From: Caldicellulosiruptor danielii
GTDB lineage: Bacteria; Bacillota; Thermoanaerobacteria; Caldicellulosiruptorales; Caldicellulosiruptoraceae
Length of the DNA stretch: 64,000 bases
Reading direction: 5' to 3'
NCBI RefSeq assembly: GCF_034343125.1
Contig: NZ_CP139957.1
Location: 1,730,001-1,794,000 of the forward strand
The notes beneath the pieces are model-generated. The model made no database searches. It saw nothing but the letters and a program-made list of their open reading frames with translations, and had not been told where the DNA came from. The translations under genes and the position numbers were made by a program. This document shows positions 1 to 64,000 of this stretch, in pieces; the stretch's first letter is position 1, and each line of letters starts with the position of its first letter.

Positions 1-664
1 CAGGTTCATTCATGTATGGACCAATTGTCACAGGATTTTCAGGGTCTGTTGCAACAATCCGGGGTGGTGGAGTTTTCCCTACAAACTCTTGAACATCTTC
101 TTTGTTCTTAAAATAACTTACAACTCTTTTTTGATGGCTCGTAAAAAATCCATCATATGCGACAATTACAGGAAGATTTACTTCAGGATGTTCGCCAATC
201 TTTACTGCCATGATATTCATGTCATAAACCCTTTGAGGGTCCTTTGCAAGTAAAATTATCCATCCAGTATTTAATGTAAACATCAGGTCACTATGGTCAC
301 CTTTTATATCCAAAGGTCCGGAGATTGACCTTGTGACCAAGTTCAAAACCATTGGAAATCTTGTACCTGACTGAACAGGCAGCTGTTCTAATGCATACAT
401 AAGACCATTGGCACTTGTTGCATTAAAAACTCTTCCACCGCCTAAACTTGCTCCGTAGCAAATTCCTGCTGCCCCATGCTCGCCATCTGCTGCAATTAAT
501 AAAATATCGTGCTGACCATCTGCTCTCATTTGGTCAAGTTCCTCAGCAATCTGGGTTGATGGTGTTATGGGGTAATATCCCATGATATGATAGTTTATCT
601 GGGATGCAGCTAAAGCTGCCATTTCATTTCCGCTTTCAAAAATTGTTTCCTGGGGTTTTATCAT
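1..664 (-). CDS. 2-oxoacid:ferredoxin oxidoreductase, alpha subunit (partial, C-terminus off window)
   Basis: Subunit of a thiamine-diphosphate enzyme that oxidatively decarboxylates a 2-oxoacid to acyl-CoA and reduces ferredoxin. About 221 N-terminal residues are visible, starting MIKPQETIFES. They carry the family motif YYPITPST at residues 30-37 and a GEHGAAG segment near residue 56, both typical of the pyrimidine-binding alpha domain. The ATG overlaps the stop of the upstream gene by four bases (ATGA), so the two are translationally coupled. The substrate (pyruvate, 2-oxoisovalerate or 2-oxoglutarate) cannot be read from this part; VorB/KorA-type annotation would fit. A beta subunit is expected just outside the window. 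Confidence 0.9.
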   Translation of the reverse strand, partial: MIKPQETIFESGNEMAALAASQINYHIMGYYPITPSTQIAEELDQMRADGQHDILLIAADGEHGAAGICYGASLGGGRVFNATSANGLMYALEQLPVQSGTRFPMVLNLVTRSISGPLDIKGDHSDLMFTLNTGWIILLAKDPQRVYDMNIMAVKIGEHPEVNLPVIVAYDGFFTSHQKRVVSYFKNKEDVQEFVGKTPPPRIVATDPENPVTIGPYMNEP

Positions 665-1680
665 GAATTTTCACCATCCTTATACCATTTTTTATATACA
701 TCAAAATCATGTTTGGCAGAGATTTTCTCAATGTCATATTCTCTTTCAATTCCTTCAACAAGTGCTCCTGTTGGACAAACATCGACACACCTCAAACATC
801 CTTTACAATACTGATAGTCTGGCCCTAAGTTGAACATTTTAGGTCTACCATTTTCTAGGAATCTATCCCACGCAAAGACATAATCAGGACATGTTGTTTC
901 ACAAAGGCCACAATGGATACACTTTTCTTTTATAAAGATAGGAATTTTACCCACTCTGCTTGTAATGTTGTTTTTTGTAATAGTGTTTGCATATTCAACA
1001 ATTGTCCCACCAATTGGTGCGTTTTTATAGCCTATTGGACGTCTCTCTTCTTGATATTCTATATAAGGATATTTTCCGTCATATTCAAAATATTTAGATT
1101 TTACTTCACTATAACCTGCTTCAAGCCCAGCAATGTTTGATGGAACTGTTTGAGGATATTTTTTTTCAAAGGCCTCTTTGACTAACTCCTTTACACTATC
1201 CAGACTTATAAATCCAAGCATTTTAACTATTGCACCCAGCATTACCATATTAATTCTGGTCTTTTGCTCAAGAGCTATCTTGATAGCGTCAACAACCGCA
1301 ACAGTACCGCTTGCAAGTTTCAAAAAGTCGCGGGCCTCATCTACATCTTTATTTGTGTTCAAAATTACTATCCCATCTTTTTGCAGTCCTTGAGTAACTG
1401 GATTCGTATTTACCATATTTTCATGAAATACGGCTACTAAATGAGGTTTTACAACAGGTGAGTTAATCCTAATCTGTTTTTCTTTTGGGGCAAACCTAAT
1501 ATATGATTTTACAGGCGAGCCCTTTTTCTCAGAGCCATAGCTTGCAAAATTTAAAGCATTAAGACCACTTCCAACAACTCCTGCCTCGGCTAAGATTTTA
1601 CCCGCAACATTAGCCCCAAGCCCACCTATACTTTCAAGTCGAATTTCATAATATCCTAGTTTATTTGTAATTGGTAGCAT
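661..1680 (-). CDS. 2-oxoacid:ferredoxin oxidoreductase, fused gamma-delta (ferredoxin) subunit
   Basis: 339 residues. The first ~190 form the gamma-type domain (GGLGANVAGKILAEAG near residue 19), and the C-terminal ~90 residues form a bacterial-type ferredoxin with two cysteine sets, CIHCGLCETTCP and CKGCLRCVDVCP, for two [4Fe-4S] clusters. The fusion joins the subunit that contacts the catalytic core with the one that carries electrons to external ferredoxin. The ATG follows GAGGAGA at a normal distance. It is first in a gamma/delta-alpha-(beta) operon and overlaps the alpha subunit start by four bases. Amino-acid or sugar-derived 2-oxoacid fermentation in an anaerobe is the expected role. 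Confidence 0.9.
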   Translation of the reverse strand: MLPITNKLGYYEIRLESIGGLGANVAGKILAEAGVVGSGLNALNFASYGSEKKGSPVKSYIRFAPKEKQIRINSPVVKPHLVAVFHENMVNTNPVTQGLQKDGIVILNTNKDVDEARDFLKLASGTVAVVDAIKIALEQKTRINMVMLGAIVKMLGFISLDSVKELVKEAFEKKYPQTVPSNIAGLEAGYSEVKSKYFEYDGKYPYIEYQEERRPIGYKNAPIGGTIVEYANTITKNNITSRVGKIPIFIKEKCIHCGLCETTCPDYVFAWDRFLENGRPKMFNLGPDYQYCKGCLRCVDVCPTGALVEGIEREYDIEKISAKHDFDVYKKWYKDGENS

Positions 1681-1709
1681 CGTTCATCTCCTCAATTAAA
1701 ATTTGTTTA

Positions 1710-2894
1710 TTAATTTTTACCCTGTTGAAGATATGAACTAACATATTTAAAGATATCATCTCTATTATTTTTACCTGGATTCTGGAGAATATACTCATAT
1801 ACTGAATGCAATACACTTCCTATCTCCTTTCCTCTTAATCCAAGTTTTAGCAAATCTCTGCCATTTATCTTGACATCTTTTTTGTTGATGAGCTTACTTT
1901 GGACTTTTAAAGTATTAAACACTTCTACCATTGCCTTGTCTTTCTTTAAAATTGAGATCGTATAAATTATCTCTTCTGACGTTTTCTCTTCTTCAAAATA
2001 TATCCTTTTCACAAGATACTCTGTATCATACTTAGCATTTATATACTTACATAACTTAGTCGCAATGGTGATATTTTTTTTATCAAATCTAAGCTCCCTC
2101 ATCAAATCCTCTACTTTTCCTGTATCTCCCAAGCAGGCAAAAAATGCAGGAACTTTAAATTGAACAGGGATTAAATCAAACTCTGTTGAATGCAGAAAAC
2201 TGTATATTTTTGCATACTCTGGAATTATAACTTTTCCTACACCACTTTCATAAAGGAGTTTTATACCATATAAAGAGTTTTTGCTGCTGAGAATCTTAGA
2301 AAGTTCAGCATTTATTCTTTCCTTAGAGATCTTTTTCAAAAGGTCTTTTAAGAGCACAACACCCTCAAATGTCTCCTTATCTATACTAAAATTAAGCTGG
2401 GTTGCAAATCTAATACACCTTAAAATTCTAAGAGCATCTTCAAAAAACCTCTCCTGCGGGTTGCCAACACAGCGCACAATTTTATTTTTCAAATCATCAA
2501 GTCCATTAAAATAATCAATAAGGCCCTCATCTGGGTGATATGCCAAGGCATTTATAGTAAAATCCCTTCTTTTGAGGTCTTCGTAAAGACTGTCTTTAAA
2601 CTCTACTGTAGGCCATCTGTGATTTTGATATTCTTTTTCTATTCTAAAAGTTGTAACCTCAATTTTCACATCATTTATTATTACTGTAACAGTTCCATGT
2701 TTTATCCCTGTTGGAATTGCTTTCTCAAAAAGTCTCATCACATCTTCCGGCTTTGCATCTGTTGCAATGTCAAAATCCTGGGGAGTGCTGCCAAGCAAAT
2801 AGTCTCTTAGACACCCTCCAACTAAGTATGCTTTGAAATTGTGCTGATTTAGCTTTTTTATCACCTGCATTGGTTCGTCTTTTAGCTCTATCAT
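1710..2894 (-). CDS. cca: CCA tRNA nucleotidyltransferase (class II)
   Basis: 394 residues, normal for the family. The nucleotidyltransferase head has LVGGCLRDYLLG near residue 24 and the metal-binding pair in QDFDIATDA. KRRDFTINALAYHP near residue 110 and the arginine-rich RILRCIRFATQL segment are also diagnostic. It adds or repairs the 3'-CCA end of tRNAs; a related poly(A) polymerase cannot be fully excluded from sequence alone. The start follows AGGGTGATTTT. It lies 29 bp downstream of no obvious partner, on the same strand as the oxidoreductase genes but probably not functionally linked to them. Confidence 0.9.
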   Translation of the reverse strand: MIELKDEPMQVIKKLNQHNFKAYLVGGCLRDYLLGSTPQDFDIATDAKPEDVMRLFEKAIPTGIKHGTVTVIINDVKIEVTTFRIEKEYQNHRWPTVEFKDSLYEDLKRRDFTINALAYHPDEGLIDYFNGLDDLKNKIVRCVGNPQERFFEDALRILRCIRFATQLNFSIDKETFEGVVLLKDLLKKISKERINAELSKILSSKNSLYGIKLLYESGVGKVIIPEYAKIYSFLHSTEFDLIPVQFKVPAFFACLGDTGKVEDLMRELRFDKKNITIATKLCKYINAKYDTEYLVKRIYFEEEKTSEEIIYTISILKKDKAMVEVFNTLKVQSKLINKKDVKINGRDLLKLGLRGKEIGSVLHSVYEYILQNPGKNNRDDIFKYVSSYLQQGKN

Positions 2895-3021
2895 AAAATC
2901 ACCCTTAACTTATTATTGTCATTGGTAATAAAATATCATACAATTTGATTATGTGCAAAGATTCTGACTATATTTAAACATCTTATTTATAAGAACTACG
3001 GTAAAAGGGGATGACCTAAAA

Positions 3022-3822
3022 ATGTTTGATTATCATATTCATTCAAACTTTTCATCTGACTCAAATATGAGCATGGAAGATGCTATCAAAAAAGCTTTAG
3101 AGCTTGGCCTTGATGAGATAGCTTTTACTGACCATATGGACCTTTTATACCCGCCAGTTTCATATCCTATCTGGGATATAGACTATGAGGAGTATATGAA
3201 AGAATTTTATTCTGTTAAGGAAAAATACAAAGGAAAAATTAAAATTAAATTAGGTGCTGAAGTTGGTTTGCAACCACACTCTATAGAAAAAAGTTTGGAG
3301 ATCTTAAATAGCTATCAGTTTGATTTCATTATTGCATCAACTCATGTTGTAGATTTTCAAGATTTAGCAGATGGCGTCTATTATAGCGGTAAAACCAAAG
3401 AACAAGCTTTTTTGAGATATTTTGAAGAAACTTTTAACCTTATAAAAATGTTTGATAAGTTCTGTGTATATGGTCATCTTGATATTGTAAAGCGCTATGG
3501 AAATTATGAAAATAAAGAACTGGACAGAAAAGAATATTGGGACCTTATAGATGAGATTTTAAAATTGCTTATACAAAAAGGGAAAGGAATTGAAGTAAAC
3601 ACTTCTGGGTTCAGATATGGTCTTGATATGCCTCATCCTGAATTTAAAATTTTAAAAAGATATTATGAACTTGGTGGAAAAATTATTACAATTGGTTCTG
3701 ATGCTCATTCTACAGAGTTTATCGCTTACATGTTCAAGCCAACCATTGAAATGTTAAAAGACATTGGTTTTAAGTATTTAACAAAATTTGAAAACTTAGA
3801 ACCAGTATTTATAAAAATATAG
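3022..3822 (+). CDS. PHP-family phosphatase, histidinol-phosphatase (HisJ/HisK type)
   Basis: 266 residues with the PHP metal-binding motifs: DYHIHSNFSSDS at the N-terminus, AFTDHMD near residue 35, a conserved Glu in KLGAEVGLQP, the ASTHVVD segment, GHLDIVKRYG, and GSDAHS near the C-terminus. Family members hydrolyse L-histidinol phosphate in histidine synthesis. No his genes are adjacent, so a different phosphoester substrate is possible. It is transcribed divergently from cca and convergently with mnmA, with a short hairpin terminator shared at the 3' ends. Confidence 0.8.
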   Translation: MFDYHIHSNFSSDSNMSMEDAIKKALELGLDEIAFTDHMDLLYPPVSYPIWDIDYEEYMKEFYSVKEKYKGKIKIKLGAEVGLQPHSIEKSLEILNSYQFDFIIASTHVVDFQDLADGVYYSGKTKEQAFLRYFEETFNLIKMFDKFCVYGHLDIVKRYGNYENKELDRKEYWDLIDEILKLLIQKGKGIEVNTSGFRYGLDMPHPEFKILKRYYELGGKIITIGSDAHSTEFIAYMFKPTIEMLKDIGFKYLTKFENLEPVFIKI

Positions 3823-3842
3823 GCCCTCACACGAGGGCTTTC
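3822..3842. terminator. Hairpin between convergent hisJ-like gene and mnmA
   Basis: GCCCTC at 3823-3828 pairs with GAGGGC at 3833-3838 around a four-base loop, followed on the plus strand by TTTCTC. It overlaps the mnmA stop codon. Confidence 0.6.
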
Positions 3843-4912
3843 TCTATTATACCACCACCTATTACAATATCATTATTGTAAAACACCACAGACTGTCCTG
3901 GTGTTATTGCACGCTGCTTTTCGTAAAACTTGACAAGTACCTTATTATTTCCTATAGGTACTACTTTGGCTTTTGCTTCTTTGGCTGTATATCTTATCTT
4001 TGCTGTAACTTCTAATTCAGATTCCAATCTGTCAAACGGAATAAAATTTAAATCACTTGCAATAAGCGCATCCGCAAATATCCTGTCTTCTTCACCCAAA
4101 ACAACTTTGTTTTCTTCTGGCTTTATATCAATTACATACATTCTCTTGCCAGTTGAAATACCAAGTCCCTTTCTTTGCCCAATAGTGTAATTGTAATAAG
4201 CCTTGCTTCTGCCAAGTATATTTCCTTCTGTGTCTACATATACACCATCTTCTTTAATCCCTGTTTCTTTTTCAATAAACTTGCCATAGTTATTATCAGG
4301 AATGAAGCAAATCTCCTGGGAATCAGGCTTTTTTGCAACAGGGAGTTTAAATTTTTCTGCAAGTCTGCGAACCTCATCCTTTGAAAATCTCCCTAAAGGG
4401 AAGAGAGTTTTTGATAACATCTCCTGTGTCATGTTATATAAAACATAAGTCTGGTCTTTTTCTCTTGCTTTAGACCTTTTCAAAAGGTATCTGCTCAGAG
4501 TATTGTCATATTCCACAATTGCATAATGACCAGTTGCAATATAGTCCATACCAATAGCAATGGCCTTTTTTAAAAAGAGTTCAAATTTGATCTTTCTGTT
4601 ACACATTATACAAGGATTGGGAGTTCTGCCCTTTATATATTCTTCAACAAAATAGTCAATTACCATTTCTTTAAAATCATCTCTCATATTAAAGACATAG
4701 TATGGAATATTAAGTATATCAGCAACTTTACGAGCATCTTCTACTGCATAAATCGAACAACAACTTTTTCCTGCTACTTGTTCATCTTCACACTCGCTTT
4801 GCCAAATCTGCATTGTAGCACCATATACTTCGTATCCTTCTTCCTTTAATATAGCGGCAGCAACAGAAGAATCAACACCTCCACTCATTGCAACAAGGAC
4901 TTTTTTCTTCAA
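3827..4912 (-). CDS. mnmA: tRNA-specific 2-thiouridylase MnmA
   Basis: 361 residues. The PP-loop SGGVDSSVAAA is near residue 9. The catalytic cysteines are seen in PNPCIMCNRKIKF (first) and SQEICFIPD (second). It adenylates U34 of tRNAs for Lys, Glu and Gln and inserts sulfur, with sulfur supplied by a cysteine desulfurase. The start is TTG, chosen because GGGTGAGA lies five bases upstream and it gives the family N-terminus MKKKVLVAMSGG. It directly follows nifS and nifU on the same strand, which fits a sulfur-transfer operon. Confidence 0.95.
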   Translation of the reverse strand: MKKKVLVAMSGGVDSSVAAAILKEEGYEVYGATMQIWQSECEDEQVAGKSCCSIYAVEDARKVADILNIPYYVFNMRDDFKEMVIDYFVEEYIKGRTPNPCIMCNRKIKFELFLKKAIAIGMDYIATGHYAIVEYDNTLSRYLLKRSKAREKDQTYVLYNMTQEMLSKTLFPLGRFSKDEVRRLAEKFKLPVAKKPDSQEICFIPDNNYGKFIEKETGIKEDGVYVDTEGNILGRSKAYYNYTIGQRKGLGISTGKRMYVIDIKPEENKVVLGEEDRIFADALIASDLNFIPFDRLESELEVTAKIRYTAKEAKAKVVPIGNNKVLVKFYEKQRAITPGQSVVFYNNDIVIGGGIIEKALV

Positions 4913-4935
4913 AAAATCTCACCCTTTTACATTAA

Positions 4936-5328
4936 TTAGTTTTGTGTTTGTTGCGTTTGTTGTTTTTGTTTGCTCAAATAGTCTTCAATTGCAGCTTTTA
5001 TAGCTTCTTCAGCCAAAACTGAACAGTGAAGCTTATTTGGCGGAAGACCATCTAATGCCTCTGCTACAGCCTTGTTTGTAATTTGCAATGCTTCTTCAAT
5101 AGTCTTTCCTTTTACCATTTCTGTTGCCATTGAACTTGTGGCAACAGCAGCACCACATCCAAATGTTTTAAACTTTGCATCAACTATTATACCATTTTCT
5201 ATCTTAAGATACATCTTCATTATATCCCCACATTTTGGATTGCCCACTTGAGCAACACCATTTGCATCTTCAATTTCTCCAACATTTCTGGGATTCATAA
5301 AATGGTCCAAAACCTTTTCACTATACAT
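4936..5328 (-). CDS. nifU: Iron-sulfur cluster scaffold protein NifU/IscU-like
   Basis: 130 residues, single IscU-type domain. Three cluster-ligand cysteines are visible: GNPKCGD near residue 34, FGCGAAVA near residue 58, and KLHCSVLAEEA near residue 100. A low-complexity Gln/Thr tail ends the protein. It assembles [Fe-S] clusters on sulfur delivered by the adjacent cysteine desulfurase, whose stop lies only two bases upstream of this start. It sits in an operon with iscR, nifS and mnmA. Confidence 0.92.
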   Translation of the reverse strand: MYSEKVLDHFMNPRNVGEIEDANGVAQVGNPKCGDIMKMYLKIENGIIVDAKFKTFGCGAAVATSSMATEMVKGKTIEEALQITNKAVAEALDGLPPNKLHCSVLAEEAIKAAIEDYLSKQKQQTQQTQN

Positions 5329-5330
5329 CT

Positions 5331-6515
5331 TTAATTACCCCCTTTTTTTACCTTTTCATAAAGTGGGCTCATCTCTCTAAGCCTTGATACAATCTCTGGC
5401 AAGACCTCTAAAAGATAATCTATATCTTCTTCTGTATTATCCTCACCTAAGGTTATTCTCAAAGAACCATGCGCTACCTCATGTTCAAGCCCTATTGCCA
5501 ACAGCACATGTGATGGGTCTAAAGACCCCGATGTGCAAGCAGAACCGCTTGATGCCGCAATCCCTTTCATGTCAAGCATCAAAAGCAGGCTTTCACCTTC
5601 AATAAACTCAAACGAGAAATTAGCATTATTTGGAAGCCTGTTGTATCTATCACCATTTAGACGAACATAATCAATCTTACTCAAAACCCCGTCAATAAGC
5701 TTATCTCTTAATTTTTGAAGCCTGCTTGCATACTCTGTAAGATTTGCAGTTGCAAGCTCTATCGCCTTGCCAAGCCCAACAATTCCAGCAACATTCTCTG
5801 TTCCTGCACGTCTGTTTCTCTCTTGAGCTCCTCCATGTGAAAACGGATGAATCTTCGTTCCCTTTTTTATATACAGCGCCCCAACCCCTTTTGGTCCATA
5901 GAACTTGTGAGCAGAAAGTGATAGCAGATCAACACCTAAATCTTTAACATCAACAGGAATTTGACCAACTGCCTGAACAGCATCTGTATGAACAATTATT
6001 CCCTTTTCCTTTGCTATCTTTGCTATTTCCTTGACAGGCTGGATTGTCCCAATTTCGTTATTTGCAAGCATGACAGAAATCAAAATGGTATCATTTCTTA
6101 TTGCCTCTTTTATCTTTTGAGGGTCAACAATACCATTTGGTTCAACAGGAACATATGTCACTTCAAATCCTAAACCTTCAAGATATTTCAGAGGATGCAA
6201 AACTGCATGATGCTCTATTGTTGTTGTTATAATATGATTGCCTTTATCTTTATTTGCAAAAGCAACCCCTTTTAATGCCCAGTTATCTGATTCTGTTCCA
6301 CCAGAAGTAAAGTAAATTTCTTGAATATCTGCATTTAAGGCCTTTGCCACCCTTTCTCTTGCAAGTTCAATAGCTTTTTTTGCTTCTCTTCCAAGCTTGT
6401 AAATTGTTGAAGGATTGCCGTACTGTTCTGTCAAATACGGCATCATTTCATCTAATACTTCCTTTTTTAGAGGGGTTGTAGCTGCATGGTCAAAATAAAT
6501 AATTTTCCCTTCCAT
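5331..6515 (-). CDS. nifS: Cysteine desulfurase (NifS/IscS)
   Basis: PLP enzyme converting cysteine to alanine and a protein-bound persulfide. [10 protein letters not shown] begins the protein, the PLP lysine is in [15 protein letters not shown], and the catalytic cysteine is in [17 protein letters not shown] near residue 320. The ATG giving MEGKIIYF was chosen because GGGAGATG lies six bases upstream; an ATG three codons earlier is too close to that site. It supplies sulfur to NifU for clusters and to MnmA for tRNA thiolation, both encoded downstream. Confidence 0.95.
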
Positions 6516-6579
6516 ATATATCATCTCCCATTATTTTTATCTTTTTAGTAGGCTTTCTATAACTATTATACCCCGTTTT

Positions 6580-7032
6580 TTAGATATAAAACATGTATGA
6601 CTCATTTGCTGTTATCTTTTTATAATCATCAACCAAATCCTGGAGCGTGACAGAGTCAACAACGTTTTCTATTGCTTCTTTGACCTTTTCCCAAACCTTT
6701 CTTGTCACACAAAACTCTGCTCTTGGACAGTCAACCCTTTCTATATCATCTATACATTCAGAAGGCGAAAGTGACCCCTCAAGAGCTCTTAAAATCTCAC
6801 CTATGGTAATTTTAGAAGGTTCTCTTGAAAGCATATATCCACCCTGCGCCCCTCTTATACTCTTGACAAGTCCTGCTTTTTTCAAGGCAGCAATGAGTTG
6901 TTCTAAATAATGTTCAGAAATCTCCTGACGCTCTGCTATACTCTTTAAAGATACAAGCCCTTCATCATAGTGAAGCGCCAAGTCAAACATAGCCCTGACA
7001 CCGTATCTTCCCTTTGTAGATAATCTGAACAT
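6580..7032 (-). CDS. iscR: Rrf2/IscR-family transcriptional regulator
   Basis: 150 residues from the ATG preceded by GGAGAG seven bases upstream (a TTG five codons earlier lacks a site). The winged-helix N-terminus reads MFRLSTKGRYGVRAMFDLA. The cluster-binding cysteines appear as CIDDIERVDCPRAEFC near residues 90-106. It is the likely sensor of iron-sulfur demand controlling the nifS-nifU-mnmA operon that follows. An imperfect inverted repeat lies between its promoter and its start. Confidence 0.9.
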   Translation of the reverse strand: MFRLSTKGRYGVRAMFDLALHYDEGLVSLKSIAERQEISEHYLEQLIAALKKAGLVKSIRGAQGGYMLSREPSKITIGEILRALEGSLSPSECIDDIERVDCPRAEFCVTRKVWEKVKEAIENVVDSVTLQDLVDDYKKITANESYMFYI

Positions 7033-7049
7033 CTCATATCTCTCCAATT

Positions 7050-7066
7050 CCGACTAGTATACTCGG
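7050..7066. promoter_or_regulatory. Candidate IscR/Rrf2 operator
   Basis: CCGACTA-GTA-TACTCGG is a 17-bp imperfect inverted repeat (one mismatched pair), 18 bases upstream of the iscR start and just downstream of its promoter. Position and shape suit autoregulation by a dimeric Rrf2 protein; the assignment is inference. Confidence 0.45.
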
Positions 7067-7076
7067 CTTTTATATT

Positions 7077-7106
7077 ATGATAACATTCTTGAGGTATTTT
7101 TGTCAA
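7077..7106 (-). promoter_or_regulatory. Sigma-A-type promoter of iscR-nifS-nifU-mnmA
   Basis: On the minus strand, TTGACA (7101-7106) is followed after 18 bases by TATCAT (7077-7082), upstream of the candidate operator. Confidence 0.5.
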
Positions 7107-7399
7107 GGATATAAAAAAGCTGTCTCTCTATCTTCTTATGAGAAACAGCTTGCTTTTATTTTCCTTGATTTTTAAATATTCTTTTCTTCTGGCAATTCTT
7201 TTAATGCACCAATTATTTTCTTTCTCAATACATTATCCATTACTCATTACCCAATGATTAATATTATTTGTAATTATATCATAGCATACATTCAATGTTA
7301 ATATCACACACTTATCACAAAACAGTAGATAGATTAGTCTGTCTTCTGCACCGGAGATCATTGTTTTTTCAACGTGGTTGCCTCAAGCACTTTCATTTC
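7107..7399. other. Intergenic stretch with one hairpin
   Basis: About 300 bases without a gene. The only structure seen is a 12-bp stem (7117-7128 with 7140-7151, one mismatch) flanked by T-rich sequence on both strands, so it could act as a terminator in either direction, although no gene obviously ends there. The rest is AT-rich with no supported reading frame. Confidence 0.4.
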
Positions 7400-7440
7400 A
7401 TTATTATACTTTAAAGTATAATAATTTGTGGTATAATAAT
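7400..7440. promoter_or_regulatory. 26-bp perfect palindrome plus repeated arm upstream of ATPase gene
   Basis: Positions 7400-7425 are a perfect 26-bp palindrome centred on CTTTAAAG. Its right arm GTATAATAAT (7416-7425) is repeated exactly at 7431-7440. The repeat ends only 16 bases before the ATPase start codon and overlaps TATAAT-like hexamers, so it is placed to act as an operator or as a structured 5' leader. Confidence 0.5.
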
Positions 7441-7455
7441 ATTGAGGTGAAAACA

Positions 7456-8856
7456 ATGAAGAAATTTGTGGACAGAGAAGTTGAACTCCAATTTTTAGAG
7501 AGTCAATTTTCTCAAAATGGTCCGGCTCTTGTTGTCATTTATGGAAGGCGACGAGTTGGCAAAACTGCTCTGATTAAACAGTTTATAAAAAACAAAAAAG
7601 CAATATATTTTCTAGCTACTGAAGAAGTGGAGAGCCAAAATATTAATAATTTTAAGAGTCTGGTTGCAAAATTTTTTAATAATAGCCTCCTAGAAAAGAT
7701 TCAAAATATCACGTGGGAGGAAATCTTTGAGTTTATAACTGCTAATATAGAAAGCGAAAAAATAATTATAGTTATTGATGAATTTCAATATCTTTGCAAG
7801 GTAAATCCATCTTTTGCTTCAATCTTACAAAAAATTTGGGATGAAAGGTTAAAAGAAAAAAATGTCTTTTTAATTCTTTGTGGGTCATTGATTAATATGA
7901 TGGAACAACAAGTTTTGAACTACTCCAGTCCTCTGTATGGAAGAAGAACCGGGCAAATAAAGTTGAAACCTTTAAAGTTCAAATATTTGAAAGAATTTTT
8001 TCCACAAGCAACAGAGGATGAACTTATCTGGCTTTATGCAATATTAGGAGGCGTCCCAAAATATTTAGAAGTATTTAACTACAAGGGAGACATTTTTGAA
8101 TCTATAAGAGAAAATATTTTAAACAAGCAAAGTTTTCTATATGAAGAGCCTTTGTTTTTGCTCGAAAGAGAAATTCAAGATATTGGAACTTATTTTTCAC
8201 TTATTAAAAGTATATCTATGGGCAATCATAAACTTCACCAAATAGCTCAAAACCTTTCTGTTCACCAAACAAGATTAACAAAGTATATAAACACCTTGAT
8301 AGATCTAGATATGCTTCGCAGAGAGATTCCTGTGACAGAAGAATATCCTGAAAAGAGCAAAAAGGGCTTATATTTTATCAACGATAACTTTTTAAACTTC
8401 TGGTTCAAGTTTGTTTATCCTTTCAAAGAGCAGTTAGAACTTGATAATGTGGAATTTGTTTTGGAGAATATAAAGAGAAAAATTGTGACTGAGCACATAA
8501 GTTACGTCTACGAGGATGTATGCAGAGAATACGCATTGGAGTTGTCGAACAGGAGTGAACTGCCTTTAAAAGTGAGCAAGATTGGGAGATGGTGGGACAA
8601 AAATGATGAGATTGACATTGTTGGAATAGATCAAACTTCTGGTTCTATTTTGTACGGGGAATGCAAATACACAAACGCTAAAGTAGATATTGACTTGTTT
8701 TACTCTCTTAAACAAAAGGTAAGCAAAGTAAATTTGAAAAATAAAACTAAGGAGTATTATATTATATTTAGCAAATCAGGATTTACAGAGAGATTTTTGA
8801 ATTTTGCAAATGAAATGAAAAATCTAATACTTATCAATTTTCCAAAAAGGAGCTAA
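7456..8856 (+). CDS. DUF234-type AAA ATPase with C-terminal nuclease-like domain
   Basis: 466 residues from the ATG preceded by GAGGTGA at five bases. The N-terminal P-loop ATPase has Walker A in YGRRRVGKTALIKQF (about residues 27-41) and Walker B IIIVIDEFQYL. A winged-helix segment follows (HQTRLTKYINTL). The C-terminal DUF234 region has EIDIVGI and GECKYTNA, which resemble a PD-(D/E)xK core. Proteins of this class are common in archaea and thermophilic bacteria and have no settled function; links to mobile elements or genome defence have been suggested. It stands alone behind a large palindrome and ends at a good terminator, like a single-gene accessory unit. Confidence 0.8.
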   Translation: MKKFVDREVELQFLESQFSQNGPALVVIYGRRRVGKTALIKQFIKNKKAIYFLATEEVESQNINNFKSLVAKFFNNSLLEKIQNITWEEIFEFITANIESEKIIIVIDEFQYLCKVNPSFASILQKIWDERLKEKNVFLILCGSLINMMEQQVLNYSSPLYGRRTGQIKLKPLKFKYLKEFFPQATEDELIWLYAILGGVPKYLEVFNYKGDIFESIRENILNKQSFLYEEPLFLLEREIQDIGTYFSLIKSISMGNHKLHQIAQNLSVHQTRLTKYINTLIDLDMLRREIPVTEEYPEKSKKGLYFINDNFLNFWFKFVYPFKEQLELDNVEFVLENIKRKIVTEHISYVYEDVCREYALELSNRSELPLKVSKIGRWWDKNDEIDIVGIDQTSGSILYGECKYTNAKVDIDLFYSLKQKVSKVNLKNKTKEYYIIFSKSGFTERFLNFANEMKNLILINFPKRS

Positions 8857-8989
8857 AATGTAAAAGTTTTTATTTATTTTTCAAGATTGCTTTTTTTATG
8901 CCCATTTTCTAAAAAAGCTAAAGTTGTGTTATGCTGTTTTTGCAACCATGTTCTTAACGGTTTCAAAAATTGGGTTTTTCTTTAGAAGG

Positions 8990-9025
8990 AAGAGAGAGGA
9001 TTGTGGAGTAACATCCTCTCTTTTG
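8990..9025 (+). terminator. Intrinsic terminator after the DUF234 ATPase
   Basis: AGAGAGGAT (8993-9001) pairs with ATCCTCTCT (9013-9021); outer A:T pairs extend the stem, and TTTT follows. Confidence 0.65.
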
Positions 9026-9114
9026 TTCTATGAAATAACCGACTCATGGTATTGAGTAGTAAAAAATTTATTTGGTACTTAGATAGAATTGTCAGGTAGA
9101 TAACATAAATAAAA

Positions 9115-9303
9115 ACTCAAAAAGAAGAGCGTAGAGAAAGACGGAATAATCAGATATTTCCTTATTCAGGAGGCTAAAAAAACAGGGGAGAGAATATAGC
9201 CGTCTTTCACTCTATTTGCTTAGAAAAAATATGGCATTAAGATAAGTGAAAACACAATAAAATCTATTCTTAAAAGAAATGCTGTTCTGACTTGAGAACT
9301 TGT
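9115..9303 (+). pseudogene. Degraded transposase/integrase fragment
   Basis: In one plus-strand frame (about 9217-9290) the reading KKYGIKISENTIKSILKRN is obvious. It resembles the helix-turn-helix and linker region of rve-type transposases (IS481/IS3 groups). An upstream frame gives YFLIQEAKKTGERI before a stop. Stops and frame changes break the reading, so only a relic remains. It abuts the toxin-antitoxin genes and suggests that this accessory stretch has received mobile DNA. The family assignment is tentative. Confidence 0.45.
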
Positions 9304-9720
9304 TTATCGCTTGATAATCTTATGAACAAAATCAAAAGGAGTTATTGCTCTTGATATAAGCTTTTTAAACTTATCATCTCTTGTTATTAACCACTCTGCC
9401 TTGATTTTTTTTGCACATTGAAGTTGTAAAGCATCCTCTAAATCCTTTATAGCTGGATTTCTCAAAGCATCTTCTACATCCTTTTTAGTTATACCAACAA
9501 GTTTTACTATGCTAAGTAATGCTTCAATACCTTGACGTGCTTTTTCATTCCCTAAATTCTTGGAGATAAAATAATAAATATCTGTAACAGCAAAAGAAGC
9601 AATATACCCTTCCACAACGTTTTGCTCACAGTATTTTAACACTGTATACGAATCGGTGTCAAATGGTGCTCTTTTTAATAAAACATCCAAAATAACATTA
9701 GTGTCAATTAACACCTTCAT
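9304..9720 (-). CDS. PIN-domain protein, VapC-type toxin
   Basis: 138 residues. MKVLIDTNVILDVLLKR supplies the first conserved Asp; further acidic residues are in the DVEDALRNPAIKDLEDALQLQCAKK segment and in ITRDDKFKK near the C-terminus, matching a PIN ribonuclease active site. Such toxins cleave tRNA or rRNA and are held inactive by their partner. The start overlaps the end of the antitoxin gene by 17 bases, so translation is coupled. Confidence 0.85.
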   Translation of the reverse strand: MKVLIDTNVILDVLLKRAPFDTDSYTVLKYCEQNVVEGYIASFAVTDIYYFISKNLGNEKARQGIEALLSIVKLVGITKKDVEDALRNPAIKDLEDALQLQCAKKIKAEWLITRDDKFKKLISRAITPFDFVHKIIKR

Positions 9721-9943
9721 ACTTTTTTAGCCTCTCGTCCCTTATTTGTTTTATATCTATCTCTTTATTACTGCAATTCTCCAGCAAACCATATAAAAAA
9801 TCTACAGCAGAGGTATCACTCTTTCTAATCGGTGTAAGTTTAGCAACTTGCCTTCCATTTTTTGTAATAATAATCTCTTCTTTCTCAGCAAGTTTCAAAT
9901 ATTTCCCTACTCTCATTTTAAATTCTGTTGCATTCACAATCAT
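9704..9943 (-). CDS. Type II antitoxin, Phd/YefM (VapB-like)
   Basis: 79 residues from the ATG preceded by GAGGTG six bases upstream. The N-terminal fold MIVNATEFKMRVGKYLKLAEKEEIIITKNG followed by RQVAKLTP is typical of prevent-host-death antitoxins, whose N-terminus dimerises and binds the operator and whose tail wraps the toxin. It is immediately upstream of the PIN toxin. Rather than an addiction plasmid, the setting is a chromosomal accessory segment beside a transposase relic. Confidence 0.85.
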   Translation of the reverse strand: MIVNATEFKMRVGKYLKLAEKEEIIITKNGRQVAKLTPIRKSDTSAVDFLYGLLENCSNKEIDIKQIRDERLKKYEGVN

Positions 9944-10105
9944 AGCTATCACCTCATTTTAAAGCTTAGCTATTTTTATTGTAACACAAAATAGTCATTG
10001 TTGTAAATCGTATTTTGACCAGTTGGACAATTTCTTCTTCAAAACTTTTATATGAAAAATTGAAATTCGGAGTAGTACTTATTTTTTTTAACATTCCAAA
10101 AATCA

Positions 10106-10139
10106 TTGCTGAATAAATGAATAAAACTTTATTCAACAA
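10106..10139 (-). terminator. Hairpin downstream of acr3
   Basis: TTGCTGAATAAA (10106-10117) pairs with TTTATTCAACAA (10128-10139), one wobble, 26 bases past the acr3 stop on the minus strand. A T run follows only after several bases, so the call is weak. Confidence 0.35.
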
Positions 10140-10164
10140 CATCATTCAAAAAATAGCTTTAATT

Positions 10165-11211
10165 CTATGCTCTATAAAACCTCTTTTTAAAATACAAAGC
10201 CACATTTACAAGCATGAGCATAACAGGCACCTCAATCAGCGGTCCAATTACAGTTGCAAATGCTTCTCCTGAACCCAAACCAAATGTTGCAACAGCAACC
10301 GCAATTGCAAGTTCAAAGTCGTTGCTCGCCGCTGTCAAGCCAACAGTTGCACTTTCTGGATAGGGATATTTCATCTTATACGAAACAAAGAAAGTTATCA
10401 AGAACATTATTACAAAGTAAAAAGTAAGAGGTATTGCAATCCTTACAACATGCAGAGGAAGTTCAACAATGTATTTACCTTTAAGAGAAAACATCACAAT
10501 GACTGTAAACAATAGTGCAACTAAGGTTATAGGGCTTATCTTCTTCACAAAGCTGCCTTCATACCATTCTCTTCCCTTTTTCTTTCTCAGTATAAGCCTT
10601 GTTAAGAGTCCTGCAATAAACGGAATGCCAAGATAGATAAATACCGAAATTGCAATATCTTTCATTGAAATATGAAGAGCAATGTTTTTTGTATCAACAC
10701 CAAAAATAGGTGGCAAGACTTTTATAAATACATATGCAAAAATTGAATATGTCAATACCTGCCACAGAGCATTCAAAGCAACAAGCACTGCAACATAGTC
10801 TCTATCACCATCAGCAAGGTCATTCCACACAAGTACCATCGCAATGCATCTTGCCAAACCTACTAAAATAACCCCAATAATATAGTGTGGATAGTCTCTC
10901 AAAAGCACAATTGCTAATAAAAACATCACAACAGGTCCAATAAACCAGTTAAAAAGTATAGCAATTCCAAAAGGTTTTCGACCTTGCTTCATTTTGTTTA
11001 TCTCTTCATATCTTACCTTTGCAAGAGGCGGGTACATCATCAACATAAGTCCAATTGCAATTGGAATAGAGGTTGTGCCAACACTGAGTTTATTCAATAT
11101 ATTTGCAAAGTTTGGGAAGAAATAGCCTATTAAGACACCTACAACCATTGCAAGCAAAATCCAAAGGGTCAAAAACCTATCTAAAAATGAAAGTCCTTTT
11201 TTATGCTCCAT
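10165..11211 (-). CDS. acr3: Arsenite efflux permease ACR3
   Basis: 348 residues, about ten membrane segments. The conserved ACR3 cysteine is visible in [19 protein letters not shown] near residue 125, and the [19 protein letters not shown] segment near residue 298 is also characteristic. It exports arsenite, the product of arsenate reductase. It is the last gene of an arsR-arsC-acr3 operon; its start lies three bases beyond the stop of the restored arsC frame. With arsC broken as read, only arsenite (not arsenate) resistance would remain. Confidence 0.92.
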
Positions 11212-11213
11212 TG

Positions 11214-11628
11214 TTATTTTTCACCCCCATAATATTCTTTCTTCACTCTTTCAATCAAATCTAAAACCTTCTTCTCTATCTTATCTCTGATTTTTCTAAA
11301 CTCTTCAATAGGTTTTCCTGCAGGGTCGCTCAAGCTCCAGTCTTCTTTGTGTTTGCAAGGCAAGTACGGACATTTCAACTCCACAGCCTATTGTAATTAA
11401 ATAATCTACCTCTTTTGGAATATCCAAAACTGTTTTTGAAAATTGATGTGAGATGTCAATCCCCTTTTCTTTCATGACCTCAATTGCCAAAGGATTGACT
11501 TTGTCTGCTATCTCTGTGCCTGCACTGTAGACTTCAATTAAGTCTTTGCCAAAAAAGCGAGCAAAACCTTCTGACATTTGACTTCGGCAAGAATTCCCAA
11601 CACACACAAAAGCAACTTTTGGTTTCAT
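11214..11628 (-). pseudogene. arsC: Arsenate reductase ArsC (thioredoxin-coupled), frameshifted
   Basis: The intact first part has the low-molecular-weight phosphatase loop VCVGNSCRSQMSEG and the YSAGTE segment. Reading breaks after ITIGCGVE, where a run of three A's (plus-strand T's at 11373-11375) appears one base too long. Removing one base restores CPYLPCKHKEDW, with the two further redox cysteines, and an unbroken C-terminus ending YYGGEK with a stop at 11214, three bases before acr3. As written, the 107-residue product would lack the second and third catalytic cysteines and be inactive. A sequencing error is as likely as a real mutation. Confidence 0.85.
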
Positions 11629-11652
11629 ACCTAAGGCATCCCTTTCTTTTTT

Positions 11653-12030
11653 TTAACTTTTTGTAAGAGTTTTATTAGCTTCTTCTGTTGCTTTCTCACA
11701 GCTAAATCCATTTTTCTTTTCTTCTTTTAGTTTCTCTAAATCACTTTTGAAAGGTTCCTCAGATAGAAATTTTGTTTTCAAAAACTCACAAAGCTCACCA
11801 TATTCTTTGCAAAACTCATCAGATATGCGATAGTAAATCCACTGAGATGTTTTTCTGTAAGAAACAATTTTTCTACTCTTTAGTACCTGAAGATGTCTTG
11901 AAACATTTGACTGAGTAAGCCCTAAAACCTTTTCAATCTCACACACGCAAAGTTCGTTTTCTAAAAGAAGACTCAAAATCCTAAGCCTATTTTGGTCGCC
12001 CAAGGCTTTGAAAATTTCATCAAGATTCAT
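11653..12030 (-). CDS. arsR: ArsR-family arsenic-responsive repressor
   Basis: 125 residues from the ATG giving MNLDEIFKALGDQNRLRIL, preceded by GAAGAGTG. The DNA-binding helix SNVSRHLQVLK is preceded by ELCVCEIEKVL, whose CVC motif is the classic arsenite-binding site of ArsR/SmtB proteins. Arsenite binding releases the operator. It heads the operon with arsC and acr3. The tail is Lys/Glu-rich with an extra cysteine (FSCEKA). Confidence 0.92.
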   Translation of the reverse strand: MNLDEIFKALGDQNRLRILSLLLENELCVCEIEKVLGLTQSNVSRHLQVLKSRKIVSYRKTSQWIYYRISDEFCKEYGELCEFLKTKFLSEEPFKSDLEKLKEEKKNGFSCEKATEEANKTLTKS

Positions 12031-12075
12031 ATATTTCACTCTTCTCTTTGTATGAGTATATTTGAATTTAATCAT

Positions 12076-12104
12076 ATAATATCAAATGGTTAATAACTTG
12101 TCAA
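12076..12104 (-). promoter_or_regulatory. Promoter of the arsR-arsC-acr3 operon
   Basis: On the minus strand TTGACA (12099-12104) is separated by exactly 17 bases from TATTAT (12076-12081). ATTTGA and TCAAAT inverted arms around the -10 region could form the ArsR operator. Confidence 0.6.
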
Positions 12105-12234
12105 CAGCAATTACAAGAAAAGAAATTGTTCTTAACATAAAATGATTTTATAGTAAATATTAGGCTTGGGCAGATAAGAAATCTTTTACCTATAAGAAGT
12201 ATCTATGATATAAAATTTATGCTTGATGAAACTG

Positions 12235-12262
12235 AAAAAGGTGGGCATTTAGAACACCCACC
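12235..12262 (-). terminator. Terminator of the C_GCAxxG_C_C gene
   Basis: GGTGGG (12240-12245) pairs with CCCACC (12257-12262); on the minus strand a TTTTT run follows the stem. Confidence 0.55.
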
Positions 12263-12355
12263 CTACTAATTGACAAGGAACTTAAAAATTTTGTTTTAAA
12301 TAAAAAAATATCCCATTAAATATCAATTTTTTTAATAGCAAATTTACTATCTTTC

Positions 12356-12796
12356 TTACTCCTTCAACATTTGCTCAATAATTTCCGCTGCATCCTTTAC
12401 AAACTTAGGACAAACTGTTCTAAAAAGATTATTCTCTTCGGCATATTTTCTTCCTTCAGGAGTACTTATATCGCACTTCAAAAGCTCATTACAAATAATG
12501 GTTCCATTTTTTTCTTTGAACTTTTCAGCAAACTCTTTTACCTTTTTATATGTAGTAGCTTTTGCTTCTTTGTCTTTTGAATCTGTATTACCATATTTTA
12601 AGCCAAGGAGCATAAAAGCTCCAGTTACGGCCCCACAAACATGGCCTAAGCTTCCCATTCCACCGCCAAATGCGCAACCAATCTTCAAAGCGTCTTCTTT
12701 TTTAAAACCCAATTCCTCACAATAAGTAGAAAATACAGCCTGTGAACATGTGAAGCCATTTAGAAATTCTTGAACCGCAATATCTGATTTGTTCAT
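12356..12796 (-). CDS. C_GCAxxG_C_C family putative redox protein
   Basis: 146 residues from the ATG with GAGGTG six bases upstream. The family signature is clear: an early Cys in GFTCSQAVF, then GCAFGGGMGSLGHVCGAVTGA near residue 42, with further cysteines in IICNELL and TVCPKFV. The family is thought to be redox-active and is often next to oxidoreductases or metal-resistance genes; no reaction is established. It is divergent from an ArsR regulator that may control it. Confidence 0.8.
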   Translation of the reverse strand: MNKSDIAVQEFLNGFTCSQAVFSTYCEELGFKKEDALKIGCAFGGGMGSLGHVCGAVTGAFMLLGLKYGNTDSKDKEAKATTYKKVKEFAEKFKEKNGTIICNELLKCDISTPEGRKYAEENNLFRTVCPKFVKDAAEIIEQMLKE

Positions 12797-12911
12797 ACTT
12801 TTCACCTCTTTTGATATTTTTGTAACAATTATACCACAGTCTATTGAGATTTTTCAAAAAGAAGTTTACTATATAATTAAAAGGTTATATAAAAAATTGG
12901 AGCGAGATAAA

Positions 12912-13232
12912 ATGACAAGTAAAGAAGAAATTATAGCAAAGATATTTAAGGCATTATCACATCCTGTTAGAATCAGAATTGTAAAGCTTCTATTAGAGGA
13001 AGAATCTAAGTATGTTTGTGAACTGCAGGAAATGGTTGAATTTAGCCAACCAAATCTTTCTCAGCATTTGAGAGTACTAAAAGATGCTCAAATTTTAGAA
13101 GCCGAAAAGATTGGGTTAAATGTTTGTTACAAACTCAAAAATGAAAATGTAAAAAATTTATTTGAAGCTGCAAAAATACTGGCAGATTCTATATTAGAAG
13201 AATTACAACATGTAAAGGAAGAAAATTTTTAA
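12912..13232 (+). CDS. ArsR-family transcriptional regulator (no CVC motif)
   Basis: 106 residues from the ATG preceded by GGAGCGAGAT. The winged helix is evident in IFKALSHPVRIRIVKLLLEE and QPNLSQHLRVLKDAQILEAEKIG. The typical metal-binding CVC is replaced by KYVCELQEM with a single cysteine, so its inducer may differ from arsenite. It is divergent from the C_GCAxxG_C_C gene and 57 bases upstream of another ArsR gene. Confidence 0.85.
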   Translation: MTSKEEIIAKIFKALSHPVRIRIVKLLLEEESKYVCELQEMVEFSQPNLSQHLRVLKDAQILEAEKIGLNVCYKLKNENVKNLFEAAKILADSILEELQHVKEENF

Positions 13233-13239
13233 AAGGTTA

Positions 13240-13268
13240 TTGACAATATTCGAATATTCGAATATACT
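13240..13268 (+). promoter_or_regulatory. Promoter with embedded ArsR operator
   Basis: TTGACA (13240-13245), a 17-base spacer, then TATACT (13263-13268). The perfect 20-bp palindrome at 13246-13265, two overlapping copies of TATTCGAATA, fills the spacer. A repressor bound here would block RNA polymerase. The downstream gene encodes an ArsR protein, so autoregulation is the simplest reading. Confidence 0.75.
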
Positions 13269-13289
13269 GGATATGAAAGGAGTTGTAAT

Positions 13290-13565
13290 ATGGAAGAGAG
13301 GATTTATAAAAGAATTTCAGAATATTTCAAGGCTCTTTCTCATCCAACAAGGATAAAGATTATTGAACTTCTTGCAAAGTCAGAGATGTGCGTTTGTGAG
13401 ATGATGGCAAAACTTCAATTAGACCAATCTCACATTTCACGGCATCTTATAATTTTAAAGAGCAATGGTATGGTTGAAGACAGGAGAGAAGGAAATAGGG
13501 TTTTTTATAGAATAGTAGACAAGAATGTAATTGAGATTGTAGAAAAAGTCAAAGAAAAATTCTGA
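13290..13565 (+). CDS. ArsR-family transcriptional regulator (CVC type)
   Basis: 91 residues, AAGGAG upstream of the ATG. EYFKALSHPTRIKIIELL, then SEMCVCEMMAKLQLDQSHISRHLIILK, contains both the CVC metal-binding motif and the recognition helix. It is preceded by a promoter whose spacer is a perfect palindrome, and a partial copy of the same site lies in the next promoter downstream. It probably senses arsenite/antimonite or a thiol-reactive metal and controls itself and the ferredoxin/HdrA-like pair. Confidence 0.9.
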   Translation: MEERIYKRISEYFKALSHPTRIKIIELLAKSEMCVCEMMAKLQLDQSHISRHLIILKSNGMVEDRREGNRVFYRIVDKNVIEIVEKVKEKF

Positions 13566-13893
13566 AGAGTATGGAGAGGGGCTTTCAAAATAATTGTTTA
13601 TTTTTTATCATATATATTTGACTATTCGCATATTTAAATTATAATAGGAACGAAAATTTATCTTTGAGTGAAATGAAAAGGTGGTCTAAAGCACCACTTT
13701 ATACAGTTGGTGTATTGTTTTCTATTCTCAATTCTAACAGATTTTTAAGTCATGCAATTGAAAGTTATATAGAAAAGTTTAAGTCCATTATATAGCAGTA
13801 ATCTCGAGCTTTTTAGCTGCTTTAATTTCAGCCTTTAGGTCAAATCCGTTTAAAATTAAGAAGAAACCAAGCTTTTGAAAGGAGGTGAAGATA
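13566..13893. other. Intergenic region between ArsR gene and ferredoxin gene
   Basis: It holds a promoter (13618-13645) and a small hairpin near 13676-13697 (GTGGT with ACCAC) that resembles the hairpin at 12240-12262 in sequence and flanks. The remaining ~180 bases form an AT-rich leader without a supported reading frame. Confidence 0.4.
13618..13645 (+). promoter_or_regulatory. Promoter of ferredoxin/HdrA-like pair with candidate ArsR site
   Basis: TTGACT (13618-13623), 16-base spacer, TATAAT (13640-13645). The spacer contains TATTCGCATA (13623-13632), nine of ten matches to the repeated unit of the ArsR palindrome at 13246-13265. Confidence 0.5.
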
Positions 13894-14100
13894 GTGGCTA
13901 AAAACTGGTATCCTATTATTGACAAAGAAAAATGTATCCAATGCTATCAATGTGTCAATTTTTGCCCACACGGCGTTTATGAGATTGGGCAGGATGGTTA
14001 TCCTCTTGTAAAGAATCCTGACAACTGTGTTGAATTTTGCCGTGGTTGTCAAAAAGTTTGTGAGAATGATGCTATAAAATATTATGGAGATAAGGAGTGA
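13894..14100 (+). CDS. Small 4Fe-4S ferredoxin-type protein
   Basis: 68 residues from a GTG placed six bases after GGAGGTG. The first cluster motif is KCIQCYQCVNFCPHGVYE; the second is unusual, NCVEFCRGCQKVCENDAI, with C-x3-C-x2-C-x3-C spacing. It probably carries two [4Fe-4S] clusters and transfers electrons to or from the downstream HdrA-like protein, which starts six bases after this stop. The ArsR-like site in its promoter hints at metal or thiol stress control. Confidence 0.75.
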   Translation: MAKNWYPIIDKEKCIQCYQCVNFCPHGVYEIGQDGYPLVKNPDNCVEFCRGCQKVCENDAIKYYGDKE

Positions 14101-14106
14101 TAGAAA

Positions 14107-14466
14107 ATGGTAAAGAAAGGACTTTTACTATGCGTTTGTCAGGGTACGTGCCCATCATTTCACAAGATGGACATTTTTGAGGTTTTAAATAGTTTAAGAA
14201 GAGAAGGAATCTTTGAATGGGTAGGTTTACACCCTCAGCTTTGTTCTGATGATGGTGATAAATACCTTAGAGAGCTTCTAAAAGGCGCTGAAATCGACCA
14301 GCTCTACGTTGCAGGTTGTGACCCAACCATGCAAAGAAAAATGTACAGGGATGCATTTGAAGCTGTAGGTTTCCCAAAAGAAAAACACATTGGGGTAGAA
14401 ATCAGAAATATGGATACACAACAAGCAATTGAGGCTATAAAAAATGCCGTAAAAGCAAATTCTTAG
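14107..14466 (+). CDS. Small HdrA N-terminal-like protein, function unknown
   Basis: 119 residues, ATG preceded by AAGGAGTGA. The N-terminus LLLCVCQGTCPSF and the internal HPQLCSDDG and VAGCDPTMQRKMY segments look like the N-terminal cysteine-bearing module of heterodisulfide reductase subunit A, without its FAD or ferredoxin domains. The partner ferredoxin could supply the clusters. A role in electron transfer or thiol/metalloid redox chemistry is inference; no close named family is recognised. Confidence 0.6.
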   Translation: MVKKGLLLCVCQGTCPSFHKMDIFEVLNSLRREGIFEWVGLHPQLCSDDGDKYLRELLKGAEIDQLYVAGCDPTMQRKMYRDAFEAVGFPKEKHIGVEIRNMDTQQAIEAIKNAVKANS

Positions 14467-14483
14467 TTTTATTAAAATCTTTT

Positions 14484-14533
14484 CCCCACCATTTTAGCTC
14501 AATACAAGAAAGTTAAAATGGTGGGGATTTTTT
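14484..14533 (+). terminator. Intrinsic terminator of the ferredoxin/HdrA-like pair
   Basis: A 13-bp perfect stem, CCCCACCATTTTA (14484-14496) with TAAAATGGTGGGG (14514-14526), followed by ATTTTTTATTT. Confidence 0.85.
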
Positions 14534-14540
14534 ATTTCTT

Positions 14541-14602
14541 TTGACTTTGTCAGTTGAAAATTTAAAAATCTTGAGAGTACTATGACTGGAAATAAAAGGG
14601 CG
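14541..14602 (+). mobile_element. Relic end of the IS1634-type element
   Basis: This 62-base stretch matches the left end of the complete element at 36526-36587, starting with the identical 15-bp terminal repeat TTGACTTTGTCAGTT apart from later scattered mismatches (about 55 of 62 bases agree by eye). Nothing of the transposase gene or the other end is found here, so it is a solo remnant between a terminator and the tRNA genes. Confidence 0.8.
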
Positions 14603-14653
14603 TAAAAAGGTAAACTTTTAACCCTTCATTTGTCGAAGAGTTCATAAAATACG

Positions 14654-14687
14654 AAAACGAGCTTGAGATAAAACTCAAGCTCGTTTT
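14654..14687. terminator. Terminator of the tRNA operon
   Basis: A 14-bp perfect stem, AAAACGAGCTTGAG (14654-14667) with CTCAAGCTCGTTTT (14674-14687). It lies downstream of the minus-strand tRNA genes. Confidence 0.75.
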
Positions 14688-14711
14688 AGACAGTTCAGAC
14701 AGTGGAAATCA

Positions 14712-14787
14712 TGGTAGCCCTAAGGGGATTCGAACCCCTGTCTCCGCCGTGAGAGGGCGGTGTCCTAGGCCTCTAGACGATAGGGCC
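14712..14787 (-). tRNA. tRNA-Glu (CTC)
   Basis: 76 nt with encoded CCA. The acceptor stem GGCCCTA pairs with TAGGGCT, the T-arm has GGTTCGAATCC, and the anticodon stem CCGCC/GGCGG encloses CTCTCAC, giving anticodon CTC. It is six bases downstream of tRNA-Gln and co-transcribed with it. Confidence 0.97.
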
Positions 14788-14793
14788 ATTTTC

Positions 14794-14867
14794 TGGCTGC
14801 GGGACTAGGACTCGAACCTGGACAAGGTGATCCAGAGTCACCTGTGCTACCATTACACCATCCCGCA
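14794..14867 (-). tRNA. tRNA-Gln (CTG)
   Basis: 74 nt with encoded CCA. The acceptor stem TGCGGGA pairs with TCCCGCA, and the anticodon stem GGTGA/TCACC encloses CTCTGGA, giving anticodon CTG. First gene of a two-tRNA unit; both tRNAs are substrates of MnmA-type or related wobble modification only when the wobble base is U, so not these isoacceptors. Confidence 0.97.
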
Positions 14868-14887
14868 ACAATCAAAACGCGTTTATT

Positions 14888-14916
14888 ATAATAGCATATA
14901 TCTTGAATTTTGTAAA
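14888..14916 (-). promoter_or_regulatory. Promoter of the tRNA-Gln/tRNA-Glu unit
   Basis: Minus strand TTTACA (14911-14916), 17 bases, TATTAT (14888-14893), about 20 bases before the tRNA-Gln 5' end. Confidence 0.6.
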
Positions 14917-14987
14917 TAGCAAAAATGTATTCGCTATTGTTAAATATGTTGAAAAACTAAGCTTTTCCAAAGTGTTAATAAACCAAA

Positions 14988-15019
14988 AAGGTCAAAGAGG
15001 CAAAGTCCTCTTTGACCTT
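14988..15019 (-). terminator. Terminator of the ribosomal supercluster after rplQ
   Basis: A 13-bp perfect stem, AAGGTCAAAGAGG (14988-15000) with CCTCTTTGACCTT (15007-15019), followed on the minus strand by TTTTTGG. It overlaps the rplQ stop. Confidence 0.85.
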
Positions 15020-15359
15020 ACACAAGCTCTATATAAACCATCATTGCACCGTCACCTTTTCTTGGACCCACTTTAATTATTCTTGTATAACCGCCATTTC
15101 TTCCTTGATACCTTGGCGCAATCTTCTGGAACAAATCATAAGCCACATCTTCTTCATAAAGGTACCCTAAAACCCTTCTATATGATGCAAGGTCGCCTTT
15201 TTTAGCTATGGTGATGAGCTTTTCAGCCACTCTTCTCAAATCCTTCGCCTTTGCTTCTGTTGTCATTATTCTACCATGCTTGAACAAAGATGTTGCCAAG
15301 TTTCTCATAAGAGCCTGTCTGTGATCTGTATCGCGTTTAAGTTTTCTCAATTTGTTCAT
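15018..15359 (-). CDS. rplQ: 50S ribosomal protein L17
   Basis: 113 residues beginning [21 protein letters not shown], a standard L17 N-terminus, with the ATG preceded by GGAGGAGGAAG. L17 sits at the peptide exit side of the large subunit. It closes the alpha operon, and its stop lies inside the terminator stem. As read, its frame is continuous with rpoA upstream, but the ribosome binding site and normal start show it can be made as a separate protein. Confidence 0.93.
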
Positions 15360-16331
15360 TTCTCTTCTTCCTCCTCCTTCGGGCGTGCTATCGCTCTTTT
15401 TGAGGCTCAGACCTAAGCTGTGAAGCTTTTGAATGACCTCCTCTAAGGATTTTTTACCAAGATTTCTTACCTTCATCATCTCTTCCTCTGTCTTGTTGAC
15501 TAAATCCTCAACAGTGTTGATACCTGCTCTTTTGAGACAGTTGTATGACCTGACTGAAAGTTCAAGCTCTTCTATAGTCATATCAAGAAGCTTATTCCTC
15601 TTTGGTGGTTCTTGTTTGACAACTGTCTCAATTTTAGTCGGAATATTTGAAAGGTCAGTAAACAAGTTAAAGTGCTCGATTAAAATTTTTGCAGCAACTG
15701 TCAATGCCTCATCAGGTCTGATAGTACCATTTGTCCAAATCTCCATTGTGAGCTTGTCATAATCTGTAACTTGACCAACTCTTGTATTCTCAACCTTGTA
15801 ATTTACCTTGGTAACAGGGGTATAGATTGAATCAACAGGAATTACACCTATTGGCTGGTTTGGTTGTTTATTTCTTTCAGCCGGAACGTAACCTTTCCCT
15901 TGATTTACTGTTATCTCCATAAAAAGTCTTGCGTCAGAATTAAGCGTTGCAATATGGTGTTCAGGATTGCAAATCTCTATATCAGCATCTGCTTTTATAT
16001 CTTTTGCTTTTACTTCACACTCACCCTGAGCCTCAATGTACATTACCTTTGGCCCTGGGGATGACATCTTGATAGCCAAACCTTTTAAATTGAGTATTAT
16101 CTCTGGTACATCTTCTAAAACCCCTGGAATTGTTGAAAACTCATGTAAAACCCCATCAATCTTAACTGCTGTAACTGCTGCACCAGGCAGTGACGACAAA
16201 AGTGTCCTTCTAAGTGCATTACCAACCGTTATACCATAACCTCTCTCCAGGGGCTCAATGACATATCGCCCATATTTATTGTCTGGGCTCAGCTCTTCAC
16301 ACCTTATTGTTGGTTTTTGAAATTCTATCAA
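15018..16331 (-). CDS. rpoA: RNA polymerase alpha subunit, reading frame fused to L17 as sequenced
   Basis: Residues 1 to about 310 are Rpo[24 protein letters not shown] in the dimerisation domain and the C-terminal domain [23 protein letters not shown]. After [14 protein letters not shown] the frame runs straight into the L17 methionine, giving 437 residues. If one base is removed near 15380 (in CCCGAAGG on the coding strand), the frame instead reads TPKEEEEEK and stops at 15356-15358, overlapping the rplQ start as ATGA. That is a far more normal arrangement, so the fusion is probably a single-base error. The true RpoA would then be about 324 residues. Confidence 0.88.
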
Positions 16332-16388
16332 CTTGATATACCCTCCTTAAAAATAATACACCATACACACATTTTGTGAGGGCATCTA

Positions 16389-17015
16389 TTACTTTGAGTA
16401 AAGCTCTACAATCAGGTGTTCTCTAATTGGCATATCAATATCTTCTCTCGTTGGAAGAGCTATTACCTTACCTACAAGGTTTTCAGCATCCTTTTCAAGC
16501 CACTTTGGAGAAGGCTTTTTAGCATACTTTTCTTTTATCTCAACAAATCTTGTCTTAGATTTGCTTCTCTCGTCAACCTCTATTACATCGCCAACTTTTA
16601 CAAGATAAGATGGAATATTTACGGTTCTTCCATTTACCTTAAAATGAGCATGAGATACTAAAACTCTTGCCTCGCCACGTGAAGAAGCAAATCCAAGTCT
16701 GTAGACAACATTGTCAAGTCTTCTTTCAAGTAAAGACAAAAGATTTTCACCAGCGATACCTTTCATCTTTTCAGCCATTTCAAAATATCTTCTGAACTGG
16801 GTCTCTAAAACACCATAAATTCTTTTTACTTTCTGTTTTTCTCTTAGCTGCATACCATATTCAGATAGTTTCTTTCTCTCCTGACCATGCTGACCTGGTG
16901 GGTATGGTCTTCTTGCAAACGCACATTTTTCGGTATAACATCTATCACCTTTTAAGAATAATTTCATTCCTTCTCTTCTGCACAGTCTGCAGTCTGGTCC
17001 AATATATTTTGACAA
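16389..17015 (-). CDS. rpsD: 30S ribosomal protein S4
   Basis: 208 residues with a TTG start, GGAGGTG seven bases upstream. The N-terminal zinc-type motif CRLCRREG...CYTEKCAF has four cysteines, and the S4 RNA-binding domain is seen in [25 protein letters not shown]4 nucleates assembly of the small subunit body and is commonly a translational repressor of its operon. It lies between rpsK and rpoA, the usual order. Confidence 0.96.
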
Positions 17016-17038
17016 GACAACACACCTCCTCTAAAATT

Positions 17039-17431
17039 TTATACTCTTCTTCTCTTTGGCGGTCTGCAACCGTTGTGCGGAATTGGAGTAACATCTTTTA
17101 TGAGTGTTACCTCAAGTCCCGCTGCCTGAAGTGCTCTAATTGCAGCTTCTCTTCCTGCACCTGGACCTTTTACATACACTTCAACAGTTCTCATTCCATG
17201 GTCCATTGCCATCTTTGCTGCCTTTTCTGCTGCAAGCTGGGCAGCAAACGGTGTACCCTTTTTAGTTCCGGAAAAGCCACATGTTCCTGCACTTGCCCAT
17301 GCAATAGCATTGCCCGATGGATCAGTAATAGTAACAATCGTATTATTGAATGTTGAATGGATGTGTGCAATACCTTTTTCAACATTCTTTCTTTCCGAAC
17401 GTCTGACAGTTCTTCTTGCTGGTCTTGCCAT
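17039..17431 (-). CDS. rpsK: 30S ribosomal protein S11
   Basis: 130 residues; GGAGGAG upstream of the [42 protein letters not shown] and the C-terminal [15 protein letters not shown] are diagnostic. S11 forms part of the mRNA exit region of the platform. Standard place between rpsM and rpsD. Confidence 0.96.
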
Positions 17432-17450
17432 ATCAATTTACTCCTCCTTC

Positions 17451-17825
17451 TTATGATTTCTTTCTCATAACACCAACAGTTTTTCTTGGACCTTTTCTTG
17501 TTCTTGCATTTGTTCTTGTTCTCTGACCACGAACAGGAAGACCCCTTAAGTGTCTCAATCCTCTGTAACATCTTATATCAATTAATCTTTTTATGTTTCT
17601 TGCGATTTCAGCCCTCAGTTCACCCTCAACCTTGAAATTCTTGTCTATATAGTCCCTGATTTTCGCAACCTCGTCGTCAGTGAGGTCTTTTACTCTTTTG
17701 TCTGGATTAACCCCAGTATCCCTTAAAATCTGTTTTGATCTTGAAAGACCAATTCCAAATATATATGTCAGAGCTATTTCAACTCTCTTTTCTCTTGGTA
17801 AATCTACACCTGCAATTCGTGCCAT
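17451..17825 (-). CDS. rpsM: 30S ribosomal protein S13
   Basis: 124 residues starting [26 protein letters not shown]; the C-terminal basic tail [18 protein letters not shown] is complete. It contacts P-site tRNA and forms subunit bridges in the head of the small subunit. GGAGGTG precedes the ATG. Confidence 0.96.
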
Positions 17826-17848
17826 TCTAAAAATTCACCTCCAATAAA

Positions 17849-17962
17849 TTAACCTTGTCTTTGTTTGTGCTTTGGATTTTCGCAGATTATTCTTATCTTA
17901 CCTTTTCTTCTGATAACTTTGCACTTTTCGCATATAGGTTTTACAGATGGTCTGACCTTCAT
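17849..17962 (-). CDS. rpmJ: 50S ribosomal protein L36
   Basis: 37 residues: [19 protein letters not shown], then a C-terminal [13 protein letters not shown]. The C-x2-C ... C ... H zinc-ribbon set is complete, so this is the zinc-containing form. GGAGG lies upstream of the ATG. Standard position between infA and rpsM. Confidence 0.95.
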
Positions 17963-17994
17963 TTCTATTTTATTCCTCCTTTTTTAAAGAGAGT

Positions 17995-18213
17995 TTATTT
18001 TGATCTCCAAACAATCCTGCCTCGTGTTAAATCATACGGTGATAGCTGAACAACCACTCTATCACCCGGAAGTATTCTGATAAAGTTCATCCTAAGTTTT
18101 CCTGACACATGAGCAAGCACTTTGTGCCCATTGTCAAGCTGGACCTGAAACATCGCATTCGGCAGTGCCTCAACTACAGTCCCTTCTAATTCAATTACAT
18201 CCTCCTTGGACAA
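17995..18213 (-). CDS. infA: Translation initiation factor IF-1
   Basis: 72 residues, the exact usual length: single OB/S1 fold with [22 protein letters not shown] and a C-terminal [13 protein letters not shown]. The start is TTG, giving [13 protein letters not shown], with GGGGG upstream. IF-1 occupies the A site during initiation. Confidence 0.95.
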
Positions 18214-18227
18214 GGCTTATCAACCCC

Positions 18228-18497
18228 CTACTCTTTTCTATTCTCAAATTCCTCTATTACTTTTGCAACCTCCGCGTCAGTAAGCTTTTTCTTGAGTATC
18301 TTTTCTTTTATCTCTTCTGAGACAAACTTTGTGGGTGCTATGTGTTTTATCTTCTTCTTTTTGGGTTTCTTGATTTTCCGCAGTTTCCCATCAACAAGAT
18401 ACACATAACCATCGTCGGTGATGTCAAATATGATAAAGAACCTATTTTTATCTCTTCCCATTTTGGACAGAACAATCTGCCCGATTTGAAGGTCCAT
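18228..18497 (-). CDS. KOW-domain RNA-binding protein (L14e-like)
   Basis: 89 residues. The N-terminal half IGQIVLSKMGRDKNRFFIIFDI is a KOW motif like that of archaeal/eukaryotic L14e; the middle is a lysine run (KIKKPKKKKIKH) and the end is helical and charged. Proteins of this kind sit between map and infA in many Firmicutes and are presumed ribosome-associated; no specific role is established. Confidence 0.8.
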   Translation of the reverse strand: MDLQIGQIVLSKMGRDKNRFFIIFDITDDGYVYLVDGKLRKIKKPKKKKIKHIAPTKFVSEEIKEKILKKKLTDAEVAKVIEEFENRKE

Positions 18498-18510
18498 CTT
18501 TACTTACACC

Positions 18511-19254
18511 TCATAATGTAATTATCTCTGGTAAGCTCTCAGTTATAATTATAGTATTTTCATAATGAGCAGAGAGCTTACCATCGAGCGTCTTTACAGT
18601 CCAACCGTCCTTGTCAGTGTACACCTTGTAACTTCCCTCATTTACCATAGGTTCAACTGCCAAGGTCATGCTCTTGATAAGCCTTATCCCAACTCCAGCC
18701 TTGCCAAAGTTAGGGACCTGAGGTGACTCATGAAATTTTCTACCTATTCCATGCCCAACCAAATCCCTCACAACACTGAAGCCACGGCTTTCAACGTATC
18801 TTTGTATACTATTTGATATATCTCCAACTCTTTTGCCAGCAACCGCGTTTTTAATACCTTCAAAAAAACTTTCTTCGGTAACTTTTATCAAAAACCTTGC
18901 TGTTTCAGAAATCTTTCCAACAGCAAAGGTCCTTGCAGCATCAGCATGCAGTCCGTCAACACAAACTCCTACGTCTATACTGATAATATCTCCATCTTCC
19001 AGCCTTCTCATACCTGGAATTCCATGAACTACCTCATCGTTGACTGAGGTACATATGGAGGCAGGATATCCATACAATCCCTTAAATGATGGTATCCCGC
19101 CATTTTTAATTATATACTCTTCAGCAAATTCATCAAGCTCTTTAGTGGTGATACCTGGCCGTATCAGTTTTTCTAACTCTTTTAAAACCATAGCAACAAT
19201 TCTGCCAGCTGCTCTCATACTGTCAAGCTCAGCTTCTGATTTTATAGTAATCAT
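18511..19254 (-). CDS. map: Methionine aminopeptidase type I
   Basis: 247 residues. Metal ligands can be placed in ISIDVGVCVDGLHADAARTFAVG (two Asp), GHGIGRKFHESPQVPNFG (His), AVEPMVNEGS (Glu) and the C-terminal HYENTIIITE (Glu). It removes the N-terminal Met from nascent proteins. AAGGAG precedes the ATG. It follows adk by 16 bases, the standard order secY-adk-map-infA. Confidence 0.96.
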   Translation of the reverse strand: MITIKSEAELDSMRAAGRIVAMVLKELEKLIRPGITTKELDEFAEEYIIKNGGIPSFKGLYGYPASICTSVNDEVVHGIPGMRRLEDGDIISIDVGVCVDGLHADAARTFAVGKISETARFLIKVTEESFFEGIKNAVAGKRVGDISNSIQRYVESRGFSVVRDLVGHGIGRKFHESPQVPNFGKAGVGIRLIKSMTLAVEPMVNEGSYKVYTDKDGWTVKTLDGKLSAHYENTIIITESLPEIITL

Positions 19255-19270
19255 TTTCGGTCTTTGCTCC

Positions 19271-19918
19271 TTATTCTATGCCAAGTGCTTTTAACACCTC
19301 TTTTGTAGTATCGGCTATTTCTTCCTGACCGTAAGCTACAACAAGTAAGCCCTTTTCTTTGTAATAATCAATCAGTGGCTGTGTTTGTGCATGATAAACT
19401 TCAAGTCTCTTTTTGACAGTTTCCTCTTTATCATCTTCTCTTTGATAAAGCTCTCCACCACAAACATCACATACACCCTCTTTTTGTGGTGGTCTGTAGA
19501 TGACATGGAAACTTGCACCGCAGTTTTTACAAATCCTTCGCCCAGACATTCTCTCTAAAATTTTTTCGTCTGGAACTTCAATGTTCAAAACCTTATCAAT
19601 TTTCTGTCCAAGCTCTTGAAGTACTTTATCAAGGGCTTCTGCCTGGGCAATAGTGCGGGGAAAACCATCAAGCAAAAATCCATTTTTGCAGTCCTCTTTT
19701 GAAATCCTGTCCTTGACAATTTCAATTACTATTTCATCTGGAACCAAAAGGCCTTTGTCCATATATTCCTTTGCCTTCTTGCCAAGCTCGGTCTCATTCT
19801 TAACATTTTCCCTTAAAATGTCACCTGTTGAGATATGAGGTATTGAAAACCTCTTGCTCAAATATTCAGCCTGAGTACCCTTCCCAGCACCAGGTGCACC
19901 CAAAAGTATAAGTCTCAT
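19271..19918 (-). CDS. adk: Adenylate kinase
   Basis: 215 residues from the ATG preceded by GGAGGT (an upstream in-frame codon lacks a site). P-loop [23 protein letters not shown]-binding [12 protein letters not shown]; a zinc-type LID with [13 protein letters not shown] and [15 protein letters not shown], four cysteines, typical of Gram-positive and thermophile enzymes. It interconverts ATP+AMP and 2 ADP. Confidence 0.96.
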
Positions 19919-19956
19919 TTTTATTATACCTCCATACTCCAATTAATCTACTCTTC

Positions 19957-21264
19957 TTAGCTCAAGAAGCCTTTGTAGTGACGCATCAGCATCTGAGCTT
20001 CCATCTGCCTTATTGTCTCAAGTGCAACACCCACAACAATCAGCAAGCTTGTTCCACCAAAATAGATGTTAAGCTGGTGTTTGAACATGATTCCAACCAA
20101 AGTTGGCAAAATGGCAATGAACGCTAAAAACAGCGCACCAGCAAAGGTAACTTTTGAAAGCACTCTTGTTATAAAATCTACAGTTGGCTTGCCAGGTCTG
20201 ATACCTGGAATGAATCCTCCGTTGTTTTTCAAATTGTTAGCTATCTCAACCGGATTGAATACAATTGCTGTGTAGAAATAAGTAAACCCTATTATGAACA
20301 GTGCATAGAAGAATGTATACCAGAACGAACCGGATGAAAAATATGCTTTTACAAACTTATAGAATCCTGAATTTGGGAAAAACTGAGCAAGCGTTGTTGG
20401 AAGCATCACAAGCGAAATTGCAAAGATTATAGGAATAACTCCTGCAATATTGACCTTTATAGGAATGTGTGTGCTCTGTCCGCCATAAACTCTTCTTCCA
20501 ACTACCCTCTTTGCATACTGTACAGGTATTCTTCTTTCGCCTTCCTGAATAACTATTATAAAGACGATAATTGCAAGTGCCATGATTATAAACAGAATCA
20601 CACCAATAATGCTTGTGAGTGAAAATTCGTTCAGCTTTGCAACATAGTTCCAAAGAGAAACTACTCCGTTTGGAATTCTTGAAATAATACCTGCGAATAT
20701 CAACAGCGAAATACCATTTCCTATACCATTTTCTGTTATCTGTTCACCAATCCACATCAAAAATACAGTTCCAGCTGTAAGAGTAACTGTTATTGTTATA
20801 AAACCTAAAAATCCCTGACCCTGAGCTGTAATAACAGGAACACCGCCAGTGAGCCCAGTTGCATTCTTAAGTCCAAAATATATACCAACTGCCTGGATAA
20901 ACGCCAAAATAGCAGTTCCATATCGTGTCCACTCAGCAAGTTTCTTTCTTCCTTCTTCACCCTGTTTTGCAAGCTCTTCAAGTGCAGGTATAGCAATTGT
21001 CAACAGCTGCATAATGATGGAGGAGTTAATGTATGGAGTTACGCTCATCGCAAATATACTCATATTTTTAAATGTTCCACCAGCAACAACGTCAAAAAAG
21101 CCAAGCATTGTAAGGTCGTTTATAACCTTTGCTAAAGCATCCCTATCTATATAGGGGACTGGGATGAACGCTCCCAGTCTGAACACTAATATCATAAAAA
21201 GTGTAAAAAGGATTTTTCTTCGAAGGTCGGGCAGCCTCCACGCATTCTTTATAGTTTCAAACAC
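19957..21264 (-). CDS. secY: Protein translocase subunit SecY
   Basis: 435 residues with about ten membrane segments. The GTG start follows GAGGTG at seven bases. Diagnostic segments include RLGAFIPVPYIDRDAL, FDVVAGGTFKNMSIFAMSVTPYINSSIIMQLL and the cytoplasmic QEGERRIPVQYAKRVVG. It is the core of the Sec channel, encoded with ribosomal proteins as usual. Confidence 0.96.
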   Translation of the reverse strand: MFETIKNAWRLPDLRRKILFTLFMILVFRLGAFIPVPYIDRDALAKVINDLTMLGFFDVVAGGTFKNMSIFAMSVTPYINSSIIMQLLTIAIPALEELAKQGEEGRKKLAEWTRYGTAILAFIQAVGIYFGLKNATGLTGGVPVITAQGQGFLGFITITVTLTAGTVFLMWIGEQITENGIGNGISLLIFAGIISRIPNGVVSLWNYVAKLNEFSLTSIIGVILFIIMALAIIVFIIVIQEGERRIPVQYAKRVVGRRVYGGQSTHIPIKVNIAGVIPIIFAISLVMLPTTLAQFFPNSGFYKFVKAYFSSGSFWYTFFYALFIIGFTYFYTAIVFNPVEIANNLKNNGGFIPGIRPGKPTVDFITRVLSKVTFAGALFLAFIAILPTLVGIMFKHQLNIYFGGTSLLIVVGVALETIRQMEAQMLMRHYKGFLS

Positions 21265-21265
21265 C

Positions 21266-21709
21266 TTAAATCACCTCTACCTTTCCTCCAGCAGCTTCTA
21301 TCTTCTTCTTTGCACCTTCTGAAACTTTCTGCACTCTCACTATCAGCCTCTTTGTCAGCTCTCCTCTTCCCAGTATCTTTACGCCGTCTTTTTCTATCTT
21401 GCTTATAACCCTTTCCTTCAAAAGAAGCTCAGGTGTGATTACAGTGTCATTGTCAAACCTCTCAAGCTTTTCTACATTAACTTCAGTATACACCTTTTTA
21501 TTGATATTTTTAAAGCCCCTTTTGGGAATTCTTCTGGTAAGTGGCATCTGCCCTCCTTCAAAACCAGGTCGAACGCCACCGCCAGAACGTGCCCACTGAC
21601 CTTTGTGACCTCTTGTCGAGGTCTTACCATGCCCAGAGCTCTCTCCACGTCCCACTCTTTTTCTACTTTTCTTAGAACCTGGTGCGGGTTTGAGTTCATA
21701 AAGCTTCAT
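21266..21709 (-). CDS. rplO: 50S ribosomal protein L15
   Basis: 147 residues: [37 protein letters not shown] at the N-terminus (split motif: [30 protein letters not shown]) and [18 protein letters not shown]. It directly follows rpsE with only 19 bases between, so rpmD (L30), which usually lies here, is missing. Confidence 0.96.
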
Positions 21710-21728
21710 AGCTAAAAGCCCTCCTTTT

Positions 21729-22235
21729 TTACTTGAGTATCTCTTCTAATGTCTTTCCTCTGATTCTTGCAACCTCTTCTGGACGTCTGAGCTGTTTTAA
21801 TGCCTCTATTGTTGCATGAACAACGTTCGCAGGATTGTTAGAACCAAGGCTCTTTGTTCTTATATCTTTAATACCAGCAAGCTCACACACAGCTCTCACA
21901 GCCCCGCCTGCAATAACACCAGTACCCTCTGGAGCAGGCTTTATCAAAACCTTTGATGCTCCAAAATCACCTATTGCTTCGTGTGGAATAGTGGTTCCAA
22001 CTATTGGCACTTCAATCAGGTGCTTCTTTGCATCCTCTATAGCTTTTCTAATAGCATCCGGAATTTCTGCAGCTTTTCCATGTCCTGCACCCACATGACC
22101 GTTTTCATCACCAACAACCACAATAGCAGAAAATTTTAATCTCTTTCCGCCCTTTACAACCTTTGCAACTCTGTTGATGTTTACAACTCTTTCTTTTAAA
22201 TCTAACCCCTTTGGATCAATTCTTTTTTGCGCCAA
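21729..22235 (-). CDS. rpsE: 30S ribosomal protein S5
   Basis: 168 residues from a TTG seven bases after GGAGGG. The S5 domain shows [20 protein letters not shown] and [22 protein letters not shown], and the C-terminal fold [20 protein letters not shown]. It acts in decoding accuracy. Standard order rplR-rpsE. Confidence 0.95.
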
Positions 22236-22255
22236 GCCATATCCCTCCTTTAAAA

Positions 22256-22624
22256 TTAAAACTCAAGACCGGCTTGCCTTGCAGCTTCTGCAAGAGCTTT
22301 TACTCTTCCATGATATGGATAACCGCCTCTATCAAAAACAACCTTTGTTATTCCCTTTTCTTTTGCCCTCTCAGCTATTACTTTTCCTACATACTCTGCT
22401 GCCTCGATAGATTTTGTTGAAGATAGTCTTGACTTGATTTCAGGCTCAAGTGATGATGCAGCAACAAGTGTGTGACCTTTTTCATCGTCAATTATCTGAG
22501 CATAAATATATTTCAAGCTCTTGTAAACACAAAGTCGAGGTCTTTCACTTGTACCAAAAACTTTTTTTCTAATTCTTTTGTGTCTTATAAGCCTTTTTTC
22601 ATTTCTATTCACCTTTTTATACAA
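22256..22624 (-). CDS. rplR: 50S ribosomal protein L18
   Basis: 122 residues from the second of two TTG codons (two codons apart); the first is only three bases from GGGGAG, the second nine, and the second gives the usual length. [29 protein letters not shown] and the C-terminal [22 protein letters not shown] are typical. It binds 5S rRNA. Confidence 0.93.
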
Positions 22625-22640
22625 GCCCAATCACTCCCCT

Positions 22641-23189
22641 CTATTTCTTACCGCCTTTGCCGGCTTTTCCTTCTTTGAGTCTCAAGACTTCATCAGCATA
22701 TTTGATACCTTTTCCAAGATATGGGTCTGGTTCTCTTACCTTTCTTATATTTGCAGCAAAATTGCCAACTTGTTGCTTGTCAATTCCTTTGACTATTATT
22801 CTGTTCTGGTCAGGAACTTCAATAGTAATGCCAGCAGGCTCTTCAATTTCAACAGGGTGTGAATATCCAACATTGAGTATAAGTTTCTTGCCCTGTTTTT
22901 GAGCTCTGTAACCTATTCCGACAACTTCCAATACTTTTTCATAACCCTTTGTCACACCTTCTACCATATTAGCAATAAGTGTTCGTGTAAGACCATGTAG
23001 TGCTTTGTGGAACCTCTCGTCAGAAGGTCTTTGAACAATTATTTGGTTGTTTTCTATTCTAACAATCATTTCAGGATGTATCTCTCTTGTGAGCACTCCT
23101 TTTGGACCTTTTACAGTGATGACATTTCCTTCTATTTTTACATCAACACCGTTGGGTATATCAATAGGTTTTCTACCTATTCTTGACAT
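22641..23189 (-). CDS. rplF: 50S ribosomal protein L6
   Basis: 182 residues from the second of two adjacent ATGs, better spaced from [26 protein letters not shown] and the C-terminal [20 protein letters not shown] are diagnostic. L6 supports the factor-binding site near the sarcin-ricin loop. A lysine/glycine-rich tail ends the protein. Confidence 0.95.
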
Positions 23190-23219
23190 CATTTCACCTC
23201 CAACAAAAATAAAGTGTTG

Positions 23220-23618
23220 TTACCACACGTAGCAGAGAACCTCTCCGCCAACTCCTTCTTTCCTTGCCTTTTTATCTGTCATTATTCCTTTCGATGTAGA
23301 AATAATAGCAATGCCAAGTCCGCCTAACACTCTTGGAAGCTCATCTTTACCAGCATAAACTCTTCTTCCTGGTTTTGATATTCTCTTGAGCCCTGTTATT
23401 GCTCTTTCTTTATTAGGACCATATTTTAATCTAATTCTGATAATCCCATTTTTCCCATCATCAATTATCTCATAATCTTTTATAAACCCTTCTTCTAACA
23501 AAATCTGGGCAATTGCTTTCTTCATTTTGGATGCTGGAATATCTACAACTTCATGGCGAGCATTGTTTGCGTTTCTTATACGTGTGAGCATATCTGCAAT
23601 CGGGTCTATAACGTACAT
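23220..23618 (-). CDS. rpsH: 30S ribosomal protein S8
   Basis: 132 residues: [26 protein letters not shown] and the C-terminal [26 protein letters not shown]. It binds the central domain of 16S rRNA; in many bacteria it represses the spc operon by binding mRNA near rplE. AAGGAGG precedes the ATG. Confidence 0.96.
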
Positions 23619-23645
23619 CTTATTACCTCCTTCCGAATTAAAAAA

Positions 23646-23831
23646 TTACCAGCTCGCTTTCTTAACACCCGGTATCTCTCCATTGTGAGCAAGCTTTCTA
23701 AAACAGAGTCTGCAAACACCAAACTTTCTTAAATACGCTCTGGGCCTTCCGCATATCTTGCATCTATTATAATACCTTGTAGAAAACTTTTGAGGTCTTT
23801 GCTGTTTTATTATAAGAGCTTTCCTTGCCAT
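23646..23831 (-). CDS. rpsN: 30S ribosomal protein S14, zinc-binding type
   Basis: 61 residues. Four cysteines in [21 protein letters not shown] form the zinc ribbon of the short S14 (type Z). It ends [11 protein letters not shown], the usual C-terminus. Between rplE and rpsH as expected. Confidence 0.96.
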
Positions 23832-23856
23832 CTAAGTAATACCTCCTCTTTATTTC

Positions 23857-24399
23857 TTAGCTTGCAAACGGCATCCCTAAAAGTCTCAAAAGCTCTTTAG
23901 CTTCTTCGTCAGTCTTTGCTGAGGTTACAATAGTAACTTCAAGTCCTCTTATCTTGTCTACCTTGTCGTAATCAATCTCAGGGAAAACAAGTTGTTCTTT
24001 AAAACCAATTGAATAATTTCCTCGACCATCGAAAGACTTATCTGAAACACCCCTGAAGTCTCTCACTCTTGGAAGAGCAAGATTTATCATCTTATCCAAA
24101 AACTCATACATTCTATCGCCTCTTAACGTTACCATGCAGCCTATGGGCATACCTTTTCTTAGTTTGAAGTTTGCTATAGATTTTTTAGCACGTCTAACCA
24201 CTGGTTTTTGACCAGTAATAGCCATCAAATCATTTACTGCTGCTTCCAAAGCCTTTGGATTGTCCTTACCTTCTCCAAGTCCAATGTTTACAACAATCTT
24301 TGCAAGTCTTGGCACTTGCATAACATTTTTGTATCCGAACTTTTGCATCATCGCAGGAACAACTTCCTGAAAATACTTTTCTTTGAGTCTTGGTGCCAT
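23857..24399 (-). CDS. rplE: 50S ribosomal protein L5
   Basis: 180 residues from the ATG giving [18 protein letters not shown], after [27 protein letters not shown], the tRNA-contacting loop [23 protein letters not shown], and [21 protein letters not shown] identify it. It binds 5S rRNA and P-site tRNA. Confidence 0.95.
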
Positions 24400-24427
24400 G
24401 AACAATTTACCTCCCTTCACTTTGCCA

Positions 24428-24760
24428 TTAGTCAATTATCTCACCACATTTTTTACATGTTCTGACCTTTCTTTCTTCTTCACCTTCTTGAATAAATCTG
24501 TGACCAATCCTTGTTGGTTTGCCACACTTTGGACATACAAGCATAACCTTGCACGCCCAAATTGGTGCTTCTTGGGTTATTATACCACCCTGCGGCATTT
24601 TCGGATTTGGTCTTACATGCTTTTTAATAATATTAACACCTTCAATCACTACTTTTTTATCTTTTGGCAATACTGTAAGTACTTTGCCTTGTTTGCCTTT
24701 ATATTTGCCAGATATAACTACAACAGTGTCACCTTTTTTTACATGAACCTTGTTCGGCAT
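24428..24760 (-). CDS. rplX: 50S ribosomal protein L24
   Basis: 110 residues. N-terminal KOW motif [26 protein letters not shown]-terminal [14 protein letters not shown]...CKKCGEIID with a zinc-ribbon-like cysteine set, seen in many Gram-positive L24 proteins. It is an early assembly protein. Confidence 0.95.
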
Positions 24761-24782
24761 AACCTTCCCTCCTCAAAATAGC

Positions 24783-25151
24783 TTATAGAACTTCTGGTGC
24801 AAGAGATACTATCTTCATAAAATCCTTGTCGCGAAGCTCTCTTGCAACAGGTCCAAAAATACGTGTTCCTCTTGGAGTTCCATCTTCTCTTATTAGCACT
24901 GCAGCATTGTCATCAAATCTTATATATGTCCCATCCTCTCTTCTTATGCCTTTGCGTGTTCTGACAATAACTGCTTTTACAACATCACCTTTTTTTACAA
25001 CGCCACCTGGTGTTGCATCTTTAACAGAACAAACTATTACATCTCCTATATTTGCAAACTTTCTATTCGAACCACCCAAAACTCTTATACACATTATTTC
25101 TTTAGCACCCGTGTTGTCAGCAACCTTCAGCCTTGACTGTGGTTGGATCAT
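24783..25151 (-). CDS. rplN: 50S ribosomal protein L14
   Basis: 122 residues, the standard length: [27 protein letters not shown] and the C-terminal [18 protein letters not shown]. It contacts 16S rRNA in a subunit bridge. GGAGGGG precedes the ATG. Confidence 0.96.
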
Positions 25152-25189
25152 CTTTTTTCCCCTCCTTTAAAAAACTAAGCTGTATTTAA

Positions 25190-25450
25190 TTACTTAGCTC
25201 TTTCCAAGATTTGAACAACTCTCCATCTCTTTTCTTTGGAAAGTGGTCTTGTCTCCATAATTAAAACTTTATCTCCAATTCTGCACTCGTTGTTTTCATC
25301 ATGAGCTTTGAACTTTGTTGTTCTCTTTATAGTCTTTTTATAAAGAGGATGCTGAACAAGCCTTTCAACTGCAACTACTACAGTTTTGTCCATTTTGTCA
25401 CTTACAACAACACCAACTCTTGTTTTTCTCATACCTCTTTTTTGCTCCAC
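25190..25450 (-). CDS. rpsQ: 30S ribosomal protein S17
   Basis: 86 residues from a GTG after [40 protein letters not shown] is the typical OB-fold opening and [17 protein letters not shown] the typical end. It is a primary 16S rRNA binder. Confidence 0.95.
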
Positions 25451-25478
25451 TTACATTCCCTCCTCACTTAATTCTGCT

Positions 25479-25697
25479 TTATTTTGCATTTTTATTTGCT
25501 CTTTCTTGTTCAAGTTCTCTTTCTCTCATTATTGTCTTTATTCTTGCAATTGTTCTTTTTACCTCTCGAATTCTCATTGGATTTTCAAGTTGATTTGTTG
25601 CAAGTTGAAACCTCAAATTGAACAGTTCCCTCTTTAATTTCTTAAGCTCATTATGGAGCTCTTGTGTTGTCATCTCTCTAATCTTAGACGCCTTCAT
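25479..25697 (-). CDS. rpmC: 50S ribosomal protein L29
   Basis: 72 residues from the ATG giving [29 protein letters not shown]; the later [19 protein letters not shown] is diagnostic. The start overlaps the rplP stop by 14 bases and lies just after GTGAGG. It sits near the exit tunnel, where trigger factor and SRP dock. Confidence 0.95.
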
Positions 25698-26127
25698 TTG
25701 CCTCACCACCCACTTTAGCTTCTTCTCTTGAAACAATCTTGCATTTGATAGGTAACTTGTGTATTGCAAGCCTCAAAGCCTCTTTTGCAACCTCTTCATC
25801 AACACCGCCAACTTCAAACATCACTCTGCCAGGCTTTACAACTGCAACCCAGTACTCAGGTGAACCTTTACCAGAACCCATACGAGTTTCTGCAGGTTTT
25901 CTTGTAACAGGCTTGTCAGGAAATATCTTAATCCATACCTTTCCGCCTCTTTTGATGTGTCTTGCAATCGCAACTCTAGCTGCCTCAATCTGGTTGCTTG
26001 TAATCCAGCCAGGTTCAAGCGCCATTATACCAAAGTCACCATACGCAACAAAATTGCCCCTTGTTGCTTTTCCTTTCATTCTACCTCTTTGCTGTTTTCT
26101 CCACTTAACACGCTTTGGCATAAGCAT
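25684..26127 (-). CDS. rplP: 50S ribosomal protein L16
   Basis: 147 residues: [48 protein letters not shown] region, and [27 protein letters not shown]16 shapes the A site of the peptidyl transferase centre. The start overlaps the rpsC stop (TAATG), and GGAGGAG precedes it. Confidence 0.95.
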
Positions 26128-26795
26128 TACTTATCTCCTCCTTTTTCAGAAGCTGCTGCTTTCTGTGGCAAGATATCACCCTTGTAAATCCATGTCTTCA
26201 CACCAATTCTACCGTATGTTGTATGAGCTTCTGCAAAGCCATAGTCAATATCTGCTCTGAGAGTTTGAAGAGGAATTCTTCCTTCCTTGTACCACTCTGT
26301 TCTTGCAATGTCAGCACCGCCAAGTCGTCCAGATACCATTGTCTTGATACCTTTTGCACCGCTCCTGAGTGCCCTTGCCATTGCCTGTTTCATAGCTTTT
26401 CTGAATGAAACTCTCTTTTCAAGCTGAGCAGCAATGTTCTCAGCAACAAGCTGAGCATCAAGCTCTGGCACTTTAATCTCTTTTATATCAAGTGATATTG
26501 TCTTTCCACCTGTTAATTTTTCAAGCTCTTTTCTGAGAGCTTCAACACCAGAACCTGCTCTTCCAATAACTATACCTGGTTTTGCAGTGTGAATAATAAC
26601 TTTTACTCTCTTTGCAGCTCTTTCTATCTCAATTCTTGAAATACCTGCATGGTAAAGTTTTTCTTTTATGTGACGTCTGATTTTATAGTCTTCAAGAACA
26701 TATTTTTGAAAATCCTTGTCATTTGCAAACCATCTCGAATCCCAGTCTCTAATAATTCCAAGCCTGAACCCCTTTGGATGAACCTTTTGACCCAT
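26127..26795 (-). CDS. rpsC: 30S ribosomal protein S3
   Basis: 222 residues: [24 protein letters not shown], the KH-domain [24 protein letters not shown], and the C-terminal [17 protein letters not shown]. It helps form the mRNA entry channel. Standard place between rplV and rplP. Confidence 0.96.
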
Positions 26796-26817
26796 TTATT
26801 TCCCTCCTTCTTAAAAG

Positions 26818-27180
26818 TTACTCTCTTTCTTTGAGAACAACTGTAATATGGCTTGTTCTTTTTCTTATCAAAAATGCTCTTCCCTGTGCTCTTGGTCTAA
26901 TTCTTTTTAGCATTGGTCCACCATTTGCATAAATTTCAGCTATATAAAGCTTATCAACGTTCATATTGTGATTATTCTCTGCATTTGCAATCGCACTTTT
27001 AACAAGCTTTTCAACTATCCTTGCAGCTCTCTTTGGCAAAAACTTTAAAATGTTCAAAGCCTCATTTACAGGTTTGTTCCTAATAAGGTCTATTACTACT
27101 CTAACCTTTCGTGGAGATATCATAGCATACCTCAATGTCGCTGTCGCCTTCTTTACCTCTGTATTTGTTGCCTTTTCCAA
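26818..27180 (-). CDS. rplV: 50S ribosomal protein L22
   Basis: 120 residues from a TTG placed after GGGAGGAG; upstream in-frame codons lie in that site and are not used. ATLRYAMISPRKVRVVIDLIR, the tunnel hairpin IYANGGPMLKRIRPRAQGRAF and IRKRTSHITVVLKE are typical. L22 lines the exit tunnel. Confidence 0.94.
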   Translation of the reverse strand: MEKATNTEVKKATATLRYAMISPRKVRVVIDLIRNKPVNEALNILKFLPKRAARIVEKLVKSAIANAENNHNMNVDKLYIAEIYANGGPMLKRIRPRAQGRAFLIRKRTSHITVVLKERE

Positions 27181-27239
27181 TAGCTTCTCCTCCCTTCTAA
27201 ATAACAATTAAACTCATTTTACAAAAGCTTTTGGTAGCT

Positions 27240-27524
27240 TTACTTCAAAGCTGTTGACCTTTCTGTGTGATGCCCATGTCCTTTGAAAGTTCTTGTCGGA
27301 GCAAACTCACCAAGTTTGTGCCCAACCATCTCTTCAGTTATATATACAGGAACATGTTTTCTACCGTCATATACAGCTATTGTATGTCCAACCATCTGTG
27401 GTAAAATTGTCGACCTTCTTGACCATGTTTTAATAACCTTTTTTTCATTGTTCTGGTTCATCTTCTCAATCTTCTTTAAAAGTTTTGGGTCACAGTATGG
27501 ACCTTTCTTTAAAGACCTTCCCAC
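27240..27524 (-). CDS. rpsS: 30S ribosomal protein S19
   Basis: 94 residues from a GTG giving [16 protein letters not shown], after [57 protein letters not shown] (split over the protein) is diagnostic. Head protein near S13. Confidence 0.94.
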
Positions 27525-27572
27525 ACTCAATCCCTCCTCAAGCAATCTTTATATTCAAAATGAGCACACATC

Positions 27573-28404
27573 TTATTTTCTTCTCTTGACAATAAACTTG
27601 TCTGACGGTTTGTTTTTCTTTCTTGTCTTGTAACCAAGTGTTGGTTTACCCCATGGAGTAAGTGGTCCTGGATGACCAATTGGCGCGCTTACCTTCACCA
27701 CCACCGTGTGGATGGTCAACCGGGTTCATTGCAGAACCCCTAACAGTTGGTCTGATACCCATCCATCTTTTGCGTCCTGCTTTTCCTATTCTGATATTCT
27801 CATGGTCTAAGTTGCCAACCTGACCAATTGTAGCTCTGCACTCTTGGCTAACATACCTGAGCTCACCGGACGGTAGTTTTATTAGAGCATACTTTCCTTC
27901 CTTTGCCATGAGCTGAGCTACGCTACCTGCTGAACGGCAAAGCTGTCCACCTCTTCCTGGCTTTAGCTCAATGTTGTGTATCATTGTACCAACAGGGATG
28001 TTTTTAAGTGGCAGTGCATTTCCAATCTTAATATCTGCATCCGGACCAGACATAACAGTATCTCCAACTTTTAATCCTTCTGGTGCTATGATATATCTTC
28101 TTTCACCATCAGCATAGCACAAAAGTGCCAAAAAAGATGTTCTGTTTGGGTCATATTCAATTGCCTCAACCTTTGCGGGAATCCCATCTTTGTCTCTTTT
28201 GAAATCTACAATCCTTATTTTCTTCTTATGACCGCCACCTCTGTGACGAACAGTTATTCTACCTTGGTTGTTTCTACCTGCCCACTTCTTTTCTGTAAAA
28301 ACCAATGATTTTTCAGGTTCTGTCTTGGTAATGATCTCTTTGTAGTTTAGAACCGATGCATTTCTACGTCCTGGCGATGTAGGCTTGTAAACTATTATAC
28401 CCAC
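27573..28404 (-). CDS. rplB: 50S ribosomal protein L2, frameshifted near the C-terminus as sequenced
   Basis: The GTG after AAGGAGGG gives [21 protein letters not shown]; an intact body follows to [14 protein letters not shown]. There the frame breaks: the coding strand reads AAGCGCGCCAATT where AAGGCGCCAATT would be expected. Dropping one base restores the essential end [22 protein letters not shown] through FIVKRRK and a stop at 27573. As written, translation leaves the L2 frame after GEGK and stops at 27646. L2 is indispensable for peptidyl transfer, so an assembly or base-calling error at about 27685 is by far the likeliest explanation. Confidence 0.93.
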
Positions 28405-28442
28405 CTTTGTTTCCCTCCTTAAACTCAGCATTTATATTGGTG

Positions 28443-28733
28443 TTAGATTAAGCTGTCGAAAAACTCTATTGTTTTGCTTCTGTCTGTCAACTTCACAATA
28501 GCCTTTTTCCATGCTTTTGTTCTTCCTTCAAATCTTCCAAGTCTTTTTCTCTTCGGCTTTACATTCATTGTCCATACTTTTTCAACCTCAACACCAAAGA
28601 GCTGCTCAACAGCTTTCTTTATCTCAATCTTGTTTGCTCTTCTATCAACCTCAAATGTGTATTTTTTCTGAGGAATCATGCTCATGCTCTTTTCTGTAAT
28701 TATAGGTCTTTTGATTATTTCCTCTGGCAACAT
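28443..28733 (-). CDS. rplW: 50S ribosomal protein L23
   Basis: 96 residues from the ATG giving [26 protein letters not shown] lies about ten bases upstream. [33 protein letters not shown] covers the conserved core, and the basic extension [20 protein letters not shown] completes it. It is the main docking site for trigger factor and SRP. Confidence 0.94.
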
Positions 28734-28734
28734 A

Positions 28735-29361
28735 TTACGCGTACACCTCCTCAACTTTCTTCACAGCATCCTGGAGGATGACAAATTTGTCATATTTGAG
28801 TATGTCAAATACATTTAAGTTTCCAACCTGCAAAGTTTTTACCTCTGGAATATTCCTTGTTGACTTTTGCAAATAATCATTCTTTTCAGGAATGACAATT
28901 AGCGCTTTTTGGTTTTCAAGTCCCAAATTCTTCAAAACTCTTAAAACCTCTTTTGTCTTGTACTGGTCCATATCCCACCTGTCAAGCACAATAAGATTGT
29001 TTTCTTTTACCTTTGACGACAGCGCACACTTGAGAGCAAGTCTTTTTACCTTCTTTGGCAAGTCTATTGAAAAATCTCTTGGCTTTTTAGCAAATACAAC
29101 GCCACCTTTTCTCCATGTTGGAGCTCTGATGGATCCTTGTCTTGCCCTACCCGTTCCTTTTTGTCTCCAAGGTTTTCTTCCACCACCGCGAACCTCAGCT
29201 CTTGTCTTTGCAGCAAATGTTCCTTGACGCCTGTTTGCTAAGTGTGCAACAACAGCTTGGTGCAGAACATGAGTATTTATCGGCACGTTGAAAATTGAGT
29301 CATTAAGCTCAATCTCACCAATTTGCTGTCCTTCTATATTGTAAACCGGCACCTTTGCCAT
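28735..29361 (-). CDS. rplD: 50S ribosomal protein L4
   Basis: 208 residues: [54 protein letters not shown] (read in pieces) is the tunnel-loop region. In E. coli L4 also represses the S10 operon through its leader; whether that holds here is unknown, but a structured leader is present upstream of rpsJ. Confidence 0.95.
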
Positions 29362-29390
29362 TCTGTTTCCTCCTTCCTAAAACTTAAAGC

Positions 29391-30023
29391 TTATTTGCTT
29401 TTGACAGAATCTCTGATGATTAAAAGCGAATTCTTGTTTCCCGGAACGCTTCCCTTAATAAGCAGCAGGTTTCTCTCTGGGTCAACCTTCACAACCTGCA
29501 AGTTCAAAACTGTAACCCTTTCACCGCCCATTCTTCCAGGCATTTTCTTGCCAGGGAATGTTCTTGCAGGGAATGTGTTTGAACCCATTGAACCAACTCT
29601 TCTGTGATACATGGAACCATGGCTCATAGGACCTCTTTGCTGACCATGTCTTTTGATAACACCCTGGAACCCTTTTGCCTTTGAAATACCTGTAACATCT
29701 ACTCTTTCGCCCGGCTGGAAAATATCCACCCTTATTTCTTGCCCAACCTCATACTTGTCCGCATCTTTAAGTCTCAGCTCTCTTAAAAATCTTTTTGGTT
29801 TTACTCCATGTTTTGCAAAATGACCTCTCAATGGTTTATTGAGCTTGCTCTCTTTTATATCCTCAAAACCAACTTGAATTGCTGAATAACCGTCCTTTTC
29901 AACAGTTTTCTTCTGAACAACGACACATGGTCCTGCCTCAATCACAGTAACAGGTATTGCTCTTCCTGCTTCGTCAAATACCTGGGTCATACCTATTTTC
30001 TTGCCAAGTATCCCTTTTGTCAT
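29391..30023 (-). CDS. rplC: 50S ribosomal protein L3
   Basis: 210 residues: [32 protein letters not shown], then the central loop [22 protein letters not shown] and the C-terminal [23 protein letters not shown]. It folds next to the peptidyl transferase centre. AAGGAGGTG precedes the ATG. Confidence 0.96.
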
Positions 30024-30029
30024 TTACAT

Positions 30030-30350
30030 TTACACCTCCTTCAGCTTAATCTCGATATCTACACCTGCTGGAAGTTCAACACGCATTAGTGCATCTACAG
30101 TTTTTTGTGTGGGCTTGATTATGTCAATAAGTCTTTTGTGAGTTTTGATTTCAAACTGTTCACGTGAATCTTTGTACTTATGCGGAGCTCTGATGATTGT
30201 AATTACCTCTCTGTCTGTCGGCAGCGGAACTGGACCTGATACCTCTGCCCCTGTGTTTTTAGCTGTTTCAACTATCTTTTTTGCTGACTGCTCTAAAAGT
30301 TTGTAATCAAATGATTTCAACTTAATTCGCATTCTCTGTGCTTTTGACAT
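30030..30350 (-). CDS. rpsJ: 30S ribosomal protein S10
   Basis: 106 residues, slightly extended N-terminus ([35 protein letters not shown] split); [30 protein letters not shown] is diagnostic. First gene of the S10-spc-alpha supercluster here. S10 also acts as NusE in antitermination, which is of note because a terminator-like hairpin lies in the leader. Confidence 0.95.
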
Positions 30351-30665
30351 ACATTCCCCTCCTCTAAAATAATGTGATTCTAAGATCTTTCAAGCTATTT
30401 GCGACAGGGGAACTTTGCAACTTAGCCGTGTGTGTCCACAACCTTTATATAAAAATACCCGGAGTTTTTCCTTTTCGGGCATAAAAACACCGGGCATGAA
30501 ATATTCCTTCACACCTTCCCCGTGTCGCCCGTCTCAAAGGACAAGACATACTCAGCAAAAATTCCCTGCAAAGTGGCTTTGCACCCTGCAGCAACCTTTT
30601 GCCTCATCGCAGTATATGAACATTGTTTTCACCCACACAACGACTTTATAATTTTATAATAAAAA
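30351..30665 (-). promoter_or_regulatory. Structured 5' leader of the S10 operon with attenuator-like hairpin
   Basis: About 300 bases precede rpsJ without a gene. On the minus strand the leader folds into several hairpins: TGCAAAG/CTTTGCA at 30568-30584, and a terminator-like stem (30458-30469 with 30483-30494, CCCGG and GTTTTT arms) followed directly by a U-rich TATTTTTATATA. Nearer the gene, TTGC...GCAA arms flank the region around 30400-30420. Control by attenuation or by a ribosomal protein is inferred from this architecture and position. Confidence 0.5.
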
Positions 30666-30707
30666 AAGGCGGTTTGCAAGAGAAATTTTAATAAGTTGCC
30701 CCGCCTT
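30666..30707 (-). terminator. Terminator after the rubredoxin-like gene
   Basis: On the minus strand AAGGCGG plus GCAA arms pair with TTGC plus CCGCCTT (30666-30679 with 30696-30707, small internal loops), followed by TTTTTTTATT. It overlaps the rubredoxin stop region and separates it from the S10 leader. Confidence 0.6.
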
Positions 30708-30849
30708 CTTGATAGATTTTTTTAATTAGCTCAACATCAACTTCATCAGCCTTTACAAAATGATTTGGTTCAGCACCACAGTATGGACACGGGGAATTCA
30801 AATCTACAATCTCATAACCACAAATACCACACACATATTTTTCTTGCAT
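30688..30849 (-). CDS. Rubredoxin-like iron protein
   Basis: 53 residues: MQEKYVCGICGYEIVD with C-x2-C, then PCPYCGAEPNHFV with the second C-x2-C, forming a compact iron-binding knot of the rubredoxin/rubrerythrin C-terminal type. GAGGAGG lies upstream of the ATG. It follows the ferritin-like gene by about 60 bases on the same strand, so the pair may reconstitute a split rubrerythrin used for peroxide reduction in an anaerobe; this role is inferred. Confidence 0.8.
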   Translation of the reverse strand: MQEKYVCGICGYEIVDLNSPCPYCGAEPNHFVKADEVDVELIKKIYQEGGATY

Positions 30850-30908
30850 TTTTAATTTCCCTCCTCAGTATATTGTACTTCTTTTGTTATTTATTTAATA
30901 CCCACAAA

Positions 30909-31415
30909 TCAAAACTTTCTATCAAGATAATCTTTTAACAATTTTATGTGTTTCTCCTCATCTAAAATTATTCTTTCCAATAGCTTTTTGATGAACCTGT
31001 CATCTATCATTTCAATGTGCCTCCTGTAATTCTTAATAGCCTCTTTCTCAGATTGGATATCAATTTTTATCATATCTTTCAAATCTTTATCGTAGTTTAC
31101 AAAGTATCCATTCCAGTACTGGCCATAGGTTGTGTAAGAACCTCTGTACTTTGGCAAGGCACCGAGCAGATAAATTGTGGTACCCAGAAGGTCCAAGTGT
31201 TTCATCTCAACCTGGGCAATGCCAATTATGAGGTCTGCAAAATCTCTGTGTTTCACGTCGCTAATAAAATGCTGATACGAATATAGAGCGATTGCGGTGA
31301 ACTCACTTGCGTATCCTGCATAATCATCAAGCAGAATCTCTGCATAGTGTCTATTGGGCTCTTCTACTTTTGGTTCAGGATAAGGTGCGTCATATGCAAA
31401 TTTAGTCCAATCCAT
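30909..31415 (-). CDS. Ferritin-like (rubrerythrin-type diiron) protein
   Basis: 168 residues from the ATG giving MDWTKFAYDAPYPEPKVEEP, after GGAGGT (12-base spacing, rather long). Helical diiron ligands can be placed in YASEFTAIALYSY, QVEMKHLDLL (E-x2-H), SEKEAIKNYRRHI and DEEKHIKLL (E-x2-H). It lacks its own rubredoxin domain, which is encoded by the next gene. The fold is clear; substrate (peroxide, oxygen or a carbonyl) is not. Confidence 0.78.
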   Translation of the reverse strand: MDWTKFAYDAPYPEPKVEEPNRHYAEILLDDYAGYASEFTAIALYSYQHFISDVKHRDFADLIIGIAQVEMKHLDLLGTTIYLLGALPKYRGSYTTYGQYWNGYFVNYDKDLKDMIKIDIQSEKEAIKNYRRHIEMIDDRFIKKLLERIILDEEKHIKLLKDYLDRKF

Positions 31416-31628
31416 TTTAAATTTGTTACCTCCTACTCTCAATACTTTTTGTTTTATTACATTATATTGCCGAGAAAAGTTTTTGGTACCTGTGTAAAAA
31501 AACTCTTCAAAAATATTCACATAAAACTATGCGCAATTTTAAAAAAATTCAGTAGGGATTTTTTTTAATGTTGATGTATAATCAAATATATCAAAGATAT
31601 TTGCTGTCAAGGGTGGTTGAACTGCTCT

Positions 31629-32807
31629 ATGAAAATCAGTGTGGGAAACCTTCTTTCGGCTATTTCGCACCTCATAGATATAGCTCAAGGAAGAAAAGAA
31701 CATGCACCAAAGGTAACATATATCTCTCTCCAAATAGCTAAACTTTTGAAGCTTGACGAAACAAGGATAAAAAAGATATACTATGCAGCATTCTTTCATG
31801 ATATAGGAATAACAGTTGCAGACAAAAAATTTTTTACATACCATATTGACCTTAGTCTTGCAAAAAAACACTGTTTGCTTGGCTATGAATTCTTGCAAAA
31901 ACTGCCTTTAGATAGAGATATTGCGGAGTTTGTAAAATACCATCATGAGTTTTACAATGGTTCTGGTGCATTTGGGTACGACTATGCAGCCACACCATTT
32001 GTTTCGCAGATTATAAATCTTGCTGACCAGATTGACATCACTCTGGATTTTTCAGTTCCATATTATCTACAGGCTGACGATATAAGAGAGTGGGTTTTGA
32101 AAAAGAAAGGCATTCTCTTTAATCCTGTAATTGTTGAAGCATTTTTAGAACTTGCACAAAAAGATAGATTCTGGTTAGACCTTTATAATCCTCATTTAAG
32201 GCAAATTGTCATGGCTTTATCACCTGAAGATGAGGTTTACTTTGACATAGAGCAGATGCTCAAGTTTTCTGAAGCAATATCTTTACTTATTGACAACAAA
32301 AGTCCTTTTACCCACGTTCACTCCCAGCAGCTTTCACAAACGGTTTATACAATTGCTAAAATTATGATGTTGGATAGCGAGATGACAAACAAACTTAAAA
32401 TCGCAGGATATCTTCATGATATTGGCAAAATGGTTGTGCCAAACGAAATACTCAACAAAGAAGGAAGGCTTACAAAGGAGGAATTTTTTATTATAAAATC
32501 TCACCCATATTACACGAAACTGATTCTTTCTCAAATTCCTGCCTTCAAAGACGACATTGCTAACTGGGCAGGAAATCACCATGAGAGAATAGACAGAAGT
32601 GGGTATCCCGAAAAACTTGGAAAAGATGAGCTCTCGCTTTTAGACAGAATTGTAGCCATTTGTGATGTATATCAGGCTTTAATAGAGGATAGACCTTATC
32701 GTAAAGGGCTCTATCAAACACAAGCATTGGGTATTATCTCCGACATGGTCAAAAATGGCTTATTTTTAGAAGAAGAATTTTTGCTTTTGAAAAGAGCAGT
32801 AAGCTAA
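31629..32807 (+). CDS. Protein with two HD/HD-GYP domains
   Basis: 392 residues. The first module (about residues 10-160) has AAFFHDIGITVAD and KYHHEFYNGSGAFG; the second (about 220-392) has AGYLHDIGKMVVP, IIKSHPYYTKLIL, NHHERIDRSGYP and LDRIVAICDVYQALIEDRPYRK, the full HD-GYP signature. HD-GYP proteins hydrolyse cyclic di-GMP. Two catalytic-looking modules in tandem without a receiver domain are less common. The ATG was preferred to a TTG four codons earlier, which abuts AAGGGTGG. Convergent with the sensor kinase. Confidence 0.82.
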   Translation: MKISVGNLLSAISHLIDIAQGRKEHAPKVTYISLQIAKLLKLDETRIKKIYYAAFFHDIGITVADKKFFTYHIDLSLAKKHCLLGYEFLQKLPLDRDIAEFVKYHHEFYNGSGAFGYDYAATPFVSQIINLADQIDITLDFSVPYYLQADDIREWVLKKKGILFNPVIVEAFLELAQKDRFWLDLYNPHLRQIVMALSPEDEVYFDIEQMLKFSEAISLLIDNKSPFTHVHSQQLSQTVYTIAKIMMLDSEMTNKLKIAGYLHDIGKMVVPNEILNKEGRLTKEEFFIIKSHPYYTKLILSQIPAFKDDIANWAGNHHERIDRSGYPEKLGKDELSLLDRIVAICDVYQALIEDRPYRKGLYQTQALGIISDMVKNGLFLEEEFLLLKRAVS

Positions 32808-32826
32808 AAGGCTTTACTGCTCTTTA
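32790..32826. terminator. Bidirectional terminator between HD protein and sensor kinase
   Basis: AAAGAGCAGTAAGC (32791-32804) pairs with GCTTTACTGCTCTTT (32811-32825) with one bulge; it covers both stop codons. Confidence 0.7.
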
Positions 32827-34178
32827 TAAATTTTCCCTCTTATTTTAAAGCGTGCGCCTTTTGACATTTTGTTCTCAGCTTCTATCACAAACCCATGTTT
32901 GTCAAATATGGCTTTTGCAATTGAAAGTCCCAGCCCGCTTTCGCCCCTTTTGCCTTTATAGAATCTTTCAAAGATTTTATCTATCTCTCCTTGCAAAAAT
33001 CCCTCTCCATCATCCTCAATTGTCACGTTAAACTCATCTTTTTCAGACTTTATCTCAATTGTAACCTTATTTTTTGCATATTTTATGCAATTTGAGATAA
33101 TATTTGAAAAAGCTTCTTTTAATCTTATTTTATCGCACAGGACATATGTGCTTGTCTGTGGAACAAATTCAATATCCACTCCTTTAGAAAGTCCATAACC
33201 TTCATTTTCCAGAATACTCTCAAAAATAACCTCTTCAAGCACACTTTTTTCAAAACTAAAATAGTTTTCAACAGACTCAATCTTTGTAAGGTCGATAATT
33301 TGGTTTATCAAACTTTTCAATCTGTCAACATGCCAAATTATTTTTTCTGCAGCAGACTCCATCTTGCTTTTATCTAAGATTCCTTCTTTTAACATCTCTG
33401 CATATCCACGCACTGAGGTAAGAGGTGTTTTGAGTTCATGTGAGATGTTTTGTAAAAACCTTATCTGTGCTTGATTATACTCCTCAATCTTTTCGATAAG
33501 TCTGTTAAATTCAGTTGCGATCATACCAATTTCATCGTTTGAGGTTATCTCAACTTTTTTGTTAAACCTCATCTGGGAAGCCTGCTCTATTGCTTCTTTA
33601 AGGCGCAAAAGTCCCCCAATCATCCTACGAGATATAAAAATGGCAATGGTAACAGCAAACAGACAGCTAAGTCCTGCTGTTTGCAAAATGAGCAGGAAAA
33701 ATCTTCTCTCAAAGTTCAAAACTCTTGCAAGGTCAGTGATAATAATTACAAAAATTCTTTTTGTTTTTCCGCCATATATTGTGAACAAACTTGGTCTTTC
33801 CCTGATGCTCCCTATCTCAAATCCATATTGAGCATCCTTGTTCTCATCAAAAAGCTTCATTATTTTAACTCTTGTCTCAACATCCAGCTCTTTATTTGAA
33901 TATTCTATTGTACCATCACTACTTACAATCACAATATAGTCCTGCAAAATTTTTGATTCCAAACTTTCAAAATACGATTCAAATGGTTTCAAATTAACTG
34001 TGTTCTTGTTTTGGCTTGTAACAACAAATTCTACAAGCCTTGCAAAGCGAAGGTTATCCTCTTTCATCTGGTCAATCAAGTTTTTTTCAAACCAAGCATA
34101 AAAAAGGATAACAAAAACTATAAATATAAATAAAATTATACCCACGTACGATAAATAAATTTTAATCTTTATGCTCAT
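32814..34178 (-). CDS. Two-component sensor histidine kinase
   Basis: 454 residues from the ATG after GAGGAG. One membrane segment near the N-terminus and another near residue 160 enclose an extracytoplasmic sensor; a HAMP linker follows. The H-box is FLQNISHELKTPLTSVRGYAEML; ATP-binding boxes are ISNCIKYAKN (N), DDGEGF (G1) and GESGLGLSIAKAIF (G2). It phosphorylates the response regulator encoded immediately upstream, whose gene overlaps this one by 17 bases. The stimulus is unknown. Confidence 0.92.
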   Translation of the reverse strand: MSIKIKIYLSYVGIILFIFIVFVILFYAWFEKNLIDQMKEDNLRFARLVEFVVTSQNKNTVNLKPFESYFESLESKILQDYIVIVSSDGTIEYSNKELDVETRVKIMKLFDENKDAQYGFEIGSIRERPSLFTIYGGKTKRIFVIIITDLARVLNFERRFFLLILQTAGLSCLFAVTIAIFISRRMIGGLLRLKEAIEQASQMRFNKKVEITSNDEIGMIATEFNRLIEKIEEYNQAQIRFLQNISHELKTPLTSVRGYAEMLKEGILDKSKMESAAEKIIWHVDRLKSLINQIIDLTKIESVENYFSFEKSVLEEVIFESILENEGYGLSKGVDIEFVPQTSTYVLCDKIRLKEAFSNIISNCIKYAKNKVTIEIKSEKDEFNVTIEDDGEGFLQGEIDKIFERFYKGKRGESGLGLSIAKAIFDKHGFVIEAENKMSKGARFKIRGKIYKEQ

Positions 34179-34866
34179 CTTTTTTCTCCTCAAGTTTGTA
34201 TCCTAAACCCCACATTGTCTTTATCTCAACAGGCAAGCGATATTGCAAAATCTTTTTCCTTAGCCTTTTGATAACATCGTCAACCATCCTCTCATCATAA
34301 AGCGCAGGGTCTCCCCATATTCTTTCTAATATATAACTTCTCTTTAAAACCTTGGCCGACTCTTTTAAAAGAAGTGCGAATGTTTCAAATTCTTTTGGCG
34401 AAAGTTCTATTTGCATGCCGTTATAAAAAACATTCCGCTGATTAAAGTCAACTTTTATACCAAATGTTTCTATAATATTATCCTGTTTTATTTGACCCTT
34501 ATTTACCCGCCGCAAAATTTTTTTTATTCTTGCTTCAAGTTCTGAAAGAGAAAACGGCTTTGATATGTAATCGTCACTTCCAAGTTCAAGACCCAAAACT
34601 TTGTCAAGCTCTTCTCCCCTTGCAGACAGCATTATAATCGGCACATCGCTATTTTTTCTTATTCTTTTACAAATCTCATAACCATCAATGTCCGGGAGCA
34701 TAATATCAAGTATAACCACGTCAGGTTCATCTTTTTCAAATGCTTCTAAAAAACTTTCGCCATTCTCAAAAGTTTTGACTGCATAACCTTTTTGGCTCAA
34801 ATATTCAGATACAAGTTCTAATATGTCCTTTTCGTCATCAACAACATACACAGTGTATTCAGACAT
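34162..34866 (-). CDS. Response regulator, OmpR/PhoB family
   Basis: 234 residues. The receiver has acidic VVDDEKD, phospho-acceptor Asp in VVILDIMLPDIDG, Thr/Ser switch in MLSARGEE and Lys in YISKPFS. The C-terminal winged helix shows ELSPKEFETFALLL and WGDPALYDERMVDDVIKRLRKKI. It pairs with the kinase encoded downstream. Target genes are not evident from the window. Confidence 0.93.
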   Translation of the reverse strand: MSEYTVYVVDDEKDILELVSEYLSQKGYAVKTFENGESFLEAFEKDEPDVVILDIMLPDIDGYEICKRIRKNSDVPIIMLSARGEELDKVLGLELGSDDYISKPFSLSELEARIKKILRRVNKGQIKQDNIIETFGIKVDFNQRNVFYNGMQIELSPKEFETFALLLKESAKVLKRSYILERIWGDPALYDERMVDDVIKRLRKKILQYRLPVEIKTMWGLGYKLEEKKDEHKD

Positions 34867-35007
34867 CTTATAAATCCCTTTCTTTATAAGAATTTAGACA
34901 ATTTCTTTCAAATATTTGAAAAAATCCTGAAACTCTTGTATACTATTATAGTGGTTTCAAGATTTATTATAGCACAATCTTTATTTCTTTGCAGGAGGTG
35001 AAGAATC

Positions 35008-36399
35008 ATGATAAAATTTGGCACAGATGGCTGGAGAGCTGTGATAAGCAAAGATTACACATTTGACAATGTAAAGACTGTTGCTCAGGCAATTGCTGAT
35101 TATATCAAAGAAATTGACGATAAAAGACCTGTTCTGGTAGGTTATGATACAAGGTTTATGTCAGAAGAGTATGCTCGTCTTTGTGCAGGTGTTCTTGTTG
35201 CAAACGGGATAAAGACATATCTTACAAAAAAGCCAACACCAACACCAGTTGTATCGTTTACTGTCAAGAACATGAATTTAGCAGGTGCTATAATGATTAC
35301 AGCAAGCCACAATCCACCTCAATGGAATGGTATAAAGTTTAAAGGTGATTATGGAGGTTCTGCACTTCCTTCAATCATTGCAGAAATAGAGAAGCATTTA
35401 TATAAAAATAAAGTGAAATTTGCTGAGCCAGAAGATAGCAATCTGTTTTCTTATATAGATCCTGATAATGAGTATTTTGAACACATTGAAAAAGTTGTTG
35501 ACTTTAATCTTATTGCCAAGGCAAAACCATTTGCAATAATTGATCCAATGCACGGTGCAGGAGTTGGATATGTTGCAACACTTCTTGATAAGTATAGCAT
35601 CAAATATATCCAAATAAGAGATGAGAGAAACCCATACTTTGGAGGAGTCAATCCTGAACCCATTTATAAAAACCTTGGAAAATTAATTGATACTGTTGTC
35701 CAAAATAAAGCAGACATTGGGCTTGCAACAGATGGAGATGCAGATAGAGTTGGCGCTGTTGATGAAAAGGGTGAGTTTATTGACTCACACAGAATATATG
35801 CACTACTTTTACGACATTTAGTAGAAGTTAAAGGTTTGAGAGGCGGAGTTGTAAAGACATTCTCAACAACCAATATGGTACCTATTTTGGCAAACAAATA
35901 TGGTTTAAAAATCTATGAAACGCCAATTGGATTTAAGTATATCTGCGAACTTTTCCTAAAAGAAGATATTCTCATTGGTGGTGAGGAAAGCGGAGGTATT
36001 GGAATCAAAAATCACATACCTGAAAGAGATGGAATCTTGTGTAGCTTACTGCTCCTTGAGATTATGGCTTATTATCAAAAACCAATCAGTCAAATACTTG
36101 ATGAACTTTTTAAGGAAATTGGCTACCACTACTATGACAGGATTGACCTGCATTTGCCAAATGAGATAAAAGAGAAGACTTTGAAGATAATTTCCCAAAA
36201 CACAGAGTTTGCAGGCAGAAAGATTAAAGAGATTCAAACACTGGATGGCTATAAATATATATTTGAAGATGGCTCATGGATACTCTTCAGAGCATCTGGC
36301 ACAGAACCAGTTTTGAGAGTTTACACAGAACAGTTTACCAAAGAGGAAGTAAAAAGGCTTTTAGATGAGGCTGTGAAGTTTATAGAGGAATTTGAATAA
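35008..36399 (+). CDS. Phosphoglucomutase/phosphomannomutase
   Basis: 463 residues of the alpha-D-phosphohexomutase superfamily. The phosphoserine loop is ITASHNPPQWNGIKF, the metal loop ATDGDADRVGAVD, the sugar-binding loop GGEESGGIGIKNHIPERDG and the phosphate-binding loop RASGTEPVLRVYTE. It interconverts hexose 1- and 6-phosphates in polysaccharide synthesis or use. GCAGGAGGTG precedes the ATG. The IS copy with its duplicated target follows closely downstream. Confidence 0.9.
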   Translation: MIKFGTDGWRAVISKDYTFDNVKTVAQAIADYIKEIDDKRPVLVGYDTRFMSEEYARLCAGVLVANGIKTYLTKKPTPTPVVSFTVKNMNLAGAIMITASHNPPQWNGIKFKGDYGGSALPSIIAEIEKHLYKNKVKFAEPEDSNLFSYIDPDNEYFEHIEKVVDFNLIAKAKPFAIIDPMHGAGVGYVATLLDKYSIKYIQIRDERNPYFGGVNPEPIYKNLGKLIDTVVQNKADIGLATDGDADRVGAVDEKGEFIDSHRIYALLLRHLVEVKGLRGGVVKTFSTTNMVPILANKYGLKIYETPIGFKYICELFLKEDILIGGEESGGIGIKNHIPERDGILCSLLLLEIMAYYQKPISQILDELFKEIGYHYYDRIDLHLPNEIKEKTLKIISQNTEFAGRKIKEIQTLDGYKYIFEDGSWILFRASGTEPVLRVYTEQFTKEEVKRLLDEAVKFIEEFE

Positions 36400-36435
36400 A
36401 AAAGATTTAATAATTGCTTAATTAAAGTCAAACAT

Positions 36436-38488
<2,053 letters not shown>

Positions 38489-38556
38489 GAAACATGTAGC
38501 ACAATAAATATATCTATAATTTGTGCAAACTGTATATTGTTTTTTTTTTTTTTTTT
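38489..38556. repeat. Right copy of the long direct repeat flanking the IS
   Basis: Fifty-one bases identical to the left copy, followed by 17 T's (38540-38556) and then unique sequence. Compared with the left copy only the T-run length differs. Confidence 0.85.
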
Positions 38557-38583
38557 AATTAATCGTGTAAAATAATTGTACTA

Positions 38584-38614
38584 TTTGATATTAAAGCTTA
38601 AAGTCTATATCAAA
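38584..38614. promoter_or_regulatory. Inverted repeat upstream of the candidate peptide gene
   Basis: TTTGATAT (38584-38591) and ATATCAAA (38607-38614) are perfect inverted arms 23 bases apart centre to centre, ending just before the ribosome binding site of the peptide gene. TTGATA with a 17-base gap to TATCAA also has promoter-like spacing. Operator or promoter; cannot be decided. Confidence 0.4.
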
Positions 38615-38632
38615 GGGAAGGAGGGAAGTTTT

Positions 38633-38689
38633 ATGAAAAAACAACCTATTATTGTAGAGATGTTTGCAGGCTGTGACAGCAGACATTAG
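38633..38689 (+). CDS. Candidate RiPP precursor peptide, 18 residues
   Basis: The reading MKKQPIIVEMFAGCDSRH ends with TAG. A strong AAGGAGGG lies seven bases before the ATG. The gene is followed by a hairpin and then by a radical SAM/SPASM gene, a PqqD-like gene and an exporter, which is the usual order for a ribosomally made, enzyme-modified peptide with its precursor first. The single Cys with Asp, Ser, Arg and His after it is a possible modification core. The family is not recognised. Caution: the product is very short and the region has apparent indels, so the true C-terminus could differ. Confidence 0.55.
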   Translation: MKKQPIIVEMFAGCDSRH

Positions 38690-38706
38690 ATCACACATAT
38701 TTTTTT

Positions 38707-38735
38707 AGGAGGTTCGTCTATCTAACGAACCTCCT
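38707..38735 (+). terminator. Hairpin between peptide gene and maturase gene
   Basis: AGGAGGTTCGT (38707-38717) pairs with ACGAACCTCCT (38725-38735), 11 bp perfect, seven-base loop. No strong T run follows, so it is more likely a leaky terminator or 3' stabiliser that raises precursor over enzyme expression. Confidence 0.6.
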
Positions 38736-38784
38736 TCTTCACATAAAATTAATAATAACTATAAATTAAGGAAGTGAAAATTTA

Positions 38785-39830
38785 ATGAATAGAATTTTAA
38801 AAGCACCAGAACTTGTAAGTTGGGAAATAACAAATCAATGCAATTTAAGATGTGATTATTGTTCAAATGATGACAATTTCTATAATTCATCTCTACCTCT
38901 TTCTACTGAGGAATGTAAAAAGATTATAGATAATTTACATAAAGCCGAAGTTTTTAGAATAAACATCGAAGGCGGAGAACCTTTTTTGAGAAATGATCTG
39001 TTAGAAATAATAGGATATTTAAATGAAAAAGGTTATATCCCTAAAATAGCAACTAATGGAACATTAATTACAAGAGAATTAGCCAAAGAACTTGCAAATT
39101 ATAAAATATCAACATTACAAATAAGTTTAGATGCTCCAAATAAAGAATGCTACTCTAATATAAGAGGTTCTAAAATTTATTTTGACAAAATTTTAGAAAA
39201 CATTGAATATTTAAAAGAATTTAAAATACCGATTTGCCTTTCAATGGTGTTGCTGAAGACAAATATTAATTTAGTGGAGGATTTTATAATATTTGCTAAA
39301 AAAATTAAAGTAAATAGTGTTAGATTTATAGATTTTATTCCTAATTCAGAAGAAAAAATGTTGTTAGTCCCTTCAAGTGAAGAAATTAAAAAAGCTTATA
39401 TTACAATAAACAAATTTGAAAATACATCTGAGTTTAAAATCATAAAGCCATATAAGTTACTCAGCACTTTAATATTTGACCAAAAAAATGAAAAAACTAT
39501 TCGAACTTTACTTTACTTCGATGGATTAACAGGGAAAAAAAGGTTATATGTGAAGCGGCAAATATTATAGCTCATATAAAAGCCAATGGAAATATTACAC
39601 CATGTGTTTTTTTTAGAGAAAAAGAATTTATTGCAGGAAACATTTTGCAACATGATTTTCAATATCTTTGGAATTATTCTCCAGTCTTCAATCTCTTTAG
39701 AGAACTTTCCAATGACAATTGTCCTTACTGTGTTTACTTTAGCACTTGTATGGGTGGTTGCAGAGCTCTTGCTTTTTATGTTAATAAAAATCTTAATGGT
39801 ATTGATAGTCGATGCTGGTATAATACATAA
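38785..39830 (+). CDS. Radical SAM/SPASM peptide maturase, frameshifted as sequenced
   Basis: The first part carries NQCNLRCDYCSN (Cys 19, 23, 26) for the SAM-binding cluster, the GGEP motif in INIEGGEPFL and the usual TIM-barrel segments. The frame stops at 39570, shortly after a run of seven A's (39535-39541). With eight A's the frame continues as KVICEAANIIAHIKANGNITPCVFF and ends with CPYCVYF, CMGGC and a final Cys in DSRCWYNT, a complete SPASM domain for auxiliary clusters, stopping at 39830. The whole protein would be 348 residues. It probably modifies the adjacent peptide by a radical mechanism (thioether or C-C crosslink); the exact reaction is unknown. Confidence 0.85.
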
Positions 39831-39849
39831 AATGGAGGTTTAAGTTGCA

Positions 39850-40121
39850 ATGTTCAAAAAAATGAATTTATCAATATAAGGCAAGAAAGTGAAGAAGAAT
39901 ATATTTTCATCAACACAAAAACGGGTGAAACTTTCTTAATAAACGATATAGGGTATATCATTTTTGAATGTGCTCTCAAATCTAAGAGCATGACTGAATT
40001 AGTAAAAAATGTTTGTCAAAAGACTAACGATGACATTGAAAAATCTACAAAAACTATAGAAAACTTTTTAAAAATTCTATTAGAGAAAAACATTCTAATT
40101 CAGGGAGATATTACAGAATGA
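39850..40121 (+). CDS. PqqD-like RiPP recognition element (RRE) protein, frameshifted as sequenced
   Basis: From the ATG at 39850 the frame stops after nine codons, because a run of A's (39856-39862) has seven bases; with eight it reads through 90 residues. The restored product has the PqqD pattern: a beta hairpin YIFINTKTGETFLIND, then IGYIIFECALKSKSMTELV and a winged-helix end ENFLKILLEKNILI. Such proteins bind the leader peptide and deliver it to the radical SAM enzyme. The stop overlaps the exporter start as ATGA. GGAGG lies eleven bases before the ATG. This gene is easily missed because no frame is open from a normal start. Confidence 0.75.
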
Positions 40122-41299
40122 AAAATAATAGAAATGCTATTAACTTGTTATGCTCTCAATTTATATCAGAAATTGGAAATTGGATTGATAGAGTTGCTTT
40201 ACTTACTTTAGTGTATAGTGTTAGCAAGTCAAATTTAAAAATGTCCATTCTTTCTATTTTAATGCTATTACCTGCTGTTATATTTGGTATTCCATTTGGG
40301 AAAATAATTGATTTATCAAACAAAAAAACAATTTTGGTATTTGGAGATATTTCGAGAGCTTTATTAGTAATTTTAGTACCTTTTTCAACTAATTATGTAT
40401 TTTTGATTGTATTTATAATATCTTCCATCACCGCTATTTATGAAAATACAAGAAATAGTATAATTCCAGAACTAATTACCAAAGAAGAAATACGTAAAAT
40501 TAACAGTCTTAGTAGCTCATTAAATTCTATTATGATGGTTGTTGGACCCTCTATAGGTGGATTATTAACTTCTTACCTTGATTTAAAATACTGTTTTTTC
40601 ATTGATTCATTTACTTTTCTTGTTTCTGCTATTTTTATTTCTCAAATTTCATACCATAAACACAAAAGCACAGAGAACCGAAATGAAAATATAAGATATT
40701 TGGAATTCTTAGAATATCTGAGATCTAATTTCATCATAAAAAGTTTAATAATTCTCAATGGTTTAATTGGTCTATTTGCTGGAATTCTGAACGGACTGTT
40801 AATTGTTTATGTGATTAATTATTTACATACTGATTCAAAAGGATATGGTTTTATTCTGACATCAAAAGGAATTGCAATGGTTATTACTTCTCTTCTCATT
40901 TACAAATATTTAAAAACGATAAAAAACGAAACTCTTCTTTTGACAGGAGTAATAGGTTTGGGAATTTCTATCATCCTATTTTCATTAAATAACATTTTTG
41001 AATTTGCTCTTCTCATCCATTTTGCAAATGGAATTTGTAACTCATTTGTTGCCATTGCTCGAACTACTTTAATTCAAGAAAATTGTAACAAGATATTTTT
41101 AGGAAGAGTTTTTAGCTTTAATTCAATAGTGGGGAATATTTCCTCAATTATTTCATTATTAATTGGAGGAATTATATCTAATACTATATCAGTTAAGATA
41201 ATTTTCTTAACCAGCGGAATTAGCATTACACTAATAGGAATGATTTATCTTATTAATTTATCAAAAAACTGTCATAAAATACTTCAACACAGCAGATAA
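40118..41299 (+). CDS. Major facilitator superfamily transporter, probable peptide exporter
   Basis: 393 residues with about twelve membrane segments. The MFS loop motif between helices 2 and 3 is recognisable as GKIIDLSNKKTILVFGD, followed by ALLVILVPF. It resembles bacterial MFS drug or macrolide efflux proteins. The start overlaps the PqqD-like stop by four bases, so it belongs to the peptide operon and is the natural candidate to export the modified peptide; a drug efflux role independent of it is possible. Confidence 0.8.
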   Translation: MKNNRNAINLLCSQFISEIGNWIDRVALLTLVYSVSKSNLKMSILSILMLLPAVIFGIPFGKIIDLSNKKTILVFGDISRALLVILVPFSTNYVFLIVFIISSITAIYENTRNSIIPELITKEEIRKINSLSSSLNSIMMVVGPSIGGLLTSYLDLKYCFFIDSFTFLVSAIFISQISYHKHKSTENRNENIRYLEFLEYLRSNFIIKSLIILNGLIGLFAGILNGLLIVYVINYLHTDSKGYGFILTSKGIAMVITSLLIYKYLKTIKNETLLLTGVIGLGISIILFSLNNIFEFALLIHFANGICNSFVAIARTTLIQENCNKIFLGRVFSFNSIVGNISSIISLLIGGIISNTISVKIIFLTSGISITLIGMIYLINLSKNCHKILQHSR

Positions 41300-41326
41300 A
41301 ATAATACACACAATCTTTTTTAATAG

Positions 41327-41356
41327 CGAGGCTACACAAAATAGTTTGTAGCCTCG
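41327..41356. terminator. Bidirectional terminator between MFS gene and M18 peptidase
   Basis: CGAGGCTACA (41327-41336) pairs with TGTAGCCTCG (41347-41356), and inner A/T pairs extend the stem; TAAAACTTTT follows on the plus strand and T-rich sequence on the minus. Confidence 0.75.
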
Positions 41357-41364
41357 TAAAACTT

Positions 41365-42792
41365 TTATATAAACCTCTTCAAAAACTCTCTATAAAACTT
41401 ATAAGTCATATACACATCAATCTTACTTGTTATCTCAAATGTTGAGTGCATAGACAAAATTGGAACGCCTGAGTCTATTACATTTATCATTTTTCTTGCA
41501 ATAAACATTGCAATTGTGCCGCCACCGCCTTGGTCAACTTTACCTAAAAGTCCTGTCTGCCAGCAAATGTTATTTGAGTTCAAAAAATTTCTGATTTTGC
41601 CCACATACTCTGCTGTTGCTTCTGAACCACTGTATTTGCCTCTAACCCCTGTATACTTTTCAATTGTAACACCGTGACCAATCAATGTTGAATTGAGCTT
41701 GTCATAAGCACCTTCATATGTTGGGTCCAGTGCTGCTGCAACATCACCTGAAATTGCTGCAGAGTTCTCAAAACAAATAGCTAAATCAAGGCTATCGGAA
41801 TATTCACCCAATGCTTTCATTAGTTTTGCTACACAAGAGTCAAAAAAGTTTGATTCAGCACTTGATATTCCTACACTTCCTATCTCCTCTTTGTCAACCA
41901 AATAAACTATTGCAGTTTTCTCTGGAATTTCATCTATTGAAAAGATACCTTCTGCTGCCAAAAAACTGCACGCTCTGTCATCCTGACCATATGCACCAAT
42001 TAAGCTTCTGTCAAGCCCCACATCACGTGCTTTTGCAGCTGGCACAACTTCAATGTCAGCCGAAATAAGATCCTCTTCTGTAATACCATATTTTTCATTT
42101 AGAATTTTCAAGATATTAAGTTTTACCTTTTCTTTCACCTTCTCATCATTAAACGGCATACTTCCTATGAGCACATTCAAATTTTCTGCCGGAATTGCCT
42201 CGTTTGCTTTTTTCTGAAGCTGCTCAGAAGATAAATGCACAAGGAGGTCTGTTATATAAAAAACAGGGTCACTTTCATCTTCACCAATTGTAATCTTCAC
42301 TTTTGAACCATCACTTTTTACAACAACACCGTGGATGCTAAGGGGCACATTTACCCAGTGATATTTTTTAATGCCACCATAGTAGTGTGTCTTCAAAAGT
42401 GCAAGCTCATTTAACTCATATAGTGGCTTTGGCTTTAAGTCAAGTCGTGGAGAATCTATATGGGTACCTATCAGATTAAACCCTTCCTTTAAAGGTTTTT
42501 TGCCTATATGAGCAAGCAAGATGCTTTTGCTATTGTTTACAAAATATACCTTATCACCTGGCTTTAATTCTTGAATATTATTGTTAAATTCTTTATATCC
42601 TTTTTCTTCAGCTCTTTCTATGAAATATTCAACTGCTTCTCTTTCTGTCTTTGCACAGTTCAAAAAGTGCTTATACTTTTCTGCCAACTCAAAAACAAAA
42701 GGTTTTTCTTCTTCCTTTAAAACTTCCCACGCATTTTTAGAAGTGTAGGACAGCTTTTCATAAAGTTCTTGGCCATAAGACTTCTCGCTCAT
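41365..42792 (-). CDS. M18-family aminopeptidase
   Basis: 475 residues. Metal ligands can be seen in GTHIDSPRLDLKP (His), GAYGQDDRACS (Asp), VDKEEIGSVGISSAE (Glu pair), a conserved Asp in SGDVAAALDPTYEG and a C-terminal His in LSMHSTFEITSKID. It forms large cytosolic complexes that trim N-terminal residues from peptides. GGAGG precedes the ATG. Convergent with the peptide operon, separate transcript. Confidence 0.92.
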   Translation of the reverse strand: MSEKSYGQELYEKLSYTSKNAWEVLKEEEKPFVFELAEKYKHFLNCAKTEREAVEYFIERAEEKGYKEFNNNIQELKPGDKVYFVNNSKSILLAHIGKKPLKEGFNLIGTHIDSPRLDLKPKPLYELNELALLKTHYYGGIKKYHWVNVPLSIHGVVVKSDGSKVKITIGEDESDPVFYITDLLVHLSSEQLQKKANEAIPAENLNVLIGSMPFNDEKVKEKVKLNILKILNEKYGITEEDLISADIEVVPAAKARDVGLDRSLIGAYGQDDRACSFLAAEGIFSIDEIPEKTAIVYLVDKEEIGSVGISSAESNFFDSCVAKLMKALGEYSDSLDLAICFENSAAISGDVAAALDPTYEGAYDKLNSTLIGHGVTIEKYTGVRGKYSGSEATAEYVGKIRNFLNSNNICWQTGLLGKVDQGGGGTIAMFIARKMINVIDSGVPILSMHSTFEITSKIDVYMTYKFYREFLKRFI

Positions 42793-42998
42793 AGTCTTTT
42801 ACCTCCAATATTTTAGTGTCGAAAATGCCAAGTTCCTATTTAAATATTTTTTAGCTTCATACAAACTATGATATCACAATTCTCTGTTTTTGGGTATTAA
42901 TTTTAATGTAAGAGCTGATAAGACATTTTTGTCATTCACCACTTTAGAAAATATTTCATAAAATTACTTGAGAAGAAAGGTGTGAAAGGCAGCACAAA

Positions 42999-44213
42999 AT
43001 GAAAAATGCAAGGGAAATACTCAAATACATAGGACCAGGTCTTCTTGTCACAGTAGGATTTATCGACCCTGGAAACTGGGCATCAAATGTGGCTGCTGGC
43101 AGTAGTTTTGGTTTAAAGCTTTTGTGGGTAGTTTTACTATCAACCATAATCTTGATAGTGCTTCAGCACAACGCAGCCCATCTTGGCATTGCATCAGGTC
43201 TTTGCTTGGCTGAAGCAACTTCAATCTATCTTAATAAGTATCTTGCAATGGCTGTACTTTCATCTGCAATGTTGGCAACAGTCTCAACTGCTATGGCAGA
43301 AATCTTAGGCGCGTCAATTGCCCTTGAGATGCTTTTTAAAATTCCTATTAAGCTTGGGTGTTTAATCATCTTGCCTTTTACCATATTTTTCTTATTTTCT
43401 AACTCATATAAAAAGGTTGAAAGGTGGATAATTGCGTTTGTATCTCTGATAGGTCTTTCTTTTTTGATAGAGCTTTTTCTTGTGAAGGTTTCTGTAAAAG
43501 ATGTAGTTTTTGGGTGGATAAAGCCATATATTCCATCTGGATCTTTAATGGTTGTTCTTTCAATCCTTGGTGCAGTTGTGATGCCACACAATCTGTTTTT
43601 GCATTCTGAAATAATTCAGAGCAGGCAGTGGAACACTCAAGACGAAAAGATAATAAAACATCAGCTTAAATTTGAGTTTGTTGACACACTCTTTTCAATG
43701 TTTATCGGATTTTTAATTAATAGCAGCATGATTATAATAGCTCATGCAACTTTTTACACAAAAGGTATCATTGTTGAATCGCTACCACAGGCTCAGCAGA
43801 TGTTAAAGCCTATTTTGGGAAATTTCTCTGCAACAATTTTTGCATTTGCCCTATTGCTTTCTGGCATCTCTTCAAGCATTACAGCTGCGTTTACAGGCGG
43901 AACAATCATGGCAGGGTTCTATAGAAGACCTTATAACATTGAAGAGCTGCCAACAAAGATTGGAATTATCATTCCATTGGTTTTAGCATCCATTATTATA
44001 CTTTTTATCTCAAATCCGTTCAAAGCTCTGATAATTTCACAGATGCTTTTGAGTATGCAGCTGCCAATCACAATCATTCTTCAAATTTATCTGACATCGT
44101 CCAAAAAAGTCATGGGGAAATTCGCAAACTCTTTAGTAGATAAAATAATTCTTGGAATTGTAGCAGCAGTTGTAATAGGACTCGATGTTTTTCTGATAGT
44201 TACTTCTCTATAA
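42999..44213 (+). CDS. mntH: Nramp-family divalent metal transporter
   Basis: 404 residues, eleven or so membrane segments. Helix 1 has VTVGFIDPGNWASN with the D-P-G-N metal site; helix 6 has VVMPHNLFLHSE with the M-P-H-N motif. The presence of the methionine suggests Mn(II)/Fe(II) selectivity. No riboswitch was seen upstream. Ends at a bidirectional terminator. Confidence 0.9.
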   Translation: MKNAREILKYIGPGLLVTVGFIDPGNWASNVAAGSSFGLKLLWVVLLSTIILIVLQHNAAHLGIASGLCLAEATSIYLNKYLAMAVLSSAMLATVSTAMAEILGASIALEMLFKIPIKLGCLIILPFTIFFLFSNSYKKVERWIIAFVSLIGLSFLIELFLVKVSVKDVVFGWIKPYIPSGSLMVVLSILGAVVMPHNLFLHSEIIQSRQWNTQDEKIIKHQLKFEFVDTLFSMFIGFLINSSMIIIAHATFYTKGIIVESLPQAQQMLKPILGNFSATIFAFALLLSGISSSITAAFTGGTIMAGFYRRPYNIEELPTKIGIIIPLVLASIIILFISNPFKALIISQMLLSMQLPITIILQIYLTSSKKVMGKFANSLVDKIILGIVAAVVIGLDVFLIVTSL

Positions 44214-44220
44214 AAACAAA

Positions 44221-44260
44221 AGTGGGCAGATGAAAGTATAAAATCATTTGTCTGCCCACT
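44221..44260. terminator. Bidirectional terminator
   Basis: AGTGGGCAGA (44221-44230) pairs perfectly with TCTGCCCACT (44251-44260), followed by TCTATTTTATTTTT on the plus strand; it serves the converging mntH and the small cysteine-rich gene. Confidence 0.8.
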
Positions 44261-44272
44261 TCTATTTTATTT

Positions 44273-44473
44273 TTATTTCCTTGAAGAATAGTCGCGAATA
44301 AAATTCTCTATCGAACGGTCATATGTTCTTTCTGCTTCTTTTGAAAAATAGCAAGCAGGAAGCTGTCCATTTTTCCTATGATAGTGCAAACACTCGCAGC
44401 ATCTTCCCTTTCTTGGGCACGGTTCATAAGTACATGTGCAGATTGAAAGGTTTTTTGAAAGTGTGCACTCCAT
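44273..44473 (-). CDS. Small cysteine-rich protein, DUF6485-like
   Basis: 66 residues with cysteines in MECTLSKNLSICTCTYEPCPRKGRCCECLHYH and CYFSKEAE, enough to bind zinc or a cluster. Genes of this kind are found in many clostridia; no function is known. GGGGGAAAAAGG precedes the ATG. It starts 19 bases after the B12-type radical SAM gene and may be co-transcribed with it. Confidence 0.65.
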   Translation of the reverse strand: MECTLSKNLSICTCTYEPCPRKGRCCECLHYHRKNGQLPACYFSKEAERTYDRSIENFIRDYSSRK

Positions 44474-44492
44474 ATTACCTTTTTCCCCCTTT

Positions 44493-46097
44493 TTACTGAA
44501 GTTTTATTTTCTTTACTTTTTCTTCGAAAAAGATGTATAAAAAATCTCCACTTTCAATTTTATTATCTTCTATAAACCTTTCAATGTCAAATCCGAATAT
44601 GCAAGCCCTTGATCTTCTTATAATCTCTTTTGGTTCTCTGAGGTCTTGGTATCTTGTTGCTTGATATATTGCTTGTTTAATTTTCTCCCTTTCCTCCTTG
44701 GATATTGCCAACTCTTCAGGTAAAAATTCTTCTGGAAACCTTCTTAGAATGTCAAATCTGAACAGGTTATTCAATATATTTATATCAAAATCAAAATTCT
44801 CTTTTATGGCTCTGTAGAGATCTTTTACAAATTCCCTTGTGTTTAGATTATCTACCTTACTTGAGAGCTTTTCAAAAAATTCTGAGGGAGAGATTTTCTG
44901 AAAAATGTATCTTAAAGTAAAATAGAGGTACTGCCTGTTGTAAACTTTGTCTATCAAATCTTCTATCTTTTTAAGCTTATAAATCTCTTCAAAGCTAATG
45001 AAGCTATTTGAGATAACCTCATACGGTGGATCTTTGAAAAACTCATAATTGTATTTAGCTGCTTCTTCTCTTATCTTTGTCCCTTTTAACATTTTCAAAA
45101 ATCCAAGCTGAACCTCATCAGCAAAATACAATATAGTTTTATCAAGACTTCTTTTAAAACTCAAAAAATCTTCATATGGCAGGCCCGCTATTAAGTCAAG
45201 ATGAACAATGGCTTTTTTGTTTTCCATAAGCTTTTTCAAGTTTTTATCAATTCTATCTATGTCATAAAATCTATCTATTGCATCAAGAGTTTGTGGGTTG
45301 AAACTCTGAAGACCTATTTCAAGTCTGAAGAGGTTATCTTTTGAAGTATTTATTGCAGTGATAATGTCACTATCTAAAAGTGTTGGGTCTATTTCAAAGT
45401 GTATTTGAGTAGCTTGCGACTTTTGTTTACAAAACTCTATTATTTTTATTGTTCTTTCTTTGTTTGCGTTAAATGTCCTGTCAACAAACTTTATAAGTCT
45501 TACTTGTTTTTTAAAAAGATAGTCAAGCTCTTCAAAGACTTTTTCAAGAGGCGCAAATCGAACACCTTTTTCAATGGAAGAAAGACAATACGAACATCTA
45601 AAAGGGCAGCCTCTGCTGCTTTCATAATAATAGATTCTGCTGGTATTTAATTTTTCATCTTTGTATGCAAAAGGAAGCTTACTCAAGTCAAACGGCGGAT
45701 ACTCTTTTTGGGTATATTGCTTGCCAGCTGCAATATGCTCACATAAATCTAAAAAAGGGTGCTCTCCCTCTCCTTTGATTATTATGTCAACAAACTTCCA
45801 TTCATCAAGGCTGTCAAAATACACCTCTGGCCCACCAAGAATTATTTTTATGTCTCTTCTTGCCTTTTTTAACCCTTCAACAAGCTTTTCGACAAAACTC
45901 CTGTTCCAGATATATGTTGAAATTGCAACATATTCGGGCTTTCTACTCAAAATTTCATAAAGTACATCTTGCAAAGGTTGATTAATATTAAACTCGACAT
46001 ATTCACAAGGATAGTTTTCTTTACAGAGCTGATAAAGGTATCTGACTGCTAAATTTGTATGAACATACTTTGAGTTTACTGCAACAAGCAGGATCAT
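44493..46097 (-). CDS. Radical SAM protein with B12-binding domain (DUF4080 type)
   Basis: 534 residues. The N-terminal cobalamin-binding-like domain has LVAVNSKYVHTNLAVRYL and ILGGPEVYFDS; the radical SAM core has ESSRGCPFRCSYCLSS (C-x3-C-x2-C) near residue 172. The C-terminal ~150 residues match the DUF4080 extension. It belongs to the class of methyltransferase-like or rearranging B12/SAM enzymes whose substrates are mostly unknown. No biosynthetic partners are next to it. Confidence 0.82.
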   Translation of the reverse strand: MILLVAVNSKYVHTNLAVRYLYQLCKENYPCEYVEFNINQPLQDVLYEILSRKPEYVAISTYIWNRSFVEKLVEGLKKARRDIKIILGGPEVYFDSLDEWKFVDIIIKGEGEHPFLDLCEHIAAGKQYTQKEYPPFDLSKLPFAYKDEKLNTSRIYYYESSRGCPFRCSYCLSSIEKGVRFAPLEKVFEELDYLFKKQVRLIKFVDRTFNANKERTIKIIEFCKQKSQATQIHFEIDPTLLDSDIITAINTSKDNLFRLEIGLQSFNPQTLDAIDRFYDIDRIDKNLKKLMENKKAIVHLDLIAGLPYEDFLSFKRSLDKTILYFADEVQLGFLKMLKGTKIREEAAKYNYEFFKDPPYEVISNSFISFEEIYKLKKIEDLIDKVYNRQYLYFTLRYIFQKISPSEFFEKLSSKVDNLNTREFVKDLYRAIKENFDFDINILNNLFRFDILRRFPEEFLPEELAISKEEREKIKQAIYQATRYQDLREPKEIIRRSRACIFGFDIERFIEDNKIESGDFLYIFFEEKVKKIKLQ

Positions 46098-46180
46098 ATT
46101 GATTTCCCTTTCTGAATAATAATCAATTATCGTCTCATTATTATATCACAGTTTTTATTTCAAAAGAGCAAAAATAAAAA

Positions 46181-46198
46181 GGCAGGATTTTTCCTGCC
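46181..46198 (-). terminator. Terminator of the tusA-dsrE pair
   Basis: GGCAGGA (46181-46187) pairs with TCCTGCC (46192-46198); on the minus strand TTTTTATTTTT follows. Confidence 0.8.
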
Positions 46199-46223
46199 TC
46201 TATTAGTTAAAGATTCCTATGAC

Positions 46224-46700
46224 TTAGATAAACAAATTCACACCTGCTTCACCTGCCTCACCAAGGTATGTGGCAACACCACCAATTTCAACACCGTCTA
46301 TTAACTCTTCCTTTTTTATCCCCATAACATCCATTGACATTGAACATGCAACCATCTTTATACCAAGCTCTTGTGCCTGCTTTATCATCTCAGGTAGCAT
46401 CATAACATTTTTCTTTCTCATCATATATTTCATAAGCTTCGGACCAATTCCTAAAAAGTTCATCTTGGAAAGTGGAAGTTTTTCAACCCCTTTTGGCATC
46501 ATAGCACCAAACATTTTTTCCAAAAAGGATTTTCCCTGTGCTTTCTTTTTAGCATCTCTCAAAACGTTCAAACCCCAGAATGTAAAAAACATTGTCACCT
46601 CATCGCCCATTGCAGCAGCACCAGTTGCAATTACAAATGCTGCCATAACCTTATCCATTTCGTTTGAAAACACAATGATTGTCTTTTTGTCTTCTCTCAT
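46224..46700 (-). CDS. DsrE/DsrF-like sulfur-relay protein
   Basis: 158 residues from the ATG preceded by GTGGGTG. KTIIVFSNEMDKVMAAFVIATGAAAMGDEVTMFFTFWGLN is the typical DsrE-family opening, and a cysteine in MVACSMSMDVMG is the likely persulfide carrier. The family moves sulfane sulfur together with TusA, which is encoded directly upstream. Role in sulfur oxidation or persulfide detoxification is inferred. Confidence 0.82.
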   Translation of the reverse strand: MREDKKTIIVFSNEMDKVMAAFVIATGAAAMGDEVTMFFTFWGLNVLRDAKKKAQGKSFLEKMFGAMMPKGVEKLPLSKMNFLGIGPKLMKYMMRKKNVMMLPEMIKQAQELGIKMVACSMSMDVMGIKKEELIDGVEIGGVATYLGEAGEAGVNLFI

Positions 46701-46717
46701 AATCTTTTCACCCACTT

Positions 46718-46942
46718 TTAAGCCTTTTTAATCTTTGCTTGAATTACACCATTTTCTTCTTTGAGCTCTAAAAGCTCATTCTTTGTTTTTTTGCACCAGC
46801 TCTCAACATCACGTTTGAACGCTGGGTCTGTCACTTCAATTGTTACAACATCTCCACTTTGTGCTTCTTTAATTTGTTTAAAAAGCTGGGTAATAGGTCC
46901 TGGACACTGAAGTCCTTTTGCATCAATAAAATATTCTGCCAT
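46718..46942 (-). CDS. TusA-family sulfurtransferase
   Basis: 74 residues: IDAKGLQCPGPITQLFKQIKEAQSGD contains the C-P-x-P persulfide motif near residue 13, followed by the two-stranded ending typical of TusA/SirA proteins. It passes persulfide sulfur to a partner, probably the DsrE-like protein encoded 17 bases downstream. GGAGGTG precedes the ATG. Confidence 0.9.
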   Translation of the reverse strand: MAEYFIDAKGLQCPGPITQLFKQIKEAQSGDVVTIEVTDPAFKRDVESWCKKTKNELLELKEENGVIQAKIKKA

Positions 46943-47120
46943 CTTGACTACACCTCCACAAACTTTTATCTTCTTTTTATATTGTTACTATATCTGCATG
47001 AGATTTATTTAAAAAAGCTCTTTAAAAAATTTTGAAATTAGATTGTTAAAATAATAACATTTTAAAACACAAAAGCTTTTAAGCATTCAAAAGGAGAAAA
47101 ATAGATACCAACTTTTCTAT

Positions 47121-47378
47121 TTAGCTCAAAAATTTCATCATTATATTCAAAATCTTTTGAACTTGAACCTTGTTCTCAACATCTGATAAGCACTTTTTAG
47201 CATGGTTTTCTATTATAAAATACCCCACTTTTTCCAAAGCTTTCTTGACAGCAATTATCTGTAGCATAACCTCTTCACATTCTTTTTCTTCTTCCACCAT
47301 CTTGATAATTCCTTCAATATGCCCTTTGATATTTTTTAGTCTTGAAAGAATCTCTTCTTTCCTTTCACTTTCAGGCAA
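47121..47378 (-). CDS. CsoR/CstR-family (DUF156) metal- or persulfide-sensing repressor
   Basis: 85 residues, all-helical: EILSRLKNIKGHIEGIIKMVEEEKECEEVMLQI, then ENHAKKCLSD. One Cys in the second helix and an H-x3-C pair in the third would form the copper site of CsoR; the same cysteine pair in CstR senses persulfide. The neighbouring TusA/DsrE genes favour a sulfur sensor, the His keeps copper possible. TTG start five bases after GGTGAGG; it follows the ferredoxin gene by 11 bases. Confidence 0.8.
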   Translation of the reverse strand: MPESERKEEILSRLKNIKGHIEGIIKMVEEEKECEEVMLQIIAVKKALEKVGYFIIENHAKKCLSDVENKVQVQKILNIMMKFLS

Positions 47379-47389
47379 TTAAGCCTCAC

Positions 47390-47593
47390 CTACTCTTCAA
47401 CAATCTTTATAGCTCCCTGCGGACAAAACTTCGTACATACGCCGCATCCTGTACATTTTTCCTTGTCAATTTCAATTTCAACATCAAAAAATCCTCTTAC
47501 GTTTCTTTTTATTGCATTAAATTTGCACGAACGCGAAGAAGGACAAAAAGGTGACCTGTCACACATGTTTCTGTCCAGTACTGCTTTTCTCAT
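47390..47593 (-). CDS. Ferredoxin-type 4Fe-4S protein with extra cysteine motif
   Basis: 67 residues from the ATG that lies downstream of the promoter at 47664-47692; the reading continues further upstream but that part would not be transcribed. NMCDRSPFCPSSRSCKFNAI holds three cysteines, and DKEKCTGCGVCTKFCPQGAIKI is a standard [4Fe-4S] motif. The first set is one short of a classic second cluster. GGAAGGAG is 13 bases upstream, longer than ideal. Co-transcribed with the CsoR/CstR-like regulator. Confidence 0.7.
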   Translation of the reverse strand: MRKAVLDRNMCDRSPFCPSSRSCKFNAIKRNVRGFFDVEIEIDKEKCTGCGVCTKFCPQGAIKIVEE

Positions 47594-47623
47594 TCTTCTT
47601 TTTATTCTCCTTCCTAAGTTGCT

Positions 47624-47644
47624 TACCCCTATACCTTGGGGATG
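47624..47644. promoter_or_regulatory. Candidate CsoR/CstR operator
   Basis: TACCCC-N8-GGGGAT is a G/C-blocked inverted repeat in an AT-rich leader, just downstream of the promoter. Operators of this family are typically runs of C and G on either side of an A/T centre. Confidence 0.55.
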
Positions 47645-47663
47645 TATTCTGTTTACATGTAGT

Positions 47664-47692
47664 ATTATAAAACAAAAAGACGAAAGAATCAA
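47664..47692 (-). promoter_or_regulatory. Promoter of the ferredoxin-csoR/cstR unit
   Basis: Minus strand TTGATT (47687-47692), exactly 17 bases, TATAAT (47664-47669). The candidate operator would lie about 14-34 bases after the transcription start. Confidence 0.65.
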
Positions 47693-47796
47693 GTGCCAAA
47701 TTGTAATTAAAATTTTTCTTTTTTACAGGATAACATTTTTGGGTAAAATACGTTATAATTTAATGGTGACAAATTCTTTTGATGGGAGGTTCTGCA

Positions 47797-48909
47797 ATGA
47801 AAAAAAGCGCAAAGGTATGGTTGGCTGGATTTATAGTGATATTTATTCTTTCAAACATTGTATTTGCCCAAAGCATTACTGTGACTCCAAAAGAGATTGA
47901 CGGAAAAACCTATGTTGATATTGACTCTTTGAAAGACTTTTTAAACTTTGACTACATCAAAACGCAAAATAGTCTGATAGTTCAGAAAAAAGACCTGTCC
48001 ATAAGTGAGGTTATTGACAAGGTAAACAAGTCTGTTGTAGCAATCATCGGTGACAGCAAAAAGATAAAAGCAGACGACTTTTACTACAGCAAAATTCCAG
48101 CTGGACTTTCACACGGCTCTGGTGTTGTGATTGACAAAAATGGATTAATTTTAACAAACAACCATGTAGTTGAAGATTTAAAACAGCCTTATGTAATCTT
48201 CTACGATGCCAAGGCTTACAAAGCAACTGTACTTTACAGCGACAAAGAAATTGACCTTGCAATTTTGAAAGTCAACCGAAGCAATCTCACTCCAATTGAA
48301 ATTGAGAACCCAAAAAATATTTATGTGGGTCAGGAAGTTTTGGCGATAGGTACACCTCTTTTCTTGGGATGGCGAAACAGCGTCACAAAAGGAATAATTA
48401 GTGGGCTAAATAGACCCGTTGATGAAGTCTATACATTTTTGCAAACAGATGCAAGTATCAATCCAGGCAACAGCGGTGGCCCACTTGTTAACATGCAAGG
48501 AAAACTTGTAGGAATAAATACTCTCGGTATTGATTACTGGCAAGGAATTAACTTTGCAATCCCTGCGGAAAATATACTCTATTTCCTTGACCATTACAAA
48601 AAGTTTGGTAGAATCAAAAGATGTTACTTAGGTCTTGACTTTGAAGATAGCTGGCTGTCTTATGTTGGGCTTCCCTCAAATCTTGGTCTTAAAATCATAG
48701 ATGTAAAAGCCGACAGCCCTTTAAAAGGATTTGCTCAAGAAAATGATATACTTGTTGCAATTGACAGCTACCCTATCAATTCTATTGCAGAATACAATCA
48801 AACTCTTATGAAATATCTTCCTGGTAACAAGGTAAAGATAAAAATCAAAAGAAATGGCAAAATTCTTGAAAAAGAAGTTATTTTGAAAGAGTGGCCATCA
48901 AGCAAATAG
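47797..48909 (+). CDS. Secreted/membrane-anchored trypsin-like serine protease (HtrA/DegP type)
   Basis: 370 residues from the ATG after GGGAGG. A signal or anchor segment (VWLAGFIVIFILSNIVFAQS) opens the protein, then about 70 residues before the protease. The triad is His in TNNHVVEDL, Asp in KEIDLAILK and Ser in NPGNSGGPLVN; one PDZ domain follows (LGLKIIDVKADSPLKGFAQENDIL). It degrades or chaperones misfolded proteins outside the membrane. The gene is 28 bases upstream of a secreted protein gene that may be its partner or substrate. Confidence 0.88.
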   Translation: MKKSAKVWLAGFIVIFILSNIVFAQSITVTPKEIDGKTYVDIDSLKDFLNFDYIKTQNSLIVQKKDLSISEVIDKVNKSVVAIIGDSKKIKADDFYYSKIPAGLSHGSGVVIDKNGLILTNNHVVEDLKQPYVIFYDAKAYKATVLYSDKEIDLAILKVNRSNLTPIEIENPKNIYVGQEVLAIGTPLFLGWRNSVTKGIISGLNRPVDEVYTFLQTDASINPGNSGGPLVNMQGKLVGINTLGIDYWQGINFAIPAENILYFLDHYKKFGRIKRCYLGLDFEDSWLSYVGLPSNLGLKIIDVKADSPLKGFAQENDILVAIDSYPINSIAEYNQTLMKYLPGNKVKIKIKRNGKILEKEVILKEWPSSK

Positions 48910-48937
48910 TTAAAATATATGGAAAGGGTGATAGCAT

Positions 48938-50809
48938 ATGTCAAGAAAGTTAAAAATAGTGATTTGTATTTTTACAATAGTTGCTTTTGTGCTGACCTCT
49001 TCATTTATTTCCGCTACTGCTCAAGAAGATAGTGGCGTTATTGACTTTTACACAGTCTTTTCTAAAGATGACGTCAATAAGAACAGGGTTGGAAACAGTG
49101 TTTACAACTGGTCTATTTATATGCCACAAGATGCCTATATAAACAAAGACCCAAAAGGAAGCTATTTTTCAATGTCAAGCAATAGCTACAAGGCAAATAT
49201 CAATGTTGAAGCAATTTTAAACAAAGAAGGCTACACATCATTAGACGAGATTTTGCTTTATGGTCAAGACCTGATTTCGGGTTACTATTCTGGTTCAAAG
49301 CTATATTCGCTCAAAAAAGGAAAAAACAAGCAAGGCCAAGAATATATTGAAGCCACAAGTGTTTATACCGACTCTTTTTATGTATTTGTTGACGAAGAAG
49401 AAAGTTCTGGCACTTTTAATCTCATACGAATATACTTAAGCAAAAATAAGAGATACAATTACATTTACCGGGTAACAATAAGCATGGATTTAAATTTCTA
49501 CTCACAACACAAAAATCTTCTCTACAAGATTGCTGATTCTTTTGAAACAAACTTTGACAGAAATAATCCTAATATAAAAGATTTAGCAGACAACGTAACA
49601 TCGTGGAGAGTTCACAAAAACACAAGTTATGGATGGCAGATTGACCTTCCACCTTACTGGAAATCTACAGACATTTATAATCTTGAATACAATTCAGCAA
49701 CACAATCATTTGCCCCACTTTACACAGATGAAGAGATGGGAATATCAAATCAAAAACAGCAGCAGGATGCTTCAAGTGTAGTACCTTCAGATAGTCAGCA
49801 GGAATATGACGAATATCTTTCTGTCAGTTTTGTTACAAACTCAAATATTAGTTTTGACAAATGGGTTTCTCAGGAAATAAAAAGTATTGAGCTTTATAAC
49901 AAAGAGCTTTTAAAAGTCATCTCATCCAAAAGCTTAAATATTGGTACAAGCAAAGCAAAAATTTATGACCTTAGAATCAGAAAAAGCCTTAACAAGACGT
50001 TTGTTGAAAAAAGACTTTATGTTGACTCAAATAATAATAAATATGTGGTAAGACTGTACGCTGCAGAAGAAAAATATAACAAAGATAAACAAAAATATGA
50101 GAGGATAATTAACTCATTCAAAGTATTGCCAGCAAAAAGCAGATACTTTGATTCTATTCTCTGGTCGGGTGATTTGAAACCACAGAATACCTTGAAGACC
50201 ATAAAACTCAACAAAGCTCCATTTGAAATGAAGATTTCAAAGGATTACAAAACAAATTTGCCATATTACTATTATAGCTACTTTAGTCAGATAATATCAT
50301 CTTCAATTCCATCTGCCCAAGGTATTTCAGACATTGAAACAGTGATGCTTTACAATACTCCATACTCAATCTTGACAATAAATGGTGGAATAAACGTAGA
50401 CCCTGCTGAAAAAATTATTAAAAACACCATGCAGACATGGGTTGAAAGTAATGAATACAAGAGCAAAACTGCTAATATGAATCTTTTAAAGTATGTTGAC
50501 AAAAATCTTTCTATTTATAAGTTTACTTATATCTATAACATTTCTAAGCTTTCCGAACTTGCAAAGGGAAATCCAAATAGAGACTTTAATTTTATGAATC
50601 TTCAGAACAGAATTATTTACATGATAAAATACAATCAATATTATTACACCATTGACCTGTCAATTCCTGTTCTGTATTATAATAATTATACAGTTTTTGA
50701 CTTTGAAAATTTTGTGAAAAGCATAAAGATAGACAGGATTGACTTTTCAAAACTGAAATTAAGGTTTGTAAAAGAGGATTTGAAAAAATTTGAGATAAAA
50801 GGGAAATAA
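48938..50809 (+). CDS. Large secreted protein of unknown function
   Basis: 623 residues. A clear signal peptide (KIVICIFTIVAFVLTSSFISATAQ) is followed by a Tyr/Ser/Asn-rich, probably beta-rich extracellular region with two similar halves (VNNWRVHKNTSYGWQIDLPPYW-like segments: YNWSIYMPQDAYINKD near residue 62 and YGWQIDLPPYWKSTD near 230). No enzyme motif is recognised. It follows the HtrA-like protease on the same strand. Ends at a good terminator. Confidence 0.7.
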   Translation: MSRKLKIVICIFTIVAFVLTSSFISATAQEDSGVIDFYTVFSKDDVNKNRVGNSVYNWSIYMPQDAYINKDPKGSYFSMSSNSYKANINVEAILNKEGYTSLDEILLYGQDLISGYYSGSKLYSLKKGKNKQGQEYIEATSVYTDSFYVFVDEEESSGTFNLIRIYLSKNKRYNYIYRVTISMDLNFYSQHKNLLYKIADSFETNFDRNNPNIKDLADNVTSWRVHKNTSYGWQIDLPPYWKSTDIYNLEYNSATQSFAPLYTDEEMGISNQKQQQDASSVVPSDSQQEYDEYLSVSFVTNSNISFDKWVSQEIKSIELYNKELLKVISSKSLNIGTSKAKIYDLRIRKSLNKTFVEKRLYVDSNNNKYVVRLYAAEEKYNKDKQKYERIINSFKVLPAKSRYFDSILWSGDLKPQNTLKTIKLNKAPFEMKISKDYKTNLPYYYYSYFSQIISSSIPSAQGISDIETVMLYNTPYSILTINGGINVDPAEKIIKNTMQTWVESNEYKSKTANMNLLKYVDKNLSIYKFTYIYNISKLSELAKGNPNRDFNFMNLQNRIIYMIKYNQYYYTIDLSIPVLYYNNYTVFDFENFVKSIKIDRIDFSKLKLRFVKEDLKKFEIKGK

Positions 50810-50819
50810 AACTATTACT

Positions 50820-50864
50820 GGGCTTGCCAAAATTACACATGTTTTTTGGACGGCAAGCCCCTTT
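50820..50864 (+). terminator. Intrinsic terminator of the protease/secreted-protein pair
   Basis: GGGCTTGCC (50820-50828) pairs with GGCAAGCCC (50852-50860) followed by CTTTTC. Confidence 0.75.
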
Positions 50865-50868
50865 TCAT

Positions 50869-51298
50869 TTACCCATTTTGAGCAAGTTTCAATGTTCTTA
50901 ATTCAACTTCCTTGTCGGTAGCCCAGTCTTTAATAGTTTCTTGCTCTTCTGTAAATTTTTCAAACCTCTTGTTTGTTTCATCTTTGAACATTATCATCTC
51001 TATTCTAAACTCTGTCAAAAATGCAACCTGGCAATATACAGCATTCATCCTGCGATTTAATTCTTTAACATTTTCTTTAAGTTCTCCAACATCTTCTTCT
51101 ATGTTGGCTACTTTCACCTCAAGGCTGGTAAGTCTCTTCTTTAAACCGTCCATCCTCTTTTCTTAGCTGTCCATTCTTTTTTCCATACTGTCAAGTCTTT
51201 TTTCAATACCTTCTATCTTTTCATTCATAGCTTCCATTGAACTGTTGAGAGCTTTGAGTGAAGAAACTACAGCTTCTGAAGATGTTATTTTCACTCAT
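50869..51298 (-). pseudogene. Coiled-coil protein gene broken by a stop and a frameshift
   Basis: From the internal ATG at 51153 a 94-residue product can be read, rich in heptads (LTSLEVKVANIEEDVGELKENVKELNRRM). The same frame continues upstream through a single TAA (51163-51165) into EKIEGIEKRLDSMEKRMDS, an obvious continuation of the coiled coil; TTA in place of TAA would close the gap. Further up, one extra base near 51280 separates it from a start at 51298 reading MSENNI. The intact ancestor would be about 142 residues. No enzymatic motif; function unknown. Confidence 0.6.
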
Positions 51299-51344
51299 TG
51301 TAAATTCAAACTTCTTATGTTACTTTAGTTTTAAACTCATTTTA

Positions 51345-52460
51345 TCACACCTGAAAATAGAAATAAAGATAAGTTTTTATCTTTCCGTTGTAAAGTTTCC
51401 TATTTTTGTCTGCTTTTCTGCCAAATGCTTTTTCAATTTTCTCATATGCAGACAATATAAAAAATCGCCAGTTGTTAAATGTTTTAAGACACCGGCCAAA
51501 ATCCCTGTAAAGCTCGAATATATCCACATTGTCAATTCTCTCTCCATATGGCGGGTTTGTCACAATTATGCCTTTTTCGGACGGTTTTTTAATTTTCCTT
51601 GCATTAGCTCTAAAAAATTTTATATCTTTATCAACACCAATCTCTTTTGCGTTTGCCTTTGCAATGTGTACCATACTTTCGTCAATATCAGAAGACAGAA
51701 TCTCAAACTTTTTTTTATAATCAATCCTCTCAATTGCCTCAATCCTTGATTTTTTCCACTCCTGTGGTGAAACAAATCCATTTTCTTCAGCCAGAAAAGT
51801 TCTGTTAATACCAGGAGCTATGTTTCTTGCAATCATTGCTGCTTCAATTGCTATGGTTCCAGAACCGCAAAATGGGTCCCAAAATAATTCTTCATCGTCT
51901 TGCCATTTGGCAAGCAGGATCAAGGTTGCTGCTATGTTTTCTTTCAAAGGCGCTTTAGAAATAAGTTTTCGATAACCTCTTTTGTGAAGAGAATCGCCTG
52001 TTGTGTCAAAAAGCAGATAAGCCCAGTCATTTATCATGGCGATTTCTATCTTGAAAAGCTGCCCACTCTCTTCCAAATAGTTTACATTGTATTTTGTTTT
52101 CAGTTTTTCAACTATTGCCTTTTTAGTTATAGACTGGCATGATCTTATGCTAAACAGTTTGGACTTTTCTGTTCTGCCAGTTACTAAAATCTTCGCATCT
52201 TTTGGCAGTATTTCGTGCCAAGCGTAGCTGTATACACCATCATACAGTTCATCAAAAGTCTGAGCTTTGAACTTGTTTAAGATAGCAAAAATTCTGTTTG
52301 GCGTTCTTAAATTTATATTGAGTTTTGGAATATCTTCAAGCTCAGCTGATACAAATATCCTTCCATTTTCAACTTTTAGGCTTTTATACCCCAGCCTTAT
52401 TAGCTCTTCCTTTGTAACCGACTCTGTACCTAAAGGCGTGGCAATAAAAAGTTCTATCAC
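51345..52460 (-). CDS. THUMP-domain class I RNA methyltransferase (RlmL/YpsC type)
   Basis: 371 residues. The N-terminal THUMP domain covers roughly residues 50-160; the methyltransferase has FWDPFCGSGTIAIEAAMIARNIAPG (SAM site) near residue 190 and the catalytic IIVTNPPYGERI near 300. It methylates guanine N2 in rRNA, by family (position not certain). The start overlaps the stop of the upstream regulator gene as ATGA. Confidence 0.9.
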   Translation of the reverse strand: MIELFIATPLGTESVTKEELIRLGYKSLKVENGRIFVSAELEDIPKLNINLRTPNRIFAILNKFKAQTFDELYDGVYSYAWHEILPKDAKILVTGRTEKSKLFSIRSCQSITKKAIVEKLKTKYNVNYLEESGQLFKIEIAMINDWAYLLFDTTGDSLHKRGYRKLISKAPLKENIAATLILLAKWQDDEELFWDPFCGSGTIAIEAAMIARNIAPGINRTFLAEENGFVSPQEWKKSRIEAIERIDYKKKFEILSSDIDESMVHIAKANAKEIGVDKDIKFFRANARKIKKPSEKGIIVTNPPYGERIDNVDIFELYRDFGRCLKTFNNWRFFILSAYEKIEKAFGRKADKNRKLYNGKIKTYLYFYFQV

Positions 52461-52768
52461 TTTTCATCATCCAATCTTGATTTTTGTTTGAGTCTTAAAA
52501 GTACAGTTTTATAACCATCAGCTCCATAGTTTAAACACCTGTTTACTCTGCTAATTGTAGCAGGAGACGCCCCCGTTTTTTTTGTAATGTCACTGTATTT
52601 TGCACCCTCAAATAGAAGCTTTGCAACCTCAAATCTTTGAGAAAGCTCCTGAATCTCTCTTACTGTGCACAAATCTTCAAAAAAATTATAACACTCCTCT
52701 ACTGTCCTCAGTTCAAGTATCGCTTCAAAAAGATGGTCTGTCATCTCATTTTTTAGTTTTTCATTCAT
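52457..52768 (-). CDS. YerC/YecD-type TrpR-like DNA-binding protein
   Basis: 103 residues. LCTVREIQELSQRFEVAKLLFEGAKYSDITKKTGASPATISRVNRCL contains a TrpR-like helix-turn-helix. Related Bacillus proteins are small regulators with unclear targets. GGTGTG precedes the ATG, and the gene is translationally coupled to the RNA methyltransferase. Confidence 0.85.
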   Translation of the reverse strand: MNEKLKNEMTDHLFEAILELRTVEECYNFFEDLCTVREIQELSQRFEVAKLLFEGAKYSDITKKTGASPATISRVNRCLNYGADGYKTVLLRLKQKSRLDDEK

Positions 52769-52860
52769 TTATTTTTCACACCTCTTTGTATACCTGCTTA
52801 ATTCGCTCTTCTTTAAGATTATATCAATTTAAATAGTTGAAGTAAACAGGACAAAATAAA

Positions 52861-52881
52861 AGTGAGGAACTATTCCTCACT
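52861..52881 (-). terminator. Terminator of ytxC
   Basis: AGTGAGGAA (52861-52869) pairs with TTCCTCACT (52873-52881), then TTTTATTTT on the minus strand; it overlaps the ytxC stop. Confidence 0.75.
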
Positions 52882-53766
52882 CTTAGTCAAAGAAGCATCA
52901 GCGCATTTTATCTTACAAGAACTGCAAAGTTGAAGTTTTTTATCAAATACAAGATAAAGAATTTCAATTATATCTTCAGGAATAGTTGTACCCTGGTGCT
53001 TGTGAAAGACAATATTTTGAGGGGACAGCGAAATTAGTCTGCTTAGAAGTATATCTTCTTTTGAAAGATTTAACTTAAAATTTTTTGATAAAAGCTCATA
53101 AAATTCATCTTTTATCTCATTACCTTCTCTGTCAAGGATCAAATACATTTTAGCAGTCGGGATAACATCTACATGTTCTATCTTTGATTCTTGAATGTCT
53201 GTAAAATATTTTAGAAGATTTATAAACTGAAAGTATTCCCTTTCCAGAAGGTATTTATTTGTAACATCTTCCACAATATTTTGAATTGTCTTTATATAAT
53301 CTTTTAATCTGAAGGTCAAAAAACCTTCAAAATTAAATTCAAAATTAGAGTCTAAAAAATCAAGTACTTTTTTTATTATTTCAAACTTCACCTTGGAAAA
53401 GCTCTGGGCATTTGTTAGCTCATTTATTCTTTTCTGACTTTCTTGAAATATCTTTTTGGCTTCTATTTCATCTAAAAAATAATAATGGTCTTTTATCAGC
53501 TTAAAAAGAAATTTTTCTTTGGTGTACTCAATTATCACATTTGCTATCGCATCAGCAACAAAACATTTTACTCTCTCATACGCATTCAAATCGAAATTTT
53601 TTTTAAGTTCATCGTCGCTTAAAAAAATACCGTAAAATGTGATACTGCCACATTGATTTGGCTCAATGAAAAGTCCTTTTACATTTTGGTTTCTATCCAA
53701 CTGTCTCTTCAATCTCTCATATACAAAAACAGGGTCGTCTGCCACTCCCAAACTCAATATTTGCAT
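52870..53766 (-). CDS. ytxC: Sporulation protein YtxC-like
   Basis: 298 residues from the ATG giving MQILSLGVADDP. The central helical region with GFLTFRLKDYIKTIQNIVEDVTNKYLLEREYFQF is the segment that typifies YtxC proteins of clostridia and bacilli. A C-terminal four-Cys tail (CSSCKIKCADAS) ends it. Role in sporulation is poorly defined; finding it does not prove that the organism sporulates. Confidence 0.75.
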   Translation of the reverse strand: MQILSLGVADDPVFVYERLKRQLDRNQNVKGLFIEPNQCGSITFYGIFLSDDELKKNFDLNAYERVKCFVADAIANVIIEYTKEKFLFKLIKDHYYFLDEIEAKKIFQESQKRINELTNAQSFSKVKFEIIKKVLDFLDSNFEFNFEGFLTFRLKDYIKTIQNIVEDVTNKYLLEREYFQFINLLKYFTDIQESKIEHVDVIPTAKMYLILDREGNEIKDEFYELLSKNFKLNLSKEDILLSRLISLSPQNIVFHKHQGTTIPEDIIEILYLVFDKKLQLCSSCKIKCADASLTKSEE

Positions 53767-53854
53767 TTTCTTCACATCCCTGAATATTAGCTTTAACTTT
53801 TTAGCACAATAATAAATATACCCTCAAATGCTCTTTTTCAATATGCTCTTTTTG

Positions 53855-54607
53855 TTACTCCTGACACAAAGGAATGATAGAACCTATATCTGAAAGCTTC
53901 AAACCCGCAATATTCAAGATTTCAATATCATATTTTTTTAGAAAATTCTTTATACTCAAATAATCTGGATGCATTGAAATATCACCATTAAAAGCCATAA
54001 GATTTTTGCTAATCAATCCTCCACAGCCGCCAATAAAACCATAGCTAAGCCCTTCCAATTTAATAAAGCCTGGCGATATAAGTAAGCTATCTATTCCATT
54101 TTCAATTGCCTTTTTGTGAATCCCTTTATCATAAGTAATAATTGCGTTTGAATTTACAATCAAGATAGAACATTTGGCGTATCCCTGTTTTATATGAATC
54201 TTTTGAAGGTTATCTTTTTCTATTCTTTTTGCTACTATTCTATCAGTAAATTTAAAATTGTGAAAGACTTTTGTGCCAACTTTCGCGATATTGTACTTTA
54301 CATCCTCAGGATATTTTCCCAAGACAGCCTTCTCTCCAAATATTATATTAAATCCAAGTTTTTTCAGTTCCTCTGTAGTTTTTTTTGGTGAGTTGGGAGC
54401 GGCAAAGATTAAATTGTCTTCATAGTGAAAATAAAATATATCAGGGTGTGAAGATATTGCAGGATAAAGGTCATTACAGCTTTCACATACAACGATTTTT
54501 ATACCCAAATCTTCTAACGCATAGATAAGCTTATCATACGCTCTTTTATCAAGTAGAATGCAAGAAACATTTCTCTCTGGTATATATGGAAATTTTAGGT
54601 ATTTCAA
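53855..54607 (-). CDS. DUF6873-like protein (GME fold), function unknown
   Basis: 250 residues from a TTG that overlaps the ECF gene stop. YFHYEDNLIFAAPNSP, GEKAVLGKYPEDVKYNIAKVGTKVFHN, and SPGFIKLEGLSYGFIGGCGGLISKNLMAFNGD show the Gly-rich pattern of a guanidino-modifying-enzyme fold found in clostridial proteins. Possible amidine/imino hydrolase, but catalytic residues cannot be assigned with confidence. Confidence 0.65.
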   Translation of the reverse strand: MKYLKFPYIPERNVSCILLDKRAYDKLIYALEDLGIKIVVCESCNDLYPAISSHPDIFYFHYEDNLIFAAPNSPKKTTEELKKLGFNIIFGEKAVLGKYPEDVKYNIAKVGTKVFHNFKFTDRIVAKRIEKDNLQKIHIKQGYAKCSILIVNSNAIITYDKGIHKKAIENGIDSLLISPGFIKLEGLSYGFIGGCGGLISKNLMAFNGDISMHPDYLSIKNFLKKYDIEILNIAGLKLSDIGSIIPLCQE

Positions 54608-55158
54608 GTTCTCATCTTCCCGATAAACTTATTATTATAAAGAGGTACAACCAATATTACGGAAATTATTGCTGACAAAATACCCTGAAGCAAATTAAAA
54701 GGTAAATTCGCAAGAGCAACTTTAAGTCCAAATTGTAAGTCTCTATTAATATTTAATGCTGACGAAAGATATTTTAACACAGAAGCTTCTGATAAAAAAT
54801 ATCCCGCTGCCATAAAAATGCCACTTGAGACTGTGGAAAGAATAAAAGATACCCACTTTTTCTGCTTTGGTTCCAATTTTTCGAAAATCAGGCCACAGAT
54901 AAAACCTTCAAGACCTTTGATGATAAAAGTAAAAGGAGCATAAATTGTATAGCCAGAAGCAATATCCGCAAGTGCAGAACCAAAGCTCCCGCTCATAAAC
55001 CCTATGCTTTTGCCAAACAAAATAGACGAAATCATTATAATAACATCACCAATGTTAAAATAACCTGCCAGGAGGGGTATCTTTATAGTAAATGTCAATA
55101 CAAATACGAGAGCAATCATTATTCCAGAAAATACCCAAAACCTCACGCCGTTTTTCAT
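54604..55158 (-). CDS. ECF transporter S component
   Basis: 184 residues, five or six membrane segments. FNIGDVIIMISSILFGKSIGFMSGSFGSALADIASGYTIYAPFTFIIKGLEGFICGLIFEK is the classic pattern of a substrate-capture component that binds a vitamin (riboflavin, pyridoxine or similar) and pairs with a shared ECF module encoded elsewhere. The ligand cannot be named. GAGGTG precedes the ATG; a palindrome lies upstream. Confidence 0.8.
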   Translation of the reverse strand: MKNGVRFWVFSGIMIALVFVLTFTIKIPLLAGYFNIGDVIIMISSILFGKSIGFMSGSFGSALADIASGYTIYAPFTFIIKGLEGFICGLIFEKLEPKQKKWVSFILSTVSSGIFMAAGYFLSEASVLKYLSSALNINRDLQFGLKVALANLPFNLLQGILSAIISVILVVPLYNNKFIGKMRT

Positions 55159-55239
55159 AAAATCACCTCTGCAAAAAAAATATTTTCTTCAGCTAATTCT
55201 ACACAAAAAATTTTAAAAATCAAATTTTTAAGTTAAAAC

Positions 55240-55251
55240 TGTATCGATACA
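55240..55251. promoter_or_regulatory. 12-bp palindrome upstream of the ECF S component
   Basis: TGTATCGATACA is a perfect palindrome 82 bases before the ECF start, in the gap after the nucleoside operon terminator. It could be a small operator. Single short site, so weak. Confidence 0.3.
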
Positions 55252-55262
55252 AAATAATAAAA

Positions 55263-55283
55263 GGAGCTGGGAAAACCAGCCCC
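55263..55283 (-). terminator. Terminator of the nucleoside salvage operon
   Basis: On the minus strand GGGGCTGG pairs with CCAGCTCC (one wobble; 55263-55270 with 55276-55283), followed by TTTTATTATTTT. Confidence 0.8.
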
Positions 55284-55359
55284 TCTGTCTCTTAAATTCT
55301 TACTAAGAATTCCAAGGATGTTTTTTAATTCTTGGATACAGGATTAAAAGTCCTTGAGT

Positions 55360-56178
55360 TTAAATAATCTCTATCAAATCCCTGATTATTCTTATAAACT
55401 TTTCCTCAACCATCTTTGAAACTTCTATGACCTCTTCATGTGAAAGTTTTTTTTCAAGAATCCCTGCTGCCATGTTCGTAATACATGAAATACCAAAAAC
55501 TTTGATATTCATCTGCCGAGCCGCAATAACCTCTGGAACTGTTGACATTCCAACTGCATCAGCACCAAGAATTTTTAACATCCTTATCTCTGAAGGTGTT
55601 TCATATGAAGGACCTTTTAAAAAAGCATAGACACCTTCTTTATAATCAACGCCATTTTTCTTGTACACATCTTTTGCTTTTTCAATTATCTCCCTGTCAT
55701 ATGCATATGTCATATCAAAAAACCTTTCACCAAATCTTTCGCTATCTGGCCCAATTGCCGGGTTTTCACCTGAAAGATTTATGTGATCTCTTATAACCAT
55801 TAAATCACCAGGGGCAAGTAGTAGAGAAATTCCACCCGCAGCGTTTGTAACAATAAGGTTTTTTACGCCCAAAAGTCCTGCTGCCCTCACACCAAATACA
55901 ACCTCTTCAATTTTATACCCTTCATAAAGATGAAATCTTCCCTGAAAGGTCAAAACGTCTCTCCCTTTTACTCTCCCAAATACCAAGTTGCCTTTGTGCC
56001 CTTTGACAGTAGAAACAGGAAAATGAGGTATCTCTGAATACTTGATTTCAATTTTATCTTCCATTGTATCCGCAAAACCACCAAGTCCACTGCCCAGAAT
56101 AATAGCAACCTCTGGCACCTTTGGAATTTTACTTTTTATAAATTCTGATGCTTCTTTTACCCTTTCATAATACGACAT
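55360..56178 (-). CDS. punA: Purine nucleoside phosphorylase
   Basis: 272 residues from the ATG after GAGGTGA. IILGSGLGGFAD (phosphate loop), FQGRFHLYEGY, VTNAAGGISLLLAPGDLMVIRDHINLSG and a C-terminal GISCITNMAAGI identify a trimeric-type enzyme. It splits purine (deoxy)nucleosides with phosphate. It is the last gene of the salvage operon and follows deoB by 17 bases. Confidence 0.93.
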   Translation of the reverse strand: MSYYERVKEASEFIKSKIPKVPEVAIILGSGLGGFADTMEDKIEIKYSEIPHFPVSTVKGHKGNLVFGRVKGRDVLTFQGRFHLYEGYKIEEVVFGVRAAGLLGVKNLIVTNAAGGISLLLAPGDLMVIRDHINLSGENPAIGPDSERFGERFFDMTYAYDREIIEKAKDVYKKNGVDYKEGVYAFLKGPSYETPSEIRMLKILGADAVGMSTVPEVIAARQMNIKVFGISCITNMAAGILEKKLSHEEVIEVSKMVEEKFIRIIRDLIEII

Positions 56179-56195
56179 AAAAATCACCTCAATAG

Positions 56196-57368
56196 CTATT
56201 TTATCACAATCTCTTTCAAAAAACTCTCTCCAAACTTTAAAGGTTTTACATTCAAGTACTCAGCTATTGTCTGACCAATGTCAGAAAAGCTTTTCCTTGT
56301 TCCCAAGTCATATCCTTTTTTTATATTCTGACCATACACAAGTATTGGCACATGTTCACGCGAATGATCTGTTGAAGGTGTTGTCGGGTCACAACCATGG
56401 TCCGCAGTGATTATCAAAACATCGTCTTTTTCAAGTTTTTCCATGATTTCCGGAAGCCTTGTGTCAAAGTCTATTAAAGCCTTTGCATAACCTATTGGAT
56501 CATTTCTGTGACCATACAGCATATCATAGTCAACAAGGTTTGTAAAAATCAATCCTCTGTCAACTTCATCCATCGTCTTCAATGTCTTGTCAACCCCGTC
56601 CATGTTCCCTTCTGTGTGAATACTCTTTGTCAGTCCTCTTTTGGCAAAAATATCTTCTATCTTACCTATTCCCACACATTCATAACCTGCTTCTTTTATA
56701 TTATCAAGTAAGGTATTGTAAGGCGGCTCAACCGCAAAATCTCTTCTGTTATAAGTTCTTACAAAACTGCTGCTGTCTTTCCCCACAAATGGCCTTGCAA
56801 TTACTCTGGCAACAAGATATTTCCCAACAAGAAGTTGCCTTGCTATTTGGCATATTCTATATAACTCCTCCAGAGGAATTACCTCTTCGTGAGCAGCTAT
56901 CTGAAATACAGAGTCAGCAGAAGTATAAACAATTGGGTTCCCAGTTTTTATATGCTCTTCTCCAAGCTCCTTTATTATCTCTGTACCAGATGCCACCTTG
57001 TTGCCAAGAACTTTTCGTCCAATCCTTTTTTCAAATTCCTGAATCAAATCTTCAGGAAAACCATTTGGAAAAGTCTTGAAAGGCTCTTGGAGTACTACAC
57101 CAGCTATCTCCCAGTGGCCGGTTATAGTATCTTTGCCTTTTGACATTTCCTTGCTTTTACCAAAAACTCCAATAGGGTTTGGATTTGGCGGTGTTCCTTT
57201 TATGCTTGTTATGTTCCCTATCCCAAGCTTGTACAAGTTCTTAAGTTCAAGACCTCCAACTGCATAAGATATATTCGAAAGAGTATTGCTTCCTTCATCG
57301 CCGTAAAGATTTGCATCGTCAAGCTCACCGACACCTACACTGTCAAGAACAATTAATATAACTCTCAT
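56196..57368 (-). CDS. deoB: Phosphopentomutase
   Basis: 390 residues from the ATG giving [19 protein letters not shown]; metal ligands also in the C-terminal [30 protein letters not shown]. The active-site Thr is in [15 protein letters not shown]. It converts (deoxy)ribose 1-phosphate to 5-phosphate. GGAGGGAA lies about ten bases upstream. Confidence 0.95.
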
Positions 57369-57410
57369 TTTCAAAATCTTCCCTCCAAAAACTAATACTT
57401 GAGGTTATTT

Positions 57411-58073
57411 TTATTCTCCCCCTACAATTGCAACGCCGCTGCTTGTACCTATCCTGCTTGCTCCTGCTTGTATCATCAAAAGTGCATCTTCAAACGTTCT
57501 GATACCGCCCGATGCCTTAATTCTGACTTTGTTACCGACAGCCTTTTTCATTAGAAGTATATCATCATACTTTGCTCCGCTTTTAGAAAAACCCGTGGAA
57601 GTTTTTACAAAATCAGCACCTGCTGCAGCTGCAATTTCGCACACTTCAACCTTTTTTTCATCGTCAAGTTCAGACGTCTCAATTATCACTTTTACTATTT
57701 TATTTGAATATTCTCTTGCAACATCAACAATGCTCTTGATTTCTTCGTAGACATAATCTGTGTCACCACTTAGCATAGCCCCAATATTTATAACCATATC
57801 TATTTCATCAGCACCATTTTCAAAAGCTTCTTTTGCTTCAAACACCTTTGTTTTAAGAGTGTTTGCACCAAGTGGAAAACCTATTACAGTTGCCACTTTG
57901 ACATTTGACTCTTTCAAATATTCCTTGCACAACTTTACATAATAAGGATTCACACAAACAGAGGCAAACGAATATTTCAGAGCTTCATCACAAAGCTTTT
58001 TTATTTCTGCAGGTGTTGCAGAGGACCTCAAAAGTGTGTGGTCAATAAACTTTGCAATCTCTTTTCTGGTCAT
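57411..58073 (-). CDS. deoC: Deoxyribose-phosphate aldolase
   Basis: 220 residues. FIDHTLLRSSATPAEIKKLCDEA near the N-terminus; the Schiff-base lysine in DFVKTSTGFSKSGAKYDD and the relay lysine in VRIKASGGIRTFEDAL. It cleaves deoxyribose 5-phosphate to acetaldehyde and glyceraldehyde 3-phosphate. Placed between pdp and deoB, completing the pathway. Confidence 0.95.
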   Translation of the reverse strand: MTRKEIAKFIDHTLLRSSATPAEIKKLCDEALKYSFASVCVNPYYVKLCKEYLKESNVKVATVIGFPLGANTLKTKVFEAKEAFENGADEIDMVINIGAMLSGDTDYVYEEIKSIVDVAREYSNKIVKVIIETSELDDEKKVEVCEIAAAAGADFVKTSTGFSKSGAKYDDILLMKKAVGNKVRIKASGGIRTFEDALLMIQAGASRIGTSSGVAIVGGE

Positions 58074-58093
58074 CAAGTTCCCCTCCTTGTAGT

Positions 58094-59419
58094 TTAAAAT
58101 TCAATAACATTGTCTTTTGTTATCTCTGCAAATATTACTTTTCTTTTTGGAACAGGCTGTTGAGAAAACTCAAATGCAGTTTTCACATCTGAGATAGCTT
58201 CTTCAAGCCTTTTTTCATCATTTGCATAGATTTTAGCAAATGGCATATTCTTGGTTATTTTGTCTCCTATTTTACCAAAAAGTTGAATTCCAACCGCATA
58301 GTCAATTTTGTCTTCTTTTCTCTGTCTTCCTGCTCCAAGTTTTAGTGCGCAAAGCCCAAGTTTGAGCGCATCAATGTCTTTTATATACATGTCTTCATCG
58401 CATTTTAATTCATAAGTATATTTGGCTTGTGGTAGCAAAGAATAATTGTCAACTATCTCAGGGTTCCCACCTTGGTTTTTTAAAATTTCTTTAAATTTTT
58501 CAAGAGCATGACCTTTTTCAATGCTTTCAATTGCTCTTTCTTGTGCTAAATTTTTCTCCTTTTCAACTCCAGCTAAAATCATCATCTCAGATGCAAACTC
58601 TACACAAAGATTCTTCAAATCTTCATGTCCTCTTCCTTTCAAAACCTCTATTGCTTCAATAACCTCAAGAGCATTCCCAACCATAAGACCAAGTGGCTGG
58701 TTCATATCTGTAACATACGCCACAGTTTCTCTTCCAGCTAAAGTTCCAATCTCAACCATTGTATTTGCAAGCTCTTTTGCCTTTTCATACTCTTTCATGA
58801 AAGCACCCCTGCCAAATTTGACATCAAGTATTATCTTGTCGCTACCAGCTGCAATCTTTTTGCTCATGATGGAAGATGCTATAAGGGGTATAGATTCAAC
58901 TGTACATGTGACATCTCTTAAAGCATATATTTTTTTGTCTGCAGGAACAAGGCTTTCTGACTGTCCAACAATTGCCGCACCAACTTTATTTACAGCTTCT
59001 ATAAACTCATCTTCTGAAAGCTCTGTTTTAAAACCTGGAATTGACTCTAACTTGTCAATTGTCCCACCTGTGTGAGAAAGTCCACGTCCTGACATCTTTG
59101 CAACCTTTACACCGCAAGATGCTGCCAGTGGTATTAATACCAAGGTTGTTGTGTCAGCAATTCCACCACTTGAGTGTTTGTCAACCTTGATACCTTCTAT
59201 ACTGGTCAGGTCAACCATCTTGCCTGACTTTGCCATGAGCATGGTAAAGTTTACAAGCTCTTCTTTTGACATTCCTCTAAAATATACAGCCATCAAGAAA
59301 GCAGACATCTGATAGTCTGGAATTTCGCCTTTTACATACCCATTCACAATAAATTCAAGTTCTTCTTTGCTCAAGAACTCACCATCACGTTTTTTCTTAA
59401 TAATTTCTGTTACCAGCAT
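58094..59419 (-). CDS. pdp: Pyrimidine-nucleoside (thymidine) phosphorylase
   Basis: 441 residues from the ATG after GTGGGTG. VDKHSSGGIADTTTLVLIPLAASCGVKVAKMSGRGLSHTGGTIDKLES (read in parts) is the conserved glycosyltransferase IV signature. It splits thymidine and uridine with phosphate. It lies between xapX and deoC in the salvage operon. Confidence 0.94.
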   Translation of the reverse strand: MLVTEIIKKKRDGEFLSKEELEFIVNGYVKGEIPDYQMSAFLMAVYFRGMSKEELVNFTMLMAKSGKMVDLTSIEGIKVDKHSSGGIADTTTLVLIPLAASCGVKVAKMSGRGLSHTGGTIDKLESIPGFKTELSEDEFIEAVNKVGAAIVGQSESLVPADKKIYALRDVTCTVESIPLIASSIMSKKIAAGSDKIILDVKFGRGAFMKEYEKAKELANTMVEIGTLAGRETVAYVTDMNQPLGLMVGNALEVIEAIEVLKGRGHEDLKNLCVEFASEMMILAGVEKEKNLAQERAIESIEKGHALEKFKEILKNQGGNPEIVDNYSLLPQAKYTYELKCDEDMYIKDIDALKLGLCALKLGAGRQRKEDKIDYAVGIQLFGKIGDKITKNMPFAKIYANDEKRLEEAISDVKTAFEFSQQPVPKRKVIFAEITKDNVIEF

Positions 59420-59437
59420 GCTTTTCACCCACTTAGT

Positions 59438-59608
59438 TTACTTTGTTAGTAATTTTAGAATCTGCTCAACAAATAAAGCTCCCAAAAATATCCCAAATAT
59501 CCCCATTATTCCTGCAAGAGCATTAGGCGCAGGAATTGGAAGCTTTAGAAGCCTAAATACAGCACCGACAATAAATCCTGTGATAAGAGAAAGAACTACT
59601 ACTTTCAC
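59438..59608 (-). CDS. XapX-like small membrane protein
   Basis: 56 residues from a GTG: VVVLSLITGFIVGAVFRLLKLPIPAPNALAGIMGIFGIFLGALFVEQIL has two membrane segments separated by the P-x-P-A-P loop that marks the XapX family. GGGAGG lies 14 bases upstream, longer than normal. XapX proteins are linked to xanthosine phosphorylase genes, and here the gene sits in a nucleoside operon between cdd and pdp. Function is unknown. Confidence 0.75.
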   Translation of the reverse strand: MKVVVLSLITGFIVGAVFRLLKLPIPAPNALAGIMGIFGIFLGALFVEQILKLLTK

Positions 59609-59641
59609 TTGAGAATAACGTACCTCCCGACTTAATTTTTT

Positions 59642-60058
59642 TCATTTTTCTTTCAAGTCAAATCCGTATGGCAAAAGCTCTTTGCTATTAGTTTCTATTA
59701 CTTTTGTCATATCAAAATTTGAAAGATAAATGGTGCTATCTTTTGCAAGTTCAAATATTACCTGTCTGCACGCACCACACGGCGATATAGGTTTATTCTC
59801 AGGACCGATGATATAAAGAGCTTTTATTTTGCTCTCACCTTCTGATATAGCTTTAAATAGTGCAACCCTTTCTGCACACATGGAAAGTGGATATGAAGCA
59901 TTTTCTATGTTGCACCCTGTATACACTTTGCCACTGATTCCAACAACTGCCGCACCCACCCTGAAATGTGAATATGGTGCGTATGCCTTCTTTTGAGCTT
60001 CTTTGGCTAAGGTCAAAAAATATATAATTGTATCATCAACTCTGTCCAAATATTTCAT
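59642..60058 (-). CDS. cdd: Cytidine deaminase
   Basis: 138 residues. ALYIIGPENKPISPCGACRQVIFELA holds the C-x2-C zinc pair, and NIENASYPLSMCAERVALFKA the catalytic C-A-E motif. It deaminates (deoxy)cytidine to (deoxy)uridine, which the phosphorylase then splits. GAGGG precedes the ATG; the gene starts two bases after the regulator stop. Confidence 0.95.
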   Translation of the reverse strand: MKYLDRVDDTIIYFLTLAKEAQKKAYAPYSHFRVGAAVVGISGKVYTGCNIENASYPLSMCAERVALFKAISEGESKIKALYIIGPENKPISPCGACRQVIFELAKDSTIYLSNFDMTKVIETNSKELLPYGFDLKEK

Positions 60059-60060
60059 TT

Positions 60061-60793
60061 TTATACCCTCTTTCTTACGATATAGAATCTGAATTTCTTG
60101 GGTGAGAAATAGTTTGAAGAATACAGTATTGGAATATCATTTTGGTCAAAATGAACCTGGTCAAGTAAAAGAACAACATCATTCTTTTCAAGCTCAAGCT
60201 TTTTATACACATTATTTTTCTCAGCAAGCATAGGGATGATATCAGAGATTGCATATGCAATATATATCCCCAGTTTATCATTTAAATAGTCAAATAACGA
60301 TTCTCCTACAAACTTAAACTCAGACGAAAATAACTTTGCAGGAAGTCTATCAACACAATAAACAACAGGAATACTCTCCGCAAGTCGTACTCTTTCTATT
60401 TTGATAATCTCTTCAGCTGGCGAGATTCTGAGCATATGAGCCTCTTTTGCGTTGGGATAGGTTTTAGTTACAACAACATCTCTCGTGTGTGGCTTGTACC
60501 CCTGTTTTTCCATTAGCTTTGTTATGCTCTGAAGCTCTTCCATTCCAGATTGCAAAATTGGCCGTGATGACACAAAAGTCCCAACACCATGTTTTTTTAC
60601 AACATAGCCCTCTTCTTCTAAAATTCTTAAAGCTTCTCTGAGCGTTGCTCTGCTCACACCAAAAAACTTTAGCTAGTTCCATTTCAGAAGGAAGCTTGTC
60701 GCCTTCTTTAAATTTTTCTTCAATGAGTTGCTTTAACCTCTTTAACACAAGCTCATACCTTTGGGGATATCCTACTGATTCAAAACTTTCCAT
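60061..60793 (-). CDS. GntR/HutC-family regulator of the nucleoside operon, frameshifted as sequenced
   Basis: The N-terminal wHTH opens RLKQLIEEKFKEGDKLPSEMELAKVF and, after the break, continues GVSRATLREALRILEEEGYVVKKHGVGTFVSSRP. A run of six T's on the coding strand (plus strand A's 60661-60666) should have five. The C-terminal UTRA domain follows to the stop at 60061: LRISPAEEIIKIERVRLAESIPVVYCVDRLP. Ligand is probably a nucleoside or sugar phosphate. It is embedded between the transporter and enzyme genes, so it likely controls this operon. Total 243 residues when the extra base is removed. Confidence 0.85.
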
Positions 60794-60814
60794 TACTCGC
60801 ACCCGCCCTTTTTT

Positions 60815-61744
60815 CTATTTTTTGGGCCTGTAAGGAATACCATCAGCAGCAGGTGCAACACTCTTACCACCTATTCCAATCAATGCTAAGATTGTAACTA
60901 CATAAGGTAACATCATGATAATGTTTTTTGAAATTGAAGACTCTTGCAATGTATAGCTCAATGCTGTTGCAAAACCAAACAAAAGTGATGTCAAAAATGA
61001 TCCTACAGGTGTCCATTTACCAAAAATCATAGCAGCCAAAGCTATATAACCTCTTCCTGACGACATCTCAGGTGAAAAACTGTTCAAAACACCAATTGAA
61101 AGATATGCCCCACCAAGTGCTGAAAATGCTCCACCAAGAATTACACCAAGATACTTCATCTTTACAACATCTATACCAGCTGTTTCAGCAGCTTCTGGAT
61201 TTTCACCAACAGCTCTTAGTCTCAGCCCAACAGTTGTCTTGAACAAAAACCACTGGCTGAGTACTACCAAAACAAACATTATATAAACCATCACATTTTG
61301 GCCGCTCAAAATCTGGCCAATTATTGGTATCTTATCTATAATAGGTATCTTAACATCAGGAAGTTTTGGTGTGTCAAAAGGTGTCCCTTCAGGACCATAT
61401 ATTGCATTGAAAAGATAAGCAGTGATACCTGATGCAAATATGTTAAAAGCCATCCCAAGAACTATCTGGTTTGCATACATCTTTGCAGCCGCCCATGCAA
61501 ATACATATGCAACCAAAATACCAGAGATTACACCTGCTAAAAGCCCAAGCCATGCGTTGTGAAAGTATGCTGAAAATGCAACAGAAACAAATGCAGAAAT
61601 TAGCATTATCCCTTCCATAGAAATATTAACAACACCGGCTCGTTCTGAAAAAGTTCCGCCAATTGCCGGAAGTGCAAGCGGGACTGCCATTGCAATGGTT
61701 GACGCCCACAAATATGGATTTGTAAAAATACTGAGTAAATTCAT
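60815..61744 (-). CDS. Nucleoside ABC transporter permease (second subunit)
   Basis: 309 residues, about eight membrane segments; ALPAIGGTFSERAGVVNISMEGIMLISAF near the N-terminus is typical of BmpA/NupQ-type permeases. With the preceding permease it forms the channel of a nucleoside importer. GGAGGTC lies before the ATG, one base after the upstream stop. Confidence 0.9.
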   Translation of the reverse strand: MNLLSIFTNPYLWASTIAMAVPLALPAIGGTFSERAGVVNISMEGIMLISAFVSVAFSAYFHNAWLGLLAGVISGILVAYVFAWAAAKMYANQIVLGMAFNIFASGITAYLFNAIYGPEGTPFDTPKLPDVKIPIIDKIPIIGQILSGQNVMVYIMFVLVVLSQWFLFKTTVGLRLRAVGENPEAAETAGIDVVKMKYLGVILGGAFSALGGAYLSIGVLNSFSPEMSSGRGYIALAAMIFGKWTPVGSFLTSLLFGFATALSYTLQESSISKNIIMMLPYVVTILALIGIGGKSVAPAADGIPYRPKK

Positions 61745-61745
61745 T

Positions 61746-62825
61746 TTACTCTTGACCTCCTACCGGTTCCAACTTTGATTTTCTGGTTTTAATCTTTTCC
61801 ATAATAACCCTATAAAGTTCTTCAATTGCAATAAAGAAGATTATTAGCCCTACAACAACATCAGCAAGCTGGCCGGAGATATTTGTTTGCATCTGCATCT
61901 CCTGCGCGCCTGTTGAAAGTCCTGCCAAGAAAAGTGCTGCTACTACAACACCAATTGGATTGTTATTTGCAAGAAGCGCGACAACTATAGCAGTATAACC
62001 ATATCCCGATGTAAAGCTATCGTATAGCCTGTACTGCACACCCATTATCTGAACAGCACCAGCAAGACCTGCAAATGCACCTGAAAGTCCCATAGCTAAA
62101 ACAAGTTTTCTTGCAACATTTATACCTGCATACCTTGCAGCTTTCATATTAAAACCTACTGCTCTAAGTTCATAACCTATTGTGGTTTTGTACATGAGAA
62201 TATAAACCACCACAACTGCTAAAATTGCAATAAAAAGTCCACTTGACAGTTGTGTATTTGGCACTAAAATACTCAGCTTCGCACTGTCTTGAATCATCGG
62301 CGATTGAGGTATTGTCCCTTTGTCCATCATCGGCCCGCCTTCTAATAAATAGTGGCTAAAATAGATAGCTATGTAGCTCATCATCATAGTTGTGATAACC
62401 TCATGAGCACCAGTGTAAACCTTTGCCAACCCTGGAACAAGTCCACCCCACAGTGCACCTGCTATCATAGAACATATAATTATCAACGGAATGTGTAAAT
62501 ACCATGGAAGACCCTTTATCTGATACCCAAGATAAGTTGCAACAATTGCACCTATCCAAAACTGTCCTTCAGCACCAATATTAAAAAGACCAGACGAAAA
62601 TGCTATCGCAACCCCAAGGCCTGTTATTATCAGTGGTATTGCATTTGTCAATGTTGTTGCAAAGTTCATTAGATTTCCGTATGCTCCGCTAAAAAGTGCC
62701 ATGTACGCATAAATAGGATTTTGTTTTGCTGTGATTAATATCACAATCCCGCCTACAATCATTGATATAAAAATAGCAATAAGTGGCATTAAAATACTCT
62801 GTAAAGCTTTTTTTACCATCACCAT
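61746..62825 (-). CDS. Nucleoside ABC transporter permease (first subunit)
   Basis: 359 residues. TNAIPLIITGLGVAIAFSSGLFNIGAEGQFWIGAI matches the NupP-type permease family, with about ten membrane segments. GGAGG precedes the ATG and the gene begins directly after the ATPase stop. Confidence 0.9.
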   Translation of the reverse strand: MVMVKKALQSILMPLIAIFISMIVGGIVILITAKQNPIYAYMALFSGAYGNLMNFATTLTNAIPLIITGLGVAIAFSSGLFNIGAEGQFWIGAIVATYLGYQIKGLPWYLHIPLIIICSMIAGALWGGLVPGLAKVYTGAHEVITTMMMSYIAIYFSHYLLEGGPMMDKGTIPQSPMIQDSAKLSILVPNTQLSSGLFIAILAVVVVYILMYKTTIGYELRAVGFNMKAARYAGINVARKLVLAMGLSGAFAGLAGAVQIMGVQYRLYDSFTSGYGYTAIVVALLANNNPIGVVVAALFLAGLSTGAQEMQMQTNISGQLADVVVGLIIFFIAIEELYRVIMEKIKTRKSKLEPVGGQE

Positions 62826-64000
62826 TTAGGCCTCCTTCTTTTTCTTGCCTATCATCAAAAGTCCTATTTCTTCCTTTGTTGCAGTTTTGCTATCCAATAT
62901 ATCCATAATTCTTCCAGAGTACATCACAGCAATCCTGTCAGACAGGTTCAAAATCTCATCAAGTTCCAACGAAACAAGCAGTACTGCCTTACCACTGTCT
63001 CTAAGCTCAATGAGCTTTCTATGAATGTACTCAATTGCACCTACATCCATACCTCTTGTTGGCTGAACAGCAATTAAAAGGTCTGGACTGCTTGAAAACT
63101 CTCTTGCCAAAATTACTTTTTGCTGATTGCCACCTGAGAGATTCTTTGCAAATAGTCTAAAATCTGGTGGACGCACATCAAATTCGTGTATAAGTTTATT
63201 GGCCTCAAAAGTTATCGCCTTATAATTTAAAAAACCCCTATTAGAATATGGCTTTTTATAGTACCTTTTGAGCACAATGTTTTCTGCAATTGTAAAGTTT
63301 AAAACAAGACCATCAAGCTGCCTGTCTGCAGGAATATAAGCAATCCCTTTTTCGTAACGCTTGCGTGTAGGAAGATTTTGAATCTCTTGTCCATTAAAAA
63401 TTATTTTTCCTGTTGATTGTACAAGCCCTACAATAGCTTCTACAAGTTCATTTTGCCCGTTTCCATCAACACCTGCTATACCAAAAATCTCTCCTCTTCT
63501 TACTTCAAAACTTACATCTTTGACCTTTTCAACACCGTTTTTCAATTTAACTGAAAGGTTTTCAATCTTTAGTACAGTCTCGCCTAACCGTGGCTCATTT
63601 TTTTCAACAACAAGTTTGACTTCTCTTCCAACCATCAAATTTGCAAGTTCCTGTTCATTTGTTTCTTTTGTGTTCATGGTCTTTATTGTCTTTCCTCTTC
63701 TCATAACAGTAACCCTATCTGAAATTTCCATAACCTCATCAAGCTTGTGACTTATAAACAGTATTGATATCCCTTGAGCTTTGAGGTTATTTATAATTTT
63801 AAAAAGTTCTCTTGTCTCTTGAGGTGTGAGCATTGCTGTAGGTTCATCAAGTATTAAAAGTCTTGCATCTCTATAAAAAGCTTTTAATATCTCCACTCTT
63901 TGTTGCATACCTACACTCAAATCTCCAACTTTTGCCTTTGGGTCAATTTCTAAATTGTATTTCTTCGAAATCTCAAGTATTTTCTTTTCAGCTTCCTGAA
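62826..64000 (-). CDS. Nucleoside ABC transporter ATPase with two nucleotide-binding domains (partial, N-terminus off window)
   Basis: About 391 C-terminal residues; the reading stays open to the window edge, so the true start and first Walker A lie outside. First domain: LSVGMQQRVEILKAF and RLLILDEPTAML. Second domain: GIAGVDGNGQNELVEAI and LSGGNQQKVILAREFSSSPDLLI. The NupO/RbsA-like double-ATPase pairs with the two permeases downstream; a BmpA-like binding protein is expected upstream. Confidence 0.92.
   Translation of the reverse strand, partial: QEAEKKILEISKKYNLEIDPKAKVGDLSVGMQQRVEILKAFYRDARLLILDEPTAMLTPQETRELFKIINNLKAQGISILFISHKLDEVMEISDRVTVMRRGKTIKTMNTKETNEQELANLMVGREVKLVVEKNEPRLGETVLKIENLSVKLKNGVEKVKDVSFEVRRGEIFGIAGVDGNGQNELVEAIVGLVQSTGKIIFNGQEIQNLPTRKRYEKGIAYIPADRQLDGLVLNFTIAENIVLKRYYKKPYSNRGFLNYKAITFEANKLIHEFDVRPPDFRLFAKNLSGGNQQKVILAREFSSSPDLLIAVQPTRGMDVGAIEYIHRKLIELRDSGKAVLLVSLELDEILNLSDRIAVMYSGRIMDILDSKTATKEEIGLLMIGKKKKEA

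Follow-up and report, generated by a model that had tools for sequence, protein, structure and literature searches.

The tryglysin operon of Streptococcus, a WGK RaS-RiPP system, has the gene order wgkA-wgkB-wgkC-wgkD, in which wgkA encodes 21 residues (PMC8092268). Tryglysin producers showed no SHP-inducible immunity (PMC8092268), and sixteen core motifs are listed for streptococcal RaS-RiPPs (PMC13361665). We analysed a stretch of 64,000 nucleotides (the window; GC content 35%), which corresponds to positions 1730001-1794000 of C1, the single contig of the 2.82-Mb genome G000; to judge from its genes, the organism is probably a Caldicellulosiruptor. The plus strand between 38633 and 41299 contains, in sequence, a peptide gene, a hairpin, and genes for a radical SAM/SPASM maturase, a PqqD-like RRE protein and an MFS exporter (Table 1), i.e. 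a tiny precursor, a radical SAM/SPASM enzyme, a stand-alone RRE and a transporter in the same order as in the WGK system (PMC8092268). The stop codon of the PqqD frame (40121) and the start codon of the exporter (40118) overlap as ATGA. By coordinates and frames, all the units proposed in the initial annotation were present: a peptide with a strong ribosome-binding site, a hairpin, the two enzyme-related genes and an overlapping exporter. The initial annotation had also held that a one-base defect hides the PqqD gene. This gene is indeed broken, but the damage is not restricted to it: in comparison with the intact copy in a congener (G011), the maturase gene also lacks one base (GAAAAAACTATT in the window vs GAAATAAATTATT in G011). 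The A7 run at 39536-39542 was ruled out as the site of the maturase defect, being in frame in G011.

Table 1. Positions of the cassette features in the window.
Feature	Position	Strand	Remarks
Poly-T tract, 5' of precursor	38540..38556	+	17 T in the window; about 10 to 26 among relatives
Ribosome-binding site GGAGGG of precursor	38620..38625	+	Kept in relatives
Precursor peptide gene, MKKQPIIVEMFAGCDSRH, 18 aa	38633..38689	+	ATG at 38633; TAG ends at 38689
Hairpin in the gap between precursor and maturase	38707..38735	+	Stem AGGAGGTTCG/CGAACCTCCT; possible attenuator or processing element
Radical SAM/SPASM maturase gene, frame-broken	38785..39830	+	ORF 38785-39570, then a different frame as far as a stop at 39830; one base missing near 39494
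PqqD-like RRE gene, frame-broken	39851..40121	+	One base missing in the A run 39855-39861
MFS exporter gene, intact, 393 aa	40118..41299	+	Proposed exporter and immunity factor

The intact copy in G011 comprises four open genes at the same chromosomal site, encoding MKKQPIIVEMFAGCDSIH and proteins of 347, 96 and 385 aa, and is flanked by a phosphomannomutase-type gene and an aminopeptidase gene; at cassette-free sites, the intergenic stretch measures 48-51 bases. A second genus, from another family of the class, also contains an intact copy (G031), which encodes MKKSPIIRQMVVGCDNVH and proteins of 350, 91 and 389 aa. The two intact maturases share 54% identity. Their alignment shows CxxxCxxC and all seven SPASM cysteines (C256-x12-G-x4-C, C313-x2-C-x5-C-x3-C and C344), and matches to Pfam Radical_SAM (95 bits) and SPASM (38.6 bits) were obtained, in agreement with the complete SPASM end assigned at the outset. 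The highest NCBIfam scores were those of the mycofactocin, heme and WgkB maturases, none of which reached a curated cut-off. The maturases aligned over their full length to the WgkB model (NF050035) with 148 and 174 bits (cut-off 650), StsB gave 94-115 bits (cut-off 625) and PapB 96 bits (cut-off 340). The cassette resembles mycofactocin MftABC in having a short precursor, an RRE protein and a radical SAM/SPASM maturase of similar length; it differs in the MftC score (167-184 bits over the two maturases, against a cut-off of 265), in the end of the precursor, in the presence of an exporter and in the lack of other mycofactocin genes. StsB and PapB, of the sactipeptides and ranthipeptides, are likewise SPASM maturases that act on cysteines; here, however, the RRE is separate rather than fused, the precursor has one Cys only, and the thioether is putative.

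The PqqD-like protein of G011 scored 32.3 bits against Pfam PqqD (cut-off 23.4), the read-through window copy 29 bits, and the G031 copy 21.8 bits, just under the cut-off. An AlphaFold model (pLDDT 85) adopts the winged-helix RRE fold. Its top structural matches were lasso-peptide B1 RREs with bound leader (6jx3, Z 12.3 over 85 residues at 2.1 A; 5v1v, Z 12.1), while the match to PqqD had a Z of 8.4.

The peptide has the consensus MKKxxII..M..GCDxx[HY], which is kept across the two genera. Of 37 genomes in the class, 8 have it, exactly the eight that have a maturase or a maturase remnant, and it lies upstream of every maturase copy in both genera. A 57-base degenerate precursor pattern found only three such loci across 396 genomes of the phylum, and the reversed control gave 0 matches. 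The conservation of the peptide exceeds chance. Two findings that would have spoken against the initial annotation, maturases lacking a conserved short upstream peptide and a 90-residue reading without RRE similarity, were therefore not encountered, the 90-96-residue protein being RRE-like by Pfam and by fold. The statement that the precursor matches no named class held in so far as its GCD motif lies outside the sixteen listed streptococcal subfamilies (PMC13361665) and no NCBIfam maturase cut-off was reached; the gene order, on the other hand, has a precedent in wgkABCD.

As in RaS-RiPP loci, the short precursor gene lies directly upstream of the radical SAM/SPASM gene. In contrast with the WGK systems, the precursor has GCDxx[HY] and no WGK motif, the WgkB cut-off is far from reached, the hosts are thermophilic anaerobes and there is no adjoining Rgg. 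No Rgg/SHP pair was found near the locus in the first genus, and the second genus has a different pair, made of an XRE-TPR regulator and a longer pheromone-like peptide. Because the Rgg/SHP pair, a listed core motif and model scores above the cut-offs are all missing, we use RaS-RiPP-like as a working term and assign no membership.

We consider it likely that the cassette is a RiPP system of the RaS-RiPP (tryglysin-like) type, whose 18-residue peptide is modified by the maturase and exported by the MFS protein, the product probably being a growth inhibitor against which the exporter protects non-producers. Once translated, the peptide would dock with its first residues, MKKxPII, on the stand-alone RRE protein, and the radical SAM/SPASM enzyme would crosslink the C-terminal M-x-x-G-C-D-x-x-[HY], most likely through a thioether from the single Cys. 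The leader would then be trimmed by a host protease, as the cassette encodes none, and the product exported by the MFS protein. The hairpin after the precursor probably raises the level of precursor mRNA relative to enzyme mRNA. The most plausible target is the growth of close relatives, and the exporter may also shield non-producers; the immunity part of this proposal is at odds with the lack of SHP-inducible immunity in tryglysin producers (PMC8092268), and the substrate of the exporter might be a different one.

In the deposited sequence of G000, two genes of the cassette are frame-broken; if the record is correct, the strain probably does not make the product. There are other frame defects in the record. 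The gene for ribosomal protein L2 (rplB, window 27687) is split by a one-base insertion in comparison with G004 and G005, its C-terminal part being 97-100% conserved in the next frame. Likewise, rpoA and rplQ are read as a single ORF of 437 aa (15018-16331), with one extra C near 15378, while in two relatives the rpoA stop overlaps the rplQ start. A GntR-family regulator (about 60680-60800) has single-base insertions vs G004 near its 5' end, and probably does not begin at 60657, the position listed. Since rplB is essential and yet split, the record probably contains errors. The cassette breaks could therefore also be sequencing errors in a strain with a working system, a serious contender that we nevertheless hold to be somewhat less probable than real decay. 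Two breaks occur in about 1.3 kb here, against three others in about 50 kb of coding DNA; the cassette breaks are deletions in A runs, whereas the others are insertions; 136 A/T runs of at least 6 in intact ORFs are unbroken; and other genomes have clear maturase deletions. Breaks are thus denser in the maturase and RRE genes than in the rest of the record, which still tips the balance slightly towards real decay, but we did not count G000 as a proven case. Phase variation through one homopolymer was ruled out, the lesion sites differing in each genome.

The maturase is intact in only one genome per genus, while the exporter is intact at 7 of 7 cassette sites in the first genus and at 5 of 6 in the second. 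In G004, the maturase has acquired three indels and PqqD a nonsense change; in G005 the first two thirds of the maturase are gone; G002 and G003 have a deletion in common, after which a decayed precursor and the final 15 PqqD residues are left; and in G001 the maturase is reduced to a scrap. A 22-base deletion is present in G032 and one inserted base in G034, and deletions reach up to the exporter in G027 and G029. The exporter is open in every one of these genomes. G028, where unrelated neighbouring genes are broken as well, was kept out of the count. Altogether, loss or breakage of the maturase occurred about eight times across the two genera, with the exporter intact. If maturase and exporter are struck in proportion to their length, the chance that six to eight independent events all spare the exporter is about 0.011 to 0.002.

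The exporter had a dN/dS of about 0.13-0.22 in most pairs of genomes without an intact maturase. For G002 and G003, we counted 25 nonsynonymous vs 34 synonymous changes (p about 1e-9), to which recombination may contribute. The relics of these two genomes differ by 4.6%, while their exporters have a dS of 0.145, and the G002 exporter is nearer to that of G005; this discordance indicates that recombination blurs the selection test. Between G011 and G004 (L022, L023), dN/dS was 0.63, on few changes. In this pair the dS was 0.026 for the exporter and 0.335 for the adjoining gene, so that the cassettes are near-identical despite the divergence of their neighbour, which suggests that species have exchanged the cassette at a fixed site. 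An exporter that stays intact and under purifying selection while the maturase is lost is the pattern expected of an immunity function, and this suggests that the product serves as a weapon, against which the exporter protects.

It is rather unlikely, though by no means negligible, that the MFS protein was kept for an unrelated, general efflux function, in which case its survival would tell nothing about the peptide. The family is broad (TIGR00900, 191 bits; MefA, 76 bits), divergent copies without a maturase occur in G001 (62%) and G016 (51%), and horizontal exchange is frequent. Against this, the exporter of the first genus is always still at the cassette site, mostly beside cassette relics, and G002, G003 and G027 still have the end of the RRE reading frame ahead of the exporter. 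Extending the reading of the exporter as protection against the peptide product, we tentatively propose that GCD-type peptides form a new precursor family of RaS-RiPP-like antimicrobials in thermophilic anaerobes, with the MFS exporter as immunity factor, and that populations mix producers with immune non-producers that repeatedly shed the maturase and keep the exporter. The pattern of loss bears on the question of what protects RaS-RiPP producers, tryglysin having shown no inducible immunity.

The hairpin after the precursor occurs at the same place in the two genera, but its sequences there are unrelated. Translational attenuators have this form, a short ORF with a terminator-like hairpin behind it, and the peptide might then be a translation-sensing leader for the downstream genes rather than a substrate. 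We regard this as improbable: the C-terminal GCD..[HY] of the peptide is kept across genera and the hairpin sequence is not, the operon encodes what its family and predicted fold indicate to be a dedicated leader-binding RRE protein, and single-sequence folds showed no competing antiterminator. More improbable still is a pathway to a redox cofactor like PQQ or mycofactocin, in which the peptide would be matured to a small molecule, for although MftC is the best NCBIfam score of the G011 maturase (167 bits), with PqqE at 114 bits and a stand-alone PqqD present, these scores are far under their cut-offs (265 and 381 bits), the cassette has an exporter and no other cofactor genes, and its patchy distribution and repeated loss fit a cofactor poorly.

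No regulator was found beside the cassette in the first genus, the window genome included. The second genus has, ahead of the cassette, a peptide of 44 residues whose start is hydrophobic (MNKKMKILIISTLMFAVLTLVINVIPLEDPPALTLNSSSVCNVV; reverse complement of L034, 5997-6128) and, behind it, a protein of 431-439 residues with HTH and TPR parts (XRE-TPR; reverse complement of L034, 9118-10437). Four genomes share a perfect 14-base palindrome, TACCATTAATGGTA, located about 62 bases upstream of the start of the precursor. The pheromone-like peptide and the HTH-TPR regulator make a candidate RRNPP-like quorum-sensing pair. The tryglysin gene order extends outside the streptococci to thermophilic anaerobes, where the precursor has 18 residues and its core motif is unlisted, and a peptide and TPR-regulator pair is likewise carried beyond streptococci in one of the two genera.

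A search of viral contigs gave no match, and neither did the precursor pattern there. In a scan of genome contigs, the matches listed were only radical SAM proteins with 23-35% identity, and beside none of these listed matches was there a precursor of this kind. Plasmid matches were mycofactocin maturases and other distant ones, and a literature search found no description of this cassette. A Bacillota MAG locus (L070) was rejected as a related cassette, as the cluster is of the azole type and its PqqD and radical SAM parts are fused in one protein. As read from its sequence, it encodes at 3801-9353 a YcaO-like protein, a nitroreductase-like protein, the fused protein and an MFS exporter.

Upstream of the precursor, the window contains an IS1634-family transposase gene on the minus strand (36605-38302). 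It is flanked by near-identical copies, in direct orientation, of a repeat of about 75 bases (36424-38556), which includes poly-T tracts (41 T at 36487-36527 and 17 T at 38540-38556); the repeat looks like a long target duplication just 5' of the precursor. Outside the window, at 968991-971066 of the same contig, there are two radical SAM/SPASM genes in tandem (368 and 364 aa), whose products are 34% and 30% identical to the cassette maturase and have relatives in G002-G004.
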